From: Stigmatella aurantiaca DW4/3-1
Lineage (GTDB): Bacteria > Myxococcota > Myxococcia > Myxococcales > Myxococcaceae
Assembly (NCBI RefSeq): GCF_000165485.1
Contig: NC_014623.1
Coordinates: forward strand, 8,450,893 to 8,514,892
Direction: 5' to 3'
DNA: 64,000 nucleotides
Part shown: in pieces, positions 1 through 64,000 of the stretch
Layout of the letters: each line of letters opens with the position of its first letter
Position numbering within the stretch: the stretch's first letter is position 1
Notes under the pieces: model-generated
Seen by the model: only the letters and a program-made list of their open reading frames with translations
Databases searched by the model: none
What the model was told of the DNA's origin: nothing
Translations under genes and position numbers: made by a program

Positions 1-1
1 C

Positions 2-142
2 GAGCGGCTCCTGTCCCACCCTCAGGAGCGGGCCGCCCTGGGCGCGCACGCGGCGGAGATCTACCGGGAGCGCTTCTCGCTGGAGCGCACGGTGGAGGCC
101 TTGTTGAGTGCACCTCCCTCGGAAGGACAGGAGACGCCGTGA
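2..142 (+). CDS. Glycosyltransferase, C-terminal end only
   Basis: Only the last 46 codons are inside the window. The reading frame enters at base 2 and ends in TGA, and the visible tail (ERLLSHPQERAALGAHA and then YRERFSLERTVEALL) is the amphipathic C-terminal helix pattern typical of GT4-type glycosyltransferases. Its stop overlaps the GTG start of the next glycosyltransferase by four bases, so the two are probably translationally coupled in one surface-polysaccharide operon. The family call rests on this short tail and the neighbours. Confidence 0.6.
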   Translation, partial: ERLLSHPQERAALGAHAAEIYRERFSLERTVEALLSAPPSEGQETP

Positions 143-1323
143 GCGTGATTTCGCCCCTGAAGCTCGCGCTGCTGATGGATCCGCGCGAGGAGGGCTGGCC
201 GAGCATGGACCTCGTGGGCGAGGCCCTGCTGGAGGGCTTGTCGGCGTGGCCCCGGGAGGTGCGGGTGATGGGCGTCCGCCCCTCCCTGCGCAAGGTGGTC
301 CGCCACCTACCGAAGGTGGGAGCCCGCAACGCGGCGTTCAACGCGGACAGGCTGCTCACGCGCTTCGGGGCCTATCCGCTGCGCGCCCTGCTCACCCGGG
401 GCCAGCACGAGGCCTTCCACGTGGTGGACCACTCGTACGCCCAGCTCGTCCACGCCCTCCCCGCGGGTCAGACGGGCGTCTATTGCCACGACCTCGATGC
501 CTTCTGGTCCGTGCTGGAACCGTCCCGGGAGCCCCGGCCCGCATGGTTCCGCTGGATGGCCCGCGCCACGCTTCGAGGCCTGGAGCGCGCGGCCATCGTG
601 TTCCACAGCACCCAGGCGGTGCGCAGCCAGCTCCTGGCCCATGGGGTCACCGACCCGGCGCGGCTCGTCTGGGCGCCCTATGGCGTCTCTCCCGAGTACC
701 GCCCGGACCCCTCGCCCTCGGACGCCAGCGAAGCCCTCCTCGCGCCGCTGGGGGGCAGGCCCTTCCTCCTGCACGTGGGCAGCTCCATTCCCCGCAAGCG
801 CCTGGACGTCCTCTTCGACGTGTTCGCCGCGCTGCGGGCCCGGCATCCCGACCTCCGGCTCGTTCAGCAGGGAGGTGCCCTCACCCCGGCCCAGCGCGAA
901 CAGGTGTCCCAACTTGGAATCGCCGGCGCGCTCCTTCAGCCCCCCAAGGTGGACCGGGCGACGCTGGCGGGGATGTACCGCCGTGCCTGGGCGGTGCTCG
1001 TCCCCAGCGAGGCGGAAGGCTTTGGACTGCCCGTCATCGAGGCGCTCGCCTGCGGGGCGAAGGTCATCGCCAGCGATCTGGCCGTGCTGCGGGAAGTCGG
1101 CGGTGAGGCTTGCACCTACTGCCCCGTGGCGAACGTGGAGGCCTGGGTGGAGACGCTGGACGCGCTGCTCTCGGGCCGACACCACGCCCCCTCCCCCGAG
1201 GCCCGCCGGGCCCGCGCGGCGCGCTTCACCTGGCAACAGCACGCCCGCACCGTGCTGGAGGCCTACCTTCACCTGCTCCGCCCGGGATTCTTGGACCACA
1301 AGACAAAAGACGGCACCCGCTGA
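139..1323 (+). CDS. GT4-family glycosyltransferase
   Basis: 394 residues, GTG start in a GTGA overlap with the preceding gene. The C-terminal half shows the GT-B donor-sugar lobe: a strand-loop around residues 205-220 (PFLLHVGSSIPRKRLDVLF) and the E-x7-E nucleotide-sugar motif near residue 295 (EAEGFGLPVIEALACG). It should transfer a sugar from a nucleotide-sugar donor to a growing cell-surface glycan on the cytoplasmic side. There is no signal peptide or membrane segment. It lies with three further glycosyltransferase frames in the first 4.7 kb, which points to polysaccharide or LPS synthesis. Donor and acceptor cannot be read from the sequence. Confidence 0.85.
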   Translation: MSVISPLKLALLMDPREEGWPSMDLVGEALLEGLSAWPREVRVMGVRPSLRKVVRHLPKVGARNAAFNADRLLTRFGAYPLRALLTRGQHEAFHVVDHSYAQLVHALPAGQTGVYCHDLDAFWSVLEPSREPRPAWFRWMARATLRGLERAAIVFHSTQAVRSQLLAHGVTDPARLVWAPYGVSPEYRPDPSPSDASEALLAPLGGRPFLLHVGSSIPRKRLDVLFDVFAALRARHPDLRLVQQGGALTPAQREQVSQLGIAGALLQPPKVDRATLAGMYRRAWAVLVPSEAEGFGLPVIEALACGAKVIASDLAVLREVGGEACTYCPVANVEAWVETLDALLSGRHHAPSPEARRARAARFTWQQHARTVLEAYLHLLRPGFLDHKTKDGTR

Positions 1324-1580
1324 CAATTTTGGGCACGTAGGCGCGAGGGTCCCATTGCAGGCGGAGCGCGGAGGTGCGGGCACACGGTGCGTGCCAGGCC
1401 CCCATGACAGCCGAGAAAATCCGGTGCGGTCCCGTTTTCGTTTGCATGAGGAGCGGATCATCACATCAACCCTGTACGGCCACGGGGCGGCAATTCCCGG
1501 AGCATTCGCACACGGCGTGTGGCTCGGCCCTTGCTCTCTCGTCTGGTCAGGGTGCCGTTGCCAATTCTCCAGGAGCTCCC

Positions 1581-2216
1581 ATGGTGCACCGTTCACGTGG
1601 CTTCACCCTCATTGAGCTCATGATTGTCGTGGCCATCATCGGAATCCTGGCCAGCATCGCCATTCCGAGTTTCATGCGCTTCCAGGCGCGCGCCCGGCAG
1701 TCCGAGGCCAGCACACAGCTCAAGAGCCTCTTCACCTCGATGCGCACCCAGCAGCGCAAGCCGACCAACAACATCCACGCCTCGGGCTTCTCGCCCGACC
1801 GCGGCAACCGCTACGGCTACCACCTGGAGAACGGGTGCTCTTCTTACGAGGACCGCAGCACGATCGACGCCGCCCCCAACCCCATCGACACGTGCATCGG
1901 CGCGGACAAGGCCCGGTTCAGGGAATTCCCGGCCTTCTTTACGCCGGTGTCCGTGTCGACCCCCACTTGGGATGAAGAGGGCATCGAGCACGGCATGGGG
2001 TCCGAGGCCGGCGTCTTTGGGGTGACGGGCAGCTGGGACTTCATCGCGTACGGCGCGGGGGATGTGGACGACCAGCTCAGCGATGCGCCGGACACCTGGC
2101 TCATCTCCTCGGCGGACGGGATGATCGAGACGAGCTGCCCGATCTCGGATGGCGTGCCGCTGAACGTCGCCGCCGGTGAGCCGTTCAACGTCAGCAACGA
2201 CGTCAACTGCCCGTAA
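1581..2216 (+). CDS. Type IV pilin-like protein (PilA/pseudopilin type)
   Basis: 211 residues. AGGAG six bases upstream supports the ATG at 1581. The N-terminus carries a class III (prepilin peptidase) signal: a short basic leader, then [21 protein letters not shown] with the conserved Glu at +5 and the hydrophobic helix that packs in the pilus core. The head domain has paired cysteines ([22 protein letters not shown]) able to form disulfides. It resembles myxobacterial PilA in the segment after the helix ([12 protein letters not shown]). Myxobacterial genomes hold several pilin paralogues, so I do not claim it is the motility pilin. It sits alone between glycosyltransferases and is followed by a strong hairpin. 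Confidence 0.85.
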
Positions 2217-2244
2217 CCGCCTCCCGCACGGAGGACTCTGTTCG

Positions 2245-2270
2245 CCCTGGCTTCTGTGTGGAAGCCAGGG
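2245..2270 (+). terminator. Hairpin terminator after the pilin gene
   Basis: A perfect 10-bp stem (CCCTGGCTTC / GAAGCCAGGG) closes a 6-nt loop 28 bases after the pilin stop codon. There is no long T-run after it, which is common in GC-rich genomes, so termination strength is uncertain. Confidence 0.6.
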
Positions 2271-2317
2271 CTTCCCGGCTTGACCATTGGTAATGGGTTT
2301 GCTTCGGTCGCCGGGCC

Positions 2318-3553
2318 TTGCGCATCCTCTTCCTCAATCCGGTGGGCATTCTGGGCGGTGCCGAGCGCGCCCTGCTCGACCTGCTGGCGTGCCTGCGAAA
2401 GCTTGACCCGGGGCTGTCCCTGTTCCTGCTGGCGGGTACCCCCGGTCCCCTCCTGGACGAGGCCCAGGCGCTCGGGGTGAATGCGCGGCTGCTGCCCCTG
2501 CCCGAGAAGCTCTCCTCGCTGGGGGACAGCGGCCTGCGAAACCAGGGGCCCCGGGCCCTGTGGGGCTTTGCGCGCAAGCTGGCACCAGCGCCCAGCTTGC
2601 TGGCCACGTACCTGCGCGCGCTGCGCCTCGAAGTCCGAGCGCTGCGGCCGCACCTGATCCACTCGAATGGCATCAAGACCCACCTGCTGAGCCCGGCCAC
2701 CGCGGGGCTGCCGGTGCCGCGCGTGTGGCACATCCACGACTTCGTGGGGGAGCGTCCCCTGGTTCGCCGGGCGCTCCGGGGGCTGCGCCCGCTGGCGACG
2801 GCGGCCATCGCCAACTCCCGGGCGGTGGGTGAGGACGCCCGCGCGGTGCTCGGCCCGGTGCCCATTCACGTCATCTACAATGGTGTGGACGTGGAGCGGT
2901 TCTCCCCAGGCCCGGGGGATGGGGCGCGGCTGGACAGGCTCGCGGGGCTGCCACCCGCCCCCGTGGGCACACTGCGCGTCGGCCTGGTCGCCACCTACGC
3001 GCGCTGGAAGGGACACGAGGTCTTCCTCCAGGCTGCGGCCGGCCTGGTGCGAGAGTGCCCCACAGTGCCCCTTCGCTTCTATCTGGTGGGCGCGCCGCTC
3101 TACCGCACGCAAGACTCGCAGTACTCCGAGGCAGAGCTGCGGGGCCTCGTGAAGGCGCTGGGCTTGGAGGCGCAGGTGGGGCTGGTGCCCTTCCAGCAGG
3201 AGCCTGTGGACGTCTACCGGGCGCTGGACATCTTCGTGCACGCGAGCACCCGGCGGGAGCCGTTCGGGCTCACCATCGCGGAGGCGATGGCGTGTGGCCG
3301 ACCGGCCTTGCTCTCCCGGGCGAGCGGCGCCGCGGAGCAGCTCACCGATGGCGTGGAAGCCCTGACCTTGCCCCCCGGGGAGCCTCCCGCGCTGACCGCC
3401 GCGCTGCGCGGGTTGGTGGGCGATGCGGACCTCCGAGAGCGGTTGGGACGGGCGGCCCGGACGGCCGCGGTCGCCCGCTTCTCCCGGGAGCGCTACGCCG
3501 AGCAGGTGCTGGCGCTCTACCGCACGCTCCCCACGGCCGGGGGGAACCCTTGA
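2318..3553 (+). CDS. GT4-family glycosyltransferase
   Basis: 411 residues from a TTG start. The N-terminus (RILFLNPVGILGGAERALLD) is the classic GT4 opening with the Gly-Gly acceptor loop, and the C-terminal lobe carries the E-x7-E motif (REPFGLTIAEAMACGRPAL) near residue 315. A cytoplasmic retaining glycosyltransferase is expected. Its last bases overlap the TTG start of the next glycosyltransferase (TTGA), indicating translational coupling. TTG is accepted because homology begins directly there and no better start exists upstream. Confidence 0.85.
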   Translation: MRILFLNPVGILGGAERALLDLLACLRKLDPGLSLFLLAGTPGPLLDEAQALGVNARLLPLPEKLSSLGDSGLRNQGPRALWGFARKLAPAPSLLATYLRALRLEVRALRPHLIHSNGIKTHLLSPATAGLPVPRVWHIHDFVGERPLVRRALRGLRPLATAAIANSRAVGEDARAVLGPVPIHVIYNGVDVERFSPGPGDGARLDRLAGLPPAPVGTLRVGLVATYARWKGHEVFLQAAAGLVRECPTVPLRFYLVGAPLYRTQDSQYSEAELRGLVKALGLEAQVGLVPFQQEPVDVYRALDIFVHASTRREPFGLTIAEAMACGRPALLSRASGAAEQLTDGVEALTLPPGEPPALTAALRGLVGDADLRERLGRAARTAAVARFSRERYAEQVLALYRTLPTAGGNP

Positions 3554-4692
3554 AGACACCGCGTCAGCTCGTCACCGTCTCTCACTCTTATGTCGTCACG
3601 CTGAACCGGCGCCTGGCCAACGAGATGGCGCGTGTGGGGGCCGGGCGCTGGGAGGTGAAGGCCATCGCGCCCCGCGCCTTTCGCGGGGACTTGAGCCCGC
3701 TGAAGCTCCAGCGAGAGCCTGGTGAGGCCAGCCAGGTGGAGGCGGTGCGGGCGCTGTTCACCCGCTCGGCGCATGCCTTCCTGTATGGGCCCGAGCTGCG
3801 CGCGATGCTCTCGGGCTCGGTGAGCCTGGTGCATGCCTGGGAGGAGCCGTATGTCCTCGCGGGCGCGGAGGTAGCGCTGCTCACGCCCCGGCATATCCCC
3901 CTCGTCTTCTCCACGGCGCAGAACCTGCCCAAGCGCTACCCGCCTCCGTTCGCGCAAATCGAGCCCCTCGTCGTGGCCCGCTCCGCGGGCTGGGTGGCCT
4001 TCGGGGAGACGGTGAAACAGAACCTGCTCTCCCGCCCGGGCTACGCGCAGCGTCCCTCGCGCGCCATCCCCATGGGGGTGGACGTGGAACTCTTCCGGCC
4101 TGACCGGGCCCTGGGCGCCGCCTTCTTGAGGGAGCTGGGTTGGGAGCTGGAGGGACCTCCCGTGGTGGGCTACCTGGGACGCTTCGTGACCGAGAAGGGC
4201 GTGGAGCGGCTCCGGGACGCGCTGGAGCCCTTGAAGACCCCGTGGCGGGCGCTCTTCGTGGGAGGCGGACCGCTGGAAGGCAGCCTGCGGGCCTGGGGAG
4301 AGCGATACCCCAGCCGGGTGCGCGTCATCACCGGTGTGCAGCATGACCGAGTCCCCCGGGCGCTCAACGCAATGGATGTGCTGTGCGCGCCCAGCCAGAC
4401 GGTGCCCCGGTGGAAGGAGCAGTTCGGCCGGATGCTGGCGGAGGGCTTCGCGTGCGGAGTCCCCGTGCTGGGCAGCGACTCCGGAGAGATTCCCCACACG
4501 ATGGGGGACGCGGGGCGGGTCCTGCCCGAGGCGGACACCGCCGCGTGGACGGCGGCCCTGGCGGAGTTGCTGGAGAGCCCAGCGCGCCGCCGCGAACTCT
4601 CCGCCCAGGGACGAGAGCGCGCCACCCGCCACTTTGCCTGGAGCGCGGTGGCGCGCGAACACCTCGACTTCTTCGAGTCAGTCCTTGGCTGA
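3550..4692 (+). CDS. GT4-family glycosyltransferase
   Basis: 380 residues from a TTG start that overlaps the stop of the gene before it. The same frame stays open another 495 bases upstream, but that part lies inside the preceding glycosyltransferase and is not real. The C-terminal lobe shows GYLGRFVTEKGVERL near residue 205 and the donor motif EQFGRMLAEGFACGVPVLG near residue 292. With the two glycosyltransferases upstream it forms a coupled set for assembling one glycan. Confidence 0.83.
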   Translation: MKTPRQLVTVSHSYVVTLNRRLANEMARVGAGRWEVKAIAPRAFRGDLSPLKLQREPGEASQVEAVRALFTRSAHAFLYGPELRAMLSGSVSLVHAWEEPYVLAGAEVALLTPRHIPLVFSTAQNLPKRYPPPFAQIEPLVVARSAGWVAFGETVKQNLLSRPGYAQRPSRAIPMGVDVELFRPDRALGAAFLRELGWELEGPPVVGYLGRFVTEKGVERLRDALEPLKTPWRALFVGGGPLEGSLRAWGERYPSRVRVITGVQHDRVPRALNAMDVLCAPSQTVPRWKEQFGRMLAEGFACGVPVLGSDSGEIPHTMGDAGRVLPEADTAAWTAALAELLESPARRRELSAQGRERATRHFAWSAVAREHLDFFESVLG

Positions 4693-4734
4693 ATTCGCTC
4701 CTCAAGAGGCTGTGACCCAGGCAGCCATCCTCCC

Positions 4735-5103
4735 GTGAAACTCGAGCGCCACGTCGGCGGGCTTTCACTCGCCCGAAAGGCCCGCTACCTGCGCGCACGA
4801 GGTTGGCGCGAGGAGAAGGGAGGATGGTCGAACGAGCTCTTGGGTCTGCTGCCGACGGCCAAAGCCCTCCACCACCAACTCACCGATGACCTGAGCCAAG
4901 CACTCTGTCAGCGAGGATGGCGGGTGATGGGCTACTCCGAGCGAGGCTATGTCCAGCTGCGCGATGGCGAGCGGGGCAAGCCCTGTTCGCTGCCGAAGGC
5001 ACTGCGCACCCAGGCCCGTCGCGAGAAACGTCCGGTGGCCGAGCTGACGTACTCGCTGTTCCTCGCGGCGCTGCTCACGGCCGAAGACGTGGCGGACGGG
5101 TGA
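4735..5103 (+). CDS. Hypothetical protein, 122 residues
   Basis: GTG start 42 bases after the glycosyltransferase. The protein is basic in its first half (LARKARYLRARGWREE) and ends in a more hydrophobic stretch. It has no signal peptide and I recognise no domain. GC-rich third positions and a complete frame favour a real gene, but the Shine-Dalgarno is poor. Immediately after it lies a short GCC-repeat tract (about 5146-5165) and then the wreck of another gene. Confidence 0.5.
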   Translation: MKLERHVGGLSLARKARYLRARGWREEKGGWSNELLGLLPTAKALHHQLTDDLSQALCQRGWRVMGYSERGYVQLRDGERGKPCSLPKALRTQARREKRPVAELTYSLFLAALLTAEDVADG

Positions 5104-5196
5104 CGCGGCGGAAAGAAGGAGGCCGGCTGAAATGGTTCGCGTTGCCCCGCCGCCGCCGCCGCCGAGGCAGCCCGGAAGTCCGCGGGCCCGTCGCGC

Positions 5197-5452
5197 TCAA
5201 GGAGATTGAACAAGCCGTGCCAGCACACGGTGGCTTTGGGTATTCGCTGAAGCATGGAAGCCGTTGTAAACGGCAAGCAAACGTTCCCCGCCCATGGAAG
5301 CAATCCTGGGGCTGGCTTTCGCCGCAGGCTTGGCATTGGCCGCGATGACAATGCCGCTGGGGTCGAGCACCGTGCCCATGCTGCTCACCCGCTCTCCAGA
5401 AATGTCAGTGTTGCCGTCGCGAGAGTCCTCTCACACGACCAGGAATCGTGTG
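5197..5452 (-). pseudogene. Remnant of a DPxG-repeat secreted protein, with a nonsense codon
   Basis: Read on the minus strand, the frame gives TRFLVV-stop-EDSRDGNTDISGERV and then GTVLDPSGIVIAANA, RIASMGGERLLAVYNGF and a plausible natural C-terminus (RVLARLVQSP). This matches the repeats of large secreted proteins found in myxobacteria, in which LVVWxDxR and LDPxGxxI alternate. The stop at the W position is TGA where TGG is expected, a single-base nonsense change. Homology starts exactly where the 64-bp dispersed repeat begins, so only the 3' end of the gene survives. No start codon remains. Confidence 0.6.
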
Positions 5453-5516
5453 ACAAGGGTGCCGTGCAAGTCGCAGCCTCGCGGAACCTGTCTACTTGTC
5501 GGACAGGTTCGTGCCT
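5453..5516. repeat. 64-bp dispersed repeat, copy 1
   Basis: This stretch matches positions 59146-59209 at 60 of 64 bases. Both copies contain an inverted repeat, AACCTGTC (5485-5492) and GACAGGTT (5502-5509), with a 9-nt spacer. Here it lacks the long inverted ends present around the second copy. One edge coincides with the breakpoint of the secreted-protein remnant. Confidence 0.75.
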
Positions 5517-5655
5517 TTGAGCGTGCGGATGGGGCGGGATGGCGAGAACAAACACACCCGAAGTCCCGGCGGTACGGCTCCCAACGGAGTTGAGTATTCG
5601 CCACATGGCGGTGCCCCATCCTCTGCCCGGCAATGCCCGTTGTTATCCTCACCGC

Positions 5656-6648
<993 letters not shown>

Positions 6649-6681
6649 GCTGCCCCGAGGGCTCCAGCGCCATGGAGAAGA

Positions 6682-7737
6682 TCAGAGCATCTGGTCTCGT
6701 ACCCACTCCACGAGTTGTTGGTATCCGCCGAGAAACTGCCGCAGCGTGTGGACCGACGCACCGTACGCCGCGAACTCCTCGGGGCGCATTCCCTCCTCGT
6801 CGTAGGCCCTCCGGAAGTCTGGGAGTTTGTGGTGGAGCGTCTCGACCATCCCAGGGGCCACCGGCACGGTCAACGTCTGACGCGGCGTGAAGTCCAAGCC
6901 GTTGAACTGCTTCCACCAGCCGTAGGGGATGCTCTGGATCACCCCCTCCCCGATGAGTTCTGACCAGTGCAGGGAGTGGCGGTACGCGGCTGCGAGCAGC
7001 GTGCTCCGGAACCTCCGCTGAAGAAAGAGCTGGTGCGCCTTCTTGAACACGGCGATCCCCGCCCAGTCCAAGCACCCAGGATCGAGGAGCACGGCGTCAC
7101 GCGCCACGACTCGCTTCATGTGGTCATCGACCCGGCCCACCATGATCGTCACGTAGGGGTGCAACCGCTCCCGGGAGACTCCCTGACGGAACGCCCGGTC
7201 CATCCCCCGCTCGAGCGCCTCCGCCGTGGCGAGGGCCTGCGAAACGGTGAAACTCACGGTCGCGTTGACGTTGATGCCTCGGGCCGTGAGTTCCTCCATC
7301 GCGGCGATGCCCTCCTTCGTCGAGGGACACTTGAGCGCGATGTTGGGCGCGAGCGCGGCGAGCGACAGGCCGTGCTCGATCATCCGCTCGGTGGACCGGT
7401 AGAGCTTCGGACTCACCTGCACACTCAGGTAGCCTTGACGGCCTCCCGTCCTTTTGTGAAGGGGCTCCAAGAGGGCCGCCGCCTCCTTCGCGACGGCCTC
7501 GATGAGCCTCCAGGCAGCGTCGTCCTCCGTGTCACCTGGATGCTCGCGCAGGAGCCGTTCGAGCACAGGGAGCCACTTCGCCGTGTCCGCACTCACGGCG
7601 GCGCCGACGATGACCGGGTTCGACGTGGCACCGGCCGCGCCATGGTCGATGGCCTCCACCAGTTCCGGGAGCGCGCAGGAATCACTCCAGAACTCGGTCC
7701 CCAGGGCGACGGTCTGCTGCATCCGAGATGCGGGCAC
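6682..7737 (-). CDS. Transaldolase-family protein in the inositol operon
   Basis: 351 residues. The GTG start at 7737 has AAGGAGG five bases upstream. The TIM-barrel transaldolase signatures are present: FWSDSCALPELVEAI and GAAGATSNPVIVGAAV at the N-terminus, and NIALKCPSTKEGIAAMEEL near residue 136, which holds the Schiff-base Lys. Class I aldolase chemistry is therefore expected. It is the last gene of the iolB-iolD-iolE operon. No iolC kinase or iolJ aldolase is visible, so this protein may act on a pathway intermediate rather than in the pentose phosphate route; that is inference. Confidence 0.85.
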   Translation of the reverse strand: MPASRMQQTVALGTEFWSDSCALPELVEAIDHGAAGATSNPVIVGAAVSADTAKWLPVLERLLREHPGDTEDDAAWRLIEAVAKEAAALLEPLHKRTGGRQGYLSVQVSPKLYRSTERMIEHGLSLAALAPNIALKCPSTKEGIAAMEELTARGINVNATVSFTVSQALATAEALERGMDRAFRQGVSRERLHPYVTIMVGRVDDHMKRVVARDAVLLDPGCLDWAGIAVFKKAHQLFLQRRFRSTLLAAAYRHSLHWSELIGEGVIQSIPYGWWKQFNGLDFTPRQTLTVPVAPGMVETLHHKLPDFRRAYDEEGMRPEEFAAYGASVHTLRQFLGGYQQLVEWVRDQML

Positions 7738-7777
7738 GGAGCCTCCTTACACGGGGTCAGGGGAACGCCTGCGAGGC

Positions 7778-8674
7778 TCAGACGCCGGCGTTCTCCTGGA
7801 TGTAGCGTCGGCCCATGAGGGCGTACATGAGGGGATTGGCCTTCGCGGGATCCTGCTCGGCTTCAACGATCCACCAGCCCGAGTACCCGAGCGTGGCCAG
7901 GTGCTCGAAGATCCGCTTGAAGTCGATGCCCCCATCTCCCGGGACGGTGAACGCGCCGGCCCGGACCGCCGCCTCGAAGCTGAGCCGCTGCGTCCGCGCC
8001 CTCTCCACGACGGCCGGGCGGATGTTCTTCAGGTGAACGTGCGCGACGCGCGGCCCGTGGGCACGCAACACGGCAAGCGGATCCGCGCCCGCGAACGCAA
8101 GGTGTCCCGTGTCGAGCAGGAGCGAGAGCGCCTTCGTCCTTGCCATCAACCGGTCCACGTCGTGCTGGTCCTGAATCACCGTGCCCATGTGAGGGTGGTA
8201 AGCCACCTTCATTCCCAAGGCCGCGGCCCGCCCGGAGAGCCTGTCGAGGCCCTCATAGACGCGTTCCCAGGCGCTCGCATCCAGCAGGTCCGCGCCGGAC
8301 GTGAAGCGCAGCGGCTTCGAGCCGTCCGAGTGGATGGCGCCCGTGCACTCGGCGACGATGACCACGCGGCTCCCCGCGGCCTGAAGCCGGGCCACATGCG
8401 CATCGAAGGACGCCTCCTCTTCCGAGTAGGGCTTGGAGGCCAAGAACGTGCTGTGCCACCCCGAGGCGAGCCGCAGCCCGAACGTCTCCAACAGCGTCCG
8501 GATCGAGGCACCGTCCTGCGGAAACCGGTGGCCCAGCTCCGTGCCCACATAGCCCGCCTGACGCATCTCGCTCAGGCACTGCTCCAGCGTGATGGAGGCC
8601 CCGAGATCCCGGAAGTCATCGTTGCACCAGTTGATAGGCTGGGCGCCCACGTTCACCTCAAGACCCTTGCGCAT
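7778..8674 (-). CDS. iolE: Inosose dehydratase
   Basis: 298 residues, normal for IolE, and a member of the xylose-isomerase-like TIM barrel family. The signature NVGAQPINWCNDDFRDLGA at the N-terminus, the metal-ligand segments VAYHPHMGTVIQD and LLLDTGHLAFAGADP, and HVHLKNIRP are all in place. It dehydrates 2-keto-myo-inositol to the trihydroxycyclohexanedione. AAGGA precedes the ATG. It lies 24 bases after iolD and 40 bases before the transaldolase gene, consistent with one transcript. Confidence 0.93.
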   Translation of the reverse strand: MRKGLEVNVGAQPINWCNDDFRDLGASITLEQCLSEMRQAGYVGTELGHRFPQDGASIRTLLETFGLRLASGWHSTFLASKPYSEEEASFDAHVARLQAAGSRVVIVAECTGAIHSDGSKPLRFTSGADLLDASAWERVYEGLDRLSGRAAALGMKVAYHPHMGTVIQDQHDVDRLMARTKALSLLLDTGHLAFAGADPLAVLRAHGPRVAHVHLKNIRPAVVERARTQRLSFEAAVRAGAFTVPGDGGIDFKRIFEHLATLGYSGWWIVEAEQDPAKANPLMYALMGRRYIQENAGV

Positions 8675-8698
8675 GGCATGTCCTTCCCGGGCACGGTG

Positions 8699-10552
8699 CT
8701 AGTAATAGAACCGCTGTTTCTTCTTCGCGTCCTCGTACGCCGCGCGCTTCTCCCGCACCGGCGAGCAGGGGCTCACTTCCGCGATGGGGACGTCCCACCA
8801 GGAAGTGCCAGGCAGGCCCGGGCTGGCTTCGAGCGGGATGTAAATGAGGCAGCTCGTCGCCACGGTCCGCGCCGCGCGGAGCGCCGCGGAGAGCTCCGAG
8901 GCGGTCGTCGCGGTGAAGGTTCGCGCGCCCAGACTCTGGGCATTCTGGACAAAATCGACCGCGAGCGGCTCACCCTCCAAACGCTCCCCCTTCCTCGCAC
9001 GGAACTCGTTGCCGAAGCTCCGGCTCCCCGAGCCGCGCTGAAGGTTGTGAATGCACTGGTAGCCATGGTTGTCGAGGAGGACGGCGGTGATCTTTGCCCC
9101 CTCCTGGATCGACGTCAGCAGCTCCTGGCTCAGCATGAGGTAGCTCCCGTCCCCCAGCAGCGCGTAGACCTCGCGCTGGGGGTGAGCGAGCTTGACGCCG
9201 AGCGCACCAGCGACCTCATAGCCCATGCACGAATAGCCATATTCGGAGTGGTAGTCATCCGCCTCCTTCGACCGCCAGAGCTTGTGGATGTCACCGGGGA
9301 TACCCCCCGCGGCATGGACAACGGTGGAGCCCGGCCCGGCCTCGTCATTGAGGACGCGAATGACCTCGGCCTGCGTGAGCTTTCCATCCGGTGAACGTGT
9401 CAGCTCCTCCCGTGTCTTTGCCCATGCCTCGCGGGCCGCGCCGACCTCGGCGCCATACGCCGACGGGATGCGCCATCCTTCCAGCGCCTTCGTGAGCTCT
9501 TCGAGCGCCAGCCTCGCGTCCCCGACGAGCGGCAATGCCCCGTGCTTGGCGGCATCGAACGCGCTCACGTTGATGGCGATGAAGCGAACCCCCTCTGCCT
9601 GGAACTGGGTCTTGGAGGCCGTCGTGAAGTCCGACAAGCGCGTGCCGATGGTGAGGACGACATCCGCGTCATGGGCGATGCGGTTGGCGGCCCCTGTTCC
9701 CGTCACCCCCACGGCCCCAAGACAGGCCCCGTGGGCATCCGGCAAAGCGCCCATGCCCGCCTGGGTGACCCCCACGGGAATGCCCGTAACGTCGGCGAAG
9801 CGCCGGAGCGCCTCTTCGGCCGCGGCGTAATGGACCCCTCCGCCCACGATGCAGAACGGGCGGCGGGCTTGACGCAGGAGCGCTGCGGCCTCCACGAGGC
9901 GCTCCCGGGCACACGGCCGACGTTCGATGACATGGACCCGTTCCTGGAGGAAGTGAGCCGGACAGTCGAAGGCCTCGGCTTGCACATCCTGGGGGAGGCA
10001 CAGTGTCACCGCCCCGGTCTCGGCCGGATCGGCGAGCACCCGCATCGCCTCGGGAAGTGCGGACAGGATCTGCTCAGGCCGCTGGATGCGATCCCAGTAC
10101 CGCGACACGGGCCGGAAGCAGTCGTTGACGCTCACGTCCATCGAGTGGGGACACTCGAGCTGTTGCAGCACCGGTTGGGGCGCGCGGTTCGCGAAAATGT
10201 CCCCTGGCAGCAGCAGGACGGGGAGGCGGTTGATGGTGGCCGTGGCCGCGCCCGTCACCATGTTGGTGGCGCCTGGCCCGATGGAACTGGTGCAGGCGAA
10301 GGCCGACAGCCGCCGCCGGGCCTTCGCATAGGCGATGGCGGCGTGAACCATGCCCTGCTCGTTCTTGGGTTGGAAGAAGGGCAGCCCCTCATGCTCCTCG
10401 AGGGCTTGACCGAGTCCCGTCACATTGCCGTGGCCAAAGATGCCAAAGACGCCCCGGAAGAACCGGTGCACCTCACCATCCCTCGAGACGCGTTGAGCGT
10501 CGAGGAACCGGACGACCGCCTGCGCCAAGGTGATTCGGACGGATCGCACCAT
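8699..10552 (-). CDS. iolD: Trihydroxycyclohexane-1,2-dione hydrolase (ThDP-dependent)
   Basis: 617 residues. It has the three-domain thiamine-diphosphate enzyme plan: the N-terminal PYR domain (VFGIFGHGNVTGLGQALEE with the activating Glu), a central Rossmann-like domain near residues 230-350, and the C-terminal PP domain with the ThDP motif GDGSYLMLSQELL followed by N about 25 residues later. It opens the six-membered ring to 5-deoxy-D-glucuronate. The ATG at 10552 lies one base after the iolB stop. The frame extends another 29 codons upstream, but that part is inside iolB and is not used. Confidence 0.93.
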   Translation of the reverse strand: MVRSVRITLAQAVVRFLDAQRVSRDGEVHRFFRGVFGIFGHGNVTGLGQALEEHEGLPFFQPKNEQGMVHAAIAYAKARRRLSAFACTSSIGPGATNMVTGAATATINRLPVLLLPGDIFANRAPQPVLQQLECPHSMDVSVNDCFRPVSRYWDRIQRPEQILSALPEAMRVLADPAETGAVTLCLPQDVQAEAFDCPAHFLQERVHVIERRPCARERLVEAAALLRQARRPFCIVGGGVHYAAAEEALRRFADVTGIPVGVTQAGMGALPDAHGACLGAVGVTGTGAANRIAHDADVVLTIGTRLSDFTTASKTQFQAEGVRFIAINVSAFDAAKHGALPLVGDARLALEELTKALEGWRIPSAYGAEVGAAREAWAKTREELTRSPDGKLTQAEVIRVLNDEAGPGSTVVHAAGGIPGDIHKLWRSKEADDYHSEYGYSCMGYEVAGALGVKLAHPQREVYALLGDGSYLMLSQELLTSIQEGAKITAVLLDNHGYQCIHNLQRGSGSRSFGNEFRARKGERLEGEPLAVDFVQNAQSLGARTFTATTASELSAALRAARTVATSCLIYIPLEASPGLPGTSWWDVPIAEVSPCSPVREKRAAYEDAKKKQRFYY

Positions 10553-10553
10553 G

Positions 10554-11390
10554 TCACTGCCCTTTCGTGCTGCCCGGTTTCCACCCCTGCTGCTGGGCGT
10601 CGAGCACCCATCGGTGCTCCTCGGTGAACTCGAACCCACGATAGGGATTGCCCGGCTGGTGCCGCACCACCCAGAGGTAATACATGCCGTAGCCGGGCGC
10701 GGAGACCTGGGGGTGATCGACGCCCCCCAGGATCTTCACCGTGTCGTACTGCTTCACCTTGTAGACGTCGTCGCCCAACTCGGCGTGGCCGTAGCCCTGG
10801 GGGAGCGTGAAGCGGTAGTGGTAGAGTTCCGTCTGGGCGTGGTGGTGCGGTGGATAGCTGGACCAGCGCCCAGGGGAGTTGATGACCTCGCCGACGACGA
10901 AGGCCCCCTCGGGGCGGTGGGTCGTGTCGAAGGCCAGCCGCACCGTCCGCACCGCCGCGTCCTGAACGAGCCCCTTGCCCCGCAGCTCATCCTGAATGTC
11001 TCGAGGGAAGAAGATGCGGGGCGCGAATGCATTCGGATTCGTCGCGGACACCACGGCCCATTCGACCTCTTCGCTCGTGGCTTCGATCCGGACTTGCGCG
11101 CCCACCGGCACGTGGACGACCGTCGGCGCCTCATCGAAGAGCGAGGCGCGCGCGAGAGATGCCCGGGCACCCTCGAGTTCCACCTCCGCCTGGCCCGACA
11201 AGAGGACCCAAGCCGTCTCCTTGGCTGTCCGATGGCTGAAGGACTCACCGCGCCCCATCCGGTGGAGGCCGAAATCGAGGCCCGTATCCAGCTCGGCCTC
11301 CCCCTCACGCGTCACCCAGGTGAGGCCTCTTGGGAAGCCTCGCCGGTGACGCGTGATGAGCGCTGCACTCGCGTGGGTGCTGTCAGCCAT
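10554..11390 (-). CDS. iolB: 5-deoxy-glucuronate isomerase
   Basis: 278 residues with the two-cupin IolB fold. Visible signatures are GRWSSYPPHHHAQTELYHYRF, the metal-binding histidine cluster, and YDTVKILGGVDHPQVSAPGYGMYYLW. It isomerises 5-deoxy-glucuronate to 2-deoxy-5-ke-gluconate. The start at 11390 is preferred over one eight codons upstream because GGGAGG sits just before it. It is the first gene of the minus-strand operon iolB-iolD-iolE-transaldolase, so the operon promoter should lie in the 360 bases upstream. Confidence 0.92.
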   Translation of the reverse strand: MADSTHASAALITRHRRGFPRGLTWVTREGEAELDTGLDFGLHRMGRGESFSHRTAKETAWVLLSGQAEVELEGARASLARASLFDEAPTVVHVPVGAQVRIEATSEEVEWAVVSATNPNAFAPRIFFPRDIQDELRGKGLVQDAAVRTVRLAFDTTHRPEGAFVVGEVINSPGRWSSYPPHHHAQTELYHYRFTLPQGYGHAELGDDVYKVKQYDTVKILGGVDHPQVSAPGYGMYYLWVVRHQPGNPYRGFEFTEEHRWVLDAQQQGWKPGSTKGQ

Positions 11391-11751
11391 TCCCCCTCCC
11401 GGCAGGTTGCGCACACCGAATTCCAGGAAATACTACCACGCCCGCCATGCTCCTTGAGAGCGCGGGGACAGGAGGCCAGGCAAGGAGCGTGACCCAGCAG
11501 ACAGATGACTCATTGAGCACCCTCGGAGACTCGGTCCTCGTGAGCAGCCACGACGCGGCGGCGGTGCTTCGCGGGAAACGCAGCGGAACCGGCGAACTCT
11601 CCGCGCGAGGAGGAGCAGGCAGGTGCGGATGGGGAAGCCGGTCGCCCTGCTGCTCGCACCCCGGGCGGAGGATGGTGTGCTGCGCGTCTCCAGCAGGGGA
11701 GGCCGCATCCCTCGGGTGCGAGGACCTACCTTTCGCTGAAGGAGGCACCAC
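11391..11751. other. Intergenic stretch between divergent iolB and DUF5335 gene
   Basis: 361 bases without a convincing gene. It must hold the promoters of the iol operon and of the plus-strand gene downstream. A GGAGG ribosome-binding site for the downstream gene lies at its right end. No operator or regulator gene was recognised. Confidence 0.5.
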
Positions 11752-12159
11752 ATGGAACGCACGATGGAGATTCCGCACCAGGGCTGGTCCGACTACTTCG
11801 CGAGCTTGAGCAGGCGAGCGCTGAACCATCCCATCCGGGTGGAAGTGGAGAGTGGGGAATTGGGGGCCCAGGAACTCGTTCGCGCGCTCCCCCTGGTGGA
11901 GATTGAGGTGGAGACCAAGGGCTCGGAGATGGGCGACATCGAACTCACCCTGGGAAGTGAGCGCCAGGACTTCATGCACCGCATCGCCGCGCCGGCGCAG
12001 GTGTATCTGAAGATCGACGAGGATGGGAACCTCGAGTGCCTCTCCATCGAAGACCACCATGGAGAAAGGACCCTGCTTTTCTTCGAGGGAGACATCGGCG
12101 TGCCCGCATGGCCTCATTCGAGCGGTCAGGAAGCGGAGCCGCCCGCGCAGGGCCTGTGA
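11752..12159 (+). CDS. DUF5335-family protein
   Basis: 135 residues with GAAGGAGG eight bases before the ATG. The order of conserved segments (PHQGWSDYFASLSRRAL near the start, then GAQELVRALPLVEIEVETKG, DIELTLGS, and a final ERTLLFFEGD strand) matches the DUF5335 family of small soluble proteins of unknown function. There is no signal peptide or membrane segment. It stands alone, divergent from the iol operon, and nothing nearby suggests a specific role. Confidence 0.65.
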   Translation: MERTMEIPHQGWSDYFASLSRRALNHPIRVEVESGELGAQELVRALPLVEIEVETKGSEMGDIELTLGSERQDFMHRIAAPAQVYLKIDEDGNLECLSIEDHHGERTLLFFEGDIGVPAWPHSSGQEAEPPAQGL

Positions 12160-12276
12160 GCCCTCTGTGCAATCGCTCGCCTGAAGGGCTTCCCCGAACG
12201 CATGGCACGCTTCGGGAGGCGGGCTCGAGGGCCGTGGGTTCGTGGAGGCCCAGGCCGGTGTAGTGACGCCCCCGCG

Positions 12277-12329
12277 CTGACGTGTCAGCCGGGGGACTGA
12301 CATGTCCGAGCGGAGGGCTGACATATCAG
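12277..12329. promoter_or_regulatory. Three phased palindromes upstream of the lipase gene
   Basis: Three 12-bp sites with the form CTGACRTRTCAG occur at 12277-12288 (CTGACGTGTCAG, perfect core), 12297-12308 (CTGACATGTCCG) and 12318-12329 (CTGACATATCAG). Start-to-start distances are 20 and 21 bases, that is two helical turns, so they face the same side of the DNA. They lie 142-194 bases before the lipase start. This is what a cooperative operator array looks like; the regulator is unknown. Confidence 0.6.
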
Positions 12330-12470
12330 TTTCCAGGCGAAGCCTGCTTCATGCTCAGGGAGGAGGAGCGTCGCCCCTCGGCGAATGGGGCTGGTACGTC
12401 CTCTGCACTGCCGACACGTGCGGGGCGCCCGGACCTAAGCCAGGGAGCCCCATCACCCAAGAGGACTCTC

Positions 12471-13658
12471 ATGCCATCCACCATCCAGCCCCTCAATCTT
12501 TGCCAGAAGACCTTTCTCCTCACCTACGAGTCCAACGGTTTGGGCGCCACTCAAGGCGACGAGAGCACGCTGGCCCAGACACTGCACGACAAGCTCAATA
12601 CCTTCCTGGCCCTGCCGGACATCCAGGCCGCCATGGAAGGGCAGTGGTCCCTCGCCTGGGGCCCGGCGGTCTACGAGAACCAGCCCGGCGAGAAGAGCTA
12701 CGCGGACAACGTCATGTACGTCGCGGCGAGCCCCGACCAGTCCGTCTACGTCGTCGCCATCGCGGGGACCAACATGTCTTCGGATTATGATCAGAAAACC
12801 GAGGACCTCTGCGTCAACAAAACGATGCTCTGGACGGATGCATTCCCGTCGCTGAAGCCCTACGGTGTGCCCTCGGGCATCAACCCCTGGCCCGTTGTCT
12901 CGACAGGGACCGCTCTGGGCGTCAACGCCCTGCTGGAGAACATGAAGGACCCGAAGACCGGCAAGAGCCTGGTGGATTTTCTGCGCTCGCTGAGCGCGAC
13001 GGATTCAAAGACACTCATCTTCGGCGGCCACAGTCTGGGGGGCGCGCTGGCGCCGACGCTCGCCCTGGCCCTGTTCAATCCGTCAGGCGGGCCGTTCAGC
13101 ACCGGGAAATGGGGCCACGTCTACGTGCTCCCGGTGGCCGGTCCCACGCCTGGCAACAAGGGCCTCTCCCAGTTCTTCGCGCAGGTGTTTCCTCCAGCCA
13201 GCCTGAACCTGCCCCAGTCTCACTATGCCTGGAACCAGAACATCTGGAACAGCCTCGACGCCATTCCGCATGCGTGGGTCGTCGACATGCTCCAGCAGAT
13301 TCCCACCCTCTATCCCGCGGTCTGGGACGGAGGACAGGTTCCTTCGAAGCTCACGGATGAAGTCTCCGGCGCCGTCCTGCTGTCGGAGATCGGCGGCGCC
13401 CTTCCCGGCCCCTATACGCAACTCCCCAACATCCAGGTGCCAGGCATCTTCAACCCCTTCATCTCCGTTCATGACTACGACTCTTTCTTCGCCCAGGTCG
13501 GGTTCCAGCACGTGATTGCCTACGAGGTCCTCTTCGACATCCTGCCGTTGGCCTCCGAGGACACCCGCTCCGCATTCCAAAAGATGTTCCAGCGGCGGCG
13601 GACCCTCTTCCAGGCAGTGGCTCCCAAGAGCGTGCTCCCCGCTGCGGCTGCGCGCTGA
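12471..13658 (+). CDS. Class 3 lipase-like alpha/beta hydrolase
   Basis: 395 residues. The nucleophile elbow is GGHSLGGALAPTLALAL near residue 188, inside the class 3 (PF01764-type) pattern preceded by VYVVAIAGTNMSSDYD, which carries the oxyanion strand. A Ser-His-Asp triad is expected; the late HDYD segment near residue 327 may supply acid and His. No signal peptide is seen, so it is either cytoplasmic or exported by another route. The ATG is supported by GAGGA upstream. A longer open frame reaches back to 12282 but would run through the palindrome array. Probable ester substrates cannot be specified. Confidence 0.75.
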   Translation: MPSTIQPLNLCQKTFLLTYESNGLGATQGDESTLAQTLHDKLNTFLALPDIQAAMEGQWSLAWGPAVYENQPGEKSYADNVMYVAASPDQSVYVVAIAGTNMSSDYDQKTEDLCVNKTMLWTDAFPSLKPYGVPSGINPWPVVSTGTALGVNALLENMKDPKTGKSLVDFLRSLSATDSKTLIFGGHSLGGALAPTLALALFNPSGGPFSTGKWGHVYVLPVAGPTPGNKGLSQFFAQVFPPASLNLPQSHYAWNQNIWNSLDAIPHAWVVDMLQQIPTLYPAVWDGGQVPSKLTDEVSGAVLLSEIGGALPGPYTQLPNIQVPGIFNPFISVHDYDSFFAQVGFQHVIAYEVLFDILPLASEDTRSAFQKMFQRRRTLFQAVAPKSVLPAAAAR

Positions 13659-13770
13659 CGGGCATCAAAGTGAGTCCCGGTCCTGAAACGGGAAGCCCCC
13701 AAAAAAAGAAAAAAACGGAAAATTGGCCTTCGTGTTGATTCCTCCCGTCCACATTCCACGAGGAGTCATC

Positions 13771-14859
13771 ATGGACCGGCAGTCCTCACACATCCGCCAG
13801 GGGTTGGTTCTCGTTCTCTTGACTGGGGTCCTCGCCGCCTGTGGTGGCGAGGGGGAGTCACCCGGGGGAGGGGGCCTGTCACCGACTTCCACTCTCCCAC
13901 CTACGGGCGATGTGGGACAGCAGCACGGAGGGCTCGCCGCGTGCCCTCCTGGGGTGGAGGTCAGTGGAGACATCCAGCCGGGGACAACGAGCGCGCCCGA
14001 GTGCGGCAGTTCGAAATACACCCTCTTCAGCAACGTGGCCTACGCCAGCGGGGGCTCACACCTGCTCGACCTCTACGTGCCGAAGACAGGCACGGCCCCC
14101 TTCAAGACGGTCATCTGGGTTCATGGAGGGGGTTGGAAGTCGGGCGACAAGACGAACGTCAACCAGGCCAAGCACCTGGTTTGCCGGGGCTATGCGCTGG
14201 CGTCGATCAACTACCGGCTCAGTGACGAGGCGAAGTTCCCGGCGCAGATCCACGACGTGAAGGCGGCGATCCGCTTCCTGCGAGCGAACGCGGGGCGCTA
14301 TGGGCTCAATCCACAGCGCTTCGCGCTGTTCGGCAGCTCGGCCGGTGGCCACCTCGCCGCGCTGGGAGGGACGAGTGGCGGCGTGGCGGATCTGGAAGAC
14401 CTGACGATGGGAAACGCGGGCTTCTCCAGCCGTGTGCAGGCAGTGGTCGACTGGTATGGCCCGACGGACTTCAAGCAGATGGATACGCAACTGCGCGACC
14501 AGGGTTGCTCCACCGGTGGGCACAGCTCGCCCACCTCGGGGGAAAGCCTCCTGCTCGGCTGCACGGTGGGGGATGCAGCCTGCGCGAGCGCGGTCTCGCG
14601 CGCCAACCCGGTGACATACGCGAACGCCGGAGATCCGCCCACCCTGCTCATGCATGGTACGGCGGACTGCGTCGTGCCGGGCGCGCAGAGCGGGCTGCTG
14701 CGGGATGCACTCAGCGCGGCGGGCACGTGCAACGCCTTCCGCCCCGTGCTGGGGGCAGGGCATGGCACGCCCCACTGGCTCACGGCGCCGGTGCAGGAAC
14801 CGGTGGCTGCCTTTCTCGACGCGGTGCTCGCCAGCCCCGGGCTGACCCCGCCACCGTAG
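13771..14859 (+). CDS. Secreted lipoprotein esterase (alpha/beta hydrolase)
   Basis: 362 residues. A signal peptide ends in the lipobox LAAC near residue 28, followed by a Gly/Ser/Pro-rich linker and a hydrolase domain. The oxyanion-hole motif IWVHGGGWKSGDK, the nucleophile elbow LFGSSAGGHLAALGG, an acid in MHGTADCVVP and a late His (GAGHGTPHW) form a complete triad of the carboxylesterase/BD-FAE group. It should be anchored to a membrane and cut ester bonds outside the cytoplasm. AGGAG precedes the ATG. An A-rich patch (13700-13722) lies in the upstream region and may be part of its promoter. Confidence 0.82.
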   Translation: MDRQSSHIRQGLVLVLLTGVLAACGGEGESPGGGGLSPTSTLPPTGDVGQQHGGLAACPPGVEVSGDIQPGTTSAPECGSSKYTLFSNVAYASGGSHLLDLYVPKTGTAPFKTVIWVHGGGWKSGDKTNVNQAKHLVCRGYALASINYRLSDEAKFPAQIHDVKAAIRFLRANAGRYGLNPQRFALFGSSAGGHLAALGGTSGGVADLEDLTMGNAGFSSRVQAVVDWYGPTDFKQMDTQLRDQGCSTGGHSSPTSGESLLLGCTVGDAACASAVSRANPVTYANAGDPPTLLMHGTADCVVPGAQSGLLRDALSAAGTCNAFRPVLGAGHGTPHWLTAPVQEPVAAFLDAVLASPGLTPPP

Positions 14860-15138
14860 TGGAGAGCTTCTTCAGCAGGCAGCGGCGGCACTCAACGCGG
14901 GGCGACGCACAACTGGGGCAAGCCCATACTGTACGCCAAATCCGCTTTTGATGGACTTACTGCTTAAAGCAGGATAGAGCTGCCAGCCACCGCTGGTACG
15001 AATTTCCGTATGTCATTGCGCTGCAGGGCGAACATGGACCGCCTGCTGGGGGCGTGCCTGCGCATGCGCGAAGGCTGTGCTCCACGCTGAGCACAAGGTC
15101 CGGGATGTACCCGGGCACACCGACGAAGGAGACGTTTC

Positions 15139-15603
15139 ATGAAGGCACTGACGGGTATCCTGGGAGCGGCCCTGATCATGGCGGTGACCGCCTGTGGCGA
15201 GGCGGGCACCGAGGAGAGCATGCCCAACCCAGGAGAGGAGAAGGACACGGTGACCGCGCAGGCTTCCGTCACCGCGACGCTGTACTACGAGGGCGCGTGC
15301 TGGTGGCTCAAGTGCGCCAATGGCAACACCGCCACCGGCGCATGCGGCTACGGCTGCAGTGACACGCGTCTGGGCTTTGCCCGCGACTACTCGTGGCGTC
15401 TGAGCTGTGGGCAGGCGGTGAAGGTGGCCGCCAACGGCCGCTCCGCCAATGCCACGGTCTGGGACCACTCCTGCTGCGGCCGCTTCGAGGGCACGGATGC
15501 CCTGCTGAATGCGCTCGCCATCGGACACGGCGACGGCACGTGCGCGGGCAAGGGCAACTTCACCTACGGCTACGGACAGGCCACGGCCACCTTCACGTAC
15601 TGA
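15139..15603 (+). CDS. Small secreted lipoprotein with a double-psi-barrel-like domain
   Basis: 154 residues. The signal peptide ends in VTAC near residue 19. The mature part is Cys-rich and shows the order seen in expansin/RlpA/barwin-like double-psi beta-barrels: TLYYEGACWWLKC, GACGYGCSD, LSCGQAVKVAANGR, an Asp-containing WDHSCCGRFEGTDALL and a final Tyr-rich strand. Domain assignment is by pattern only. A start at 15139 has GAAGGAGA before it. A second lipoprotein with a similar domain is encoded at 24356-25378. A role in binding or remodelling glycans is an inference. Confidence 0.6.
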   Translation: MKALTGILGAALIMAVTACGEAGTEESMPNPGEEKDTVTAQASVTATLYYEGACWWLKCANGNTATGACGYGCSDTRLGFARDYSWRLSCGQAVKVAANGRSANATVWDHSCCGRFEGTDALLNALAIGHGDGTCAGKGNFTYGYGQATATFTY

Positions 15604-15646
15604 GGACCGCTGGCCGCGGTGGTAGGGTTTCAGGAGGAGAGGATCG

Positions 15647-17650
15647 ATGCGTGCCACCCTGAAGAAGGCCGTGAAGAGGGCTACGGGAGCCGCCGGGCTC
15701 GTGCTCTTGGCGGCGCTCCCCCTGTTCGGATGCAAGGAGCGCACGCAGCGCCCTCTCCCCAGCGCCACCGTCGAGCGCACATGGGTCCCGCTCAGCGCCA
15801 CACCGCTGCGCGGGCCCGCGACGGCCAAGGTGACCCTGGCCCTCTTCTGTGATTTCCAGTCCCCCTACTGCGCACGCGCCAGCGAACAGCTGGCCGAGGT
15901 TCAACGCGCCTATAAGGACACCGTTCGCCTCCAATACCGGCACAATCCCCTGCCCCTCTACCCCCTCTCGCAACTGGCCGCGGAGGCCTCGGCCGCAGCG
16001 GGGGAACAGGGCCAGTTCTGGCGCTACCACGACCTCCTTTTTTCCCGCCAAGCCACCGCGCCCGAGCGGGCCACGCTCGAAGGCTACGCCCAGGAGTTGG
16101 GGCTCGACCTCGTCCGCTTCCGCGACGCTCTCGACTCCGAGCGGGCGCGCATGACGGTCGACGCCGACTCCATCCTCGCGGGAAAGCTCGGGGTGCGGGG
16201 GGCTCCCGTCGTGTTCGTGAATGGCCGTCCCCTCCGGGGTCTGACCGAACTGGCGAAGCTCGAGGCGCTCATCGAGGAGGAGCGCGCCGGGGCCGAAGCG
16301 CTCCTGGACAGCGGCGTGGCCCCCCAGGAGCTCTACCAGCGGATCGCCCAGGCGCCCGCGACGAGCGGGACGGCCGAGAGCCCACCGGAGCCCGTCATCG
16401 CCCCTCCCGCCGTCCCTCGGAGCCGCAGGCTCGATCCGAAGACCGTCTACAAGCTTCCGGTGGGAGAGGACGCCCCGTCCAAGGGTCCCAAGGACGCCAA
16501 GGTCACGATCGTCCTGTGGTCCGACTTCGAATGCGGCTACAGGTGCTCCGACATCGAGCCAACACTCCAAGCCCTGCTCGCGGCCCACCCCCAGGACGTG
16601 CGGCTCGTCTGGAAGTTCCGGCCGGTTCCGGACCACGCGGACTCCCTGCTGGCCTCCGAGGCCACGCTGGCGGCCGCCCAGGAGAACAAGTTCTGGCAAC
16701 TGCATGACCGGCTCTTCGCGGAACCGGGGCTGGACCGGGCGAAGCTCGAACAGCATGCGGGCCAGCTCGGGCTCGACATGGCGCGCTTCCGTCAGGCGCT
16801 CGATGAGCGCACCTATACGGAGCAGGTCCTGGCGGACCTGGACCTGTCCGACAAGCTGTCCATCGCGAACCTTCCCCAGCTTTTCATCAACGGGAAGCCT
16901 CAGCCTCGGGATGAGGTATCCGCCGAGGCGCTCGAGGCGCGCGTGAAAGAGGAGCTCGATCGCGCGAAGCAGCTCCTGAAGCAAGGAGTGCCCGCCAAGG
17001 GGGTGTATGCGGCCCTCATCGCCAACGGACTGGAGGAGATCCCCGAGCCCGGCCTCGCCGAGCTGCCCCCGCTTCCCAAGGGCACGTACACGGTGGACAT
17101 TGGCGGCTCTCCCACTCGGGGCCCGAAGGACGCCCCCATCACCCTCGTCACCTTCTCGGACTTCCAGTGTCCTTACTGCGCCCGCCTCGAGAAGACACTC
17201 GCGCGGCTGGGGGAAGAGTACGGCGACCGGCTCCGCGTCGTGTGGAAGGACGCGCCGAACCTGGACTTCCACAAGGAGGCGATGCTCGCACACGAAGCCG
17301 GGCGCGCGGCGGGCGAGCAAGGGCGCTTCTGGGAGATGCACCACCAGATCTTCCGCCGCCCCTACCTGCTGGGCCGGCCCACGCTCGAAAAGTATGCGCG
17401 GGAGCTCGGCCTGGACATGGAGCGGTTCCGCGCCGCGCTGGACTCGGGGAAGCACCAGGAGGCCATCCGAGAGGAGTTCGCCTATGGCGTCAGCCTCGCC
17501 GGGCAGAGTGGGACGCCCACCCTCTTCCTCAACGGACGCCTGATTCCAGGAGCCTACCCCTACGGAGTGCTTCGCCAGATCATCGAGGAGGAGCTTGCCC
17601 GCGCCGCCGAGTCCCAGCGGGGCACACCCGCCGCGCCGCGAGCCCCGTGA
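15647..17650 (+). CDS. Lipoprotein with three DsbA-like thioredoxin modules
   Basis: 667 residues. Signal peptide with lipobox LFGC (Cys29). Three DsbA/DSBA-like oxidoreductase modules follow, each with the FxDF/xDFxC strand, the helical FW-LHD segment and a cis-Pro loop (RGAPVVFVNG, ANLPQLFING, SGTPTLFLNG). Their active sites differ: S72-P-Y-C75 in module 1, C296-G-Y-R-C300 in module 2 and the canonical C508-P-Y-C511 in module 3. Only module 3 has a standard CxxC pair. It should act in the periplasm on thiols. The next gene, a Pro-rich anchored protein, starts 13 bases later and is probably co-expressed. Confidence 0.85.
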   Translation: MRATLKKAVKRATGAAGLVLLAALPLFGCKERTQRPLPSATVERTWVPLSATPLRGPATAKVTLALFCDFQSPYCARASEQLAEVQRAYKDTVRLQYRHNPLPLYPLSQLAAEASAAAGEQGQFWRYHDLLFSRQATAPERATLEGYAQELGLDLVRFRDALDSERARMTVDADSILAGKLGVRGAPVVFVNGRPLRGLTELAKLEALIEEERAGAEALLDSGVAPQELYQRIAQAPATSGTAESPPEPVIAPPAVPRSRRLDPKTVYKLPVGEDAPSKGPKDAKVTIVLWSDFECGYRCSDIEPTLQALLAAHPQDVRLVWKFRPVPDHADSLLASEATLAAAQENKFWQLHDRLFAEPGLDRAKLEQHAGQLGLDMARFRQALDERTYTEQVLADLDLSDKLSIANLPQLFINGKPQPRDEVSAEALEARVKEELDRAKQLLKQGVPAKGVYAALIANGLEEIPEPGLAELPPLPKGTYTVDIGGSPTRGPKDAPITLVTFSDFQCPYCARLEKTLARLGEEYGDRLRVVWKDAPNLDFHKEAMLAHEAGRAAGEQGRFWEMHHQIFRRPYLLGRPTLEKYARELGLDMERFRAALDSGKHQEAIREEFAYGVSLAGQSGTPTLFLNGRLIPGAYPYGVLRQIIEEELARAAESQRGTPAAPRAP

Positions 17651-17663
17651 AGGGACGAAGAGA

Positions 17664-18317
17664 ATGAACTCGGGAATCCGGTTCGTGGGTTCGCGGCACG
17701 GATTGTGGTTGGGGGCCGCGTGTCTGCTGGTGCTCGCGGTGGGAGGGTGGCTCGCGGTCCGTTTCGGAAAGGCCCCGGCCCCGGAGATGGAAGCCGTGCC
17801 CCCTCCACCCATCCAGACGGTGCCCCCTGGGGTGCCCTCCCCCATCACGCCCCCTCCCGTGGTCCGGCGCGAGTCTCCCAGGCCTCCGCCCAAGCAGGAA
17901 CCCCCGCCGCCCGCGCCCGTGGAGGTGACAGAGACTCCCGCGGCGCCTGTGCCTCCGCCTGGCGAGAAGGTGCTCGTGGATCCCTTCGAACCCCAGGGCG
18001 ATCAGGACGCTCCCATCCGCACGCTGGTGGCGGTCGGTGACATCCAGCTCGGCGTCATCCGGGAGTCCGCCCGGATTCGAGACGAGGCAGGACTGAAGAC
18101 GGTCCTCGTCCAGATTGGCGATGACCTGCGGAAGCGCTTCGAGAAGCCGCAGGAGCCAGGCGCTCCGGGGCCGCAGGAGCTGCTCGATGGGTATCGCGAG
18201 GAGCTCGGCAAATACATGGATGGAATGGTCGAGCTGAGCGGTCCCGGTTTCAGGATCGGCGCGGAGGTCGGTCCACCCCTGCCGCGCGAAAAGTGGTGGA
18301 AGCCACGCGAGCAGTGA
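17664..18317 (+). CDS. Membrane-anchored Pro-rich protein
   Basis: 217 residues from an ATG 13 bases after the triple-DsbA gene. One N-terminal transmembrane segment (LWLGAACLLVLAVGGWLAV), a Pro/Val/Glu-rich linker of about 75 residues resembling a periplasm-spanning TonB-type linker, then a charged C-terminal part. No conserved domain is recognised in the last 100 residues. The close spacing suggests it works with the lipoprotein upstream in the periplasm; what it does is unknown. Confidence 0.65.
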   Translation: MNSGIRFVGSRHGLWLGAACLLVLAVGGWLAVRFGKAPAPEMEAVPPPPIQTVPPGVPSPITPPPVVRRESPRPPPKQEPPPPAPVEVTETPAAPVPPPGEKVLVDPFEPQGDQDAPIRTLVAVGDIQLGVIRESARIRDEAGLKTVLVQIGDDLRKRFEKPQEPGAPGPQELLDGYREELGKYMDGMVELSGPGFRIGAEVGPPLPREKWWKPREQ

Positions 18318-18379
18318 ACGCCTTCTCCATGGGCTCCTGGGTGATTGGCGATGCCGTGCCCTGCTCGTCAACGACACAG

Positions 18380-19813
18380 TCATCGGGACGACAGTGGCTC
18401 GATCCCCCCCGGCGGACAGGTGAACGAGGCTGGCACGGACCAGAGCTGTTCCAAGCCGGTGTCGTCGACGGCAGGGAAGAACACGCGACTGCCCGCGCGG
18501 ACGAAGGGCTCCGGGTCGAGTCTGAACACCACCGGGACGGAGACGTCCGCCAGCTGTCCGGCCGTCGCCGCCGTGCCCCGGGTGAACCAGGGTTTGACGG
18601 AGATGCCGTTGGGTGAGCCAAGGAACAAGACGGCACCCGCGCCAGTGGCGAACACGGGCGAGTAGGAATCGTCACTCCGATGCAGTGATCGAAAGAGCTC
18701 GCGGGTCCCCGTGGCTGTTCCATCCGTCACCCAAAGCACCACGCTGTCGGGCGCGGCATTCATGCCGTGGAGGCCCACCGAAAAGTAGATGGCCCCCTCG
18801 GAGACCGCCGCCCGCTGGGCATCAGGGATTTGATTCCTGTTGTCGCGCGGCAGGGTGGTGACGAGCGTCCTGCCACCACCGCTCAGCGAGAGGCTGTAGA
18901 GGTGAGCCTCCTGGGTCAGATAGACCTTCAAGCCCAACCCTCCCAGGAGGTGGACGCTCTGGCCGAACGTGTCCAGCCGGAGGGTCCCCGCAGCCGTGCC
19001 ATTCGTCTTCCATACCTCGTAGTTCGGACCATCCCGCAAAACGAACAGGCCCTGGTCCCCTGCCCGGCCCAGCTGCTCGATGCGCACAGGCCCCGCGTCC
19101 AGTTGCTTGAGGAAGAGGGTCCCCGCCTGTGTGCCGTCGGTGCGCCACAGCGTCGTGGCCTCGCCCTGAGACCGGAAGAAGAGCAAGGCGTTTCCGGCCT
19201 GTAATGTATATGTATAGTCGAAGTAGCCCAACATGGCACCGGGGAGGCTTGCCAGCACCACTGTGCCCGCACTCGTCCCGTCCGAGCTCCACAGCTCCGG
19301 TATCCCCGACTCTGCGAGGTAGAAGAAAAGCAGTCGGCCGTTGATGGCGGTAGGACTTCGCAGCGAGGAGCCGTAGAAGTTGGCCGGTGCGAAGTCCTTG
19401 ACGAACCGGGTTCCACTCGCAGTCCCGTCACTGGCCCAGAGCTGATTCATCCCCGTGCCTAGGTCATAGAGCGGGAAGAAGAGCGTGTTACCCACCGCCA
19501 CCGGGGGCCCGGCATCGAAGACCCCCTCTGGAAACACTTTCACCTGGACGGTGCCCGTCTCCGTGCCATTGCTGCGCCACAACACCGTGCCACTGTTCGC
19601 AGGGGTGACGGTGAAATAGAGCGTCCCCTGGACATCCGTGAGGCCTTCCAAGCCAGTGTAGAGATTCCCCCCTGGTAGATTGACGACCTTGGTCCGCGAC
19701 GCCACCCCAGGAGGGCAAGCCTGGGCCTTCACCTCACGGGGGGCCTCCTGGAAGCCTCCACAGCCCGCCGCCACCAGCGCCAATACCAGAGCACCACCAC
19801 TCCTGACACGCAT
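18380..19813 (-). CDS. ELWxxDGT-repeat secreted lipoprotein
   Basis: 477 residues. Signal peptide with lipobox VAAGC near residue 18. At least six copies of the ELWxxDGTxxGT repeat are visible, for example LWRSNGTETGT, LWASDGTASGT, LWSSDGTSAGT, LWRTDGTQAGT, VWKTNGTAAGT and LWVTDGTATGT, spaced about 45-50 residues apart, as in a beta-propeller-like surface protein. This repeat family is frequent in myxobacteria; its function is not established. The ATG sits directly behind a perfect palindrome that contains the GGAG ribosome-binding site. Confidence 0.85.
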   Translation of the reverse strand: MRVRSGGALVLALVAAGCGGFQEAPREVKAQACPPGVASRTKVVNLPGGNLYTGLEGLTDVQGTLYFTVTPANSGTVLWRSNGTETGTVQVKVFPEGVFDAGPPVAVGNTLFFPLYDLGTGMNQLWASDGTASGTRFVKDFAPANFYGSSLRSPTAINGRLLFFYLAESGIPELWSSDGTSAGTVVLASLPGAMLGYFDYTYTLQAGNALLFFRSQGEATTLWRTDGTQAGTLFLKQLDAGPVRIEQLGRAGDQGLFVLRDGPNYEVWKTNGTAAGTLRLDTFGQSVHLLGGLGLKVYLTQEAHLYSLSLSGGGRTLVTTLPRDNRNQIPDAQRAAVSEGAIYFSVGLHGMNAAPDSVVLWVTDGTATGTRELFRSLHRSDDSYSPVFATGAGAVLFLGSPNGISVKPWFTRGTAATAGQLADVSVPVVFRLDPEPFVRAGSRVFFPAVDDTGLEQLWSVPASFTCPPGGIEPLSSR

Positions 19814-19815
19814 GT

Positions 19816-19835
19816 CCGCTCCTTCGAAGGAGCGG
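19816..19835 (-). promoter_or_regulatory. Perfect 20-bp palindrome over the ribosome-binding site
   Basis: The sequence CCGCTCCTTCGAAGGAGCGG ends two bases before the ATG of the ELWxxDGT lipoprotein gene and contains its GGAG. It could be an operator, or in RNA a hairpin (stem CCGCTCC/GGAGCGG) that hides the ribosome-binding site. Confidence 0.5.
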
Positions 19836-20028
19836 AAGGTAGGGAGTGAGGAATTGCCTCACAAGGGGAACCCAGAGACTGACTTCGATCCACGACTTGG
19901 GGGCAGCCCTTTGTCCAGAACTCCACTCACCTCACGGCAGGGCATGGTCCTGTTGACTTGCTGTGAAGGGCCCATCTATAGAACCCCACACACTTCAAGA
20001 GATCTGTTGGGGGACTGTCTTGACGGAC

Positions 20029-21087
20029 ATGAGAGTGTCGGGCTTGGAGAGAGGCACTGGAAATGAGCATCTGCGGCTCAACACGCTCATTCAAGCAATG
20101 CTTGAGCAGGAATCCCTCGATACGCTGTTCTCTCAGGAGCAAGGGCTCCAACCGTTGGTGCAGAAGCGGTTGCAGCAAATCATTTCACTGGCTTTTCAGG
20201 AAGACATCCCTGAAGCGAAGCACGAGGTTCATCGGACACTCTTCGCTCTGTACGAGCAGAATGTCCTGCCCGGAGGTCCCGGGGTCGCACCCAATCAGTA
20301 TCACCCGTTCTTGCTCGACATCCGCCACCGCCTGGAGGAAGCCTGGGAGCGCTTCGAGCTCGGGCGCATCCAACTTCGCAAGGACGAGGTGCCCTCGTCT
20401 CCGGAAGCGTTCGTGCGATACTTCCGCCAGCGCTATGCCAACCACCCCGCGACTCGCCACAAGATCTTCGACTTCCTGGAGACGGAGGCCCATCGTGAGC
20501 CGTTTGTCCGCTTCTTCATCAGCGACTGTACCTTGAACATCCGCTTCTATGATCTCGTCGCCCTGTCGCTCGTGGGGCTGCATTCCCAACTCAGGCAGGA
20601 ATTGGCCCAGAACTTCTGGGATGAGATGGGACACGGCACCCGGGAGAACGAGCACAACAACCTGTTCAAGCGCATGCTGGATTACGTGGGTGCCCAGTAC
20701 GATCCCGGCAACTTCGCCGAGTCGCTTGGCTGGCAAGGATTGGCTGGCTACAACCTGTTCCTCCGGTTCGGTTTGCACCGGAAGCACTTCTTGCGCTCCA
20801 TTGGCAACATGGCTGTCTCGGAGATGATGGACCCGGCCAACTACGCCAAGCTGGTGAAGGGCTGCAAGCGAGTGGGGCTCACGGACGAGAAGGCCCTCAC
20901 CTACTACCTGGAGCACGTCTCCGTTGATGTGGCGCATGGGGATGGTTGGATTGCCAATGTCATGCTGCCCATGGCGAATCAATTCCCGAATCATACCTGC
21001 GACATCCTCATCGGCGCTGAGATGCGTCTCAATACGTGCTTCGACTACTATGAGAACCTGTACAGCCAGTTGACCCATCTTGCATGA
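20029..21087 (+). CDS. Haem-oxygenase-like diiron oxidase family protein
   Basis: 352 residues. The all-helical sequence has the pattern of the iron-containing redox (Haem_oxygenas_2/HDO) family: RHKIFDFLETEAHRE, then NFWDEMGHGTRENEHNNLF and YYLEHVSVDVAHGDGW, which together supply the Glu/His/Asp metal ligands. Known members include non-haem diiron oxygenases that act on natural-product precursors or fatty acids. The ATG at 20029 is chosen; GTG at 19963 in the same frame is possible, and neither has a strong ribosome-binding site. It stands alone between a lipoprotein and a DUF3592 gene, so the substrate is unknown. Confidence 0.7.
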   Translation: MRVSGLERGTGNEHLRLNTLIQAMLEQESLDTLFSQEQGLQPLVQKRLQQIISLAFQEDIPEAKHEVHRTLFALYEQNVLPGGPGVAPNQYHPFLLDIRHRLEEAWERFELGRIQLRKDEVPSSPEAFVRYFRQRYANHPATRHKIFDFLETEAHREPFVRFFISDCTLNIRFYDLVALSLVGLHSQLRQELAQNFWDEMGHGTRENEHNNLFKRMLDYVGAQYDPGNFAESLGWQGLAGYNLFLRFGLHRKHFLRSIGNMAVSEMMDPANYAKLVKGCKRVGLTDEKALTYYLEHVSVDVAHGDGWIANVMLPMANQFPNHTCDILIGAEMRLNTCFDYYENLYSQLTHLA

Positions 21088-21133
21088 ACCGTCGGACGTT
21101 TCCATCGGACGGCCGTGCGCAAGCTTGCCATCT

Positions 21134-21637
21134 TCACGGCCCCGTCCCCGTTGTGACGGCCTGTGAGGGTGGATGCATCGGGCGCAGGAGCAGCCACACA
21201 AAAAAGGCGGCGACGCCAAGACAGCTTAAGATCAGCGCTCCTTGCTCAATGAGACTGATCGGCACCAGGTGGCTGTCCTGGGGGGCCGCCGCGTTGTAGC
21301 GGACCCTGACCGTGGCCGGATTCTGGGAGCCGAACCGGGCCAGGATCTTCTCCATCCGGAGGTAGCAGGAGCGGTCCTGCTCCACCTGGCTGGACACATA
21401 TGTCTTTCCATCGACGGCGTACTCGTAGGTCGCCTTGACTTCGTTGATATGTTGGTTGTTGCTGTTGCTGTGGGGCCTGAGGGTGAACGACAGGACTCTG
21501 CCCTCGGTGGGCTTCCAGTCCACTGCGTAGGCGCGGTAGAACGTGGGAAGCGCCATCACGAAGGCGCCCCCGAACAGCAGAATTCCCGCCAAGGCAATGC
21601 CTCGGATGATGCGTGTCGCAGAGTCGGTGTTCTTCAT
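21134..21637 (-). CDS. DUF3592 membrane protein
   Basis: 167 residues with two transmembrane segments, near residues 10-30 and 130-152, enclosing an extracytoplasmic beta-rich domain. The conserved pattern is GRVLSFTLRP, TYEYAVDGKTYVSS and VRVRYNAAAPQDSHL, as in DUF3592 proteins. The ATG overlaps the stop of a truncated upstream reading frame (ATGA), suggesting it was once the second gene of an operon. Function unknown. Confidence 0.75.
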   Translation of the reverse strand: MKNTDSATRIIRGIALAGILLFGGAFVMALPTFYRAYAVDWKPTEGRVLSFTLRPHSNSNNQHINEVKATYEYAVDGKTYVSSQVEQDRSCYLRMEKILARFGSQNPATVRVRYNAAAPQDSHLVPISLIEQGALILSCLGVAAFFVWLLLRPMHPPSQAVTTGTGP

Positions 21638-21891
21638 GCGTCCAGTTCGCGGGTGATGACGAGGAGGTTTTGCGCGTCACGCGTTAGCTCGGGGTCTGGA
21701 AATACCGGCGTGATTCCCATGGACGCATCATACTGCCGCCGCCAGGACAGGCGGGTTACTGCGAAGGTGTGAACCTGGGCCCCCGGAGCGTTGAAGCCCG
21801 CCCCCCCGTTATGGAGAGTCCGGGCGACCGCGTCGGCGGGAATCCGGACGCTGGGGGGCCCTGCGTCCGGGGGGACGCTCGGCTTACAGGC
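21634..21891 (-). pseudogene. 3' remnant of a gene once coupled to the DUF3592 gene
   Basis: The minus-strand frame gives about 85 residues with strongly GC-rich third positions: ACKPSVPPDAGPPSV at the left, GFNAPGAQVHTFAVTRL in the middle and a natural end RDAQNLLVITRELDA. Its TGA overlaps the ATG of the DUF3592 gene. No ATG, GTG or TTG exists between the preceding in-frame stop and this segment, and ACK followed by a Pro-rich linker looks like the lipobox region of a lipoprotein whose signal peptide has been lost. The family is not recognised. Confidence 0.5.
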
Positions 21892-22051
21892 CGTCGAGCG
21901 AAGCCGTATGAAAACGCGGTCGTCTGGTCGGCTTCTTCGTCACATCGTGGGCGGGCCCTCTCCACCGCGAAGTCGTCGTGTCCAGGTTGAACCCTGTCAG
22001 AGGTCGATCAGAGTGCTGGAATTCCTATCAACGGAGAATCGAGCTCCTACC

Positions 22052-23089
22052 ATGTCGCACGTCACGAATGCCCCCCCTGCGCAGAACATTCCTCCCGCCC
22101 AGCAAATGTTCGAGCTCGTCGCCAGCTACTGGAAAACCCAGTTGGTCGCGGCCGTCGCCCGATTGGGACTGGCGGACCATCTTGGGAGCGGCACTCGCTC
22201 GAGTGACGAGCTCGCACGCGAGGCGAAGGCCAGTCCTGACGGCGTCTACCGCCTGCTGCGCGGAGGCGTGGCCATCGGACTCTTCGAGGAAAAGCCTCCG
22301 CGCACGTTCACGCTCACCCCCTTGGGCGCATGCCTCCGCACGTCCGTGCCCGGCTCGATGGCGGACTGGGCCATCACCCAGGCCGACCGGGTGCATTGGC
22401 TGCCCTGGGGCCAGCTCCACGAGGCGGTCCGCACAGGCCAGCCGATGACCCGGCAGACGCTGGGCGCCGATGGTTGGGAGTACCTCTCCCAGCACCCCGA
22501 GGAGGCCGCTTACTTCGCCCGGGCGATGGGCGACCTCAGCACCTTCGTGGCCAGCGACGTGGCTCGCGTCCATGATTTCTCGCGGTATGCCCGTGTGGCG
22601 GATGTGGGAGGGAGCGAAGGAGCGCTCCTGACCGTGGTGCTCCGCGCATTCCCCCACTGCCGGGGCATCCTCTTCGATCTACCCCACGTCATCGAAGGGG
22701 CCCGTAAGCGCCTGAAGGCGGAGGGGCTGGCCGACAGGACCCAGGTGGTGGGCGGCAACTTCTTCGAGCCGGTCCTCCCGGAAGCGGATGCCTATCTGCT
22801 CAAGAACGTCCTCCACGACTGGGACGATGCGAGCTGTACTCTCCTGCTGAGCCAGATCCACCGGGCCGCGCCGACGGGGGGGCGGCTGCTCGTGGTGGAG
22901 AGCGTCATTCCAGATGACGGCAGGGCCTCGGCAACCGCACTCATGGACTTGAACATGCTCGTCATGGCCGGTGGGCGCGAGCGCACAGCCAGCGCGTACA
23001 AGGCGTTGCTCGCCAGCGCCTCCTGGGAGCTGGAGCGCATCACCCCCGCGGGGTCCATGGTGAGTGTCATCGAGGCGCGCCGACGCTGA
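22052..23089 (+). CDS. Plant-type O-methyltransferase (family 2)
   Basis: 345 residues. An N-terminal winged-helix dimerisation domain (residues 15-100, QLVAAVARLGLADHL) is followed by a SAM-binding domain with VADVGGSEGALLTVVL (motif I) near residue 182, FDLPHVIEGA and NVLHDWDDASCTLLL, which contains the catalytic His-Asp of this family. It should methylate a hydroxyl group on a small aromatic or polyketide-like acceptor. The frame extends far upstream, but homology begins at the ATG at 22052. No biosynthetic genes lie directly beside it, so the acceptor is not known. Confidence 0.82.
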   Translation: MSHVTNAPPAQNIPPAQQMFELVASYWKTQLVAAVARLGLADHLGSGTRSSDELAREAKASPDGVYRLLRGGVAIGLFEEKPPRTFTLTPLGACLRTSVPGSMADWAITQADRVHWLPWGQLHEAVRTGQPMTRQTLGADGWEYLSQHPEEAAYFARAMGDLSTFVASDVARVHDFSRYARVADVGGSEGALLTVVLRAFPHCRGILFDLPHVIEGARKRLKAEGLADRTQVVGGNFFEPVLPEADAYLLKNVLHDWDDASCTLLLSQIHRAAPTGGRLLVVESVIPDDGRASATALMDLNMLVMAGGRERTASAYKALLASASWELERITPAGSMVSVIEARRR

Positions 23090-23101
23090 GCGGTTTCCTG
23101 C

Positions 23102-23230
23102 GTGCGCACCACGTCCGCGTTCCTCGGGGTGTTCGAGGTTGGCATCGGCCTCCTCATCACCCTGCGGCGCTGGGCGCCGAGGCTCTCGGGGCTCGCGAGC
23201 CTTGCCGCCTCGGTCATGGTCCTCCCCCTG
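23102..23230 (+). pseudogene. Fragment of a DUF417 (YkgB-like) membrane protein
   Basis: Just 13 bases after the methyltransferase the frame reads TSAFLGVFEVGIGLLITL and WAPRLSGLASLAASVMVL followed by a TFLTE segment. This matches the middle part of DUF417 membrane proteins (a helix, a W/FSP-K turn, then a second helix and a TLSF motif). The first helix region and the C-terminus are missing, and the frame then runs into the crotonase gene, so I read it as a remnant. Confidence 0.5.
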
Positions 23231-23301
23231 ACCTTCCTCACTGAGCGCTTCGTGTTCCGCGCGAGTGCGGTACGGTTCGCGCACTCTCGCGGGAGGCCGT
23301 C

Positions 23302-24129
23302 ATGGACGCTGGATACAAATCGCTGCGCATCGAAAAGGCGGACGGAGTCGCCGAGCTGGTCCTCTTGGGCCCGGGACGTGGCAACGCCATGGGACCGGAC
23401 TTCTGGCGGGAGATGCCAGAGGCCCTGCGCGACCTGGAGGCCGATGACTTCGTACGGGTGGTGCTGGTGCGCGGCCATGGCGACCACTTCACCTACGGCC
23501 TGGACTTGATGGGGATGATGGAATCCCTGGGGCCGCTGCTCACCGGTGACAACAACCTCGCCCTGGAGCGCACGAAGCTGCTCAAGCTGATTGGCGACAT
23601 GCAGCAGGCCACCGAAGGCGTTGCCCGCTGCCGCAAGCCCTTCATCGCCGCCGTGCATGGCTGGTGCATTGGCGGAGGCATGGACCTCATCGCCGCGTGT
23701 GACTTCCGCTACTGCTCCCGCGAGGCGAAGTTCTCCCTGCGCGAGGTGAAGGTCGGCATCGTCGCGGACCTTGGCGCCCTCCAGCGCCTGCCGCGCATCA
23801 TTGGAGAGGGACACACGCGCGAGCTGGCCTACACTGGTGGAGACGTGGACTCGGAGCGCGCCCTCCGCATGGGCCTCGTCAATGAGGTCTTCGCATCCCC
23901 CGAGGAACTGCTCACGCAGGCCCGTGCCACCGCGCGCCGCATCGCCGACAATCCACCCCTGGTCGTCCAGGGTGCCAAGCAAGTGATGGAGTACTGCGCC
24001 GACAAGTCCACGGCGGACGGCCTGCGCTACGTCGCCGTGTGGAACTCCGCGTTCCTCCAGTCACATGACCTCGCCGAGGCCTTCGCCGCCTTCGCCGAGC
24101 GACGCCCCGCCCACTTCCTGGGGCGCTGA
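23302..24129 (+). CDS. Crotonase-fold enzyme, dienoyl-CoA isomerase type
   Basis: 275 residues, with GGGAGG before the ATG. Crotonase oxyanion-hole segments are GPGRGNAMGPDFW and HGWCIGGGMDLIAACDFRY. The acidic residues of the delta3,5-delta2,4-dienoyl-CoA isomerase (ECH1) group are present: Asp in ACDFRYC, Glu in SLREVKVGI and Asp in VADLGALQRLP. It probably shifts double bonds in unsaturated fatty acyl-CoAs during beta-oxidation. The end of the protein has no peroxisomal or export feature. No linked fatty-acid genes are seen. Confidence 0.82.
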   Translation: MDAGYKSLRIEKADGVAELVLLGPGRGNAMGPDFWREMPEALRDLEADDFVRVVLVRGHGDHFTYGLDLMGMMESLGPLLTGDNNLALERTKLLKLIGDMQQATEGVARCRKPFIAAVHGWCIGGGMDLIAACDFRYCSREAKFSLREVKVGIVADLGALQRLPRIIGEGHTRELAYTGGDVDSERALRMGLVNEVFASPEELLTQARATARRIADNPPLVVQGAKQVMEYCADKSTADGLRYVAVWNSAFLQSHDLAEAFAAFAERRPAHFLGR

Positions 24130-24222
24130 GCCTCCCGAGCGCGTCACGCGGCGGCGTCGCCGACGCAGCCCATCCATGTGAACACGCGCTGGAGGTGAAA
24201 CATCGCTCCATGCCACACGCAG

Positions 24223-24303
24223 TCAGAGCGGAAGCCCGGTGAAGAGCAGGTGCGTGGTGCCGCCCGGCAGCGGGCACTTCATCTGCCAGGCGATGCAGCC
24301 GTC
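24223..24303 (-). pseudogene. Short fragment of an IS91-type transposase
   Basis: The minus-strand frame LQDGCIAWQMKCPLPGGT then HLLFTGLPL-stop resembles the segment of IS91-family (Y2-type) transposases just before the LxxLxPPPRxxxxRxHGVFAP motif. That motif is what the other fragment at 40090-40290 retains. Only about 27 codons remain. Confidence 0.4.
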
Positions 24304-24355
24304 TTGAAGCCCGTGACAAACCCTCCAGTTCCAGCAACTTCAACCCAAGCGGGAA

Positions 24356-25378
24356 TCAGTTGCAGCCGCTCCCCTTGGTCGGACCGAGGTCCGCCCACTG
24401 GATCCTGCCGTCGGGGACGCCCCAGCGCGCATTGGTATAGCTCTCGAGGTCGATCAGCGCGTCGGCGTTCCCCCTGTTCTGGGTGCAGCAACCATTGCAG
24501 TCCGAGTCGGCACACGTGTCGAGCACGGTGACCACGATGGTCTTCGAGCCGGATTTCAAGCAAAGGTCATGGAGCTTGAGCGCGTTCATGTTGGGGAACA
24601 CCGCGGCGATGTTGTGTGCCGCCACCCACGCCTCCGGCTTCTTCCCTTGGCACGCCGCAAACTGCCCTGCCCACGTGCAGCCGTTGTACTTGATGCACTC
24701 CTCGCTGTTCGGATCCGGGTACGACGTGTAGTTGGTCTTGTTGGCAGTCTTCCAGACGAGGCCGGGAGCGTCACAGCCCGTCGTGGGAGGAGGCGGCGTC
24801 GTGCCCCCGGACAAGCCAGAGATCGTCAACCGCTCCCACGAGCCGAGCGCGGCGCCATACGCGAACACCGTGCCGCCGCCGCCGTTCTCCGCCGACACCC
24901 AATTGCCAGTCGTTACCGTCTGCAAGCCGACGATGTCGCCGTTGGCGATCGGGCCGCTCCCGCTCTGCTTGACGATGCGGAACGTCTCCCAGCCAAGGCG
25001 ACTCCCGCTGGCGGCGTTCAGCGTCGAGCCGCCGCCGTTCGCGGCCTGAAAGTACTGCCCGGTGCCCGCGATAATGAAGATCGAGTCTCCACTCTCAAGG
25101 GCCCCGCCGTTGATGTCATCGATCGTGAACTTCTCCCACGCTTGCGCGGCCGTCGCCGTCGCGATCACGTCGCTGCCGCCGTTGTTGCGAGCGCCCACGT
25201 ATCGATTGCCGAGCACCGTCTTGAAGCTCACGCCGGAGAGGAGCAACGGACTCGAGACGGTCTCGGTGACGTCCTCCTGCCCGTCAGGCGAACTGCTCAC
25301 CGGAGTGCACGCGCCCGTGAGAAACAGAGCCGAACACGCGGCACGAAGGAACAGCTTTGAACGTTTGAACTGGAGCAT
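24356..25378 (-). CDS. Secreted lipoprotein: fascin-like domain plus double-psi-barrel domain
   Basis: 340 residues. Signal peptide with lipobox LTGAC near residue 24. Residues about 50-190 form three beta-trefoil-like repeats of fascin type (GNRYVGARNNGGSDVIA, GQYFQAANGGGSTLNA, GNWVSAENGGGGTVFA), a Thr/Pro linker follows, and residues about 205-340 resemble a barwin/expansin-type barrel with many cysteines and the Asp in VTVLDTCADSDCNGCC. It is probably surface-exposed and binds glycans or actin-like ligands; no catalytic claim is made. The start lies 630 bases from the divergent NRPS start. Confidence 0.7.
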   Translation of the reverse strand: MLQFKRSKLFLRAACSALFLTGACTPVSSSPDGQEDVTETVSSPLLLSGVSFKTVLGNRYVGARNNGGSDVIATATAAQAWEKFTIDDINGGALESGDSIFIIAGTGQYFQAANGGGSTLNAASGSRLGWETFRIVKQSGSGPIANGDIVGLQTVTTGNWVSAENGGGGTVFAYGAALGSWERLTISGLSGGTTPPPPTTGCDAPGLVWKTANKTNYTSYPDPNSEECIKYNGCTWAGQFAACQGKKPEAWVAAHNIAAVFPNMNALKLHDLCLKSGSKTIVVTVLDTCADSDCNGCCTQNRGNADALIDLESYTNARWGVPDGRIQWADLGPTKGSGCN

Positions 25379-25477
25379 GAATCCTGCCTTCTCTAACGGG
25401 CGGAGATTGAAGGGTGTCCTCGCGCCTACAGAGAACTTTGCAGCTGGATTCGGGTCATCGAAATCGACAGAGTGCTC

Positions 25478-25498
25478 CCAGTAGTCGAATAATACTGG
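25478..25498. promoter_or_regulatory. Inverted repeat in an AT-rich patch between divergent genes
   Basis: CCAGTA and TACTGG face each other across a 9-nt spacer, about 100 bases upstream of the lipoprotein start on the minus strand and within an unusually AT-rich stretch. It may be an operator or promoter element; evidence is weak. Confidence 0.25.
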
Positions 25499-25536
25499 TT
25501 TTTAACATTCCCCTTGACTTCATTGCTTGACCATTT

Positions 25537-25890
25537 TTACCGACATGTGGGTCTCCATCCCCCTGGAGCACAGGCCAGCACTTGGGCCAGTTCAATGAGG
25601 TTGCCGAAGGGATCGCAGAAGAATGCGAGCTTGCGGCTGATGGCTGGCAGGACGAACGGCTCGATGGGCACATCGCGCCCACGCAGCCGTGATTCGGTGC
25701 CCAGGCGCCCAACAACAGACGCGTTCCCATGGAAAATTCGGATTGCCCGTGCAAGGCAATCCGGAGGATTTGAGTACCAGGGCGCGCGGTACAAGGCGCG
25801 CTCTGTACCACCTCTGAGACGCGAGCTCGCACGCCACCAGTGCTGGCAGCGGCATCGAGCCGTGGAACTGCTCGATTGCGCCCTCGACAT
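25537..25890 (-). pseudogene. Decayed VOC/glyoxalase-like gene
   Basis: The end of this minus-strand frame reads KLAFFCDPFGNLIELAQ, the typical last strand of a vicinal-oxygen-chelate (glyoxalase/bleomycin-resistance) domain with the metal-binding Glu. A plausible upstream part (HVEGAIEQFHGSMPLPA, LASQRWYRARL) lies in another frame, so at least one frameshift is present. The first half of the domain and a start codon are missing. It lies in the leader region of the NRPS gene and on the opposite strand. Confidence 0.5.
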
Positions 25891-26010
25891 GCCCTGAGCG
25901 CAGGGGCCACGCCCGCGCTCTCCTGCAGGCCCCGGTCAGTCGCCCCGCAGGATCAGCGCTGCTACGATGCTGCGCGCCCACCGCTCCCCATCCCACTCGA
26001 CATCGGATTC

Positions 26011-29000
26011 ATGCGCCTCCCCTCTCTGATTGCACCGCGGCACCACCCAACAATCGTTGATCTGTTGCAGTTTCGAGCTCGTGAACAGGGGAGTCAGATC
26101 ACCTATCGTTTCCTGGGCTCCGGCGACCCCGAGGGGGCAGTCGAGGAATGGAGCCTGGCTCATCTGGACATCCTGGCGCGTTCGATCGCGGCGACGCTTC
26201 AGGAGGCGAACGCCCGGGGAGAACGGGCGTTGCTGCTCTATGCTCCGGGCCTGGAGTTCATCGCCGCCTTCGTGGGTTGCCTGTATGCCGGCGTCACGGC
26301 GGTCCCCTGCTACCCTCCCGATCCTTCGCGGCTCGACCGGACGTTGCCTCGAATGCGCGCAATCGCCCAGGACTGCGAGGCGCGCTTCATCCTCACGACC
26401 ACGCCCATCCTGGAGATGGTGGGCGCACTTGCAACCTACGCCCCGGAGCTGCTCAAGGTGCGCTGGATTGCAACGGACTCGACGAGCCATGACCTGGCCA
26501 GCGCCTATCGCCGCCCGGATCTCGACGAGGGGTCCCTGGCTTTCCTTCAGTACACGTCAGGCTCCACGGGCACTCCCAAGGGGGTGATGGTCAGCCACGC
26601 CAACCTCATGCACAACGAGCGGATGATCGAGATGGGATTCGAGATCAATCACTCCGCGGTCATCGTGGGGTGGCTGCCGATGTTCCACGACATGGGTCTC
26701 ATCGGCCAGGTTCTGCAGCCCCTGTACCTGGGGACGTCCGTCACGCTGATGTCGCCGCTTGACTTCCTGCAGCGACCGTACAGGTGGCTCCAAGCAATCT
26801 CCCATCTGCGCGCCACGGTGAGCGGCGGGCCCAACTTCGCCTATGAGCTTTGTGCCCGCAAGGTGACTCCCGAGGAGCGAGCCACGCTCGATCTGAGCTC
26901 CTGGGACGTGGCGTTCACGGGTGCCGAGCCGGTCCGCCGGGAGACCCTCGAGCGCTTCAGCGAGACCTTCAGCGCCTGCGGCTTCCGCAGGGGCTCTTTC
27001 CACGCCTGCTATGGATTGGCGGAGGCGACCCTGTTCGTCTCCGGCGCGTCCCGGGAGGCGCGCCCTGTCATCCACGCAGTGGACAAAGAGGCCCTGCAGC
27101 GCCACCAGGTCGTGGAGGCGCGGGGGGAGGGGGCGGACAGCCAGTGGATGGTGTCATCAGGCTGGATTGCCCCGGAGCTGAGGGTGGAGATCGTCAATCC
27201 CGAGACTTCCGAGGCGTGCCGCGCCGGTGAGGTGGGGGAGATCTGGGTGGCAGGGCCCAGCGTGGCCCTGGGGTATTGGGGCCGCCCCGAAGAGACCCAG
27301 CAAGTCTTCCATGCGCGGCTGGCCAACCAAGGCGCAGGGCCCTTCCTGAGGACAGGAGATCTGGGCTTCTTCATCGGCGAGGAGCTGTTCATCTCCGGTC
27401 GGCTCAAGGACGTCATCATCCTCCGAGGCCGCAATCACTATCCCCAGGATATCGAGCACACGGTGGAGCGGGCACATCCCTGTGTCCGGCCGGGGTGTTG
27501 TGCCGCCTTCTCCGTGGAGGTCTCGGGCGAGGAGCAGCTGATCGTGGCCGCCGAAGTGAAGCTGCACGGGGAGGAGCGAGCTGCCACCGTGGCAGATGCC
27601 ATCCGCCGCGCCGTCGCCGATCACCATGAGGTGCACGTGCACGCTGTCGCGCTTTTGCGGCCCGGCACCGTCCTCAAGACCACGAGCGGCAAGATACAGC
27701 GCCGCGGCTGTCGGCAGCTCTACTTGGAAGGCAGCCTGGAACTGGAGGAGCTCTCCATCCGCGGAGAGCGCGTGCGCTATGTCGCCCCTCGCACGCCCGT
27801 GGAGGCCTCGCTCACCCAGATCCTCGCGGAGGTGCTGGAACTCGAGCGCGTGGGGATGGAGGACGACTTCCTCGTTCTCGGCGGCAACTCGCTCTCCGCG
27901 ATGCAGGTGTCCGCCCGCATTCGCGACGGTTTGCAGGCCGAGCTGCCGATCCGCGCCCTGTTCGAACACCCAAAGGTGTCGCGCCTCGCTGAGGTGATCG
28001 AACGAGCGCTGGGCGCGGCAGCCGAGGGGAGGCGCAGAGAGGGGGTGCTCCTCACCCGGGCTCCCCGCGACCAACCTCTCCCGCTCTCCCACGCGCAGCA
28101 GCGGCTGTGGTTTCTGGACAAGCTCCACCCCGGCTCCGCCGAGTACCTCGTCTCCGAGTCGCTCCGCTTGGCGGGGCCTCTGCGGGTGGAGGTGCTGGAG
28201 GCCGCGCTCAACGAGGTGGTGCAGCGGCATGAGCTCCTACGCACCTCGTTCCCGGAGCGGCAAGGCGTGCCCTATCAGCACATCGCTCCCAGCCTGAAGG
28301 TGGACGTGGACGTGGTGGATCTTGGCTCACTTCCGGCTGAGCGCCGTGAGGCCGAGGCGCGGCGGCTGGCCACGGCCGAAGCGCGGCGGCCCTTTGACCT
28401 CTCACGCCTCCCCCTCGTCCGGTGCAGCGTGTTTCAGCTCACGGACCACGATCACGTGATCTGCTTCGTTCTGCACCACCTCGTTGCGGACGGCTGGTCG
28501 CGCAATCTCCTCCTCCGTGAACTCCACGTGTTGTACGAGGCCCTCGCCAGGGGCACGGAGGCCGTGCTGCCCACGCTCTCGCTCCAATACGCAGACTACG
28601 CCGCTTGGCAGCACCAAGCGCTCCTGGAGGCGGAGAGCTCGCGAGGAACTGACTACTGGGTCCGACAGCTCGCCAACCTCCCAGGCCCCCTCGATCTGCC
28701 AACGGACAGGCACACCCCGAACGGCGTGGAGTCGACCGGTGGCCAGCTCTCCATGACGCTGGGGAGCGAACTCAACCAAGGGCTTCAGTCGCTCTGCCAG
28801 GAGAGAAAGGTGACGCCCTTCATGGTGCTCCTGGCCGCATGGAGCGCTCTGCTCCATCGCTATACAGGCGCAGAGGACATCCCCGTGGGCTCGCCGATCG
28901 CTCTCCGGCCGCGCCTCGAACTCGAACCGCTCATTGGCCTCTTCCTCAACACGCTGGTGATGCGCACGCGGCCATCCGCCTCCATGCCATTCCTGGAGCT

Positions 29001-32000
29001 CCTGGAACAGGTCCGTACCACCGTCCTCGAGGCGGAGGCCCACCGCGAGATCCCCTTCGAGCACCTGGTGGCCAGGTTGCAGCCGGAGAGGAACCTCGAG
29101 CGGAGCCCCTTTTTCGAAGTGATGGTGAATGTCTTTCAGCTCTCTCCGGTGCGAGACTTCTCCCCGCAGGGGCTCCAGGCCCGACCCTTCCAGCTCGAGG
29201 AGACATCCGCCCGCTTTGCCCTCACCTTGTACGGCCTCGAGCACGCCGGCCAACTCGAGCTCGTCCTGCTCTACCGGCGCGATCGCTTCTCGCCCGCACG
29301 GGCAGCCTGCATGCTGGAGCAGTTCGAGCACCTGTTGCACCAGATCGTGGCGTCACCTGAGCGGCCGATCGGCGCTTGCACGCTTGTGACTCCCCTGTCC
29401 CGCCTGCGGCTCCCCGATCCGACGGTCACGCTCTCCCTGGTTCCTTACGAGCCCGTCCCGCACCTGCTTCGTACGCAGGCGAGGCTCTTCGCGCAGAAAA
29501 GCGCCATCTGCCACCAGGGCAGGACCTGGAGCTACGAGGCGCTCGGTGAGGCCATGGCCGCTCTGGTGCGCGCCCTGCTCGCACATGGGCTCGAGCCACA
29601 CGACGTGGTCGCCGTCACCGGGCCAAGAAGCTTTGGCCTCATCGCCGCCATGTCAGCGGTGCTGGCCGCACGGGGGGTACTGCTCTCCCTTGATCCCAGG
29701 CTGCCTGGCGAGCGGCAGCGGCTGATGCTGCGCCGCGCCGGTGCCCGTTATCTGCTCCACGTTGCCAGCGAAAATGAGCACCCGGAATCGTTCTTCGACG
29801 GCCTCACTCGACTCGAGGTCTCCACCGCGAATGGCCGCCTCCTGGATGCGCCGCCCACGGGAGAGCCCGCCCCGTGCCCACTCCCGGAGATCCGGCCCGA
29901 GGACCCGGCCTACATCTTCTTCACCTCAGGGACCACCGGCCTACCCAAGGCTGTCCTCGGCTGGCACACCGGACTCAGCCATTTTCTGCACTGGCAGCGA
30001 GAGTCCTTTGGCATCGGCCCCGCCGATCGCGCGGCACAGCTGACAGGCCTCTCCTTTGATGTGCTTCTGAGGGATGTTTTCACCCCTCTGACGAGCGGGG
30101 CCACGCTCTGCATTCCAGGCGAGGAAGAGCTGGGCGATCCCTCCGCGCTCCTGAGCTGGATGGAGCACCAACGCATCACCCTCCTGCACACCGTTCCCAC
30201 GCTGGCCCGGAGCTGGCTGGAGTACGTGCCGGAGCATGTACACCTGGGCACGCTCCGCTGGGCGTTCTTCGCAGGCGAGCCGCTCTCCCACGCACTGGTG
30301 GAGTGCTGGCGGAGCAGGTTTCCGGGAGCTGGCGGCATCGTCAACCTCTACGGCCCTACCGAGACGACGCTCGCAAAGTGCGGGTTCGTCGTGGGACCGG
30401 AGCCTGAGCCGGGCGTGCAACCCGTAGGCTTGCCTCTCCCTCACACCCAGGCCCTCGTCCTCAACAGGGCGGGCGGGCTGTGTGGAGTGGGAGAGATCGG
30501 CGAGATCACGATACGCACTCCCTACCGCAGCCTCGGTTATCTGGGCGACCGGGCGGAGACGGAGCAGCGCTTCTTGCCCAACCCCTTCCGGTCAGAGAAG
30601 CTCGACGACAAGGACCTGCTCTACCGTACCGGGGACCTCGGCCGCTACCGGCCGGATGGCAACCTGGAGATCCTCGGCCGCATCGACCATCAGATCAAGG
30701 TGGCCGGAGTCCGCATCGAACCCGAAGAGATCGCTGAGGTGCTCTCGCAGCACGCGGATGTGAGTGCGTGTGCCGTGGTCGCCAGGCATCACCCCCGAGG
30801 CCACTTGGCGCTCGTTGCGTATGTTGTTCCCAGCACGGCCCGGGTGCCTCCGCCCTCGGAGCTCATCGCCTTTCTCGCCGAGAGGCTCCCCTCCACGATG
30901 GTACCTTCCCTGGCCGTCGTCCTCGAACAACTGCCACTCACGCCCAATGGCAAGCTCGATCGACAGGCCCTCCCGGAGCCGGACTGGACAGCCCCCTCGC
31001 GGAGGGGGGTACCCGTCGAGCCGCGGACCGAGGCAGAGCGGTCGCTCGCCGGGCTCTGGTGTCGCCTGCTCGGCCTCGCAAGCGTAGGAGTCCACGACAG
31101 CTTCTTCACCCTCGGCGGCCACTCCCTCCTGGCCATGCGCCTGCTCGCCGAGGTGGAGAAAACGTTCGGCACCCGGCTTCCCGTGAGGGCCCTCTTCGAG
31201 GCCCCGACCATCGCTGGGCTGGCGGCGCTCCTCGAGCAGCGGCAGGCAAGGCAGGCGCCCGCCCTGGATGAGGCCACGCAGGGACTCCTCCCGGATGTGG
31301 GTCGGCGCTTCGAGCCGTTCCCCTTGACCGATACCCAGGCAGCCTACTGGGTTGGACGCAGCGCAGCGCTGGCATCGAGCGGCATCTCCACGGAGAGCTA
31401 CACCGAGTTCGAGCTGGTGGGGTTCGACGTGTCACGGCTGAGCGCAGCGCTGAATCAGCTCATCCAACGGCACGACATGCTCCGCGCCATTATCCGCCAG
31501 GACGGCCAACAGCAGATCCTGGCGGATGTCCCCTTCTACACCATCGAGAGCCTCGATCTGCGCGGCAGATCCGCCCGGGAAGTGGAGACCGCGCTGGCAG
31601 ATATCCGCGAGAGAATGTCCCATCGCGCCCTGCCTGGCGACCGCTGGCCGCTCTTCGAGCTACGCGCTTCCCTGCTCGAGGGAGAACGGGTCCGGCTGCA
31701 CGTGGGCCTGGACGCGCTGATCGTCGACGCATGGAGCGCACTCCTGCTGGGCCATGAGCTGATGAGCCTTATCGAAGCCCCGGAGGAGGTGCAGCCGCCG
31801 CCCGAGCTTTCGTTCCGCGACTACGTGCTCGCCGAGTTCGCCTCCCGCGAGTCCCAGGATTACCACCGCGCCCGGGATTACTGGCGGGCTCGCCTCCCGG
31901 AACTCCCTCCTGCTCCCGAGCTGCCGATGGTGGACACGGGAAGGAAGGAAGGCCGCTCGCTCTTCCGTCGTCGTGCCTCGGTGCTGGCTCAGGCGGACTG

Positions 32001-35000
32001 GAGCCGCTTGCGCGCCCGCGCCGCCGAGGCGGGCCTCTCTCCCTCGGCGCTGCTGCTGGCGGCCTACTCGGAGACACTCGCGTGCTGGAGCCGCTCGGCG
32101 CGGTTCACCCTCAACGTGACCCTGTACAACCGCCGACCCTCTCATCCGCGCGTCAATGAGCTCATCGGAAACTTCAGCACCCTGAGCCTGCTGGAGGTCG
32201 ACCTGCGCAGCCGCGAGCCGTTTGCAGACAGGGCGCGCCGCCTCCAGGAGCGGCTTTGGAGTGACCTCGACCACTCGGCCTTCTCCGGAGTACAGCTCAT
32301 GCGGGAACTCGCGCGCAGCGGGCGCGCCTCGGTCGATGCCGTCATGCCCATCGTCTTCACCAGCACGCTGGGAATGCCCACGCCCGCAGGCAGGAAGCTG
32401 CGCGTGCCTCCCATCGTCCACGGCATCACCCAGAGCGCCCAGGTGTTCCTCAACCACGGCGCCTCCGAGCGAGAGGAGGGACTCGAGCTGCGCTGGGACG
32501 CGCTCGAGGAGAGGTTCCGGCCTGGAGTGCTGGAGGAGATGTTCTCGGCCTATGTGCGCCGGCTCGAGCGCCTTGCACGAGAGCCCGCAGCGTGGCTGGA
32601 GTCCTCTGCCCTGGAGACGCCCCGCCACCTGCTGGCGCTCCAGACGGGGGAGACGATCCGACAGCCGGACACGCGTCTCCACTCCCTCTTCGAGGAACGG
32701 GCGCGGGAGCAGCCCGAGCAACTCGCGGTCATCTCCTCTCAGCGGACGCTCTCCTATGCCGAGCTCCACCGCCTCGCTGTCCACCTGGGAGATCGCTTGC
32801 ACGCTCGCGGAGCTCGGCCCGGTCAGCTCATCGCGATCCTCATGGAGAAGGGGTGGGAGCAGGTCCTGGCGGTGCTCGGCGTCCTCTACTCCGGCGCCGC
32901 GTACCTCCCCATCGCTCCCTCACTGCCGCCCGAGCGTATTCGCTACCTGCTGCGAAACGGCGAGGTCCGCATCGTGCTCACCCAGTCCGTGCTCGACAGG
33001 GCGCTCTCCCTCCCGCAGGACGTGGAGTGGATTGCCGTCGACCAGGAGCGGGCGGCCCTCGACGCCCCGGCCCCTGCCGAGCCACGCCAGCGAGGCGACG
33101 ACTTGGCTTATGTCATCTACACCTCCGGCTCCACCGGCGAGCCCAAGGGGGTGATGATCGACCATCGCGGGGCCGTCAACACGATCCTGGAGCTCAACGG
33201 CCGGCTCGGGCTGAAGCCGGGAGATCGCGTGCTCGGCGTCTCCTCGTTGAGCTTCGATCTGTCTGTGTATGACATCTTGGGGACACTGGCCGCGGGCGCG
33301 GCCCTGGTCCTGCCCGAGCCCTCGGGCAACCGCGACCCGCAGCACTGGGCCCGCTGTATCACCCGGCATGGTGTGACGGTGTGGAACTCGGTACCAGCGC
33401 TCATGGAGATGCTCGTCGAGTGGGCGTCACAGATTGACCCGGAAGCACTCCGGCCCCTCCGGCTCGCCCTGTTGTCGGGTGACTGGATCCCCGTCTCCCT
33501 CCCCGAGCGCGTGCGCCGCCTCAACCCAAGGATCGAGCTCCTGAGCCTGGGAGGTGCGACCGAGGCCTCCATCTGGTCCATCGTCTACCCCATCCAGGGC
33601 GTTGAGGCCTCTTGGGCCAGCATTCCCTATGGCCGGGCCATGGCCAATCAGGGGGTCTACGTGCTGGATGAACACTTCACCCCCCGCCCCGTCTGGGTTG
33701 TCGGCGAGCTGTACATTGGCGGCGTGGGGGTCGCCAGGGGCTACTGGCGCGATTCGGTGCGGACCGAGCAACGGTTCCTGGATCACCCGGAGCTCGGGAG
33801 GCTCTACCGCACCGGAGATCTCGGGCGCCTGCTGCCTGACGGTCACATCGAGTTCCTGGGACGAGAGGACACTCAGGTCAAGCTCCGCGGCCACCGTATC
33901 GAGCTGGGAGAGCTCGAGGCCACCCTGCTGCGGCACCCCCGAGTGGCGGAGGCGGTGGCAACGGTGTTCACCGAGCAGGGAGACAGAAGGCTGGTGGCGT
34001 ATGTGGTTGCGCGCGAGGGGGGAGAGGCGCCGACGGAAGAGCTCCTGCGAGAGCACCTCGCCGCCACCCTTCCCGCGTACATGGTGCCCGCGAGGCTGAT
34101 CCTCCTGAAATCCCTCCCTCTCACGGCCAACGGCAAGGTGGATCGAAATCGCCTGCCGACTCCGGTACAGCCGCGCGCCGAGGCGTCCGGGGAGCCACGC
34201 ACGGAGAAAGAGGAGGCACTGAGCCAGATCTGGCAGGAGGTCCTCGGAGCTCCAGGAGTCGGCCTCGAGGCCAACTTCTTCGAGCTGGGGGGCGACTCGA
34301 TCCTCGCCGTCCAGGTCGTGGCGCGCGCAGCGCGGGCCGGGCTGCGGCTCAGCGTGCGGCAGTTCTTTCAGCATCCGACGATTGCCAGCCTGGCAGCCGT
34401 GGTCGAGTCCTGTGCCCCCACAGCAGAGGCCGAGGAGGCGTCCGACGGGGAGGTTCCCCTCACCCCCATGCAGCGCTGGTTCTTCGAGCGCGACTTCGCT
34501 GATCCCCACCACTGGAATCAAGCCCTGCTCCTGGAGTGGCGCAGGCCCGTGAGCCCGACGGCCCTGCGCCAGGCGCTTGCGGCGCTCCTCGAGCACCATG
34601 GCGCGCTACGCATGCGCTTCCACCAGGAGCAAGGGCGGTGGGTCCAGGTGCAAACGCCCTGGAATGGCGAGGTAGCGTTCGACCATCTGGATCTCTCGGC
34701 CCTCGCAGGCACGGCGCAGGAGGCCCGCCTCCAGGAACTCGCCGCCGAGCGACAAGCGAGCCTCTCGCTGGAGCAGGGCCCATTGCTCCGCGCCACGCTG
34801 CTCGATCGCGGCCCGGCTCAAGCCCCCCTGTTCCTGCTCATCGTTCACCACCTCGTCGTGGACGGTATCTCCTGGCGAATCCTGTTGCAGGATCTGCAGG
34901 TAGCGCTCGAGCGGATCGAAGCCTCTCCGGGAGGGGCCGCCCTCGCGCTGGGGCCGCGGACGGCCTCGCTCCGGAGCTGGGCAATGCGGCTGCGCGAGCA

Positions 35001-35796
35001 CGCGCAGTCACCCGAGGTGGCGGAGGCCGCCTCGTACTGGCTCTCGCTGCCCTGGCAGAAGGTGCGGGGCGTGCCTGTGGACCACCCGGGTGGCGACAGC
35101 ACGGTGGCCTCTGCTCAGCGGGTGGAACTCCTCTTCACCCCGGAGGAAACCCAGGCGCTGCTCCACCACGCGCCGCGAGTGTGCTCTGCACGGGTGGATG
35201 ACCTCCTCCTGACCGCCCTGGCCCATGCCCTGGCACGGTGGACGGGCTCTCCCGCGGTCCACTTCGAGCTCGAGGGACACGGCCGCGAGCCCCTCTTCGA
35301 GGACATGGATGTCAGCCGCACGGTGGGTTGGTTCACCTCTCTCTACCCGGTGCTTCTGGATCTGGGCGGGTGCCAGAGCCCGCGCGAAGAGCTCCAGTCC
35401 ATCCAGGAGCAGTTGCGCCGGATTCCGGGCAGAGGCGTGCCATACGGCCTGGCGCGGTACCTCCGAGGAGAGGAGGGGCTGGCCAATCGGCTGAGAGCGC
35501 TCCCCAGGGCCGAGGTGAGCTTCGACTACCTGGGGCAGACGGACGCGATGGCGGCGGGTGCGATGGCATGGACTCGCCTGTCGGCAGGACCGACGCGCAG
35601 CCCGCGGGGGCGGCGGCGAGATCGGGTGGAGATCATCGCAGTCGTGGCGGGCAGGCAGCTCCACGTGACATGGACATACAGCATTGGCCTGCACGAGACG
35701 GCAACGATGACACGCCTGTCAGACGATTTCGCTCGGTCGCTCCGAGCGTTGCTTGCAGCGTGTGAGGGTCCTGAAAATGAAGGCACAACCTGCTGA
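26011..35796 (+). CDS. FAAL-NRPS: fatty-acyl ligase, two modules, Cys-thiazoline, terminal epimerase
   Basis: 3261 residues from ATG 26011; the frame is open to 25840 but homology starts here. Domains in order: fatty-acyl-AMP ligase (10-580; YTSGSTGTPKGVMVSH, WLPMFHDMGLIGQVLQP); PCP1 (590-672, LGGNS); condensation (686-1125, HHLVADG); adenylation A1 (1143-1663, core motifs intact); PCP2 (1670-1746, LGGHS); heterocyclisation (1763-2200, with DALIVDAWS in place of HHxxxDG and PIVFTS); adenylation A2 (2220-2720); PCP3 (2725-2803, LGGDS, the form found before epimerases); epimerisation (2815-3261; HHLVVDGISW, RTVGWFTSLYP, VSFDYLGQ). Reading A2 against GrsA positions gives DLYNLSLIW plus the A10 Lys, the code for cysteine. 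A1 reads roughly D-V-R-H-F-A-L-L-A and I cannot assign it. Predicted product: fatty acyl-X-thiazoline. There is no thioesterase or reductase domain, so release is unexplained. The downstream methyltransferase overlaps by 20 bases. Confidence 0.93.
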   Translation: MRLPSLIAPRHHPTIVDLLQFRAREQGSQITYRFLGSGDPEGAVEEWSLAHLDILARSIAATLQEANARGERALLLYAPGLEFIAAFVGCLYAGVTAVPCYPPDPSRLDRTLPRMRAIAQDCEARFILTTTPILEMVGALATYAPELLKVRWIATDSTSHDLASAYRRPDLDEGSLAFLQYTSGSTGTPKGVMVSHANLMHNERMIEMGFEINHSAVIVGWLPMFHDMGLIGQVLQPLYLGTSVTLMSPLDFLQRPYRWLQAISHLRATVSGGPNFAYELCARKVTPEERATLDLSSWDVAFTGAEPVRRETLERFSETFSACGFRRGSFHACYGLAEATLFVSGASREARPVIHAVDKEALQRHQVVEARGEGADSQWMVSSGWIAPELRVEIVNPETSEACRAGEVGEIWVAGPSVALGYWGRPEETQQVFHARLANQGAGPFLRTGDLGFFIGEELFISGRLKDVIILRGRNHYPQDIEHTVERAHPCVRPGCCAAFSVEVSGEEQLIVAAEVKLHGEERAATVADAIRRAVADHHEVHVHAVALLRPGTVLKTTSGKIQRRGCRQLYLEGSLELEELSIRGERVRYVAPRTPVEASLTQILAEVLELERVGMEDDFLVLGGNSLSAMQVSARIRDGLQAELPIRALFEHPKVSRLAEVIERALGAAAEGRRREGVLLTRAPRDQPLPLSHAQQRLWFLDKLHPGSAEYLVSESLRLAGPLRVEVLEAALNEVVQRHELLRTSFPERQGVPYQHIAPSLKVDVDVVDLGSLPAERREAEARRLATAEARRPFDLSRLPLVRCSVFQLTDHDHVICFVLHHLVADGWSRNLLLRELHVLYEALARGTEAVLPTLSLQYADYAAWQHQALLEAESSRGTDYWVRQLANLPGPLDLPTDRHTPNGVESTGGQLSMTLGSELNQGLQSLCQERKVTPFMVLLAAWSALLHRYTGAEDIPVGSPIALRPRLELEPLIGLFLNTLVMRTRPSASMPFLELLEQVRTTVLEAEAHREIPFEHLVARLQPERNLERSPFFEVMVNVFQLSPVRDFSPQGLQARPFQLEETSARFALTLYGLEHAGQLELVLLYRRDRFSPARAACMLEQFEHLLHQIVASPERPIGACTLVTPLSRLRLPDPTVTLSLVPYEPVPHLLRTQARLFAQKSAICHQGRTWSYEALGEAMAALVRALLAHGLEPHDVVAVTGPRSFGLIAAMSAVLAARGVLLSLDPRLPGERQRLMLRRAGARYLLHVASENEHPESFFDGLTRLEVSTANGRLLDAPPTGEPAPCPLPEIRPEDPAYIFFTSGTTGLPKAVLGWHTGLSHFLHWQRESFGIGPADRAAQLTGLSFDVLLRDVFTPLTSGATLCIPGEEELGDPSALLSWMEHQRITLLHTVPTLARSWLEYVPEHVHLGTLRWAFFAGEPLSHALVECWRSRFPGAGGIVNLYGPTETTLAKCGFVVGPEPEPGVQPVGLPLPHTQALVLNRAGGLCGVGEIGEITIRTPYRSLGYLGDRAETEQRFLPNPFRSEKLDDKDLLYRTGDLGRYRPDGNLEILGRIDHQIKVAGVRIEPEEIAEVLSQHADVSACAVVARHHPRGHLALVAYVVPSTARVPPPSELIAFLAERLPSTMVPSLAVVLEQLPLTPNGKLDRQALPEPDWTAPSRRGVPVEPRTEAERSLAGLWCRLLGLASVGVHDSFFTLGGHSLLAMRLLAEVEKTFGTRLPVRALFEAPTIAGLAALLEQRQARQAPALDEATQGLLPDVGRRFEPFPLTDTQAAYWVGRSAALASSGISTESYTEFELVGFDVSRLSAALNQLIQRHDMLRAIIRQDGQQQILADVPFYTIESLDLRGRSAREVETALADIRERMSHRALPGDRWPLFELRASLLEGERVRLHVGLDALIVDAWSALLLGHELMSLIEAPEEVQPPPELSFRDYVLAEFASRESQDYHRARDYWRARLPELPPAPELPMVDTGRKEGRSLFRRRASVLAQADWSRLRARAAEAGLSPSALLLAAYSETLACWSRSARFTLNVTLYNRRPSHPRVNELIGNFSTLSLLEVDLRSREPFADRARRLQERLWSDLDHSAFSGVQLMRELARSGRASVDAVMPIVFTSTLGMPTPAGRKLRVPPIVHGITQSAQVFLNHGASEREEGLELRWDALEERFRPGVLEEMFSAYVRRLERLAREPAAWLESSALETPRHLLALQTGETIRQPDTRLHSLFEERAREQPEQLAVISSQRTLSYAELHRLAVHLGDRLHARGARPGQLIAILMEKGWEQVLAVLGVLYSGAAYLPIAPSLPPERIRYLLRNGEVRIVLTQSVLDRALSLPQDVEWIAVDQERAALDAPAPAEPRQRGDDLAYVIYTSGSTGEPKGVMIDHRGAVNTILELNGRLGLKPGDRVLGVSSLSFDLSVYDILGTLAAGAALVLPEPSGNRDPQHWARCITRHGVTVWNSVPALMEMLVEWASQIDPEALRPLRLALLSGDWIPVSLPERVRRLNPRIELLSLGGATEASIWSIVYPIQGVEASWASIPYGRAMANQGVYVLDEHFTPRPVWVVGELYIGGVGVARGYWRDSVRTEQRFLDHPELGRLYRTGDLGRLLPDGHIEFLGREDTQVKLRGHRIELGELEATLLRHPRVAEAVATVFTEQGDRRLVAYVVAREGGEAPTEELLREHLAATLPAYMVPARLILLKSLPLTANGKVDRNRLPTPVQPRAEASGEPRTEKEEALSQIWQEVLGAPGVGLEANFFELGGDSILAVQVVARAARAGLRLSVRQFFQHPTIASLAAVVESCAPTAEAEEASDGEVPLTPMQRWFFERDFADPHHWNQALLLEWRRPVSPTALRQALAALLEHHGALRMRFHQEQGRWVQVQTPWNGEVAFDHLDLSALAGTAQEARLQELAAERQASLSLEQGPLLRATLLDRGPAQAPLFLLIVHHLVVDGISWRILLQDLQVALERIEASPGGAALALGPRTASLRSWAMRLREHAQSPEVAEAASYWLSLPWQKVRGVPVDHPGGDSTVASAQRVELLFTPEETQALLHHAPRVCSARVDDLLLTALAHALARWTGSPAVHFELEGHGREPLFEDMDVSRTVGWFTSLYPVLLDLGGCQSPREELQSIQEQLRRIPGRGVPYGLARYLRGEEGLANRLRALPRAEVSFDYLGQTDAMAAGAMAWTRLSAGPTRSPRGRRRDRVEIIAVVAGRQLHVTWTYSIGLHETATMTRLSDDFARSLRALLAACEGPENEGTTC

Positions 35797-36562
35797 GGGC
35801 CTGATGGGAGCTGTGGGGCACCTCCGCTGTCCGCGGGACGGATCGCAGCTGAGCGTGTTGGAGGAACACGCGCTGGTGTGCGAAACGAACGGGCATCCCG
35901 TTGGGGCTCGCTGGGGGATCCTCGACTTCTCACCACCTGGCTCCCCCCATGCGTTTGGCCCCTGGGTGACACGGCTGTACGACACGCTCCTGGTGAGATG
36001 GCACCAGCCCCGGCTGTTTGGAGTGAGCCCCCGGACGCTCGTGGAGTTTCACCTACGAGCCATGGAACTGGCCCGAGGCGGCACGATCCTCGATGTGCCC
36101 TGCGGCTCGGGGATCTTCTCCATCGGCGCAGCCGCGCAAGCGGGTGTACGGCACTACCTGGGTGTGGATATCTCGCTGCCCATGCTGCAGGTTGCAAGAA
36201 AGCGCTGCACGCGCTACGGCCTCGAATCCACCCTGGCACGGGCCGAGCTGTGCGCGCTCCCGCTCGCCGCGGAATCCGTAGACGTGGTGATCTGCAGCCT
36301 GGGGCTACAGTTCATTGAGCGGCGGGAAGCGGGTCTCCGGGAGATGCGGCGCGTGCTGCGGCCCGGAGGGTGGCTGCTCGGCGTGGCCCCGGCGCTCGGC
36401 CTCCACCCTCGCTATGATCAGCGACACGCACTCCGCGCGCGCAAGGACTTTCCTGTGGCGCCTGCCGAGCTGGGAGCAGAGTTCAAACTCGCCAGGCTCG
36501 TGCTGGATGAGCCCCTGCGCACCCAGGGAGCGCTGGTCTTCTGGAAGGCGCAAGCCCTTTAG
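35777..36562 (+). CDS. SAM-dependent methyltransferase coupled to the NRPS
   Basis: 261 residues, ATG 20 bases inside the NRPS 3' end, hence co-translated. Residues 15-60 resemble a degenerate Trm112/zinc-ribbon-like lead-in (LRCPRDGSQLSVLEEHALVC then GILDF) with only two of the usual four cysteines. A class I methyltransferase domain follows: ILDVPCGSGIFSIGAA (motif I) near residue 98, GVDISLPMLQVARKR, and LREMRRVLRPGGWLLGV. It probably O- or N-methylates the NRPS product or a released acid. No other tailoring gene follows. Confidence 0.83.
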   Translation: MKAQPAEGLMGAVGHLRCPRDGSQLSVLEEHALVCETNGHPVGARWGILDFSPPGSPHAFGPWVTRLYDTLLVRWHQPRLFGVSPRTLVEFHLRAMELARGGTILDVPCGSGIFSIGAAAQAGVRHYLGVDISLPMLQVARKRCTRYGLESTLARAELCALPLAAESVDVVICSLGLQFIERREAGLREMRRVLRPGGWLLGVAPALGLHPRYDQRHALRARKDFPVAPAELGAEFKLARLVLDEPLRTQGALVFWKAQAL

Positions 36563-36793
36563 GCGGACGCATGCCCGAGCCGGTCCGAGAGGACGGCAGC
36601 ACGACGGGGTGAGAAGGATGGGGCGCACGAGGGAATGAACGGGGGAAACTGCGAGAAGGACGCGTCCAGTTTGAAGGCAGAGGTTGCCTGGTAGCTGCCC
36701 TTGGCCGACCCGGTCACCGCGAGACGGCAGAGCATGAGCATAGATAGGAAGGATGGAAGGGCTGCTGAGGGGTGGTGGGTAGGAGCGCAGGGG

Positions 36794-36832
36794 TCGAGGA
36801 GGGCCGCCGACAGGGGCCGCCCGAGCAGTGAG
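36794..36832. repeat. 39-bp GC-rich dispersed repeat, copy A
   Basis: It matches the reverse complement of 41309-41347 at 32 of 39 bases, and its inner 26 bases (36800-36825) match 39781-39806 with one mismatch. The surrounding 36563-36933 has no supported gene. Confidence 0.6.
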
Positions 36833-36933
36833 CCTTCAGTGCGCAGTCCCTGGAGGCACACGCTTGCCCAGGACGCCCTCCCTTCAGGTGCGCGTATGTT
36901 GACCAGAGCAGGGGTGAAACCCTGAGATTGTCC

Positions 36934-37047
36934 ATGCCTTACAGCCCCCTGCTTGTCAGACCGATGCGCGAAGAGCTCACCAGCATCGGCTTTCAAGAGC
37001 TGATGACCGCGGATCAGGTCGACGCCTGGATGAACCAGACGGGGTGA
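36934..37047 (+). pseudogene. Truncated bacilliredoxin (BrxA/YphP-like)
   Basis: A 37-codon frame, MPYSPLLVRPMREELTSIGF then QELMTADQVDAWMNQTG-stop, corresponds to the N-terminal helix region of BrxA/BrxB (DUF1094, YphP) proteins, where PMREELTxxGFEEL is conserved. In intact members the next segment carries the CGC active site; here a TGA comes first and the downstream sequence shows no further homology in any frame. Confidence 0.6.
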
Positions 37048-37213
37048 CTTTCCTTGGACTCAGGCTCGCCGCAGCGCATCAAGCGCGGTGGTTCCCGGAC
37101 GTCCAGCCCGTCGGATCGCGTCAGCGCCAAGAGCTCTCTTTGTTAGATAGGATCCAGTTTATTCGGATTCCTTCAATAACATGGGAAAGCTCTTCGACCC
37201 CGAAGGGGGACAC

Positions 37214-39778
37214 ATGCGGCCCCTGGTAGCGCTCCTCGCAGCAGGACTGGTGCTCATTTCCTGTGAAGCCTTGGCTGACACAGCGACTCCGACCATCACC
37301 CTTTACCTGCCCAACTATGGTCCGAGCAGAACGACCCTCACCGGAACGGTGACGCTCCGGGTGACAGGCACCAACCTCACCGGGCTCACCCAGTACGAGG
37401 TCCTCCTGGACGGTCACCGGCTCACGTACGGTCCTCTCTCCTCCCCCTACGACTCCCGTGAGTCCTCTTGGAATACGAGAACCGTGGCGAATGGCTCCCA
37501 CACCCTGCTCGGGCAGCTCAAGGACTCCTTCGGCAACGTCATCTCCTCCACGGTGATGAACGTGACGATCGATCAGGATCTCATCGCGCCCACGGTCTCC
37601 GTGCTCGCTCCCGCAGACGGGGTAACCGTCCACGAGACGGTGAACGTGCAGGGCACCGCATCGGACGACCGGGGCGTCTACATGGTGCGGGCCCTCGTGG
37701 ATGGGGTGGTGCTCAACGCGGACTTCAGTGCCCCGTACTCGTTCGACTCGCTGTACGTCAAAAACCTCCCCAATGGCCCGCACACGCTGACCCTGGAGGC
37801 GTGGGATTTCTCGCAGAATGTGACCGTCTCGGCGCCGATCACCCTCTTCCTGGACAATGACAACACCGTGCCGAACGTGGTGCTCACCGCGCCCGCCAGC
37901 GGCACCGTCGTGCCGGGAGGGCCGGTTTCTCTCACGGCAGACGCCTCGGATGACCGGGGGATAGACCGGGTCGCCTTCTTCTTGAACGGCTCGCTGATCG
38001 CGGAAGACAAGACGGCACCCTACGGCGTGGAGTGGATCAGCGACTTCGTGCTCAGCGGGGATTACACCCTGACCGCCAAGGCCTACGATCGGGTGGGCAA
38101 CGTGACCGAGAGCGCTCCGGTCGCGATCACCGTGTTCAAGCCCGGCACCGCCGTGTTCGACCCCGTGCTCCATGCACCCGTTTGCGACACGGTGGGCAGC
38201 TTCTGCGACACCGCGAAGCTGGTGGAAGGCCGGAACACCTCGGAGGTGCACGCGCCGAATACGATCGACGGCTGCCTCGATGCGTCGAGCCTCGATCAGG
38301 TCTATTCCGAGAGGATCCAGCGCATCACCGTGACGCGCGTCGGAGGCGAGTTCCTGGCCCAGAACCGTCGCGCCCGGATCGATGTCCTTGTCTACGGCGA
38401 CACGGTCGCTACGGACGCGCTCGACCTGTATTCCGCGAGTGACGCCACACGCCCCTCGTGGACCTATCTGACCACGGTTCCGGCGGCCATCTATGGGGCT
38501 CATTGGCTCTCGGCGGAGGTCGTCCTGCCCGCGGGCAACCTGCAAGCGGTGCGTGCCCAGTTCCGGGTGGGGAGCGCCAACAGCTCGGCGTCGCCGTGTA
38601 GCGTCGGCGCGCGTGACGACCACGATGACCTGGTCTTCGCGGTGGGCCCGCCGACGGATGCCTTCCCGCCGACGGTCAAGCTCCTCACGCCCCACGACAA
38701 CGCGCCCTATAGCTACGCGCTGGTGGGAGGCCCAGTTCGGGTGTCGGCGTCGGCCGAGGACGACCTGGCGGTGGAGCGGGTCGAGTTCTATGCAGACGGG
38801 ACGCTGATTGGCACCGATACCGGCGCGCCCTACGAGGTGCTCTGGAACAGTTCCTCCGTGGCGGATGGCTCCCACTCGCTCACCGCGAAGGCCTACGATC
38901 CGGCGGGCCGCTCCACCACCTCCCATGCGGTCGTGGTCACCACCGACAACACCGGGCCGAGCTCAACGCTCCTCTCCCCCACCCAAGGGGCACTCCTTCG
39001 GGGCACTGTCGTGCTCGACTCCACGGCCAGCGATCCCAACGACGTCACGAGGGTCGATTACTATTCCAGCGAGGCACTGCTCGGCGCATATCCTGTCTCG
39101 CCTCAGACGTCCCATGCGGCGACCTGGTACACTTGGTCCGTGCCGGACGGGGTCCATCGGCTCACGGCGAGAGCCATGGACAGCCTCGGCAACATTGGCA
39201 TCTCCTCCGCGGTGGTGGTGACGATCGACAACACGCCGCCGTCGGCGGAGTTCACCGCTCCGCAGGCGTACGCCACGCTTCGGGGTATCCTTCCGGTCAG
39301 CGCCACGGCCACGGATGCCAACGGCGTGGCCAAGGTCGAGTTCTACGCGGGCAATCAACTGATAGGTACGGCCACCACGGCACCCTACACGGTGAACTGG
39401 GATTCGAGGACCGGGCCCAATGGCTACATCTCGCTCACGACACGGGCCTATGACACTGCGGGCAACGTCCAGGTGTCCTCCAGCCATCCTGTCTCGGTGG
39501 ACAACAGCGCGCCGACCGTGGCCCTCACCTCTCCGTCCAACGGGGCATCGCTGTTCCTGAGCACCACCCTCCAAGCGAACGCGGCCGACAACGCCGGAGT
39601 GACCCAGGTGGTGTTCTACGACGGGGCCACGGTCATTGGCACGGACACCTCGGCGCCCTACAGCGTGAGTTGGAGCCTGCTGTTCGTGCCAAAGGGGACG
39701 CACACGCTGACGGCCAAGGCCTTTGACGCCGTTGGCAATGTCACGACATCGGCCCCCGTCACGGTGAAGGTGAACTGA
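37214..39778 (+). CDS. Secreted multi-Ig-repeat protein
   Basis: 854 residues. The ATG at 37214 (GAAGGGGGA upstream) starts a signal peptide; LISC near residue 17 could be a lipobox. About seven bacterial Ig-like (Big_7-type) repeats follow, three before and four after a central non-repeat domain. Each has a P-V-L/A-P opening, a VxFYxDGxxIGTDTxAPY core and a HxLTAKAxDxxGNV end. The central part (residues about 320-500) contains CDTVGSFCDTAKLVEGR and SVGARDDHDDLVFAVG and may be a sugar-binding-like sandwich. A role as a surface adhesin or exoenzyme scaffold is inferred. A 26-bp repeat copy begins two bases after the stop. Confidence 0.8.
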   Translation: MRPLVALLAAGLVLISCEALADTATPTITLYLPNYGPSRTTLTGTVTLRVTGTNLTGLTQYEVLLDGHRLTYGPLSSPYDSRESSWNTRTVANGSHTLLGQLKDSFGNVISSTVMNVTIDQDLIAPTVSVLAPADGVTVHETVNVQGTASDDRGVYMVRALVDGVVLNADFSAPYSFDSLYVKNLPNGPHTLTLEAWDFSQNVTVSAPITLFLDNDNTVPNVVLTAPASGTVVPGGPVSLTADASDDRGIDRVAFFLNGSLIAEDKTAPYGVEWISDFVLSGDYTLTAKAYDRVGNVTESAPVAITVFKPGTAVFDPVLHAPVCDTVGSFCDTAKLVEGRNTSEVHAPNTIDGCLDASSLDQVYSERIQRITVTRVGGEFLAQNRRARIDVLVYGDTVATDALDLYSASDATRPSWTYLTTVPAAIYGAHWLSAEVVLPAGNLQAVRAQFRVGSANSSASPCSVGARDDHDDLVFAVGPPTDAFPPTVKLLTPHDNAPYSYALVGGPVRVSASAEDDLAVERVEFYADGTLIGTDTGAPYEVLWNSSSVADGSHSLTAKAYDPAGRSTTSHAVVVTTDNTGPSSTLLSPTQGALLRGTVVLDSTASDPNDVTRVDYYSSEALLGAYPVSPQTSHAATWYTWSVPDGVHRLTARAMDSLGNIGISSAVVVTIDNTPPSAEFTAPQAYATLRGILPVSATATDANGVAKVEFYAGNQLIGTATTAPYTVNWDSRTGPNGYISLTTRAYDTAGNVQVSSSHPVSVDNSAPTVALTSPSNGASLFLSTTLQANAADNAGVTQVVFYDGATVIGTDTSAPYSVSWSLLFVPKGTHTLTAKAFDAVGNVTTSAPVTVKVN

Positions 39779-39780
39779 AG

Positions 39781-39806
39781 AGGGCCGCGGACAGGGGCCG
39801 CCCGAG
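39781..39806. repeat. GC-rich dispersed repeat, copy C (26-bp core)
   Basis: 25 of 26 bases match 36800-36825 in the same orientation. With copy A it brackets the Ig-repeat gene at a distance of about 3.0 kb. The pyrimidine-rich stretch to about 39960 holds no supported gene. Confidence 0.6.
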
Positions 39807-40089
39807 TGATGCTCCCGGCCCCCCCTCCGCCCGGGGGGCCCTCGCGCAAGGGCAAGGCTCGCACATGCCGGGGGCATGCTCAGCTGCTCCAGAATCTTTC
39901 TCTCCCCTCGTTCTCCCTTCACTTACTCCAATATCCGCCTCCTGCCTCCACACCTCTCTCAGGCGAACACCTCTCCGTCGAACGTCCTCCTGAGCGTGAG
40001 CCCTGGCGAGGTGTGGCTGGGGAAGGGCAGGTGGCAGAGCACGGCTGGGAGTACCAGATTGCTGGCGGGGGCCAACGAGATGGCGCGGC

Positions 40090-40290
40090 ATGCCCCGGTA
40101 CGTGGAGCGGGACTTCGCCAGGTCCCTGGAGTCGGGGGGCTGGCGCACGGCTTCGCGCGGGTACGACGGCGTGTGGCGTCCCTGGAGCCTCCGCCTCGGG
40201 CAAACCTCACGAGGTTCCACGGCGTCTTCGCTCCAGGCGCCAAACTGCGGCCATTTCTGGTCCCCCAAGAAGGAGCCGATGAGGCAGAGG
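40090..40290 (+). pseudogene. IS91-type transposase remnant with frameshift and deletion
   Basis: The frame from ATG 40090 reads MPRYVERDFARSLESGG; one base shift later it continues as GLAHGFARVR, together the N-terminal zinc-region pattern of IS91-family transposases (PRYVERxFxxxLxCGxLAHGFARVRC). It then joins RRVASLEPPPRANLTRFHG and VFAPGAKLRPFLVP, the middle motif that normally lies much further along. So a frameshift and a large internal deletion have occurred. No terminal repeats of the element were recognised. Confidence 0.7.
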
Positions 40291-40362
40291 ACGCCGCGTG
40301 TGGACTGGGCACAAACGGCCACCATGGCGCGAGGCGTGGTGCCTTGAGGTATGCTCCTTCGC

Positions 40363-41064
40363 ATGAGTGCAGCCAGTTCCCGGTTCTCCGCCGTCCTCTT
40401 TGACATGGACGGAGTGCTCGTCCACTCGAAGCCTGTCGTTGAAAATTCCTGGCGGAAGGTGGCCCTGAACCATGGGCGTCACATCAGCGACCAGGAGATG
40501 CACGAGCTCGTTCATGGGCGTCCGGGCAGCTACACCGTGGATGCGCTCTTTCCCAACGCCTCGGCAGAGGAGAAGCAGCAGATCCGCCGCATGGTGGAAA
40601 GCATCGAGGAGCGCTCCCCATGCGCATCGGTTGCCGGCGTGGAGAAGCTCATCCAGTCCCTGGCCGAATACCGGATCCGCTTCGGACTGGTGACGAGCGG
40701 GTGGCAGGGCCGGATTGAGTTTGTCCTCCAAAGCCTTGGGCTGGCGGGACGCTTCGCGGTGATTGTCAGCCGTGACGACGTCAGCCGGGGGAAGCCGGAC
40801 CCCGAGCCCTACCTGTTGGCGGCATCGCGGCTGGGCATCCCCGCCTCGGAAACCATCGTCTACGAGGACTCCCTCAGCGGCGTGCGGGCCGCCGTTGGGG
40901 CGGGGGCCTACTGCGTGGGAATCGGCGGCGAAGAGCTGTTGGAGTCCGGGGCCCGCACGGCGGTCCAGGACTACACGGGCATCACGTTCCAGCCCCGGTC
41001 TCCAGGGGAGGTGGCCATGCGCTTCCCTGCCGGCCACGAAGTGCTGTTTGCGTGCGGCCGCTGA
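40363..41064 (+). CDS. HAD-family phosphatase, beta-phosphoglucomutase-like
   Basis: 233 residues from ATG 40363; an ATG four codons earlier is also possible. HAD motifs: I, AVLFDMDGVLVHS; II, LVTSG; III, Lys in SRGKPDPEPYLLAA; IV, VYEDSLSGVRAAV. A four-helix cap after motif I fits the beta-phosphoglucomutase/phosphonatase subclass, which handles small phosphosugars. The C-terminal extension (VQDYTGITF) is shared with the HAD encoded at 54576-55277, which has the same length, so these are paralogues. It is followed by a truncated YdcF-like frame. Confidence 0.85.
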   Translation: MSAASSRFSAVLFDMDGVLVHSKPVVENSWRKVALNHGRHISDQEMHELVHGRPGSYTVDALFPNASAEEKQQIRRMVESIEERSPCASVAGVEKLIQSLAEYRIRFGLVTSGWQGRIEFVLQSLGLAGRFAVIVSRDDVSRGKPDPEPYLLAASRLGIPASETIVYEDSLSGVRAAVGAGAYCVGIGGEELLESGARTAVQDYTGITFQPRSPGEVAMRFPAGHEVLFACGR

Positions 41065-41082
41065 GGTGGCTGGGGGGCAGCG

Positions 41083-41298
41083 ATGTCCATGACGCTCGAG
41101 CATGCGAGACGGCGCTGGGACTACCAGTCCTCTTTCAAGCGCCAGGCACCGTCCGAGCTCACGGTGATTTGCTGCGCGTACAACTTGCGGGTGTGCGATT
41201 ACGCCTGCGAGTTCCTGAAACAAGGGCTGACGAAACAGCTCCTCATCAGCGGGAACACAGGTAACTGGACGCGGCAATGGGGGCTGCGCTGCCTCTGA
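41083..41298 (+). pseudogene. Truncated YdcF/DUF218-like gene
   Basis: 71 codons with GGGGGGCAG before the ATG. The segment ELTVICCAYNLRVCDYACEF then LKQGLTKQLLISGNTGNWT matches the first strand-helix-strand of YdcF/DUF218 proteins (DVIVVLGxxDLRVAxRAxELxxxG...vvFSGGxG). The rest of the domain is missing: a stop follows, and 10 bases later copy B of the GC-rich repeat begins. Confidence 0.55.
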
Positions 41299-41308
41299 AC
41301 AGGCCAGG

Positions 41309-41347
41309 CTCACTGCTCGGCCGACACCCGTCTGCCGCCCTCCTCGG
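41309..41347. repeat. 39-bp GC-rich dispersed repeat, copy B (inverted)
   Basis: Reverse complement of copy A at 32 of 39 positions. It lies immediately after the truncated YdcF-like frame, at its presumed breakpoint. Confidence 0.55.
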
Positions 41348-41485
41348 CCACTCCTGTCCTGCCCGCTCCCTCAACTTGGCTTTTATCCCCCCTATACGCC
41401 GTCGGACAGATGCAGGCTGTCCTATCGAGCGCCTCCTCGCCGAGGATTTGCCTCCGTTCGAGGGCCATGAGGCACTTCCCGGCGC

Positions 41486-42763
41486 TCACTGGGTGGACGC
41501 AAGTGCCGCTTCCGTGGACGCCGAGAAAACCCACGCCGTGTGGCGGCAGGGCTTGGCGTTGGGATCATAGCCGCCGAAGTACAGCATGCTGGGCTCGAAG
41601 GGCGAGACAGCAATGCTGCGGACGGCGATGAGCGGTGGCATGGGCTGAAAGTCCGGGGACTCGACGCGGCGGAGCTCATAACGGCGCCCGTCCGCGTGGC
41701 GGATCAGGTACCACGCGTCTTGCACCCATGAGTCCGCCGGGTGGTTGTCGAGCTGGGTGCTGTAGGTCGCTCCCAGGCCCGTGAAGAGCACCGTCTCTCC
41801 GGTGCGCGGATCCGTCACGGGAGTGAAGTCATCGTAGGCCACCACGCCATAGGTGGGACGCTGGCCCCAGTGCTCACCCAGGAAATCGAGCACCTCCAGT
41901 TCCACCGTCTCCCGGAAGCCATCCTCTGGATCGATGTGCACCACGCGGCAACGATCCCCCTCCAATGCGGCCAGCAGCACCTGGCCGGATCCGGAGGGCC
42001 GAGGCACAGCTGTCAGCCCGCGCAGGCCACTGCTGGGAACGATGAGCGGCACAGGGATGGTGTAGACCTTTTCCCAGCTTGGCTTCTCTCCGTCGATGCG
42101 ACGGTACATGTCCGGCTTGATGGTGACGTACAGGCTGCCGTTGCACTCCGCGAAGGCCATGGGGCGCCGGCTGTAGCCCTCCATCTCCGGCTCCGCCGCC
42201 CAGCGGATTCTCCCGGGCGCCTCCGGATCATAGACGCCGCTACAAATGCCGGTGGGCGAAGTGCCAGCGAAGAGGCGCTCCACGCCCGTCGCCTTGTCCC
42301 GGTACACGAAAAAGCTCCGGATGCTGGCCACGCCCTTGCCGCTGCCCAGGTGCATCCGCGTCCATTCGCCGGTGTCATCGTCCCGGCTGTCCACGTACAC
42401 GTGGCCTCGGCTGTCCGAGGGACCCGCCAGCAGCAGTGACACTGGCTGGGGCAGCTTTCGCCCCTGGCCGTCGCCGGTGAATGTCACCGACTCCAGCGTC
42501 AGCCGCCAGTGGACGCGCTCATAGTCCCGGTCCACCCGCCAGGCTCCATCCGCGCGGTCCAGCACGGCGATCTGCGCTCCCACCGGCGGATCCTCCGGCA
42601 ACGGCGCGTTCAGCTTGGTGGACAGCGAGGAGAAGAGCCGCCCCTGGTGCTCGACCAAGTGAAGCACCTCGGTGCCCCCCAGGAGCCGGTTGTTCTCATC
42701 GCGCTCGCCCGCCAAGTAGACGCGGCGGAAGGGGACTGGAGTCTTGACGGAGGACGGTTGCAC
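41486..42763 (-). CDS. Uncharacterised protein, probable beta-propeller
   Basis: 425 residues from a GTG start; the frame is open for some codons upstream, so the start is uncertain. The sequence is rich in beta-strand blocks ending in aromatic-Gly turns (VYLAGERDENNRLLGGTEV, GHVYVDSRDDDTGEW, SLYVTIKPDMYRRI, MLYFGGYDPNAKPCRHTAW), repeated about every 45-60 residues, as in a WD/kelch-like propeller. No signal peptide is visible. I recognise no named family and no neighbour suggests a role. Confidence 0.6.
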   Translation of the reverse strand: MQPSSVKTPVPFRRVYLAGERDENNRLLGGTEVLHLVEHQGRLFSSLSTKLNAPLPEDPPVGAQIAVLDRADGAWRVDRDYERVHWRLTLESVTFTGDGQGRKLPQPVSLLLAGPSDSRGHVYVDSRDDDTGEWTRMHLGSGKGVASIRSFFVYRDKATGVERLFAGTSPTGICSGVYDPEAPGRIRWAAEPEMEGYSRRPMAFAECNGSLYVTIKPDMYRRIDGEKPSWEKVYTIPVPLIVPSSGLRGLTAVPRPSGSGQVLLAALEGDRCRVVHIDPEDGFRETVELEVLDFLGEHWGQRPTYGVVAYDDFTPVTDPRTGETVLFTGLGATYSTQLDNHPADSWVQDAWYLIRHADGRRYELRRVESPDFQPMPPLIAVRSIAVSPFEPSMLYFGGYDPNAKPCRHTAWVFSASTEAALASTQ

Positions 42764-42851
42764 GAAGATTCCCGGGCGCTAGGGGTTCAGGCCAGACCGG
42801 GGCAATTCCCGGAGGGAGAAGAAGACGTTGAGGGTCCGCAGGCTCATTCCA

Positions 42852-43946
42852 TCACGTGCAGTGCTTGAGGGCCTCGCGATGCATGGACTCGATGAGGTGC
42901 TCTCGGTGGCGCTCCAGGTGGCTCACGATGCCGGAGAGCCGCTCCAGCCGAGGAAGGACGACGTCATCGCCGTGGCTGGTGATGCCGAGTGTCCCACGAA
43001 CCTCCAGTACCAGGGCTTCGGCCTCGGCGGCGTCAGGCGTGGCACCGAACAGCTCATGGAGCCCGTGAGCCGCAAGCCACAGGGGGCGTGTCGCCTCGGC
43101 CTCCTGCCCTCTCGCGAGCAATGCTTGGATACCCTCCACGTAATAGCGTCGGCGTAGCAGGAGCTTGGTCCGAGGCAGGTGTTCATTCATCTCTTGGGCT
43201 TGCGCGCGCGAGAAGAGGCGGGAGACCCGCTGGGACCAATCGAGGAGCTGAGTCCGGTCAGGCCGGTCCGCTCCCATGATCGAGTACAGCTCGCGCCAGA
43301 TCCACGGCAACCCCAGGCGCTCGGAGACGCGGCGCAGCTCCCCGAGCCCCCGGCGGGAGCCGCTCGGAAGGCAGAAGTTCACGGCGGCAAGGAATGGCAG
43401 GAAGAGCCAGCCTCCCCAGGCCCGCATGAGATCGAAATTGCCGCCGATCGCTGGACGCGCCGCCGGGTTGCGCCAGCGGTCCAGGTGGCCGCGGATGCCC
43501 CTGAGTTCGAGGTCCACTCCCCGCTTCAGCCAATCGCGATCGAGCAGCAGGGGGCGGAGGTTCTGCCGGGCACGTGAGAAGACGGGCTCTCGCTCCCAGA
43601 TGGGGTGAGCCCAGCGCGTCGCCACCGCGGCAGGCAGACAGGTGGACTCGATCTTGTTGAAGTCAGACCACTGATACCTGGCGAGATCGATGAGGAGCCC
43701 GTCGTACTCGAAAAGCGCGGCGCCGTGGATGACCCGCTCGTCTCCGCTCGTGGCATCGATGTGCCCGTACCAGCTCACGTCCAGATCGCCGCAGGGAAGA
43801 GCCTCCTCGGGATCGATCGCCGAGCCGATGAGCCGAAGGCCGAGCAGGCCCGGGTGTCTGCGCGCGAGATCGCCGACGAGTGGCGTCAGCTTGTGCACCT
43901 CCTCTTCGGACAGAGGTCCCGGGTCGATCTGGATTTTGTCTGGCAT
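42852..43946 (-). CDS. Nucleotidyltransferase-like protein
   Basis: 364 residues from ATG 43946. Residues about 35-75 look like a minimal nucleotidyltransferase core: GLRLIGSAIDPEEALPCGDLDVSWYG, with G-S and D-x-D metal-ligand spacing, then a third acidic residue in GLLIDLARY. The remainder is helical and may act as a substrate-binding domain. It starts 17 bases after a GrpB-family gene, also of nucleotidyltransferase fold. Which molecule is modified is unknown; an aminoglycoside-type or small-metabolite transferase is possible. The frame is open far upstream within the GrpB gene and that part is ignored. Confidence 0.6.
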   Translation of the reverse strand: MPDKIQIDPGPLSEEEVHKLTPLVGDLARRHPGLLGLRLIGSAIDPEEALPCGDLDVSWYGHIDATSGDERVIHGAALFEYDGLLIDLARYQWSDFNKIESTCLPAAVATRWAHPIWEREPVFSRARQNLRPLLLDRDWLKRGVDLELRGIRGHLDRWRNPAARPAIGGNFDLMRAWGGWLFLPFLAAVNFCLPSGSRRGLGELRRVSERLGLPWIWRELYSIMGADRPDRTQLLDWSQRVSRLFSRAQAQEMNEHLPRTKLLLRRRYYVEGIQALLARGQEAEATRPLWLAAHGLHELFGATPDAAEAEALVLEVRGTLGITSHGDDVVLPRLERLSGIVSHLERHREHLIESMHREALKHCT

Positions 43947-43963
43947 CCCGCGGGCCTCGCTCC

Positions 43964-44677
43964 TCAAGAGCCATTCGAGCCGGCACCGCCGCGAGCCGCA
44001 GCCCAGACGTTGGCGCGATCGGTGATCTGCTGCAACAGGTGACGCTTGAGCACACTGTATTCGAGCCAGCTCTGCCCGGGAACGGAGGCGAGTTCTCGCT
44101 TGAGCCGCTCGTAGCTCGCGCGCTCTTCGAGGTGCTCGCGCATGTAGTCGCGGAAGTGGAGCAAGTTCGTGTACCAGGCCGCGCGCGGATCGCACAGGTG
44201 AACAACGAGGGCAGTGCCGTCCTCCAGCCGCCAGAACCAGAAGAAGCCCGGATCGATGGGGCTGGTGCCATGGTAGCGGTAGCCGAGCGACTCGAGCCGC
44301 TCCTTCTGGCTGTCCGTGCAGAGCGGGAGGGTCAGTGCCACCGCGAGATCGACGATGTTCTTGCTGGGCATGGGCGGAATGGACGTGCTGCCGACATGCT
44401 GGATGTCGATCAGCGGTTCCGCCTCCAGTGCCTTCTGGAGCCGCTGACGCTCGCGCTCGAAGAGCACAGGCCAGGAGGGGTCATAGGCGCGCACCTCCAG
44501 GTTCAGCTCCGGCATCTCCACGCGCGACCAGCGGCGCACCAGGTGCTCGATGGGCTCGCCTCCGATGTGCTGGATGCCAAGACGCTCCTTGAGCTGGCGA
44601 ATGACTCGCATCATCCGGAGGGCTCCCTGCTGCCCTCCGGGGTTCCGCGCATCGTTTCCGATGTCAGTGGGCTCCAT
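43964..44677 (-). CDS. GrpB/UPF0157-family protein
   Basis: 237 residues with GGAGGA directly before the ATG. The family core is present: VRAYDPSWPVLFERERQRL, the nucleotidyltransferase-like HVGSTSIPPMPSKNIVDLAV, then TNLLHFRDYMREH. Residues 1-55 are an extra N-terminal helix region. Members are widespread but poorly defined; a dephospho-CoA-kinase-linked or nucleotide-transfer role has been proposed for the family. It is the first of two adjacent nucleotidyltransferase-fold genes. Confidence 0.82.
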   Translation of the reverse strand: MEPTDIGNDARNPGGQQGALRMMRVIRQLKERLGIQHIGGEPIEHLVRRWSRVEMPELNLEVRAYDPSWPVLFERERQRLQKALEAEPLIDIQHVGSTSIPPMPSKNIVDLAVALTLPLCTDSQKERLESLGYRYHGTSPIDPGFFWFWRLEDGTALVVHLCDPRAAWYTNLLHFRDYMREHLEERASYERLKRELASVPGQSWLEYSVLKRHLLQQITDRANVWAAARGGAGSNGS

Positions 44678-44741
44678 GGCTCCTCCGTCTCTCGATGGGG
44701 CGGCCTCTCACGTGAAGAAGTTCGGCTTGCGCATACTCAGG

Positions 44742-45446
44742 TTACCAGGGGAAGTCCTGCCGGTCCCGGAAGAAGCGGCCTCGGGGTCCATCATCAGGGA
44801 GGGTGGCAAGCCAGATGATGGTGTCGGCTCCTTGTTCGGTGGAGCGCTCCGCTTTGACACCTCCCAGGTTCGTGCGAACCCAGCCGGGCGTCATGACGTT
44901 GACGAGGATGTTGGTATCCTTGAGCTCATCGGCGAAGACCTTGGTCATCGCGTTCAGGCCCACCTTGGACAGGCGGTAGGCAATCCGGCCAGAGGTGATC
45001 TTCGAGAAGGAGCCCAGGCCGCTGGACACGTTGACGATGCGCCCGTAGTCATGCTTGCGCATGAGCGGCACGAAGAGCTGGGTGAGGTGCAGCGGACCGT
45101 AGAGGTTCGTCTCGATGGTGGGCCGGATGACCTCGTCGAAGCTCACCTCCAGCGCGGGCACGTTGAAGTCAATGGAGATTCCCGCGTTGTTGATGAGGAT
45201 GTCCAGCCGCCCGAACTCGCGGGTGATGTCCTCGAGGATGCGCAGGCGGTCCTTCTCGGAGGTGACGTCGAGAGGAAGGAAGGACACGTTGAGTCCCTCG
45301 GCGGCCAGCTCTTCCACCGCCGCCCGTCCCTTGTCCTCCCGCCGCGCCGTCAGCACCACCCGGATGCCAAGCCTGACCAACTGCCGGCACACTTCCAACC
45401 CGATGCCACGGTTCGCGCCCGTGACCAGCGCAATGCGTTGCTCCAC
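44742..45446 (-). CDS. Short-chain dehydrogenase/reductase, carbonyl-reductase type
   Basis: 234 residues, GTG start. Classical SDR signatures: TGANRGIGLEV for NAD(P) binding, LINNAG, the catalytic Ser in VNVSSGLG and the Tyr-x3-Lys in IAYRLSKVG. The closing segment PGWVRTNLGG is also typical. The Arg after the first Tyr-rich strand (TARREDKG) favours NADP(H). Its closest type is the carbonyl-reductase-like subgroup found in plants and bacteria. Substrate unknown. It may be co-transcribed with the GrpB gene 64 bases downstream. Confidence 0.86.
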   Translation of the reverse strand: MEQRIALVTGANRGIGLEVCRQLVRLGIRVVLTARREDKGRAAVEELAAEGLNVSFLPLDVTSEKDRLRILEDITREFGRLDILINNAGISIDFNVPALEVSFDEVIRPTIETNLYGPLHLTQLFVPLMRKHDYGRIVNVSSGLGSFSKITSGRIAYRLSKVGLNAMTKVFADELKDTNILVNVMTPGWVRTNLGGVKAERSTEQGADTIIWLATLPDDGPRGRFFRDRQDFPW

Positions 45447-46199
45447 AGCTCAGACTCCTGGCCCCATCGTCGTAGTCCGGGAACCGCTGAAACAGCAGCC
45501 GCTCCCGAGTGCGCACGAACTGCTTCAGCTCGGGCGGCAAGTTGGTGGAGCATAAGACGAGCATGGGCCTGAGCGAAGCCGTCCGCTTCGAACACAGGAC
45601 GGATCGTGCGTGGCTGCTCAGCGGGATGAGCTGGCCGTCGGCATCCCCCGTGAACGGCACGGCGTAGAGGCCGCCCTCTCAGCTCCCACGGTTGAAGCGG
45701 GGACGGTCTTCCCTTTTCGAGGGGAGCTCTCGCTTCACCTCCACGCGAGCGGCGGCCGAGGGCTTCGGAGCGCGCCGAGGACTCGCCTCGGGCGGAAGAA
45801 CAGGCGCGGGTGCGGCGGAAGGAGCCTCGTTCGCCTCCAGGATGGGTCCACTCGTAGGCAATGAGAAGGAGCGCCCATTCGCCAAGCGACTCAAGTCGGG
45901 TGGAAGACGAACTCAAGCATGAAGCAGCCGCCGGGCGCAGGCGGACGTCTCCGTGGCAATACGGAGCCCTGGGGCTCGTCCCCTCCACCGGCGCAGCGTA
46001 CGGCCTTGCTTCCTGCGCCTCCCTGCCCCCGCCCGCCGCCGAGCCAGTGGGCCCCCATTCCGCCTGTTTTCCTCGGACCTCTCCGAGCGCATCGTGCCTG
46101 CCCGCCCGCCCTGCGACTTGGAAACACTCAAGCAAGAGGGCTCAGGACTGAAACTGCTCTCTCCACCCTCACAAAAGGTGTGTGGTATCGAGTGCTTGG
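45447..46199. other. Gene-poor stretch before the giant kinase, with one possible fragment
   Basis: No intact gene is supported. On the minus strand, about 45455-45680, a codon-biased frame reads EGGLYAVPFTGDADGQLIPL, LVLCSTNLPPELKQFV and LLFQRFPDYDDG and then runs out of phase into the SDR start; an in-frame stop lies just upstream. It may be a fragment of an unrecognised gene. The rest, to 46199, is GC-rich and presumably carries the kinase promoter. Confidence 0.3.
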
Positions 46200-49100
46200 A
46201 TGGGTACCTCAACCACACCTCACGAAGCGGCGAGCAGTTCCTCTTCCGCCACCCAGCTGCCGGGCGAGCCTCAAGGCGCAGCGGCGGCGCTGCCCGCTGG
46301 CGGGGGCGAGATGGGCGCCCTCATGCGCTCCATCAACTGGGCTCAGACTCCCGTGGGGCCGCTGGAAACGTGGCCCCAGTCGCTGCGCACGGCGGTCAGC
46401 ATCCTGCTCGAATCGCGCTTTCCGATGTACATCGCGTGGGGGCCCCAGTTCGTTCAGTTCTACAACGATGGGTTCCGCCCGATTCTTGGCTCGACCAAGC
46501 ATCCCGGCGCCATGGGCCGCAGCTCCCAATCCACGTTCGCAGAGGGCTGGCACCTCATCGGTCCGATGTTCGAGGAAGTGAGACAAGGGAAGGCGGTCGG
46601 CTCCGAAGACTGGATGCTCCCGCTTGACCGCAATGGTTATCTCGAGGAGTGCTACTTCACCTTCTCGTACAGTCCGATACGAGACGAGAGTGGTGGCGTC
46701 GGAGGTGTTCATGTCACCGTCACCGAAACGACCGGCCGGGTGCTTGGCGAACGACGGTTGCGGACACTGAGAGACCTTGCGGCGCGCGCGGGACCGGTGA
46801 GGCGGGAACAAGATGCGTGGCGAGAAGCCGCCCAGGTGCTGGAAGGCAACGTTTTGGACGTTCCCTTCGCCTTGCTGTACCGGATGAGTGACGCGGGCGA
46901 GAGGCCCGAACTGGTGGAGACGGCCGGCTGGGGGACGGATACAGCGGCCGCTGTTTCGCTCATGGGCGCACCTCAGGCAAACCTGCTGTGGCCCTTCGCG
47001 GATGCGGCCGCGACCCTGACCCCCCAGTTCGTCCCGGATGTGCGTGCCCGCTTCGCGGAGCTTCCCAGAGGCACCTGGCCGGAGGCTCCTCACTCGGCCT
47101 GGGTATTACCCATTTCCCGCTCAGGCTCCAAGCGCCTCCATGGCTTTCTCGTCGCGGGCTTGAGCGCGAGGCGTGCTCCCGACGACGACTACCGTGGATT
47201 TCTCGGGTTGGTGGCGGATCACATTGCCACAGCCATCAGCAGCGCGTGCGCCTACGAGGAGGAAAAGAAGCGGGCGGAGGCACTGGCTGAGATTGACCGC
47301 ACCAAGACGGCTTTCTTCAACAACGTGAGCCACGAGCTTCGCACTCCGCTCGCGCTGATGCTCGGGCCCATCGAGGACGGCCTGGAGGACACCGAATATC
47401 CCCTCCCCCCCAAGCAGCGGGAACGGCAGGAAGTGGTGCACCGCAACGGCCTGCGCCTGCGGAAGCTCGTCAACATGCTGCTCGACTTCGCCCGCATGGA
47501 GGCTGGGCGCGCCCAGGCTTCCTTCGTCCCGACGGACCTGTCCGCCCTCACGATCGAGCTCGCGAGCAACTTCGGCTCGGCGATGGCGGCCGCCGGTCTG
47601 GCGATGGTGGTCGACTGCCCAGTCCTCCCCGAGGCCGTCTACGTGGACCCGGCCATGTGGGAGAAGGTTGTCTTGAACCTCCTCTCCAACGCCTTGAAGT
47701 TCACCCTCCAGGGGGAGGTTCGCATTGCGCTGAGGTGGCTCGGAGATCGCGTGGAGCTCACCGTTCAGGATACGGGAACGGGCATGCCGGAGGCGGAGCT
47801 GCCCCGCATCTTCGAGCGCTTCCACCGGGTCGAGGGAGCGCGAGGGCGCAGCCATGAGGGGACGGGCATCGGGCTCGCGCTGGTGCAGGAGCTGGTAAAG
47901 CTGCACGGCGGCAGCGTGACGGTGAAAAGTGTCCTCGGCCAGGGAAGCACTTTCACGGTCAGCCTCCCGGCTGGCGCTGCGCACTTGCCCCAAGAGCACC
48001 TGGGAGTTCCCCGGATGCTCCCCTCCACTGGGAGTGAATCCCGCTTGTTCCTTGCGGAGGCCTCCCTCTGGAATCCGGTGCCAACTCCCCCCGCTGCGCC
48101 GTCCCCTCCGCTCTCCGAAGCCCGTATCTTGTTGGCGGACGACAACGCCGACATGCGGATCTATCTCTCACGCCTCCTGTCTCCGCACTGGAGCGTGGAG
48201 CCGGTGAGCGAGGGCTCACTGGCCCTCGCCGCCGCGCGGGCGAATCCGCCCAGCCTCATCATCTCCGACGTGATGATGCCAGGGGTGAATGGTCTGGAGC
48301 TGGTTCAATCCCTTCGCGCGGACAACCGCACCCGCACCATTCCCATCCTGCTCCTGTCTGCACGTGCAGGCGAAGAGGCCACCATTCAAGGGCTGAACAG
48401 TGGCGCGGACGAGTACCTCGTCAAGCCCTTCTCCGCGAAGGAACTCCTGGCGCGCGTCACCGCGCTGCTCACGGTCTCGCAACTGCGCCAGGCGGCGGTC
48501 CGCGCGGAACGCGCCCACGTGGAGGACACCCTGCGTTTTCTCGAGGAGTCCCGCCGCGCCACGCGTCTTCGCGAGGACATGCTCGCCGTCGTCAGCCACG
48601 ACTTGCGCTCGCCGCTCACCGCCATTCGCACTTCCGCCGAACTCCTCCGGCGCATTCCCCCCGAGGGTGAGCCGCTCGCCCGCGTGCACAAGCAGGCGGA
48701 CGCCATTCGACGTTCCGCCGACCGGATGAACCGGCTCATCGATGACCTGCTGGATTTGGCGAGCATTGATGCCGGAACACTCTCCGTCCAGGCTCACCCG
48801 CAGAGGGTCGATGAGCTCGTCCGTGATGCCCGGGAATTGTTCGAGCCTCACGCGGCCGAGAAAGGCTTGCAGCTCGCCTTCGAAGTGGAGCCAGGACTCA
48901 TCCTATCGTGCGACAAGGAACGGATCCTTCAAGCACTCGGAAATCTGCTCTCCAACGCGATCAAATTCACGCCCCCTGGGGGCAGCATCCTCCTGCGGGC
49001 CCATGCCGAGGAGGGGACCGAGGACATCCGTCTCAGCGTAGCGGATACCGGCCCAGGGATCCCCCTTGCCGCGCAACCGCACATCTTCGATCGTTACTGG

Positions 49101-52100
49101 CACGGGGTGCAGAACAAGCGCGAGGGACATGGCCTGGGCCTCTCCATCGCCAAGGGCATCGTGGAGAGCCACGGAGGGCGCATCCGGCTCGAGAAGACCT
49201 CTGGCGAGGGCAGCACCTTCTCTTTCTCGCTTCCATCCGGACAACAGAAGGCGGGCGCGGTCTCACCAGCACACCGCCCCGCACTCCTGCGTCCGGGCGC
49301 CGAGGAGAGTTTCATTCAAGGCGGCGGAGAGATGGGCGCGCTGATGCGTTCCATCGACTGGTCCAAGAACTCGCTGGGCCCGGTCGAAGCCTGGCCCCAA
49401 TCTCTGCGGACCTCCATCAGCACGATGCTCCGCTCCCCTTACCCCATCATTCTGTTCTGGGGACCCGAGCTCCGCATGCTCTACAACGATCCGTTCCGGC
49501 CCATCCTGGGGGCGAAGCATCCCCAGACCCTGGGGGCGCGCGGGCATGAGGCGCTTGCCGAGGAGTGGGCGCTCCTCGGCCCTTTGATGAAGCGCGTTCA
49601 CGAGACGGGAGAGCCCCTGTTCATCGAGAACGGGAACGTTAATTTTGCACGGCGGCCTGGCGGGTTGAGAGAAGAGGCTTACTTCACCTGGTCCTACAAT
49701 CCGACCATCGGTGAGACGGGGGAGATCGCGGGCCTCTTCGCCATCGCGAGCGAGACGACGCGCCAGGTGGTGGGTGATCGCCGGCTGGGGATACTGCGGG
49801 AATTGTCCATCCGGGCGGCGCTCGATAAGACGGTCGAAGGGGTTTTCCGCTCGCTGGAAGAAGTTCTTGCGCAGGCCGGCAACGATCTGCCTTTCGCGCT
49901 CCTCTACGTCGTCAAGGCCGAGAAGGCGCACCTGGTGAGCTGCTCCGGCCTTGAACGGGGAGCCCCCGCGGCTCCTCTCGAGCTGAGCCTTGGCGACACC
50001 GACCCGTGGCCGCTCACCCATGTTGCCAGCCTGAGGCAGGAGGCACTGGCCGAAGATCTTCACTTGAAGTTTGGCAGCCTTCCCGGCGGCCCTTGGCCCG
50101 AGCCAGCGACGCGCGCCCTCGTCCTTCCCGTGCCCATGGGCGCGGATACCGCGGGCATGGGCGTGCTGGTGGCGGGCCTGAGTCCACTGGTCGCGCTGGA
50201 CGACGAGTACCGTGGCTTCCTACAACTTCTGGCGCGGCAACTCGCGGCCAGCATCTCCAGTGCCCGTGCCTATGAACAGGAGAAGCAGCGGGCAGAGGAG
50301 TTGGCCCTGCTGGATCAGGCGAAGACGGCATTCTTCAGCAATGTAAGCCATGAATTCAGGACCCCGCTCACGCTCATTCTCGGTCCCGTCGAGGATGCGC
50401 TGTCCAAGCCGGCAAAAGCGTTGACAGGAGAGAAGCTCGACCTGGTTCGCCGCAATGCCTTGCGGCTCTACAAGATGGTCAACACGCTGCTCGACTTCTC
50501 GCGGATGGAGGCGGGCCGGGCCCAGGCCCACTACGTGCCGGTAGACCTTTCCGCCGTGACGCGCAACCTCGCGAGTGCCTTTCAATCCGCGGTGGAGAGC
50601 GCGGGCTTGAGGCTGGTGGTGGATTGCCCCCCTCTGCCCGAGCCCCTCTACGTCGACCCAGAGATGTGGGAGAAGGTTGTCTTGAACCTTCTCTCGAATG
50701 CGGTGAAGTACACCTACGAAGGTGAGATCCGTGTTGTCCTCAGGTGGCAGGACGACCATGCGGTCCTCACCGTCCAGGACACAGGGGTGGGGATTCCCGA
50801 AGAAGAGCTTCCGCGCGTCTTCGAGCGCTTCTACCGCGTCCGTGCCACCCAGGGACGAAGCCACGAGGGCACGGGCATCGGTCTCGCCTTGGTGCAGGAG
50901 TTGATGAAGCTTCACGGCGGTAGCATCTCGGTGGAGAGCACGCTCGGTGAGGGCACGGCCTTCACCTTGCGGCTGCCGCGCGGTTCGGCCCACCTGCCTC
51001 CAGAGCGAATCGAGCGCACGCCCCGGCCGGGCTCTTTCGCCCCGGGGGCCGCGCCCTTCGTCGAGGAGGCGCAGCGCTGGTCCGCGGATGCCGCGGGCAC
51101 GGACAGGCCCAGCGCCGAAGCGTCCGATGATCTGGTATTGGATCTGCCTGAAGAGATTGCGCGCTCCCGCATCCTCCTCGTCGACGACAACGCCGATCTG
51201 CGCACCTACGTTGCTGGGTTGCTCGGGCGCATCTTCCCCCACGTCGAGACAGCCACGAATGGACAAGACGCGCTCGAGCGGGTGCGCGTCCAGCCGCCGG
51301 ACCTGGTCCTCGCCGATGTGATGATGCCGGGGTTGGACGGCTTTGGGTTGGTGCGCGCTCTTCGCGCCGATAAGGACACGCGCGCCATCCCCATCATCCT
51401 GCTCTCTGCGCGAGCGGGCGATGAGTCCACGGTGGAGGGTTTACAAAGCGGAGCGGATGACTACCTGGTGAAGCCCTTCTCTGCTCGCGAGCTCCTGGTC
51501 CGGGTGCGCACCCATCTCGACATGGCTCGCGTACGCCGAGAGGTGGTCCGCAACGAGATTGAGAAGAAGGTGCTGCGCGAGTCCGTGCGGGTGCGAGACG
51601 AGTTTCTCAATCTCGTCAGCCATGAACTGCGCACGCCCGTGAGCGCCCTGTCACTCAACTTTCAGTCCTTGGTCCGAAGCCTGGGCCGTGAAGGCGGTGA
51701 CGAGGCTTCGCTGGAAGCGGTCGGGGTGAAGGCGCAAACGACACAGAAACAGCTGCACCGCTTGGCGCGCCTCGTAGAGCAGTTGCTGGACGCGTCCGAG
51801 TTCGTCACCGGATGCCTGAAGCTCGCACGGCAGGAAGTAGACTTGTCGGGGGTCGCGAGCGCCGTCGTGGAACAGGCGCAGAGCAAGGCCGCTCACGCCG
51901 GTTGCGTCCTCACCTTGAATGCGCCCTCGCCCGTCATGGGATACTGCGACCGGGCGAGGCTGCACCAGCTCCTCGAAGGCCTCCTCGACAACGCACTCAA
52001 GTTCGGGGCGGGAAAGCCCATTGAGGTGGCTGTGTGGAGGGATTCGGACCATGCCCTCCTCACGGTGATGGATCACGGCGCAGGCATTGAGCCGGAGGAT

Positions 52101-52286
52101 GAGGAGCGCATCTTTGGGCGCTTCGAGCGCGCCGTTTCCGAGAAGAATTATGGCGGGTTCGGGCTGGGATTGTGGATCTCTCGCCACATTGCGGAAGCGC
52201 ACGATGGCAGCATTCGCCTCAGGCCCACGGAGGGAGGAGGAGCCACCTTCACGGTGGCGCTCCCGCTGAACGAGACGGTTGGGTGA
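46200..52286 (+). CDS. Giant hybrid histidine kinase built from an internal tandem duplication
   Basis: 2028 residues from ATG 46200 (GTG 46182 is the alternative). Two copies of the same unit follow each other: PAS-like sensor (about 35-180 and 1037-1190, both with GGGEMGALMRSI and WPQSLRT), GAF-like domain (about 195-355 and 1197-1357), HisKA with His378 and His1384 (SHELRTPL, SHEFRTPL), HATPase, receiver with Asp690 and Asp1706 (SDVMMPG, ADVMMPG; conserved VKPFSA), then a second HisKA with His800 and His1808 and a second HATPase. So four kinase cores and two receivers sit in one soluble chain with no transmembrane segment. ATP-lid motifs are intact. No response-regulator gene is adjacent; output may go through an Hpt or a distant regulator. 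Confidence 0.9.
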   Translation: MGTSTTPHEAASSSSSATQLPGEPQGAAAALPAGGGEMGALMRSINWAQTPVGPLETWPQSLRTAVSILLESRFPMYIAWGPQFVQFYNDGFRPILGSTKHPGAMGRSSQSTFAEGWHLIGPMFEEVRQGKAVGSEDWMLPLDRNGYLEECYFTFSYSPIRDESGGVGGVHVTVTETTGRVLGERRLRTLRDLAARAGPVRREQDAWREAAQVLEGNVLDVPFALLYRMSDAGERPELVETAGWGTDTAAAVSLMGAPQANLLWPFADAAATLTPQFVPDVRARFAELPRGTWPEAPHSAWVLPISRSGSKRLHGFLVAGLSARRAPDDDYRGFLGLVADHIATAISSACAYEEEKKRAEALAEIDRTKTAFFNNVSHELRTPLALMLGPIEDGLEDTEYPLPPKQRERQEVVHRNGLRLRKLVNMLLDFARMEAGRAQASFVPTDLSALTIELASNFGSAMAAAGLAMVVDCPVLPEAVYVDPAMWEKVVLNLLSNALKFTLQGEVRIALRWLGDRVELTVQDTGTGMPEAELPRIFERFHRVEGARGRSHEGTGIGLALVQELVKLHGGSVTVKSVLGQGSTFTVSLPAGAAHLPQEHLGVPRMLPSTGSESRLFLAEASLWNPVPTPPAAPSPPLSEARILLADDNADMRIYLSRLLSPHWSVEPVSEGSLALAAARANPPSLIISDVMMPGVNGLELVQSLRADNRTRTIPILLLSARAGEEATIQGLNSGADEYLVKPFSAKELLARVTALLTVSQLRQAAVRAERAHVEDTLRFLEESRRATRLREDMLAVVSHDLRSPLTAIRTSAELLRRIPPEGEPLARVHKQADAIRRSADRMNRLIDDLLDLASIDAGTLSVQAHPQRVDELVRDARELFEPHAAEKGLQLAFEVEPGLILSCDKERILQALGNLLSNAIKFTPPGGSILLRAHAEEGTEDIRLSVADTGPGIPLAAQPHIFDRYWHGVQNKREGHGLGLSIAKGIVESHGGRIRLEKTSGEGSTFSFSLPSGQQKAGAVSPAHRPALLRPGAEESFIQGGGEMGALMRSIDWSKNSLGPVEAWPQSLRTSISTMLRSPYPIILFWGPELRMLYNDPFRPILGAKHPQTLGARGHEALAEEWALLGPLMKRVHETGEPLFIENGNVNFARRPGGLREEAYFTWSYNPTIGETGEIAGLFAIASETTRQVVGDRRLGILRELSIRAALDKTVEGVFRSLEEVLAQAGNDLPFALLYVVKAEKAHLVSCSGLERGAPAAPLELSLGDTDPWPLTHVASLRQEALAEDLHLKFGSLPGGPWPEPATRALVLPVPMGADTAGMGVLVAGLSPLVALDDEYRGFLQLLARQLAASISSARAYEQEKQRAEELALLDQAKTAFFSNVSHEFRTPLTLILGPVEDALSKPAKALTGEKLDLVRRNALRLYKMVNTLLDFSRMEAGRAQAHYVPVDLSAVTRNLASAFQSAVESAGLRLVVDCPPLPEPLYVDPEMWEKVVLNLLSNAVKYTYEGEIRVVLRWQDDHAVLTVQDTGVGIPEEELPRVFERFYRVRATQGRSHEGTGIGLALVQELMKLHGGSISVESTLGEGTAFTLRLPRGSAHLPPERIERTPRPGSFAPGAAPFVEEAQRWSADAAGTDRPSAEASDDLVLDLPEEIARSRILLVDDNADLRTYVAGLLGRIFPHVETATNGQDALERVRVQPPDLVLADVMMPGLDGFGLVRALRADKDTRAIPIILLSARAGDESTVEGLQSGADDYLVKPFSARELLVRVRTHLDMARVRREVVRNEIEKKVLRESVRVRDEFLNLVSHELRTPVSALSLNFQSLVRSLGREGGDEASLEAVGVKAQTTQKQLHRLARLVEQLLDASEFVTGCLKLARQEVDLSGVASAVVEQAQSKAAHAGCVLTLNAPSPVMGYCDRARLHQLLEGLLDNALKFGAGKPIEVAVWRDSDHALLTVMDHGAGIEPEDEERIFGRFERAVSEKNYGGFGLGLWISRHIAEAHDGSIRLRPTEGGGATFTVALPLNETVG

Positions 52287-52293
52287 AGCCATA

Positions 52294-52323
52294 CGGCAGG
52301 CGGCTCTCCCCTTGAGCCTGCCG
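52294..52323 (+). terminator. Hairpin after the kinase gene
   Basis: CGGCAGGC and GCCTGCCG form a perfect 8-bp stem with a 14-nt loop, starting eight bases after the kinase stop. No T-run follows; an alternative GGCTC/GAGCC stem competes within it. Confidence 0.45.
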
Positions 52324-52465
52324 CGGAGTCAGACGCAAGGGACTGGCGCGGCTCGCGGCCTGGTACCGGGGCGGCGAGGGCTGAGCGCGGCAAAAGCCAG
52401 ACACGCCCTTCGTGTGTTAGGTTCCACTCCCGGAAGTGGAAGCCCAATCCAGGGGAGGGTGCAAC

Positions 52466-52663
52466 ATGCGCAAGGGAATCGTGAAGCTGGTTTTTGTCCT
52501 GGGAGTCGCGGCTGGAGGGGTCCTGGGAGGACTGTCCCAGACGGAGGCGGAAGCCGCCCCCTTGTGTTCGGGGTACTGCCTCGACGCGGAGTGCACCTGT
52601 TTTATCCGGTGTTTCCGGGCGGGCGGCGGCTGCATCTGTGAGGATCACTGCTCCATCGAGTGA
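52466..52663 (+). CDS. Small secreted peptide with eight cysteines
   Basis: 65 residues; GGGGAGGG nine bases before the ATG. A basic start and a hydrophobic helix (IVKLVFVLGVAAGGVLGGL) form a signal peptide, with likely cleavage near TEAEA-AP around residue 31. The mature part is about 34 residues with eight Cys (LC, YC, AEC, TC, RC, GC, IC, HC), suited to four disulfides in the periplasm or outside. It ends in an acidic stretch. No lipobox is present and no export or maturation gene is adjacent. It may be a knottin-like effector or a metal-binding peptide; the family is not recognised. Confidence 0.7.
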   Translation: MRKGIVKLVFVLGVAAGGVLGGLSQTEAEAAPLCSGYCLDAECTCFIRCFRAGGGCICEDHCSIE

Positions 52664-52705
52664 GCGGCGGCCTCGCTCGCGGCGCGCGGGACTGGCGGGA
52701 GAGAC

Positions 52706-53182
52706 TCAGGCGTAGGGGCGGCGAAAGCCATGCACCCACGCGCCCGCGGCCGCGAGCGAGGGCAGCACCACGGAGAGGGTGAGGGCGACGAAGATGGCGT
52801 CATTGGCCGACTGGCCGATGAAGTCCACGCCCGACACGCGCAACCAGGCTTTCACGCACGTCACGCCCCAGTTGGCGAAGTTGGCGACGATGACGAGCCA
52901 GGCAAGGCGCTGCTGGCCCACGGCGCCATAGCGCAGCATGGGCAGCGTCCACGCGACACCGAGCAGAAAGAAGGCGCCCAGGAGCGCGTTGAGGTGGGCG
53001 GCGAGCGCCATCTGGGGATCTGCGGGCACCTTGCCTGTCATGGCCGCAGACACATAACCGCCGGTGAGCAGGCCGATGAGCAGCAGCCAAGCGGCGGCGT
53101 GGGCCATGAAGCGCGCGGCGGGCACTGGAGCGTGAGGGGCATCGGAGCCAGCGGGGGAGGGAAGGTAGGGAGTAGGGGTCAT
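52706..53182 (-). CDS. Four-helix membrane protein of the HabB (hydroxylaminobenzene mutase-like) type
   Basis: 158 residues with four hydrophobic segments. The pattern (AAWLLLIGLLTGG, MALAAHLNALLGAFFLLGV with its conserved AAHL-NA-G, ANFANWGVTC, then VVLPSLAAAGAWVHGF) fits the small integral-membrane family that includes hydroxylaminobenzene mutase HabB. Enzymatic activity is not implied for distant members. The ATG at 53182 is chosen; another in-frame ATG five codons upstream is possible. It is a single gene between two plus-strand genes. Confidence 0.6.
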   Translation of the reverse strand: MTPTPYLPSPAGSDAPHAPVPAARFMAHAAAWLLLIGLLTGGYVSAAMTGKVPADPQMALAAHLNALLGAFFLLGVAWTLPMLRYGAVGQQRLAWLVIVANFANWGVTCVKAWLRVSGVDFIGQSANDAIFVALTLSVVLPSLAAAGAWVHGFRRPYA

Positions 53183-53428
53183 GGCGGTGCCCGCCATCTT
53201 AAGCGCCCCAGGCAACGGGGGAGAGGTCGTGTGGCATCTGGAGTTGTATGCTTGCTGGGCCAACGACTTCCCGTCTCAGGGAAGGATCGACTTGCGCGGA
53301 GTGGAGGCCTTCTCGAAGGACCCTCGCCTCCCGGCCTCCCTTCAGTCCGTCGCACTGGGATGCTGGCCCGATGGGACGTCCCTCGGAAATAACTGAGCGA
53401 ACAATCCGGGTGTGAAAAGCTCCAGGCC

Positions 53429-54298
53429 ATGGAACGCTTCATCGAAGTCAGCGAGGGAATTTCGCTCTGGGTCGAAGCGCGCGGCCCAGCCTCTGCCCCC
53501 GCGCTGCTGCTCATCATGGGCGCCAACGCCTCCGGACTGGCGTGGCCCGACGCGCTGGTAGACCGGCTCGCCCAGGACTACCGCGTCATCCGCTATGACC
53601 ACCGGGATACGGGCGCATCCACCTGGGCATTCGAGACGAAGCCCTACCCCCTGACGCGGCTGGCCGAGGACGCGCTCGCCGTGCTCGATGCGCTCGGGCA
53701 TGAGCGAGCGCATGTGGTGGGCCTCTCCCTGGGGGGCTTCCTCGTGCAATGGCTGATGGTGGCACACCCCGAGCGCCTGCGAAGCGCGACGGTGATGTGC
53801 GCCTCGGCGCTGGGAGGCACACCGCCGCTGGCCGACGGCACGGCCCAGGCCCCCATCGACCCGGAACTGCTCGAGTTCTGGAGCCACATGTTCGAGCCGC
53901 GCACGCGTGAGCAGGAAATCGCCTGGCGGCTGGAGAACTGGCGCCGGCTCAATGGACGGGTGTTGCCCTTCGAGCCGGAAGAGTTCCGGGCGCTGGAGGA
54001 GCGGATCATGGCCCACGCAGGCCGGGCGGACAATCCGGGCGCCCACGCACGGGCCGATTACTCGGCGCTCATGAGGGGAGCGGAGCTGCCACGCGTCACC
54101 GTGCCCACCCTCGTCATCGCCACGCCCGAGGACCCCACGACGCCCGCCTCTAGCTCGCAGCACCTGGCGGAGTCACTTCCCTGCTCCACGCTGGTGACGA
54201 TCGAGGGCATGGGCCACGCCCTGCCCAGGGCCGTGGTGCCACGGGTGGCGGAGGCCATCCTCAGACACGTCCACGCCGTGGACGGCACGCGGGAATAG
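53429..54298 (+). CDS. Alpha/beta hydrolase
   Basis: 289 residues. Typical order: ALLLIMGANASGLAWPDAL (oxyanion region), VIRYDHRDTGAST, nucleophile elbow HVVGLSLGGFLVQWL with Ser near residue 102, an acid in IATPEDPTTPASSS and the final His in EGMGHALPRAV. It resembles the RdmC/AclR methylesterase and haloperoxidase-like group. It lies tail to tail with the sulfur-carrier gene, with one base between the stops, and there is no room for a shared terminator. It may be unrelated to that cluster. Confidence 0.85.
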   Translation: MERFIEVSEGISLWVEARGPASAPALLLIMGANASGLAWPDALVDRLAQDYRVIRYDHRDTGASTWAFETKPYPLTRLAEDALAVLDALGHERAHVVGLSLGGFLVQWLMVAHPERLRSATVMCASALGGTPPLADGTAQAPIDPELLEFWSHMFEPRTREQEIAWRLENWRRLNGRVLPFEPEEFRALEERIMAHAGRADNPGAHARADYSALMRGAELPRVTVPTLVIATPEDPTTPASSSQHLAESLPCSTLVTIEGMGHALPRAVVPRVAEAILRHVHAVDGTRE

Positions 54299-54299
54299 C

Positions 54300-54572
54300 C
54301 TACCCTCCAGCCATCGCAGGAACGATCGTGATGCGATCCCCTTCCGTCACGGGAGTGGCCAGTTGCTGCAAGAAGCGGATGTCTTCGTCGTTGTGGAAGA
54401 TATTGATGTAGCGCCTCACCGCGCCCTTGTCGTCCAACAACCGCGCACCGATGCCTGGGAAGCGCTTCTCCAGGTTCTCTAGCACTTCGCCCACCGTCAT
54501 TCCCGCCGTGCTCGCCTCACTCTGCTGCTGGGTCAGGCTGCGAAAAGGGGCCGGAATACGCACCAGCGCCAT
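54300..54572 (-). CDS. MoaD/ThiS-type sulfur-carrier protein
   Basis: 90 residues with a beta-grasp pattern: VRIPAPFRSLT, VGEVLENLEKRFPGIGARLL, RRYINIFHNDEDIRFL and a closing GDRITIVPAMAGG. The C-terminal Gly-Gly is the site that is adenylated and turned into a thiocarboxylate in this family. It resembles MoaD more than ThiS in length and in the RFPGI segment. It follows the HAD gene by three bases in the ThiG-like cluster and is the likely sulfur donor. No MoeB/ThiF-type activating enzyme is in the window, so one from elsewhere would have to serve. Confidence 0.87.
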   Translation of the reverse strand: MALVRIPAPFRSLTQQQSEASTAGMTVGEVLENLEKRFPGIGARLLDDKGAVRRYINIFHNDEDIRFLQQLATPVTEGDRITIVPAMAGG

Positions 54573-54575
54573 GGG

Positions 54576-55277
54576 TCAATCCTCCTTACCAATCGTGATC
54601 AGCACATTGCCCTGAAACACCAACTCCAGGCCGCCCGGCTTCGCCCTGCACTCCACATCCGCGAGATCCTGGACGACATACCGTGCCCCGCGCTCCCGCA
54701 GATCGGCTCCATCCCCTGTGGTAAGGCCCAGGCAAACCGCCCCCGCGGCGTTCCCCGCCGCGATGCCGCTCGGCGCATCCTCCACCACCAGGCACCGGTC
54801 CGCGGGAATCCCCAACCGCTTCGCCCCTAGCAGGTAGCAGTCCGGTGCGGGTTTGCCATTCTGGATGTCTTCCCAGGTGACGCAGACCCGGAAAGACGGC
54901 GCCAGGCCCAAGGCCGCCAGCACGCGCTGGACGCGTGTCTTGGAGCCACTGGTCACCAGCGCCAGCGGCACCCCCGCGGCAGCGAGGCGCTCGACCAGCG
55001 CCTGGGTCCCGGCAATCCCGCTGAAGTTCAACCGGGGCTCTGCCTGCCGGACCTGGTTCAGGAGGTGCTCCCGTGATTCCCCTTCCAGCTCCGCGAACAA
55101 AGCCGTCACCGTGTGCTCGGGCGAGCGCCCCAGAACGTAGCGGCGGATGTCTTCCTCGGTCAGGTGCTTGCCGTGACCGCGTGCGATCTCCGTCCACAAT
55201 GCCGCGACGGCATGGTGGGTATCGATCAGCACGCCATCCATGTCGAACATCACGGCGGAGACGGTGTCTACCGGCAT
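54576..55277 (-). CDS. HAD-family phosphatase in the ThiG-like cluster
   Basis: 233 residues from ATG 55277, with GGGGAAGGG upstream; an ATG 11 codons earlier exists. Motifs: VMFDMDGVLIDT, LVTSG, Lys in QNGKPAPDCYLLGA and VVEDAPSGIAAG. The cap domain is of the beta-phosphoglucomutase/sugar-phosphatase subclass. It is a paralogue of the HAD at 40363-41064, sharing the C-terminal VQD segment. Position between a ThiG-like synthase and a sulfur carrier suggests it removes phosphate from a sulfur-containing sugar phosphate; this is inference from context. Confidence 0.86.
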   Translation of the reverse strand: MPVDTVSAVMFDMDGVLIDTHHAVAALWTEIARGHGKHLTEEDIRRYVLGRSPEHTVTALFAELEGESREHLLNQVRQAEPRLNFSGIAGTQALVERLAAAGVPLALVTSGSKTRVQRVLAALGLAPSFRVCVTWEDIQNGKPAPDCYLLGAKRLGIPADRCLVVEDAPSGIAAGNAAGAVCLGLTTGDGADLRERGARYVVQDLADVECRAKPGGLELVFQGNVLITIGKED

Positions 55278-55322
55278 TGGGCCCTTCCCCACGGAGTCCA
55301 CGGCGTGCACACGGATCCTTGA

Positions 55323-56090
55323 TCAACCCGCGGCGGCCACCGGGGCATCCTGGCGCTCGACAGCCGCCAGCCGCCCCGCGAGCACCGCGTGCTTCATCGC
55401 CTCGGCCATGCGGACGGGATCAGGCGCCTGCGCGACGGCCGTATTGACCAGCACGGCGTCGGCCCCCAGCTCCATGGCCTGCGCGACCTGGGCGGGAGAG
55501 CCGAGCCCCCCCTCGACAATCACGGGGATCGAGACCGCGTCGAGCACCTGCCGGAGCGACTTCGGGTCGACGAGTCCACGTCCGCTGGCGACGGGCGCGG
55601 CCATGATCCGGAGCGCGCAACACCCCATCCGCTCGAGTTCCCGTGCAACTTGGATGTCGGGCAGGATGAAGGGCATGACCGCACAGCCCTCGTTCAACAA
55701 CTCCTGGGCGGCTTCCACCGTCTGAGCATTGTGCGGCAGGTTGTCCGCGGGCCGGACATCGAGCTTGAACACCTCGATTCCATGGGCGCGGCGAAGGGAC
55801 CTCACCGTCTTGAGCGCATCCTCCTTGGAGTGGGCGAACGACGTCGTGCCGATCCAATTGAACCGGTCCAGGGGCACCGACTGATCAATATCGGAGAGCA
55901 GCAGGCTGGTCCGGGTCTGCTCCAGATCCAGGGTCGTGATGAACACGTCACAGCCGCTGGCCGTGAGCACCTTCGCCACCAGTTCGGCCGACACGTACTG
56001 CTCGATCCCCAGGATCAGCCGCGAGCGGAACTTCATCGGACCGACCACGAGCCATGGCTCTGAACCTGACTGCTCACCGTCACGAAGCAT
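55323..56090 (-). CDS. ThiG-like sulfur-insertion enzyme, divergent
   Basis: 255 residues, the length of ThiG, from the ATG at 56090 (GAAAGG upstream; an in-frame start 36 codons earlier is less likely). The TIM-barrel Lys that forms the imine with the sugar phosphate is kept (VFKLDV, K109), as are the closing VEGGLGSPAQVAQAMELGAD and VLVNTAVAQAPDPVRMAEAM. Several active-site loops differ from thiazole synthase: NTAG is replaced by GTTSF, KLEV by KLDV, VDAGIG by VEGGLG, and PLGSPIGSG by MAAPVASG. It therefore probably inserts sulfur into a different phosphosugar, as BexX does in BE-7585A synthesis. No TPP riboswitch precedes it. Confidence 0.83.
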   Translation of the reverse strand: MLRDGEQSGSEPWLVVGPMKFRSRLILGIEQYVSAELVAKVLTASGCDVFITTLDLEQTRTSLLLSDIDQSVPLDRFNWIGTTSFAHSKEDALKTVRSLRRAHGIEVFKLDVRPADNLPHNAQTVEAAQELLNEGCAVMPFILPDIQVARELERMGCCALRIMAAPVASGRGLVDPKSLRQVLDAVSIPVIVEGGLGSPAQVAQAMELGADAVLVNTAVAQAPDPVRMAEAMKHAVLAGRLAAVERQDAPVAAAG

Positions 56091-56163
56091 GGCTGCACCT
56101 TTCAGAGAAGATGAGATGGAAGCGATCAACCCTGGGAGGGTGTTCAACCCCTCTTCCAATGGC

Positions 56164-56177
56164 CGAGATATTTCTCG
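56164..56177. promoter_or_regulatory. Small palindrome upstream of the ThiG-like gene
   Basis: CGAGATATTTCTCG has 5-bp arms (CGAGA/TCTCG) around TATT, 74 bases before the ThiG-like start and inside an AT-rich patch between GST and ThiG-like genes. Candidate operator or promoter element only. Confidence 0.25.
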
Positions 56178-56305
56178 TTTTTCGGTCCTATCTGGCAATC
56201 CAGCTTAGCGATCTTTCCGGCGGGCCGCTACCCTCCAGCGCTTGGAGTGGTTGGCCGGAGCATGGCGCGCAGGTGCCTTTTCAGCGCGCCCGTTCCTGGG
56301 GCCTC

Positions 56306-56935
56306 TCAGGCCTTGTCAGCAGGCAGGCGGCCATCGGCGATGGCGGCCTTCTTGTAGGCGGGACGCGCGGTGATGCGCGCCACGTAGTCCGTGAAGATCG
56401 GTTCCTGGAGACCCGGCGCCTTGAACGAAAGGGCCCAGGCGATCTGAGAGCCCACGTAGACGTCCGCCGCGCTGAACTGCCCGCCAAGGATGTATGGGCC
56501 CGGGGTGAGCATCTTCTTGAACGCGCCGAGCGTGTCCTCGTAGCTGCCATAGCCGATGGTGCTCTTGCTGTCGACCTGCGGGCGCTTGAGCATCATGTCG
56601 AGCAGGGCAGGCTCGAAACACCCCGCGCCAAAAAAGAGCCAGCGCAGATAGGTGCCGCGGCGCGTGTCGCCTGCCGACGGCGCGAGCCCCGCCTGCGGGA
56701 AGGCATCGGCCAGGTAGGTGATGATGGCCGCCGTCTCGGTGACGACGGTGCCGTCATGGACGAGCGCCGGCAACTTGCCCATCGGGTTGACGGCGAGAAA
56801 TTCCGGTGACTTCTGCTCTCCTTTTTGCAGGTCGATGCGCACGACGCGGAAGGGCGCTCCCACCTCGTGCAGCATCCAGTGGACCATCTGCGCCCGCGAC
56901 TGAGGGTTGTGATAGAAAACGAGGTCTCCGCTCAT
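56306..56935 (-). CDS. Glutathione S-transferase-like protein
   Basis: 209 residues. N-terminal thioredoxin-like domain with VFYHNPQSRAQMVHWML, the cis-Pro in GKLPALVHDG and the gamma-glutamyl-binding ETAAIITYLAD; C-terminal helical domain with the conserved FSAADVYVGSQIAWAL. The first Ser/Gln positions suggest a Ser-type GST. It lies 215 bases upstream of the ThiG-like gene on the same strand, so it may be the first gene of that cluster or independent. Conjugation with a thiol co-substrate is expected from the family; the substrate is not known. Confidence 0.86.
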   Translation of the reverse strand: MSGDLVFYHNPQSRAQMVHWMLHEVGAPFRVVRIDLQKGEQKSPEFLAVNPMGKLPALVHDGTVVTETAAIITYLADAFPQAGLAPSAGDTRRGTYLRWLFFGAGCFEPALLDMMLKRPQVDSKSTIGYGSYEDTLGAFKKMLTPGPYILGGQFSAADVYVGSQIAWALSFKAPGLQEPIFTDYVARITARPAYKKAAIADGRLPADKA

Positions 56936-57001
56936 GGGGTGCTCCTCTCAGGAAAGGCGCGGAGCATGCCCGGTTTCGCATCGAGCGGAGAAAAATCCTT
57001 C

Positions 57002-57109
57002 AACGGCTACCAGGCAGTGGAGGCAGGCGATGCCCAGCAAGCCCTGCCCTCCATCGAGGGCAGCGAACGTCTGGACCTGCTCGTCACGGACGTGGGCCTG
57101 CCCGGGATG
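57002..57109 (+). pseudogene. Fragment of a response-regulator receiver domain
   Basis: The frame reads NGYQAVEAGDAQQALPSIEG and then RLDLLVTDVGLPGM, the typical beta2 to beta3 part of a receiver domain including the phospho-acceptor Asp in TDVG. Neither the acidic pair before it nor the Lys region after it is present, and no start codon belongs to it. Confidence 0.5.
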
Positions 57110-57614
57110 CCAAGCGCGTGCGCGCCATGCTGCCCCCGGCGAGCGCCGCGCCCGCCTCCCCGCCCCGGGGCTCGTCGAGCACCGAGCACGCCCCTGGCGC
57201 CGCAAGGACGCCCGGGCGCACACGCCCCTTGAAGATGCCCAACGACGCCGCGAAGCCCGCCACGCGCACCTGGGAGTAGCCACTGCCGCTGGTGAACATG
57301 AAGTAGAGCTCACAGCGGGAGGAGGAGCAGGAGCCTCCCACATCACAGCCGCCCTCATGCCAGATCCCCGCCGTGGAGAGGGAACCCACCTCGGTCCACG
57401 TGCTCCCGCTGTAACCCCAGGCGGTGGCGGTGCATAGGTGGAACTGCGTCAGGCTCACCCCACTGTCGGTGCACGAGGACGCCAACGCCTGCTCCCCGGT
57501 GGCGAGGGCCTGGGCGGAGGGCGGCGCCTCCTCCAGGCCAGCGCCGCATCCCGCCAGGAACTGTCCCACGCCCACCAGCACCGCCACAGAGCGCCCCTTG
57601 TGTCTCGAAAGCAT
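57084..57614 (-). pseudogene. Secreted lipoprotein, 3' end replaced
   Basis: From ATG 57614 the frame begins with a signal peptide and lipobox (VGVGQFLAGCG) and a Cys-containing mature part (SSCTDSGVSLTQFHLCTA, HEGGCDVGGSC) up to about VAGFAASLGIFKG. The last 50 or so codons lie opposite the receiver-domain fragment and look like random antisense. So the natural 3' end has probably been lost at a junction near 57225. Family not recognised. Upstream on the same strand, about 57680-57770, a short frame (EISFNPFLNMLKLVANKLGD) may be a relic of another gene. Confidence 0.45.
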
Positions 57615-57852
57615 CACATTGACGCCCAGGCGCATGGGCCCCGGCGCCCCGCCCGGCCCTTCGTGCCGTAAAGAGCAGGTTGAGTTGTGCGTCCGTCGGG
57701 TTCGCATCCCCCAGCTTGTTCGCGACGAGCTTGAGCATGTTCAGAAACGGGTTGAAGGAGATTTCGGCCTGGACCCATTATGACGGAGCAGGCCACATGG
57801 CCCGACGACCCATCGCGAGGGTGCGGGCCTGGCGCCTGATCGAGGACAGACC

Positions 57853-58881
57853 GTGGAATTCCGACACCTCTCCGCACCCGCCTGGTCGGCGTTCAAATCC
57901 TGGCTGCTCAAGTTGCACGGCGTTCCCATCTCCCACCTCCGGCTCCTGACCGGAGGCTGTCCGGCGGAGGAACTGCCCGCGCTCGCGAAGGAACTCAAGC
58001 GCGTGCGGGCCGAATTCAAGAAGCGCCCCAACGAAGTCTCGGCCCCCGCAGATGAGGGCCTCCGGAAGGACTACGCGGCGCTCGGTGTGCCCTGGTCCGC
58101 GTGGAGCGAGGTGGCGCGCGAGGTCCAGCGCGACCTGAAGCGCAAGCGGTACGCGCGCTGGACGGGGGCGGATGCGCTCGAGTTCCCGGAGGGGCCTCCC
58201 GCCGAGGACCTGGTGACCGTCCTGTTGTTCGGGGGCGTGGAGCAGGCACGACCCCATCTGCTGCGCCGCGCGTCGCTCGCCGCGGGCTCGCTCGAGGCGC
58301 TGTGGTGCCGCTGGCTGGCGGGTGAGCCGCTCGAACCCGAGACGCTGCGCTCATTCGCGGGTGCGCCGGAGCGACTCGCCGAGCCCCTCTACACTCCAGG
58401 CCTTGAGGAGGTGCTGCCGCTGTTCTTCGTCGAGCCCGACCCCGCACGCGCCGAGCGGGCGCTGGATGTCGCCTCGGCCCAGATGGGCTCGTCCCGGTCG
58501 CAGCCGTTGATGGACTTCCTGCGCTCCCTGCTCGGCCTGTGGCGTCAGGACACCTCGGTGGAGGAGGTGAGGGCGCGCTTCGATGCGAGTATAGCGACCG
58601 TCCCGCCCTCCGAGGTCGCCCGTCTGATCGCGCCCGCCTATCTGTATGGCCGATACATCCACGCACTCCCCCCGCACGCGCTGCTGGAACTGGCGGGCTC
58701 GCGTCTTGAGCGCATCGCCGTGCCTGCCCGGGTCGCCGATGTCCAGCCCGTCATGGCGGCCCTCGCCGCGCTCGAGGAGCTGACGGCCATGGGCCTGGGC
58801 CTCCGCGTGGAGCAGCGGTCCGGGAATGTTCTCCTCTCCGCACAGGAGCCGGAGACTGGGGGAGGGGACGAGTTCCTGTAG
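57853..58881 (+). CDS. Hypothetical protein, 342 residues
   Basis: GTG start with GAGGAC upstream. Mostly helical, with a charged first third (ELKRVRAEFKKRPNEV, REVQRDLKRKRYARW) and Leu/Ala-rich later helices (PHLLRRASLAAGSLEALW, LIAPAYLYGRYIHALP). There is no signal peptide or membrane segment. I recognise no domain. Strong GC-rich third positions over the whole frame support a real gene. Confidence 0.6.
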   Translation: MEFRHLSAPAWSAFKSWLLKLHGVPISHLRLLTGGCPAEELPALAKELKRVRAEFKKRPNEVSAPADEGLRKDYAALGVPWSAWSEVAREVQRDLKRKRYARWTGADALEFPEGPPAEDLVTVLLFGGVEQARPHLLRRASLAAGSLEALWCRWLAGEPLEPETLRSFAGAPERLAEPLYTPGLEEVLPLFFVEPDPARAERALDVASAQMGSSRSQPLMDFLRSLLGLWRQDTSVEEVRARFDASIATVPPSEVARLIAPAYLYGRYIHALPPHALLELAGSRLERIAVPARVADVQPVMAALAALEELTAMGLGLRVEQRSGNVLLSAQEPETGGGDEFL

Positions 58882-59086
58882 CGCTGCCGTATGGGATGAG
58901 CGTCATCCGGACGGACCCGGCCATGACCCTTCCCGCCTCTCGCGTGCCGTGGGCTGAGATGCTGCTGTTGTCCTCATCGGCATGGGCCGCCTCCTCGGGC
59001 GAGGGGATTCCGCCCCAGCAGGTGCGCGGCAGGAGACCAGCATGACTCGACAGGCAACGGCGACGGGAACATGTTCTCCCTCGGGT

Positions 59087-59292
59087 GGGCTTGCCCCGAT
59101 TGGGTGGCGCTCCCGCACTTCGTGTGGATCTCGTCCAAGGAATTCACAAGGGCGTCGTGCCAGTCGCAGCCTCGCGGAACCTGTCGACTTGTCGGACAGG
59201 TTCGTGCCTGACCCCATCGATAGGGGCGAAGCGGAGGCTCCTGGTGGGCAGCCACACAAAGTGCGAGAGCGCCATCCAATCGGGGCAGGCTC
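59087..59292. mobile_element. 206-bp element with 41-bp inverted ends (MITE-like)
   Basis: The left end (59087-59127) and the right end (59252-59292) are reverse complements at 36 of 41 bases. Between them lies a 64-bp core (59146-59209) that recurs at 5453-5516, containing the inverted repeat AACCTGTC (59178-59185)/GACAGGTT (59195-59202), and a second palindrome CCCCATCGATAGGGG (59212-59226). No protein is encoded. This is the architecture of a small non-autonomous transposable element or a structured intergenic repeat. The right end stops 28 bases before the DHFR-like start. Confidence 0.55.
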
Positions 59293-59320
59293 ACTCTCCC
59301 CCCTCGAAAGGAACATCGCA

Positions 59321-59917
59321 ATGTCGAAGGTTGTCGCAATCATGTCCATGTCGCTCGACGGCTACGTCGCCGACCTCAACGATGGCGTGGCCGAAGTATT
59401 CGATTGGTACTTCACCTCGGGAGACGTCGAATTCCACACCGGAGGGTCGGACCCCATGACGTTCAAGGTGTCCGGGCCGAGCGCCGAGCACCTTCGCGAT
59501 CTCACATCCGGACTTGGTGCCATGCTCACCGGTCGACGCACTTTTGACGTCGCCCAAGGCTGGGGCGGAAATCACGCTTGGGGACCAGCATTCGTCCTGA
59601 CCCACCACATCCCCGCCGGATGGCCGCGACCCCACTCGACTGTCCACTTCGTGACCGACGGCATCGAAAGCGCCGTGAACCAAGCCAAAGCCGCCGCCGC
59701 CGGGAAGTCCGTTGGGGTCCACGGCGCTGACACCATCCAGCAGTGCCTCAATGCTGGCCTCCTCGACGAAATCCACGTCGACATCGCGGCGGTTCTTCTT
59801 GGCTCCGGAGTTCGACTCTTTGACCACCTCGCCGGCACGCCAGCTGTCCTTGGCAACCCGAGGGTGATCCCGGGCGTCGGCGTTACACACCTGCGCTACC
59901 CAGTACGCAAAGCGTAG
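59321..59917 (+). CDS. RibD C-terminal/DHFR-like reductase
   Basis: 198 residues; GAAAGGA precedes the ATG. The fold signatures are VVAIMSMSLDGYVADLNDG at the start, GAMLTGRRTFDVAQGWGGN, FVLTHHIP and VGVHGADTIQQCLNAGLLDEIHV with the nucleotide-binding Gly. It belongs to the dihydrofolate-reductase/riboflavin-reductase-like (PF01872) proteins common in soil bacteria, with NADPH-dependent activity expected. The 206-bp inverted-repeat element occupies its upstream region and could affect expression. Confidence 0.85.
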   Translation: MSKVVAIMSMSLDGYVADLNDGVAEVFDWYFTSGDVEFHTGGSDPMTFKVSGPSAEHLRDLTSGLGAMLTGRRTFDVAQGWGGNHAWGPAFVLTHHIPAGWPRPHSTVHFVTDGIESAVNQAKAAAAGKSVGVHGADTIQQCLNAGLLDEIHVDIAAVLLGSGVRLFDHLAGTPAVLGNPRVIPGVGVTHLRYPVRKA

Positions 59918-60092
59918 TCCGACCCCTCATCCGCCAGGCGATGCGGCGCCGTGGAAGCGAACGCCCACCGCGTTGCAGTCGCGCTGGCCTGGGTTCAAAG
60001 TCGTCCGGGCATGACGCCGACGGATCAGGGGCGCGGCTTCACAGGAGGGGGCGCATCCGCTACCATTCCCTCACCATTGCCTCAGGAAATTG

Positions 60093-62225
60093 ATGTCACA
60101 CCAGTGGACGTTGCCCGGTCCTTCCTCGTCGTATCTCGTCGTCTGGTGGTACGACGCGGCGGCCAAGGACACCAGCCGCCGTGTCTCCCCCTCATTCGTG
60201 CGCGGCGCGCTCGATGGGTGGCTCCGCTCGCGCAGGCAGAGCCTCAGGGAGATCTACGTCGCGTTGGAGGGCGGCCGATCCACGAACCTCTCCGCGGCGG
60301 GAAGAGACATCCGAGACGAGCAACTCAAGAAAAGCATTGGTGAGGCATTCCTCGCGGGCAAGCTGGTGGCCCTCTCGCTCGACAGCTCAGCGATCTCCAG
60401 CAAGGCCTCGACCCAAAGAGGGAACCCAGTCCTAGGTGGCGTACCTTCGGACAAGCCGTCGGAAGGAGAAGCTCGGCTCGTGAGCCAACTGCCCGCCGAG
60501 GGCGAGTATGTCGGCGAGATTGGGATCGTCTCCTGGGACGGGACATCGGAACTCCGGTTGCGTTCCAGCCCGAAGACGGGGAACAACGTCATCGGAAACC
60601 TGGCCTTCAACACGCATGTTCAGGTGATTAAGCGCCTTTCCGGAGGATGGTTGTACGTCAGTACGCGTGACGGCCTCATGGGCTATGTGGCCACCGAGTA
60701 CATCTGGTGTGCCCCCGTGCACCCACTCCCAGAGCCCAACGTGCTGCTTCAGCGGGTCGCCCCCGGCAGGCCGGGCTACGCCATCTCCATCGCCAAACAA
60801 CACTATTCCCAGAGCGTGAAGTGGGGCCAAGACCTTCGTTTTTACGTGGCGGTGCTGGCCTTGGTGAACCGGCGCCCCCTCCCCCCCTTCGTCGAGGGAT
60901 GGAAGACGCTGCAGTTCACGGCTGGGGAGTTCATCTGGGTCCCGAGCCCGGTGTTTGCCAAGGCGATGCGCGGCAAGGTCAGCAGCGGCTCGTACACCTA
61001 TGAAGTGGCGGAGGCACTGGGCATCGCCGATGCCATCGAGCGAGTGGGTCAGCTTCAGGCCGACCTCCGCAAGGCCATCCAGCTGTCCCTCCAATACATC
61101 CCTCAGGCCGTCGGGAAGCACGTCGAGAAGGCTCTCATCTCCATCCTGGTGGCGCTCCTCGAGATAGCGGTCATGGCGATGCTGCTGCTCGCCATCTGTA
61201 CAGCGATTGGCGCCGCGATCGGGGCGCTGGCTGGCGGCGTAGGGGCTGCTCCCGGCGCCGCAGTTGGCTTCGAGGTGGGGCTGGCGATTCTCGATTGGTT
61301 GGGGTTGGCCTTCCTCGTTACATGGGCCGCGGACGCTGTCGTTCGCATCGGGTCAGCCTTCGCCACCTTTTTCAGCAGCGTGTGGAACGCCCGCGGCGAT
61401 TCCAAAAAGCTCGACCAAGCGGCGCGCGAACTGGCCGAGGCGATCGGCGTCCTGGCTGGCGTGATTGTCGAAGCGCTCGTCATGTGGGCGTCGGCCAAGG
61501 GCGTCCAGGCCGCGCTCAAGGTGCTCAAGGGCACTGCGGTGGAGAGAGCCTTCGGCGAGAGTCAGCTCGGTTCATGGCTTCGAGAGCGGGTGACGGACGC
61601 CGGGAAAGGCAAGTCTCCTCGTGAGAACCTAGAGTCCGGGAAGAACAAGGAGCAGCCCAAGACAGGCGGCCAGGAGAAGGCTCGGACGAAACCGGCTGAA
61701 GAGGTGCCCGGTTGGCCACCCAAAGCTCCTCAGGGAAAGAAACCCAAGTTGGGGGCGAAGGGGGCTGCTGAGTGGCGTTATGAGCGGTACCGCCATCAAC
61801 AGTTCAAGAAAGGAAGGAAACAGGAGGATCTCCTCGACTTCGAGACCTACAAGAGACGTCATTACAAGGCTGCCTCCGAGGGGGGCCGCCCAGGACGCAG
61901 CGGGGGAGGAAACCAAGTCAAGACCCGTCAGTTCCTCGAGCAGAAAGAGGGTTTCCAGAATACTGAAACCACGGTGCTGAATGGCAAATACGTCGACCTC
62001 ATCAAGCCCAATGAAAAGGGCGGCATCGATTACGTGGAGGTGGATGCACTGCTCAAGAAAGGCACTCCCATCAAGCGGCTGCGTGAAAAGCTCAAGATCG
62101 AACTGGACGGTTTGAAGGAAGGAGACAGGCTTATCTACATCGACAAACTGGATCCAGCCAAACGCATTATTTATGAGCATGGCGAAAAGCCCAGCGTGGT
62201 TGACACCAAGACATGGAAGGATTGA
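60093..62225 (+). CDS. Polymorphic toxin-like protein
   Basis: 710 residues. Residues about 140-205 form a bacterial SH3 domain (ELRLRSSPKTGNNVIGNL, GWLYVSTRDGLMGYVATEYI). Residues about 230-305 look like a LysM-like unit (LRFYVAVLALVN, TAGEFIWVPS). A long hydrophobic, Gly/Ala-rich module (about 345-470; IGAAIGALAGGVGAAPGAAV) is of the type seen in translocated toxins. A charged linker follows, then a C-terminal domain (about 590-710; QVKTRQFLEQKEGFQNTETT, KYVDLIKPNEKGGIDYVEVD) that would be the toxic part. The Asp/Glu/Asp pattern is nuclease-like but not diagnostic. A small gene starts 13 bases later, as for toxin-immunity pairs. Confidence 0.7.
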   Translation: MSHQWTLPGPSSSYLVVWWYDAAAKDTSRRVSPSFVRGALDGWLRSRRQSLREIYVALEGGRSTNLSAAGRDIRDEQLKKSIGEAFLAGKLVALSLDSSAISSKASTQRGNPVLGGVPSDKPSEGEARLVSQLPAEGEYVGEIGIVSWDGTSELRLRSSPKTGNNVIGNLAFNTHVQVIKRLSGGWLYVSTRDGLMGYVATEYIWCAPVHPLPEPNVLLQRVAPGRPGYAISIAKQHYSQSVKWGQDLRFYVAVLALVNRRPLPPFVEGWKTLQFTAGEFIWVPSPVFAKAMRGKVSSGSYTYEVAEALGIADAIERVGQLQADLRKAIQLSLQYIPQAVGKHVEKALISILVALLEIAVMAMLLLAICTAIGAAIGALAGGVGAAPGAAVGFEVGLAILDWLGLAFLVTWAADAVVRIGSAFATFFSSVWNARGDSKKLDQAARELAEAIGVLAGVIVEALVMWASAKGVQAALKVLKGTAVERAFGESQLGSWLRERVTDAGKGKSPRENLESGKNKEQPKTGGQEKARTKPAEEVPGWPPKAPQGKKPKLGAKGAAEWRYERYRHQQFKKGRKQEDLLDFETYKRRHYKAASEGGRPGRSGGGNQVKTRQFLEQKEGFQNTETTVLNGKYVDLIKPNEKGGIDYVEVDALLKKGTPIKRLREKLKIELDGLKEGDRLIYIDKLDPAKRIIYEHGEKPSVVDTKTWKD

Positions 62226-62237
62226 GAAGGTCCGAGG

Positions 62238-62723
62238 ATGAGCCTGTTTATTCACATATTCTGCCAAGCGGACAAGCCGCTCCGCGCTCGAGAAATTACT
62301 CACTTCATTGAGGAGGGTGCCTATTTCAGCAGCCCTCCGAAGGTCACCGTGTCTCCCCCTCCGTCGCAGCCAGACGATGCGCAGTGGACGGAGCTGAAGA
62401 TCGAGTATCAGGCGCGCAAGCGCCCGGTCCTTCTCCATCGCGAGGCCCGTGCCGCCAAGTTCAAGGATGATCAGGATGAGGCCATTGAAGCCCTTCAGAG
62501 CGCGGGTTTGGCCAAGAAACACGAGGCGTTGATTTCGCGGCTGAAAGGCGCCCAGCAGCTCATTGTTTTCGAGCTCGATTCGGAGAAGGCGACCGAAGAA
62601 TGCTGGGAGATGGTCGACAACATGGAGGCCTGGATCGCTCAGGAGTTGAAAGGCCTCATCTATGTCACGGGCGAGGGGTTCTACGATGCGGAGCTGAAGC
62701 CCCTCTGCAAGCTTGCGAGCTGA
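62238..62723 (+). CDS. Putative immunity protein for the upstream toxin
   Basis: 161 residues, starting 12 bases after the toxin-like gene with GGTCCGAGG upstream. Small and acidic, with mixed alpha/beta pattern (MSLFIHIFCQADKPLRAREI, IEYQARKRPVLLHREARA, WEMVDNMEAWIAQELKGL). No signal peptide, so it would act in the cytoplasm. I recognise no family. Assignment as immunity protein rests on position, size and the nature of the neighbour. Confidence 0.55.
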   Translation: MSLFIHIFCQADKPLRAREITHFIEEGAYFSSPPKVTVSPPPSQPDDAQWTELKIEYQARKRPVLLHREARAAKFKDDQDEAIEALQSAGLAKKHEALISRLKGAQQLIVFELDSEKATEECWEMVDNMEAWIAQELKGLIYVTGEGFYDAELKPLCKLAS

Positions 62724-62764
62724 GCCTCCATCCTCCTGGACGCCGCTCCCTCGAAGATGCTGAG

Positions 62765-63910
62765 TTACCGCGCCCGGTCCCGCTCCAGGAGTTCCACGAG
62801 TTCCACCGCCATGCGCTCCCAGGTCCAGGCACGCAGTTTCCCAGACAGCTCCGAGACATGCGGCGCCAACTCCGCCTCCCGCGCCCTCCATCCCTCCAGG
62901 CGCCGGACCAGTTCCGCCACGTCGTCCGGATCCTCGAGGAGCAGTTCCTGGAGGGCCTCCGGGTAACGCTCCGCCACCCCCGCCCTCCGGCTCACCAGCG
63001 CGGGCAACCCTGCGCACAAGGCCTCCTGAACGCCCAGCCCATATGGCTCGTAGCGCGTGGGCGAGACGAGCAGGTCTCCGGCGGCCAGGAGCTTGGGCAC
63101 GTCCTTGCGAAAGCCGAGGAACTGGATGCGCCCCCTCAGAGACCGCGCCTGGACCTCATGCTCCCAGGCCTCCCGCTGCGGCCCGTCGCCCACCACCTTG
63201 AGGTCCACGTCCCACAGCTCATGAGCGCACAGCCTCTCCCACGCCGAGACGAGCGAGTCGAACCCCTTGCGCCGGTCTCCCAGCGCTCCCACGAACAGCG
63301 CGATCCTCCTGGACTCGGGCCACCCCAGCGCCGCCCGGGCGTCCTTCCGCTCTTGCGCGGACACCGGCTGGAAGCGATGGGGGTCGCTCCCCAGGTAGAT
63401 GACATGAACACGCCCAGCGGGGATGCCCGTCGCCTGGAGGATGTCCTCCCGCGTGCGCTCGGAGTTGGCGATGACAAGGCGGGCCCGGCGCACGGCCCGG
63501 CGCTCGGTGTAACGGTAGTACCGCTGGCTCACGTGGGCCTTGAGCTGGCGCAGGGGCGTCCCCGTGGCCTCGGAGGCATAAGCCCCGTGGACATAGTGGA
63601 TCCAGTTGACCGCTGGGACCGTGCAATTGCCGCCGTTGGCCACCACCTCGCCCCCTTCCGCCAAGGTTCGCAGGGCCCAGAGGCGTCCGGCGGCATCCAG
63701 CAACGGCTCGCCGAGCAGGTAGGCCCCGGCAGGCTTGGGCACCGGAATGAATCGCACGTTGGGAAGGGCCCTCAGCTCGTCCGCCACCCGGTGGGCCACC
63801 AGCCGCACGGGGTGGCCTCGCTGCGCGAGGTGGCTCGCCAGGGCCAGGTTGGCTCGGTCCATCCCACCGGTGGCGACGAAATCACCGGCGATGAGCGTGT
63901 AAGGTCGCAT
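62765..63910 (-). CDS. GT4-family glycosyltransferase
   Basis: 381 residues. N-terminal lobe: TLIAGDFVATGGMDRANLAL; donor lobe: ALFVGALGDRRKGFDSLVSA near residue 205 and the motif RYEPYGLGVQEALCAGLPAL near residue 293. A cytoplasmic, retaining glycosyltransferase is expected. It overlaps the preceding reading frame by 29 bases, so both belong to one minus-strand polysaccharide operon that continues beyond the right edge. It is separate from the glycosyltransferase run at the left edge. Confidence 0.87.
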   Translation of the reverse strand: MRPYTLIAGDFVATGGMDRANLALASHLAQRGHPVRLVAHRVADELRALPNVRFIPVPKPAGAYLLGEPLLDAAGRLWALRTLAEGGEVVANGGNCTVPAVNWIHYVHGAYASEATGTPLRQLKAHVSQRYYRYTERRAVRRARLVIANSERTREDILQATGIPAGRVHVIYLGSDPHRFQPVSAQERKDARAALGWPESRRIALFVGALGDRRKGFDSLVSAWERLCAHELWDVDLKVVGDGPQREAWEHEVQARSLRGRIQFLGFRKDVPKLLAAGDLLVSPTRYEPYGLGVQEALCAGLPALVSRRAGVAERYPEALQELLLEDPDDVAELVRRLEGWRAREAELAPHVSELSGKLRAWTWERMAVELVELLERDRAR

Positions 63911-64000
63911 GGGGCACGGAAGGGCGGGCCTGCTGGACCGCGTGGTGGTGGGCTCCGAAGAGGGCGGCGTTGAGCAACCAGAACACCATCCCCGTCTGGC
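63882..64000 (-). CDS. C-terminal end of a membrane protein, possibly O-antigen ligase-like
   Basis: Only the last 38 codons are inside the window. The visible part starts with a hydrophobic helix (TGMVFWLLNAALFGAHHHAV) and ends in a short basic tail before TGA, overlapping the glycosyltransferase start by 29 bases. A terminal transmembrane helix next to a glycosyltransferase fits an O-antigen ligase or polymerase, but this is a context guess. Confidence 0.4.
   Translation of the reverse strand, partial: QTGMVFWLLNAALFGAHHHAVQQARPSVPHATLHAHRR

Follow-up and report, generated by a model that had tools for sequence, protein, structure and literature searches.

A BexX-type synthase with its own sulfur carrier and phosphatase in a conserved gene unit of Stigmatella aurantiaca: a candidate thiosugar operon

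Gene content of the locus

We analysed a stretch of 64,000 nucleotides from the genome of Stigmatella aurantiaca DW4/3-1, here called the window; the genome consists of a single contig of 10,260,756 bases. The features considered in this study are four genes on the minus strand and the leader that precedes them (bit scores are those of the Pfam matches).

56936-57007, minus strand: conserved leader 5' of the GST gene; homology with two other members of the genus (genomes G037 and G038) runs to 57007 and ends there
56935-56306, minus strand: GST-like protein that heads the conserved unit (GST_N, 68.7 bits)
56090-55323, minus strand: BexX-type (ThiG-fold) synthase, predicted thiosugar-phosphate synthase, with imine lysine K109 (ThiG, 195 bits)
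55277-54576, minus strand: HAD-IA phosphatase, probably for a sugar phosphate (HAD_2, 104 bits)
54572-54300, minus strand: CysO-like sulfur carrier of 90 amino acids, beta-grasp, C-terminus PAMAGG (ThiS, 61.7 bits)

The order GST, ThiG-like gene, HAD and carrier, with gaps of 215, 45 and 3 bases, had been described in a first-pass annotation of this DNA and was reproduced here, as were the four gene families named in it and the Gly-Gly end of the beta-grasp carrier. An alternative GTG start of the HAD gene lies upstream at 55310, and its use would reduce the gap to the ThiG-like gene from 45 to 12 bases. The promoter of the operon and its ribosome-binding region probably lie in the leader. Elsewhere in the window, the plus strand encodes a hybrid histidine kinase of 2034 amino acids (46182-52286), built of two similar tandem halves with about 45% mutual identity, and a protein of 711 amino acids containing DUF6861 and bacterial SH3 domains (60090-62225).

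The synthase, the carrier and the linked enzymes

The ThiG-like protein resembles BexX more closely than it does any thiazole synthase. In a search of all solved structures its best match was 4n6e (BexX, a 'putative thiosugar synthase') with 286 bits, the best ThiG reaching 144 bits. The AlphaFold model of the protein (pLDDT 87, pTM 0.86) displays the ThiG-like TIM-barrel fold, and the top three Foldseek matches to it were BexX structures (including 4n6e and 4n6f; BexX/CysO and BexX/G6P crystals) at 57% identity, followed by ThiG structures at 32-35%. A maximum-likelihood tree of 63 proteins, the analysis that the first-pass annotation had proposed as a check, placed the synthase outside ThiG and in one clade with BexX, homologues from Streptomyces plasmids and a Klebsiella plasmid protein, with branch support of 100/100; the Klebsiella branch is long and its exact placement is unsure.

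The altered active-site loops that had been noted earlier are real. Eleven positions separate all eight BexX-type sequences, which represent about three independent lineages (Stigmatella, actinomycetes and Klebsiella), from all 110 ThiG sequences compared, part of the latter being canonical ThiG found among the matches listed in a scan of genome contigs with the synthase. The BexX-type residues, with those of ThiG in parentheses, are E30 (G), Q31 (K/R), T53 (A), T82 (N), S84 (A), D111 (E), R113 (I/L), P144 (D), R161 (M), R171 (mostly L) and E193 (D). In the alignment from the search of solved structures, D111 and E193 correspond to Glu98 and Asp182 of Bacillus subtilis ThiG, which we take to be the catalytic acids of that enzyme. 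The imine-forming lysine, K109 in the motif VFKLDV, is present as had been claimed and is kept in all BexX-type and ThiG sequences compared. Relative to the 110 ThiG sequences and the 63-protein tree, the synthase shows neither the ThiG residue signature (G-K-Y, K-x-E, D-A-G) nor a position in the ThiG clade. Judged by sequence, then, the ThiG-like protein is BexX-type and not a thiazole synthase. BexX-type genes bear the labels 'thiamine biosynthesis protein ThiG', 'nitronate monooxygenase' or 'hypothetical protein' in public records, and the 11 diagnostic residues allow them to be distinguished from thiG.

The best solved relatives of the carrier are CysO of Mycobacterium tuberculosis (3dwg_C, 70.9 bits) and, with 61.7 bits, the CysO crystallized together with BexX (4n6e_B); it aligns with both over its full length and ends in AGG, as expected for a CysO-type sequence. 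Three PF02597 proteins are encoded in the genome: besides the operon carrier, these are a fusion resembling MoaD-MoaE and another CysO-like protein, 66% identical to that carrier. The gene for this second CysO-like protein lies elsewhere in the genome, next to those for a JAB-domain protein and a ThiF, so a dedicated CysO-like paralogue seems to belong to the operon. A rhodanese-MoeB type E1, also present in the genome, is a candidate that could charge the operon carrier.

For the HAD protein, the nearest models are those of sugar phosphatases and of the beta-phosphoglucomutase family, both below cut-off. Alignment with a beta-phosphoglucomutase reference sequence indicated that the HAD catalytic motifs are kept (D12, D14, K142, E166 and D167) and that the mutase residues His20 and Arg49 are not conserved; with these residues absent from that alignment and the scores below the cut-offs of the beta-phosphoglucomutase models, assignment as a beta-phosphoglucomutase was rejected. 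Among its solved relatives is the carbohydrate phosphatase TM_1254, and on a plain reading the protein, a member of a large family whose substrates are not readable from sequence, is probably a sugar-phosphate phosphatase. The HAD alone is not a pathway marker, because its closest plasmid relatives lie in HypE/HypF clusters or at other sites without a ThiG-like gene. The closest of them, at 36% identity, belongs to plasmid clusters of Citrobacter and Salmonella (L164 4013-9883; L165 4979-10893) that comprise a cysteine hydrolase, HypE, HypF, the HAD phosphatase and an MFS transporter.

Conservation and spread of the unit

In a survey of 96 genomes from the family and 195 from the phylum, a BexX-type gene was found only in the source genome and in two further members of the genus, G037 and G038. 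When the window was compared at the DNA level with the 46-47 kb surrounding the gene in these two genomes, homology (89-92% identity) was confined to positions 54299-57007, with none on either flank. The homologous block is an exact unit of 2.7 kb, about 91% identical, which begins about 72 bp upstream of the GST gene, contains the four genes and about 70 bp of upstream sequence, and ends one base past the stop codon of the carrier gene. All four genes are under purifying selection, with dN/dS values of 0.08-0.23 (about 0.2 for GST). Because the block is conserved at a different locus in two species and its genes show such dN/dS values, the grouping is not due to chance; and since it occupies two unrelated chromosomal places, the unit either moved whole or had its surroundings replaced. 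The GST gene lies inside the block conserved in G037 and G038 and is, on that evidence, part of the unit. The linkage of carrier and phosphatase to the synthase, which had been pointed out from the window sequence, thus holds as one exact unit in three Stigmatella genomes, and the neighbourhood search that had been suggested found the set conserved in the two sister species as well as, in divergent form, in Klebsiella.

This distant and previously undescribed set is carried by the Klebsiella oxytoca plasmids NZ_CP093272 and NZ_CP069944, in the order PTS EIIA-like gene, 86-amino-acid protein ending in MAGG, ThiF-type E1, BexX-type synthase and HAD-IA hydrolase, with a DeoR regulator on the opposite strand. 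Its synthase is 36% identical to that of Stigmatella and shares the E-Q-Y, K-L-D and Glu-for-Asp signatures. The small protein had no match in Pfam and failed to align with the Stigmatella carrier, and its designation as a putative carrier rests on position, size and MAGG end. The HAD proteins of the two sets are only 30% identical and have different best solved relatives, so the association of a phosphatase with the synthase may have arisen on two occasions. On the plasmid of a second strain (K. oxytoca FDAARGOS_1332, L167 8001-10087) the same set occurs with the synthase gene split by an IS3 element, the gene being intact in the other strain. No DNA resembling the Klebsiella set was found in Escherichia coli genomes.

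Beyond these occurrences, the Streptomyces plasmid homologues (55-57% identity) adjoin trehalose-6-phosphate-synthase-like and type II polyketide genes. At the thresholds used, none of 369 gammaproteobacterial and none of 398 pseudomonadotal genomes had a BexX-type gene, these samples containing no positive control; the same profile strongly recovers the Klebsiella and Streptomyces copies, and the genome survey of spread covered the family, the phylum and these small proteobacterial samples. A scan of viral contigs gave no relative of the synthase, and a phage search gave only matches of 30-36% identity, which are ThiG where annotated. A literature search that covered open-licence papers gave no description of a stand-alone form of BexX.

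A possible thiosugar pathway and its relation to known systems

Our preferred reading, which we regard as probable, is that the block forms a self-sufficient operon for making a small sugar that bears sulfur, and that its parts act as follows. An E1-like enzyme encoded elsewhere in the genome, either of the MoeB-rhodanese type or the ThiF whose gene adjoins the second CysO-like gene, would adenylate the carrier at its Gly-Gly end and convert that end to a thiocarboxylate. The synthase would bind a sugar phosphate, probably glucose-6-phosphate, as an imine at K109, and the carrier thiocarboxylate would donate its sulfur to give a phosphorylated thiosugar, most likely 2-thio-glucose-6-phosphate, after which hydrolysis would release the carrier. 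Dephosphorylation by the HAD protein would yield the free (2-)thiosugar, and the GST-like protein would probably handle the thiol by reduction, de-glutathionylation or conjugation, a role that is a guess. The family of each part, the residue signatures, the conservation as a unit and the purifying selection are computed results. From them we infer the substrate, the site of sulfur insertion, the order of the steps and the roles of HAD and GST, and both the C2 position of the sulfur and glucose as the sugar are presumptions carried over from BexX. The earlier suggestion of a thiosugar or other thio-metabolite gains support from the conserved gene set and from the BexX clade, and the step from there to an actual thiosugar is the conditional part.

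Substrate specificity is not readable from sequence, the Klebsiella relative is very divergent, and the product should differ from that of the bex clusters because a partner resembling trehalose-6-phosphate synthase is missing; one could thus imagine a synthase that acts on some phosphorylated compound leading to something other than a 2-thiohexose, with phosphatase and GST finishing a different thio-metabolite or conjugate. We consider this unlikely, since the protein matches BexX, which was crystallized with G6P, at all 11 diagnostic positions and at 57% identity, and is linked to a HAD of the sugar-phosphatase type. That a BexX-like gene was acquired sideways and merely came to lie beside an unrelated phosphatase, GST and carrier seems very improbable. 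Both GST and HAD proteins belong to large, widespread families, and the Stigmatella and Klebsiella HADs, at 30% identity, are not close relatives; but the exact four-gene unit at two unrelated chromosomal places, purifying selection, gaps of 3 and 45 bases and the recurrence of the synthase-HAD pairing in Klebsiella all speak against incidental neighbours.

The synthase could also have taken over from ThiG, providing these species with the thiazole moiety of thiamine. The first-pass annotation had asked whether a second, complete thiG operon exists in the genome, and had held that the absence of another thiG, combined with clustering of the protein within canonical ThiG, would count against a thiosugar pathway; the genome, unexpectedly, has no second ThiG, but the clustering half is false. 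The source genome keeps thiC and thiE, and in the genus the two kinds of gene are mutually exclusive, three species each: of seven species, G039-G041 have thiS-thiG-thiE without a BexX-type gene, and four (the source genome, G036, G037 and G038) lack thiG, three of these having the BexX-type gene. Against replacement stands G036, a genome rated 100% complete that has neither gene and yet keeps thiC and thiE. All four ThiG-less members retain thiE along with thiC and its associated TPP riboswitch, which suggests that they lost de novo thiazole synthesis. In the source genome thiE adjoins a clear thiM, a salvage gene, so that thiazole salvage is possible and the lack of ThiG is explained. Moreover, the active site is BexX-type, and the synthase is paired with neither ThiS, thiamine genes nor a thiamine riboswitch: the thiS model gives just 16 bits on the CysO-like carrier, and the only TPP riboswitch of the genome adjoins thiC, in agreement with the earlier remark that the locus has none. 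Given G036 and the thiM-thiE pair, we set aside replacement of ThiG as quite improbable.

Returning to a sulfur-sugar operon, the genes suggest that predatory soil bacteria such as Stigmatella may make a previously undescribed compound of this kind. More tentatively, and as a real possibility that we would not yet call likely, bacteria other than actinomycetes may produce a free 2-thio-hexose by means of a mobile, self-contained cassette of carrier, BexX-type synthase and phosphatase, the product serving as a new low-molecular-weight thiol or as a diffusible antimetabolite and not as a polyketide decoration. What the locus offers is a BexX-type synthase combined, in one small movable myxobacterial operon, with a phosphatase and a CysO-like carrier of its own; a distant relative occurs in a similar K. 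oxytoca set. If the predicted function is true, thiosugar synthesis would extend beyond the angucycline antibiotics, and a set of three or four genes should suffice to test it or to produce a thiosugar.

Several known systems share components with the Stigmatella unit. As in the CysO/Mec/CysM cysteine pathway of M. tuberculosis, the carrier is CysO-like, but the block contains no cysteine synthase or JAB protease. With ThiG-ThiS it has in common the TIM-barrel fold, the imine lysine and, as predicted, the use of sulfur from a beta-grasp carrier ending in Gly-Gly; it differs in that the synthase stands outside the ThiG clade, the E/D acids and loops are changed, and ThiS and control by a thiamine riboswitch are lacking. 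As a separate observation, a MoaD/ThiS protein, ThiF, YcaO and TfuA are encoded in a row on a conjugative plasmid of Legionella sainthelensi (L170 4739-8102), which looks like a sulfur-carrier-linked thioamide cassette. The Klebsiella set resembles the Stigmatella unit in combining a BexX-type synthase, a HAD hydrolase and a small MAGG-ended protein, and differs in having its own ThiF-type E1, a PTS EIIA-like gene and DeoR, and no GST.

The closest parallel is BexX itself, described in reviews (PMC5321127, PMC11323500 and PMC4784017) as a 2-thioglucose-6-phosphate synthase whose partners are MoeZ and carriers of primary metabolism. No other characterized enzyme of this kind was found within the open-licence literature. 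BexX, from the bex cluster for BE-7585A in Amycolatopsis orientalis, and the Stigmatella synthase are 56-57% identical and have the same fold, the lysine and the 11 diagnostic residues; the carrier is of the CysO type, as in the BexX complex, and the genome has an E1 of the MoeB-rhodanese type. We nevertheless rejected the label of a bex-type cluster, because neither trehalose-6-phosphate-synthase-like nor type II polyketide genes lie near the window genes and because the unit moves without its neighbours. The bex pathway borrows its carrier from primary metabolism, whereas the Stigmatella carrier is encoded beside the synthase, in a unit that, unlike bex, also links a HAD phosphatase and a GST.
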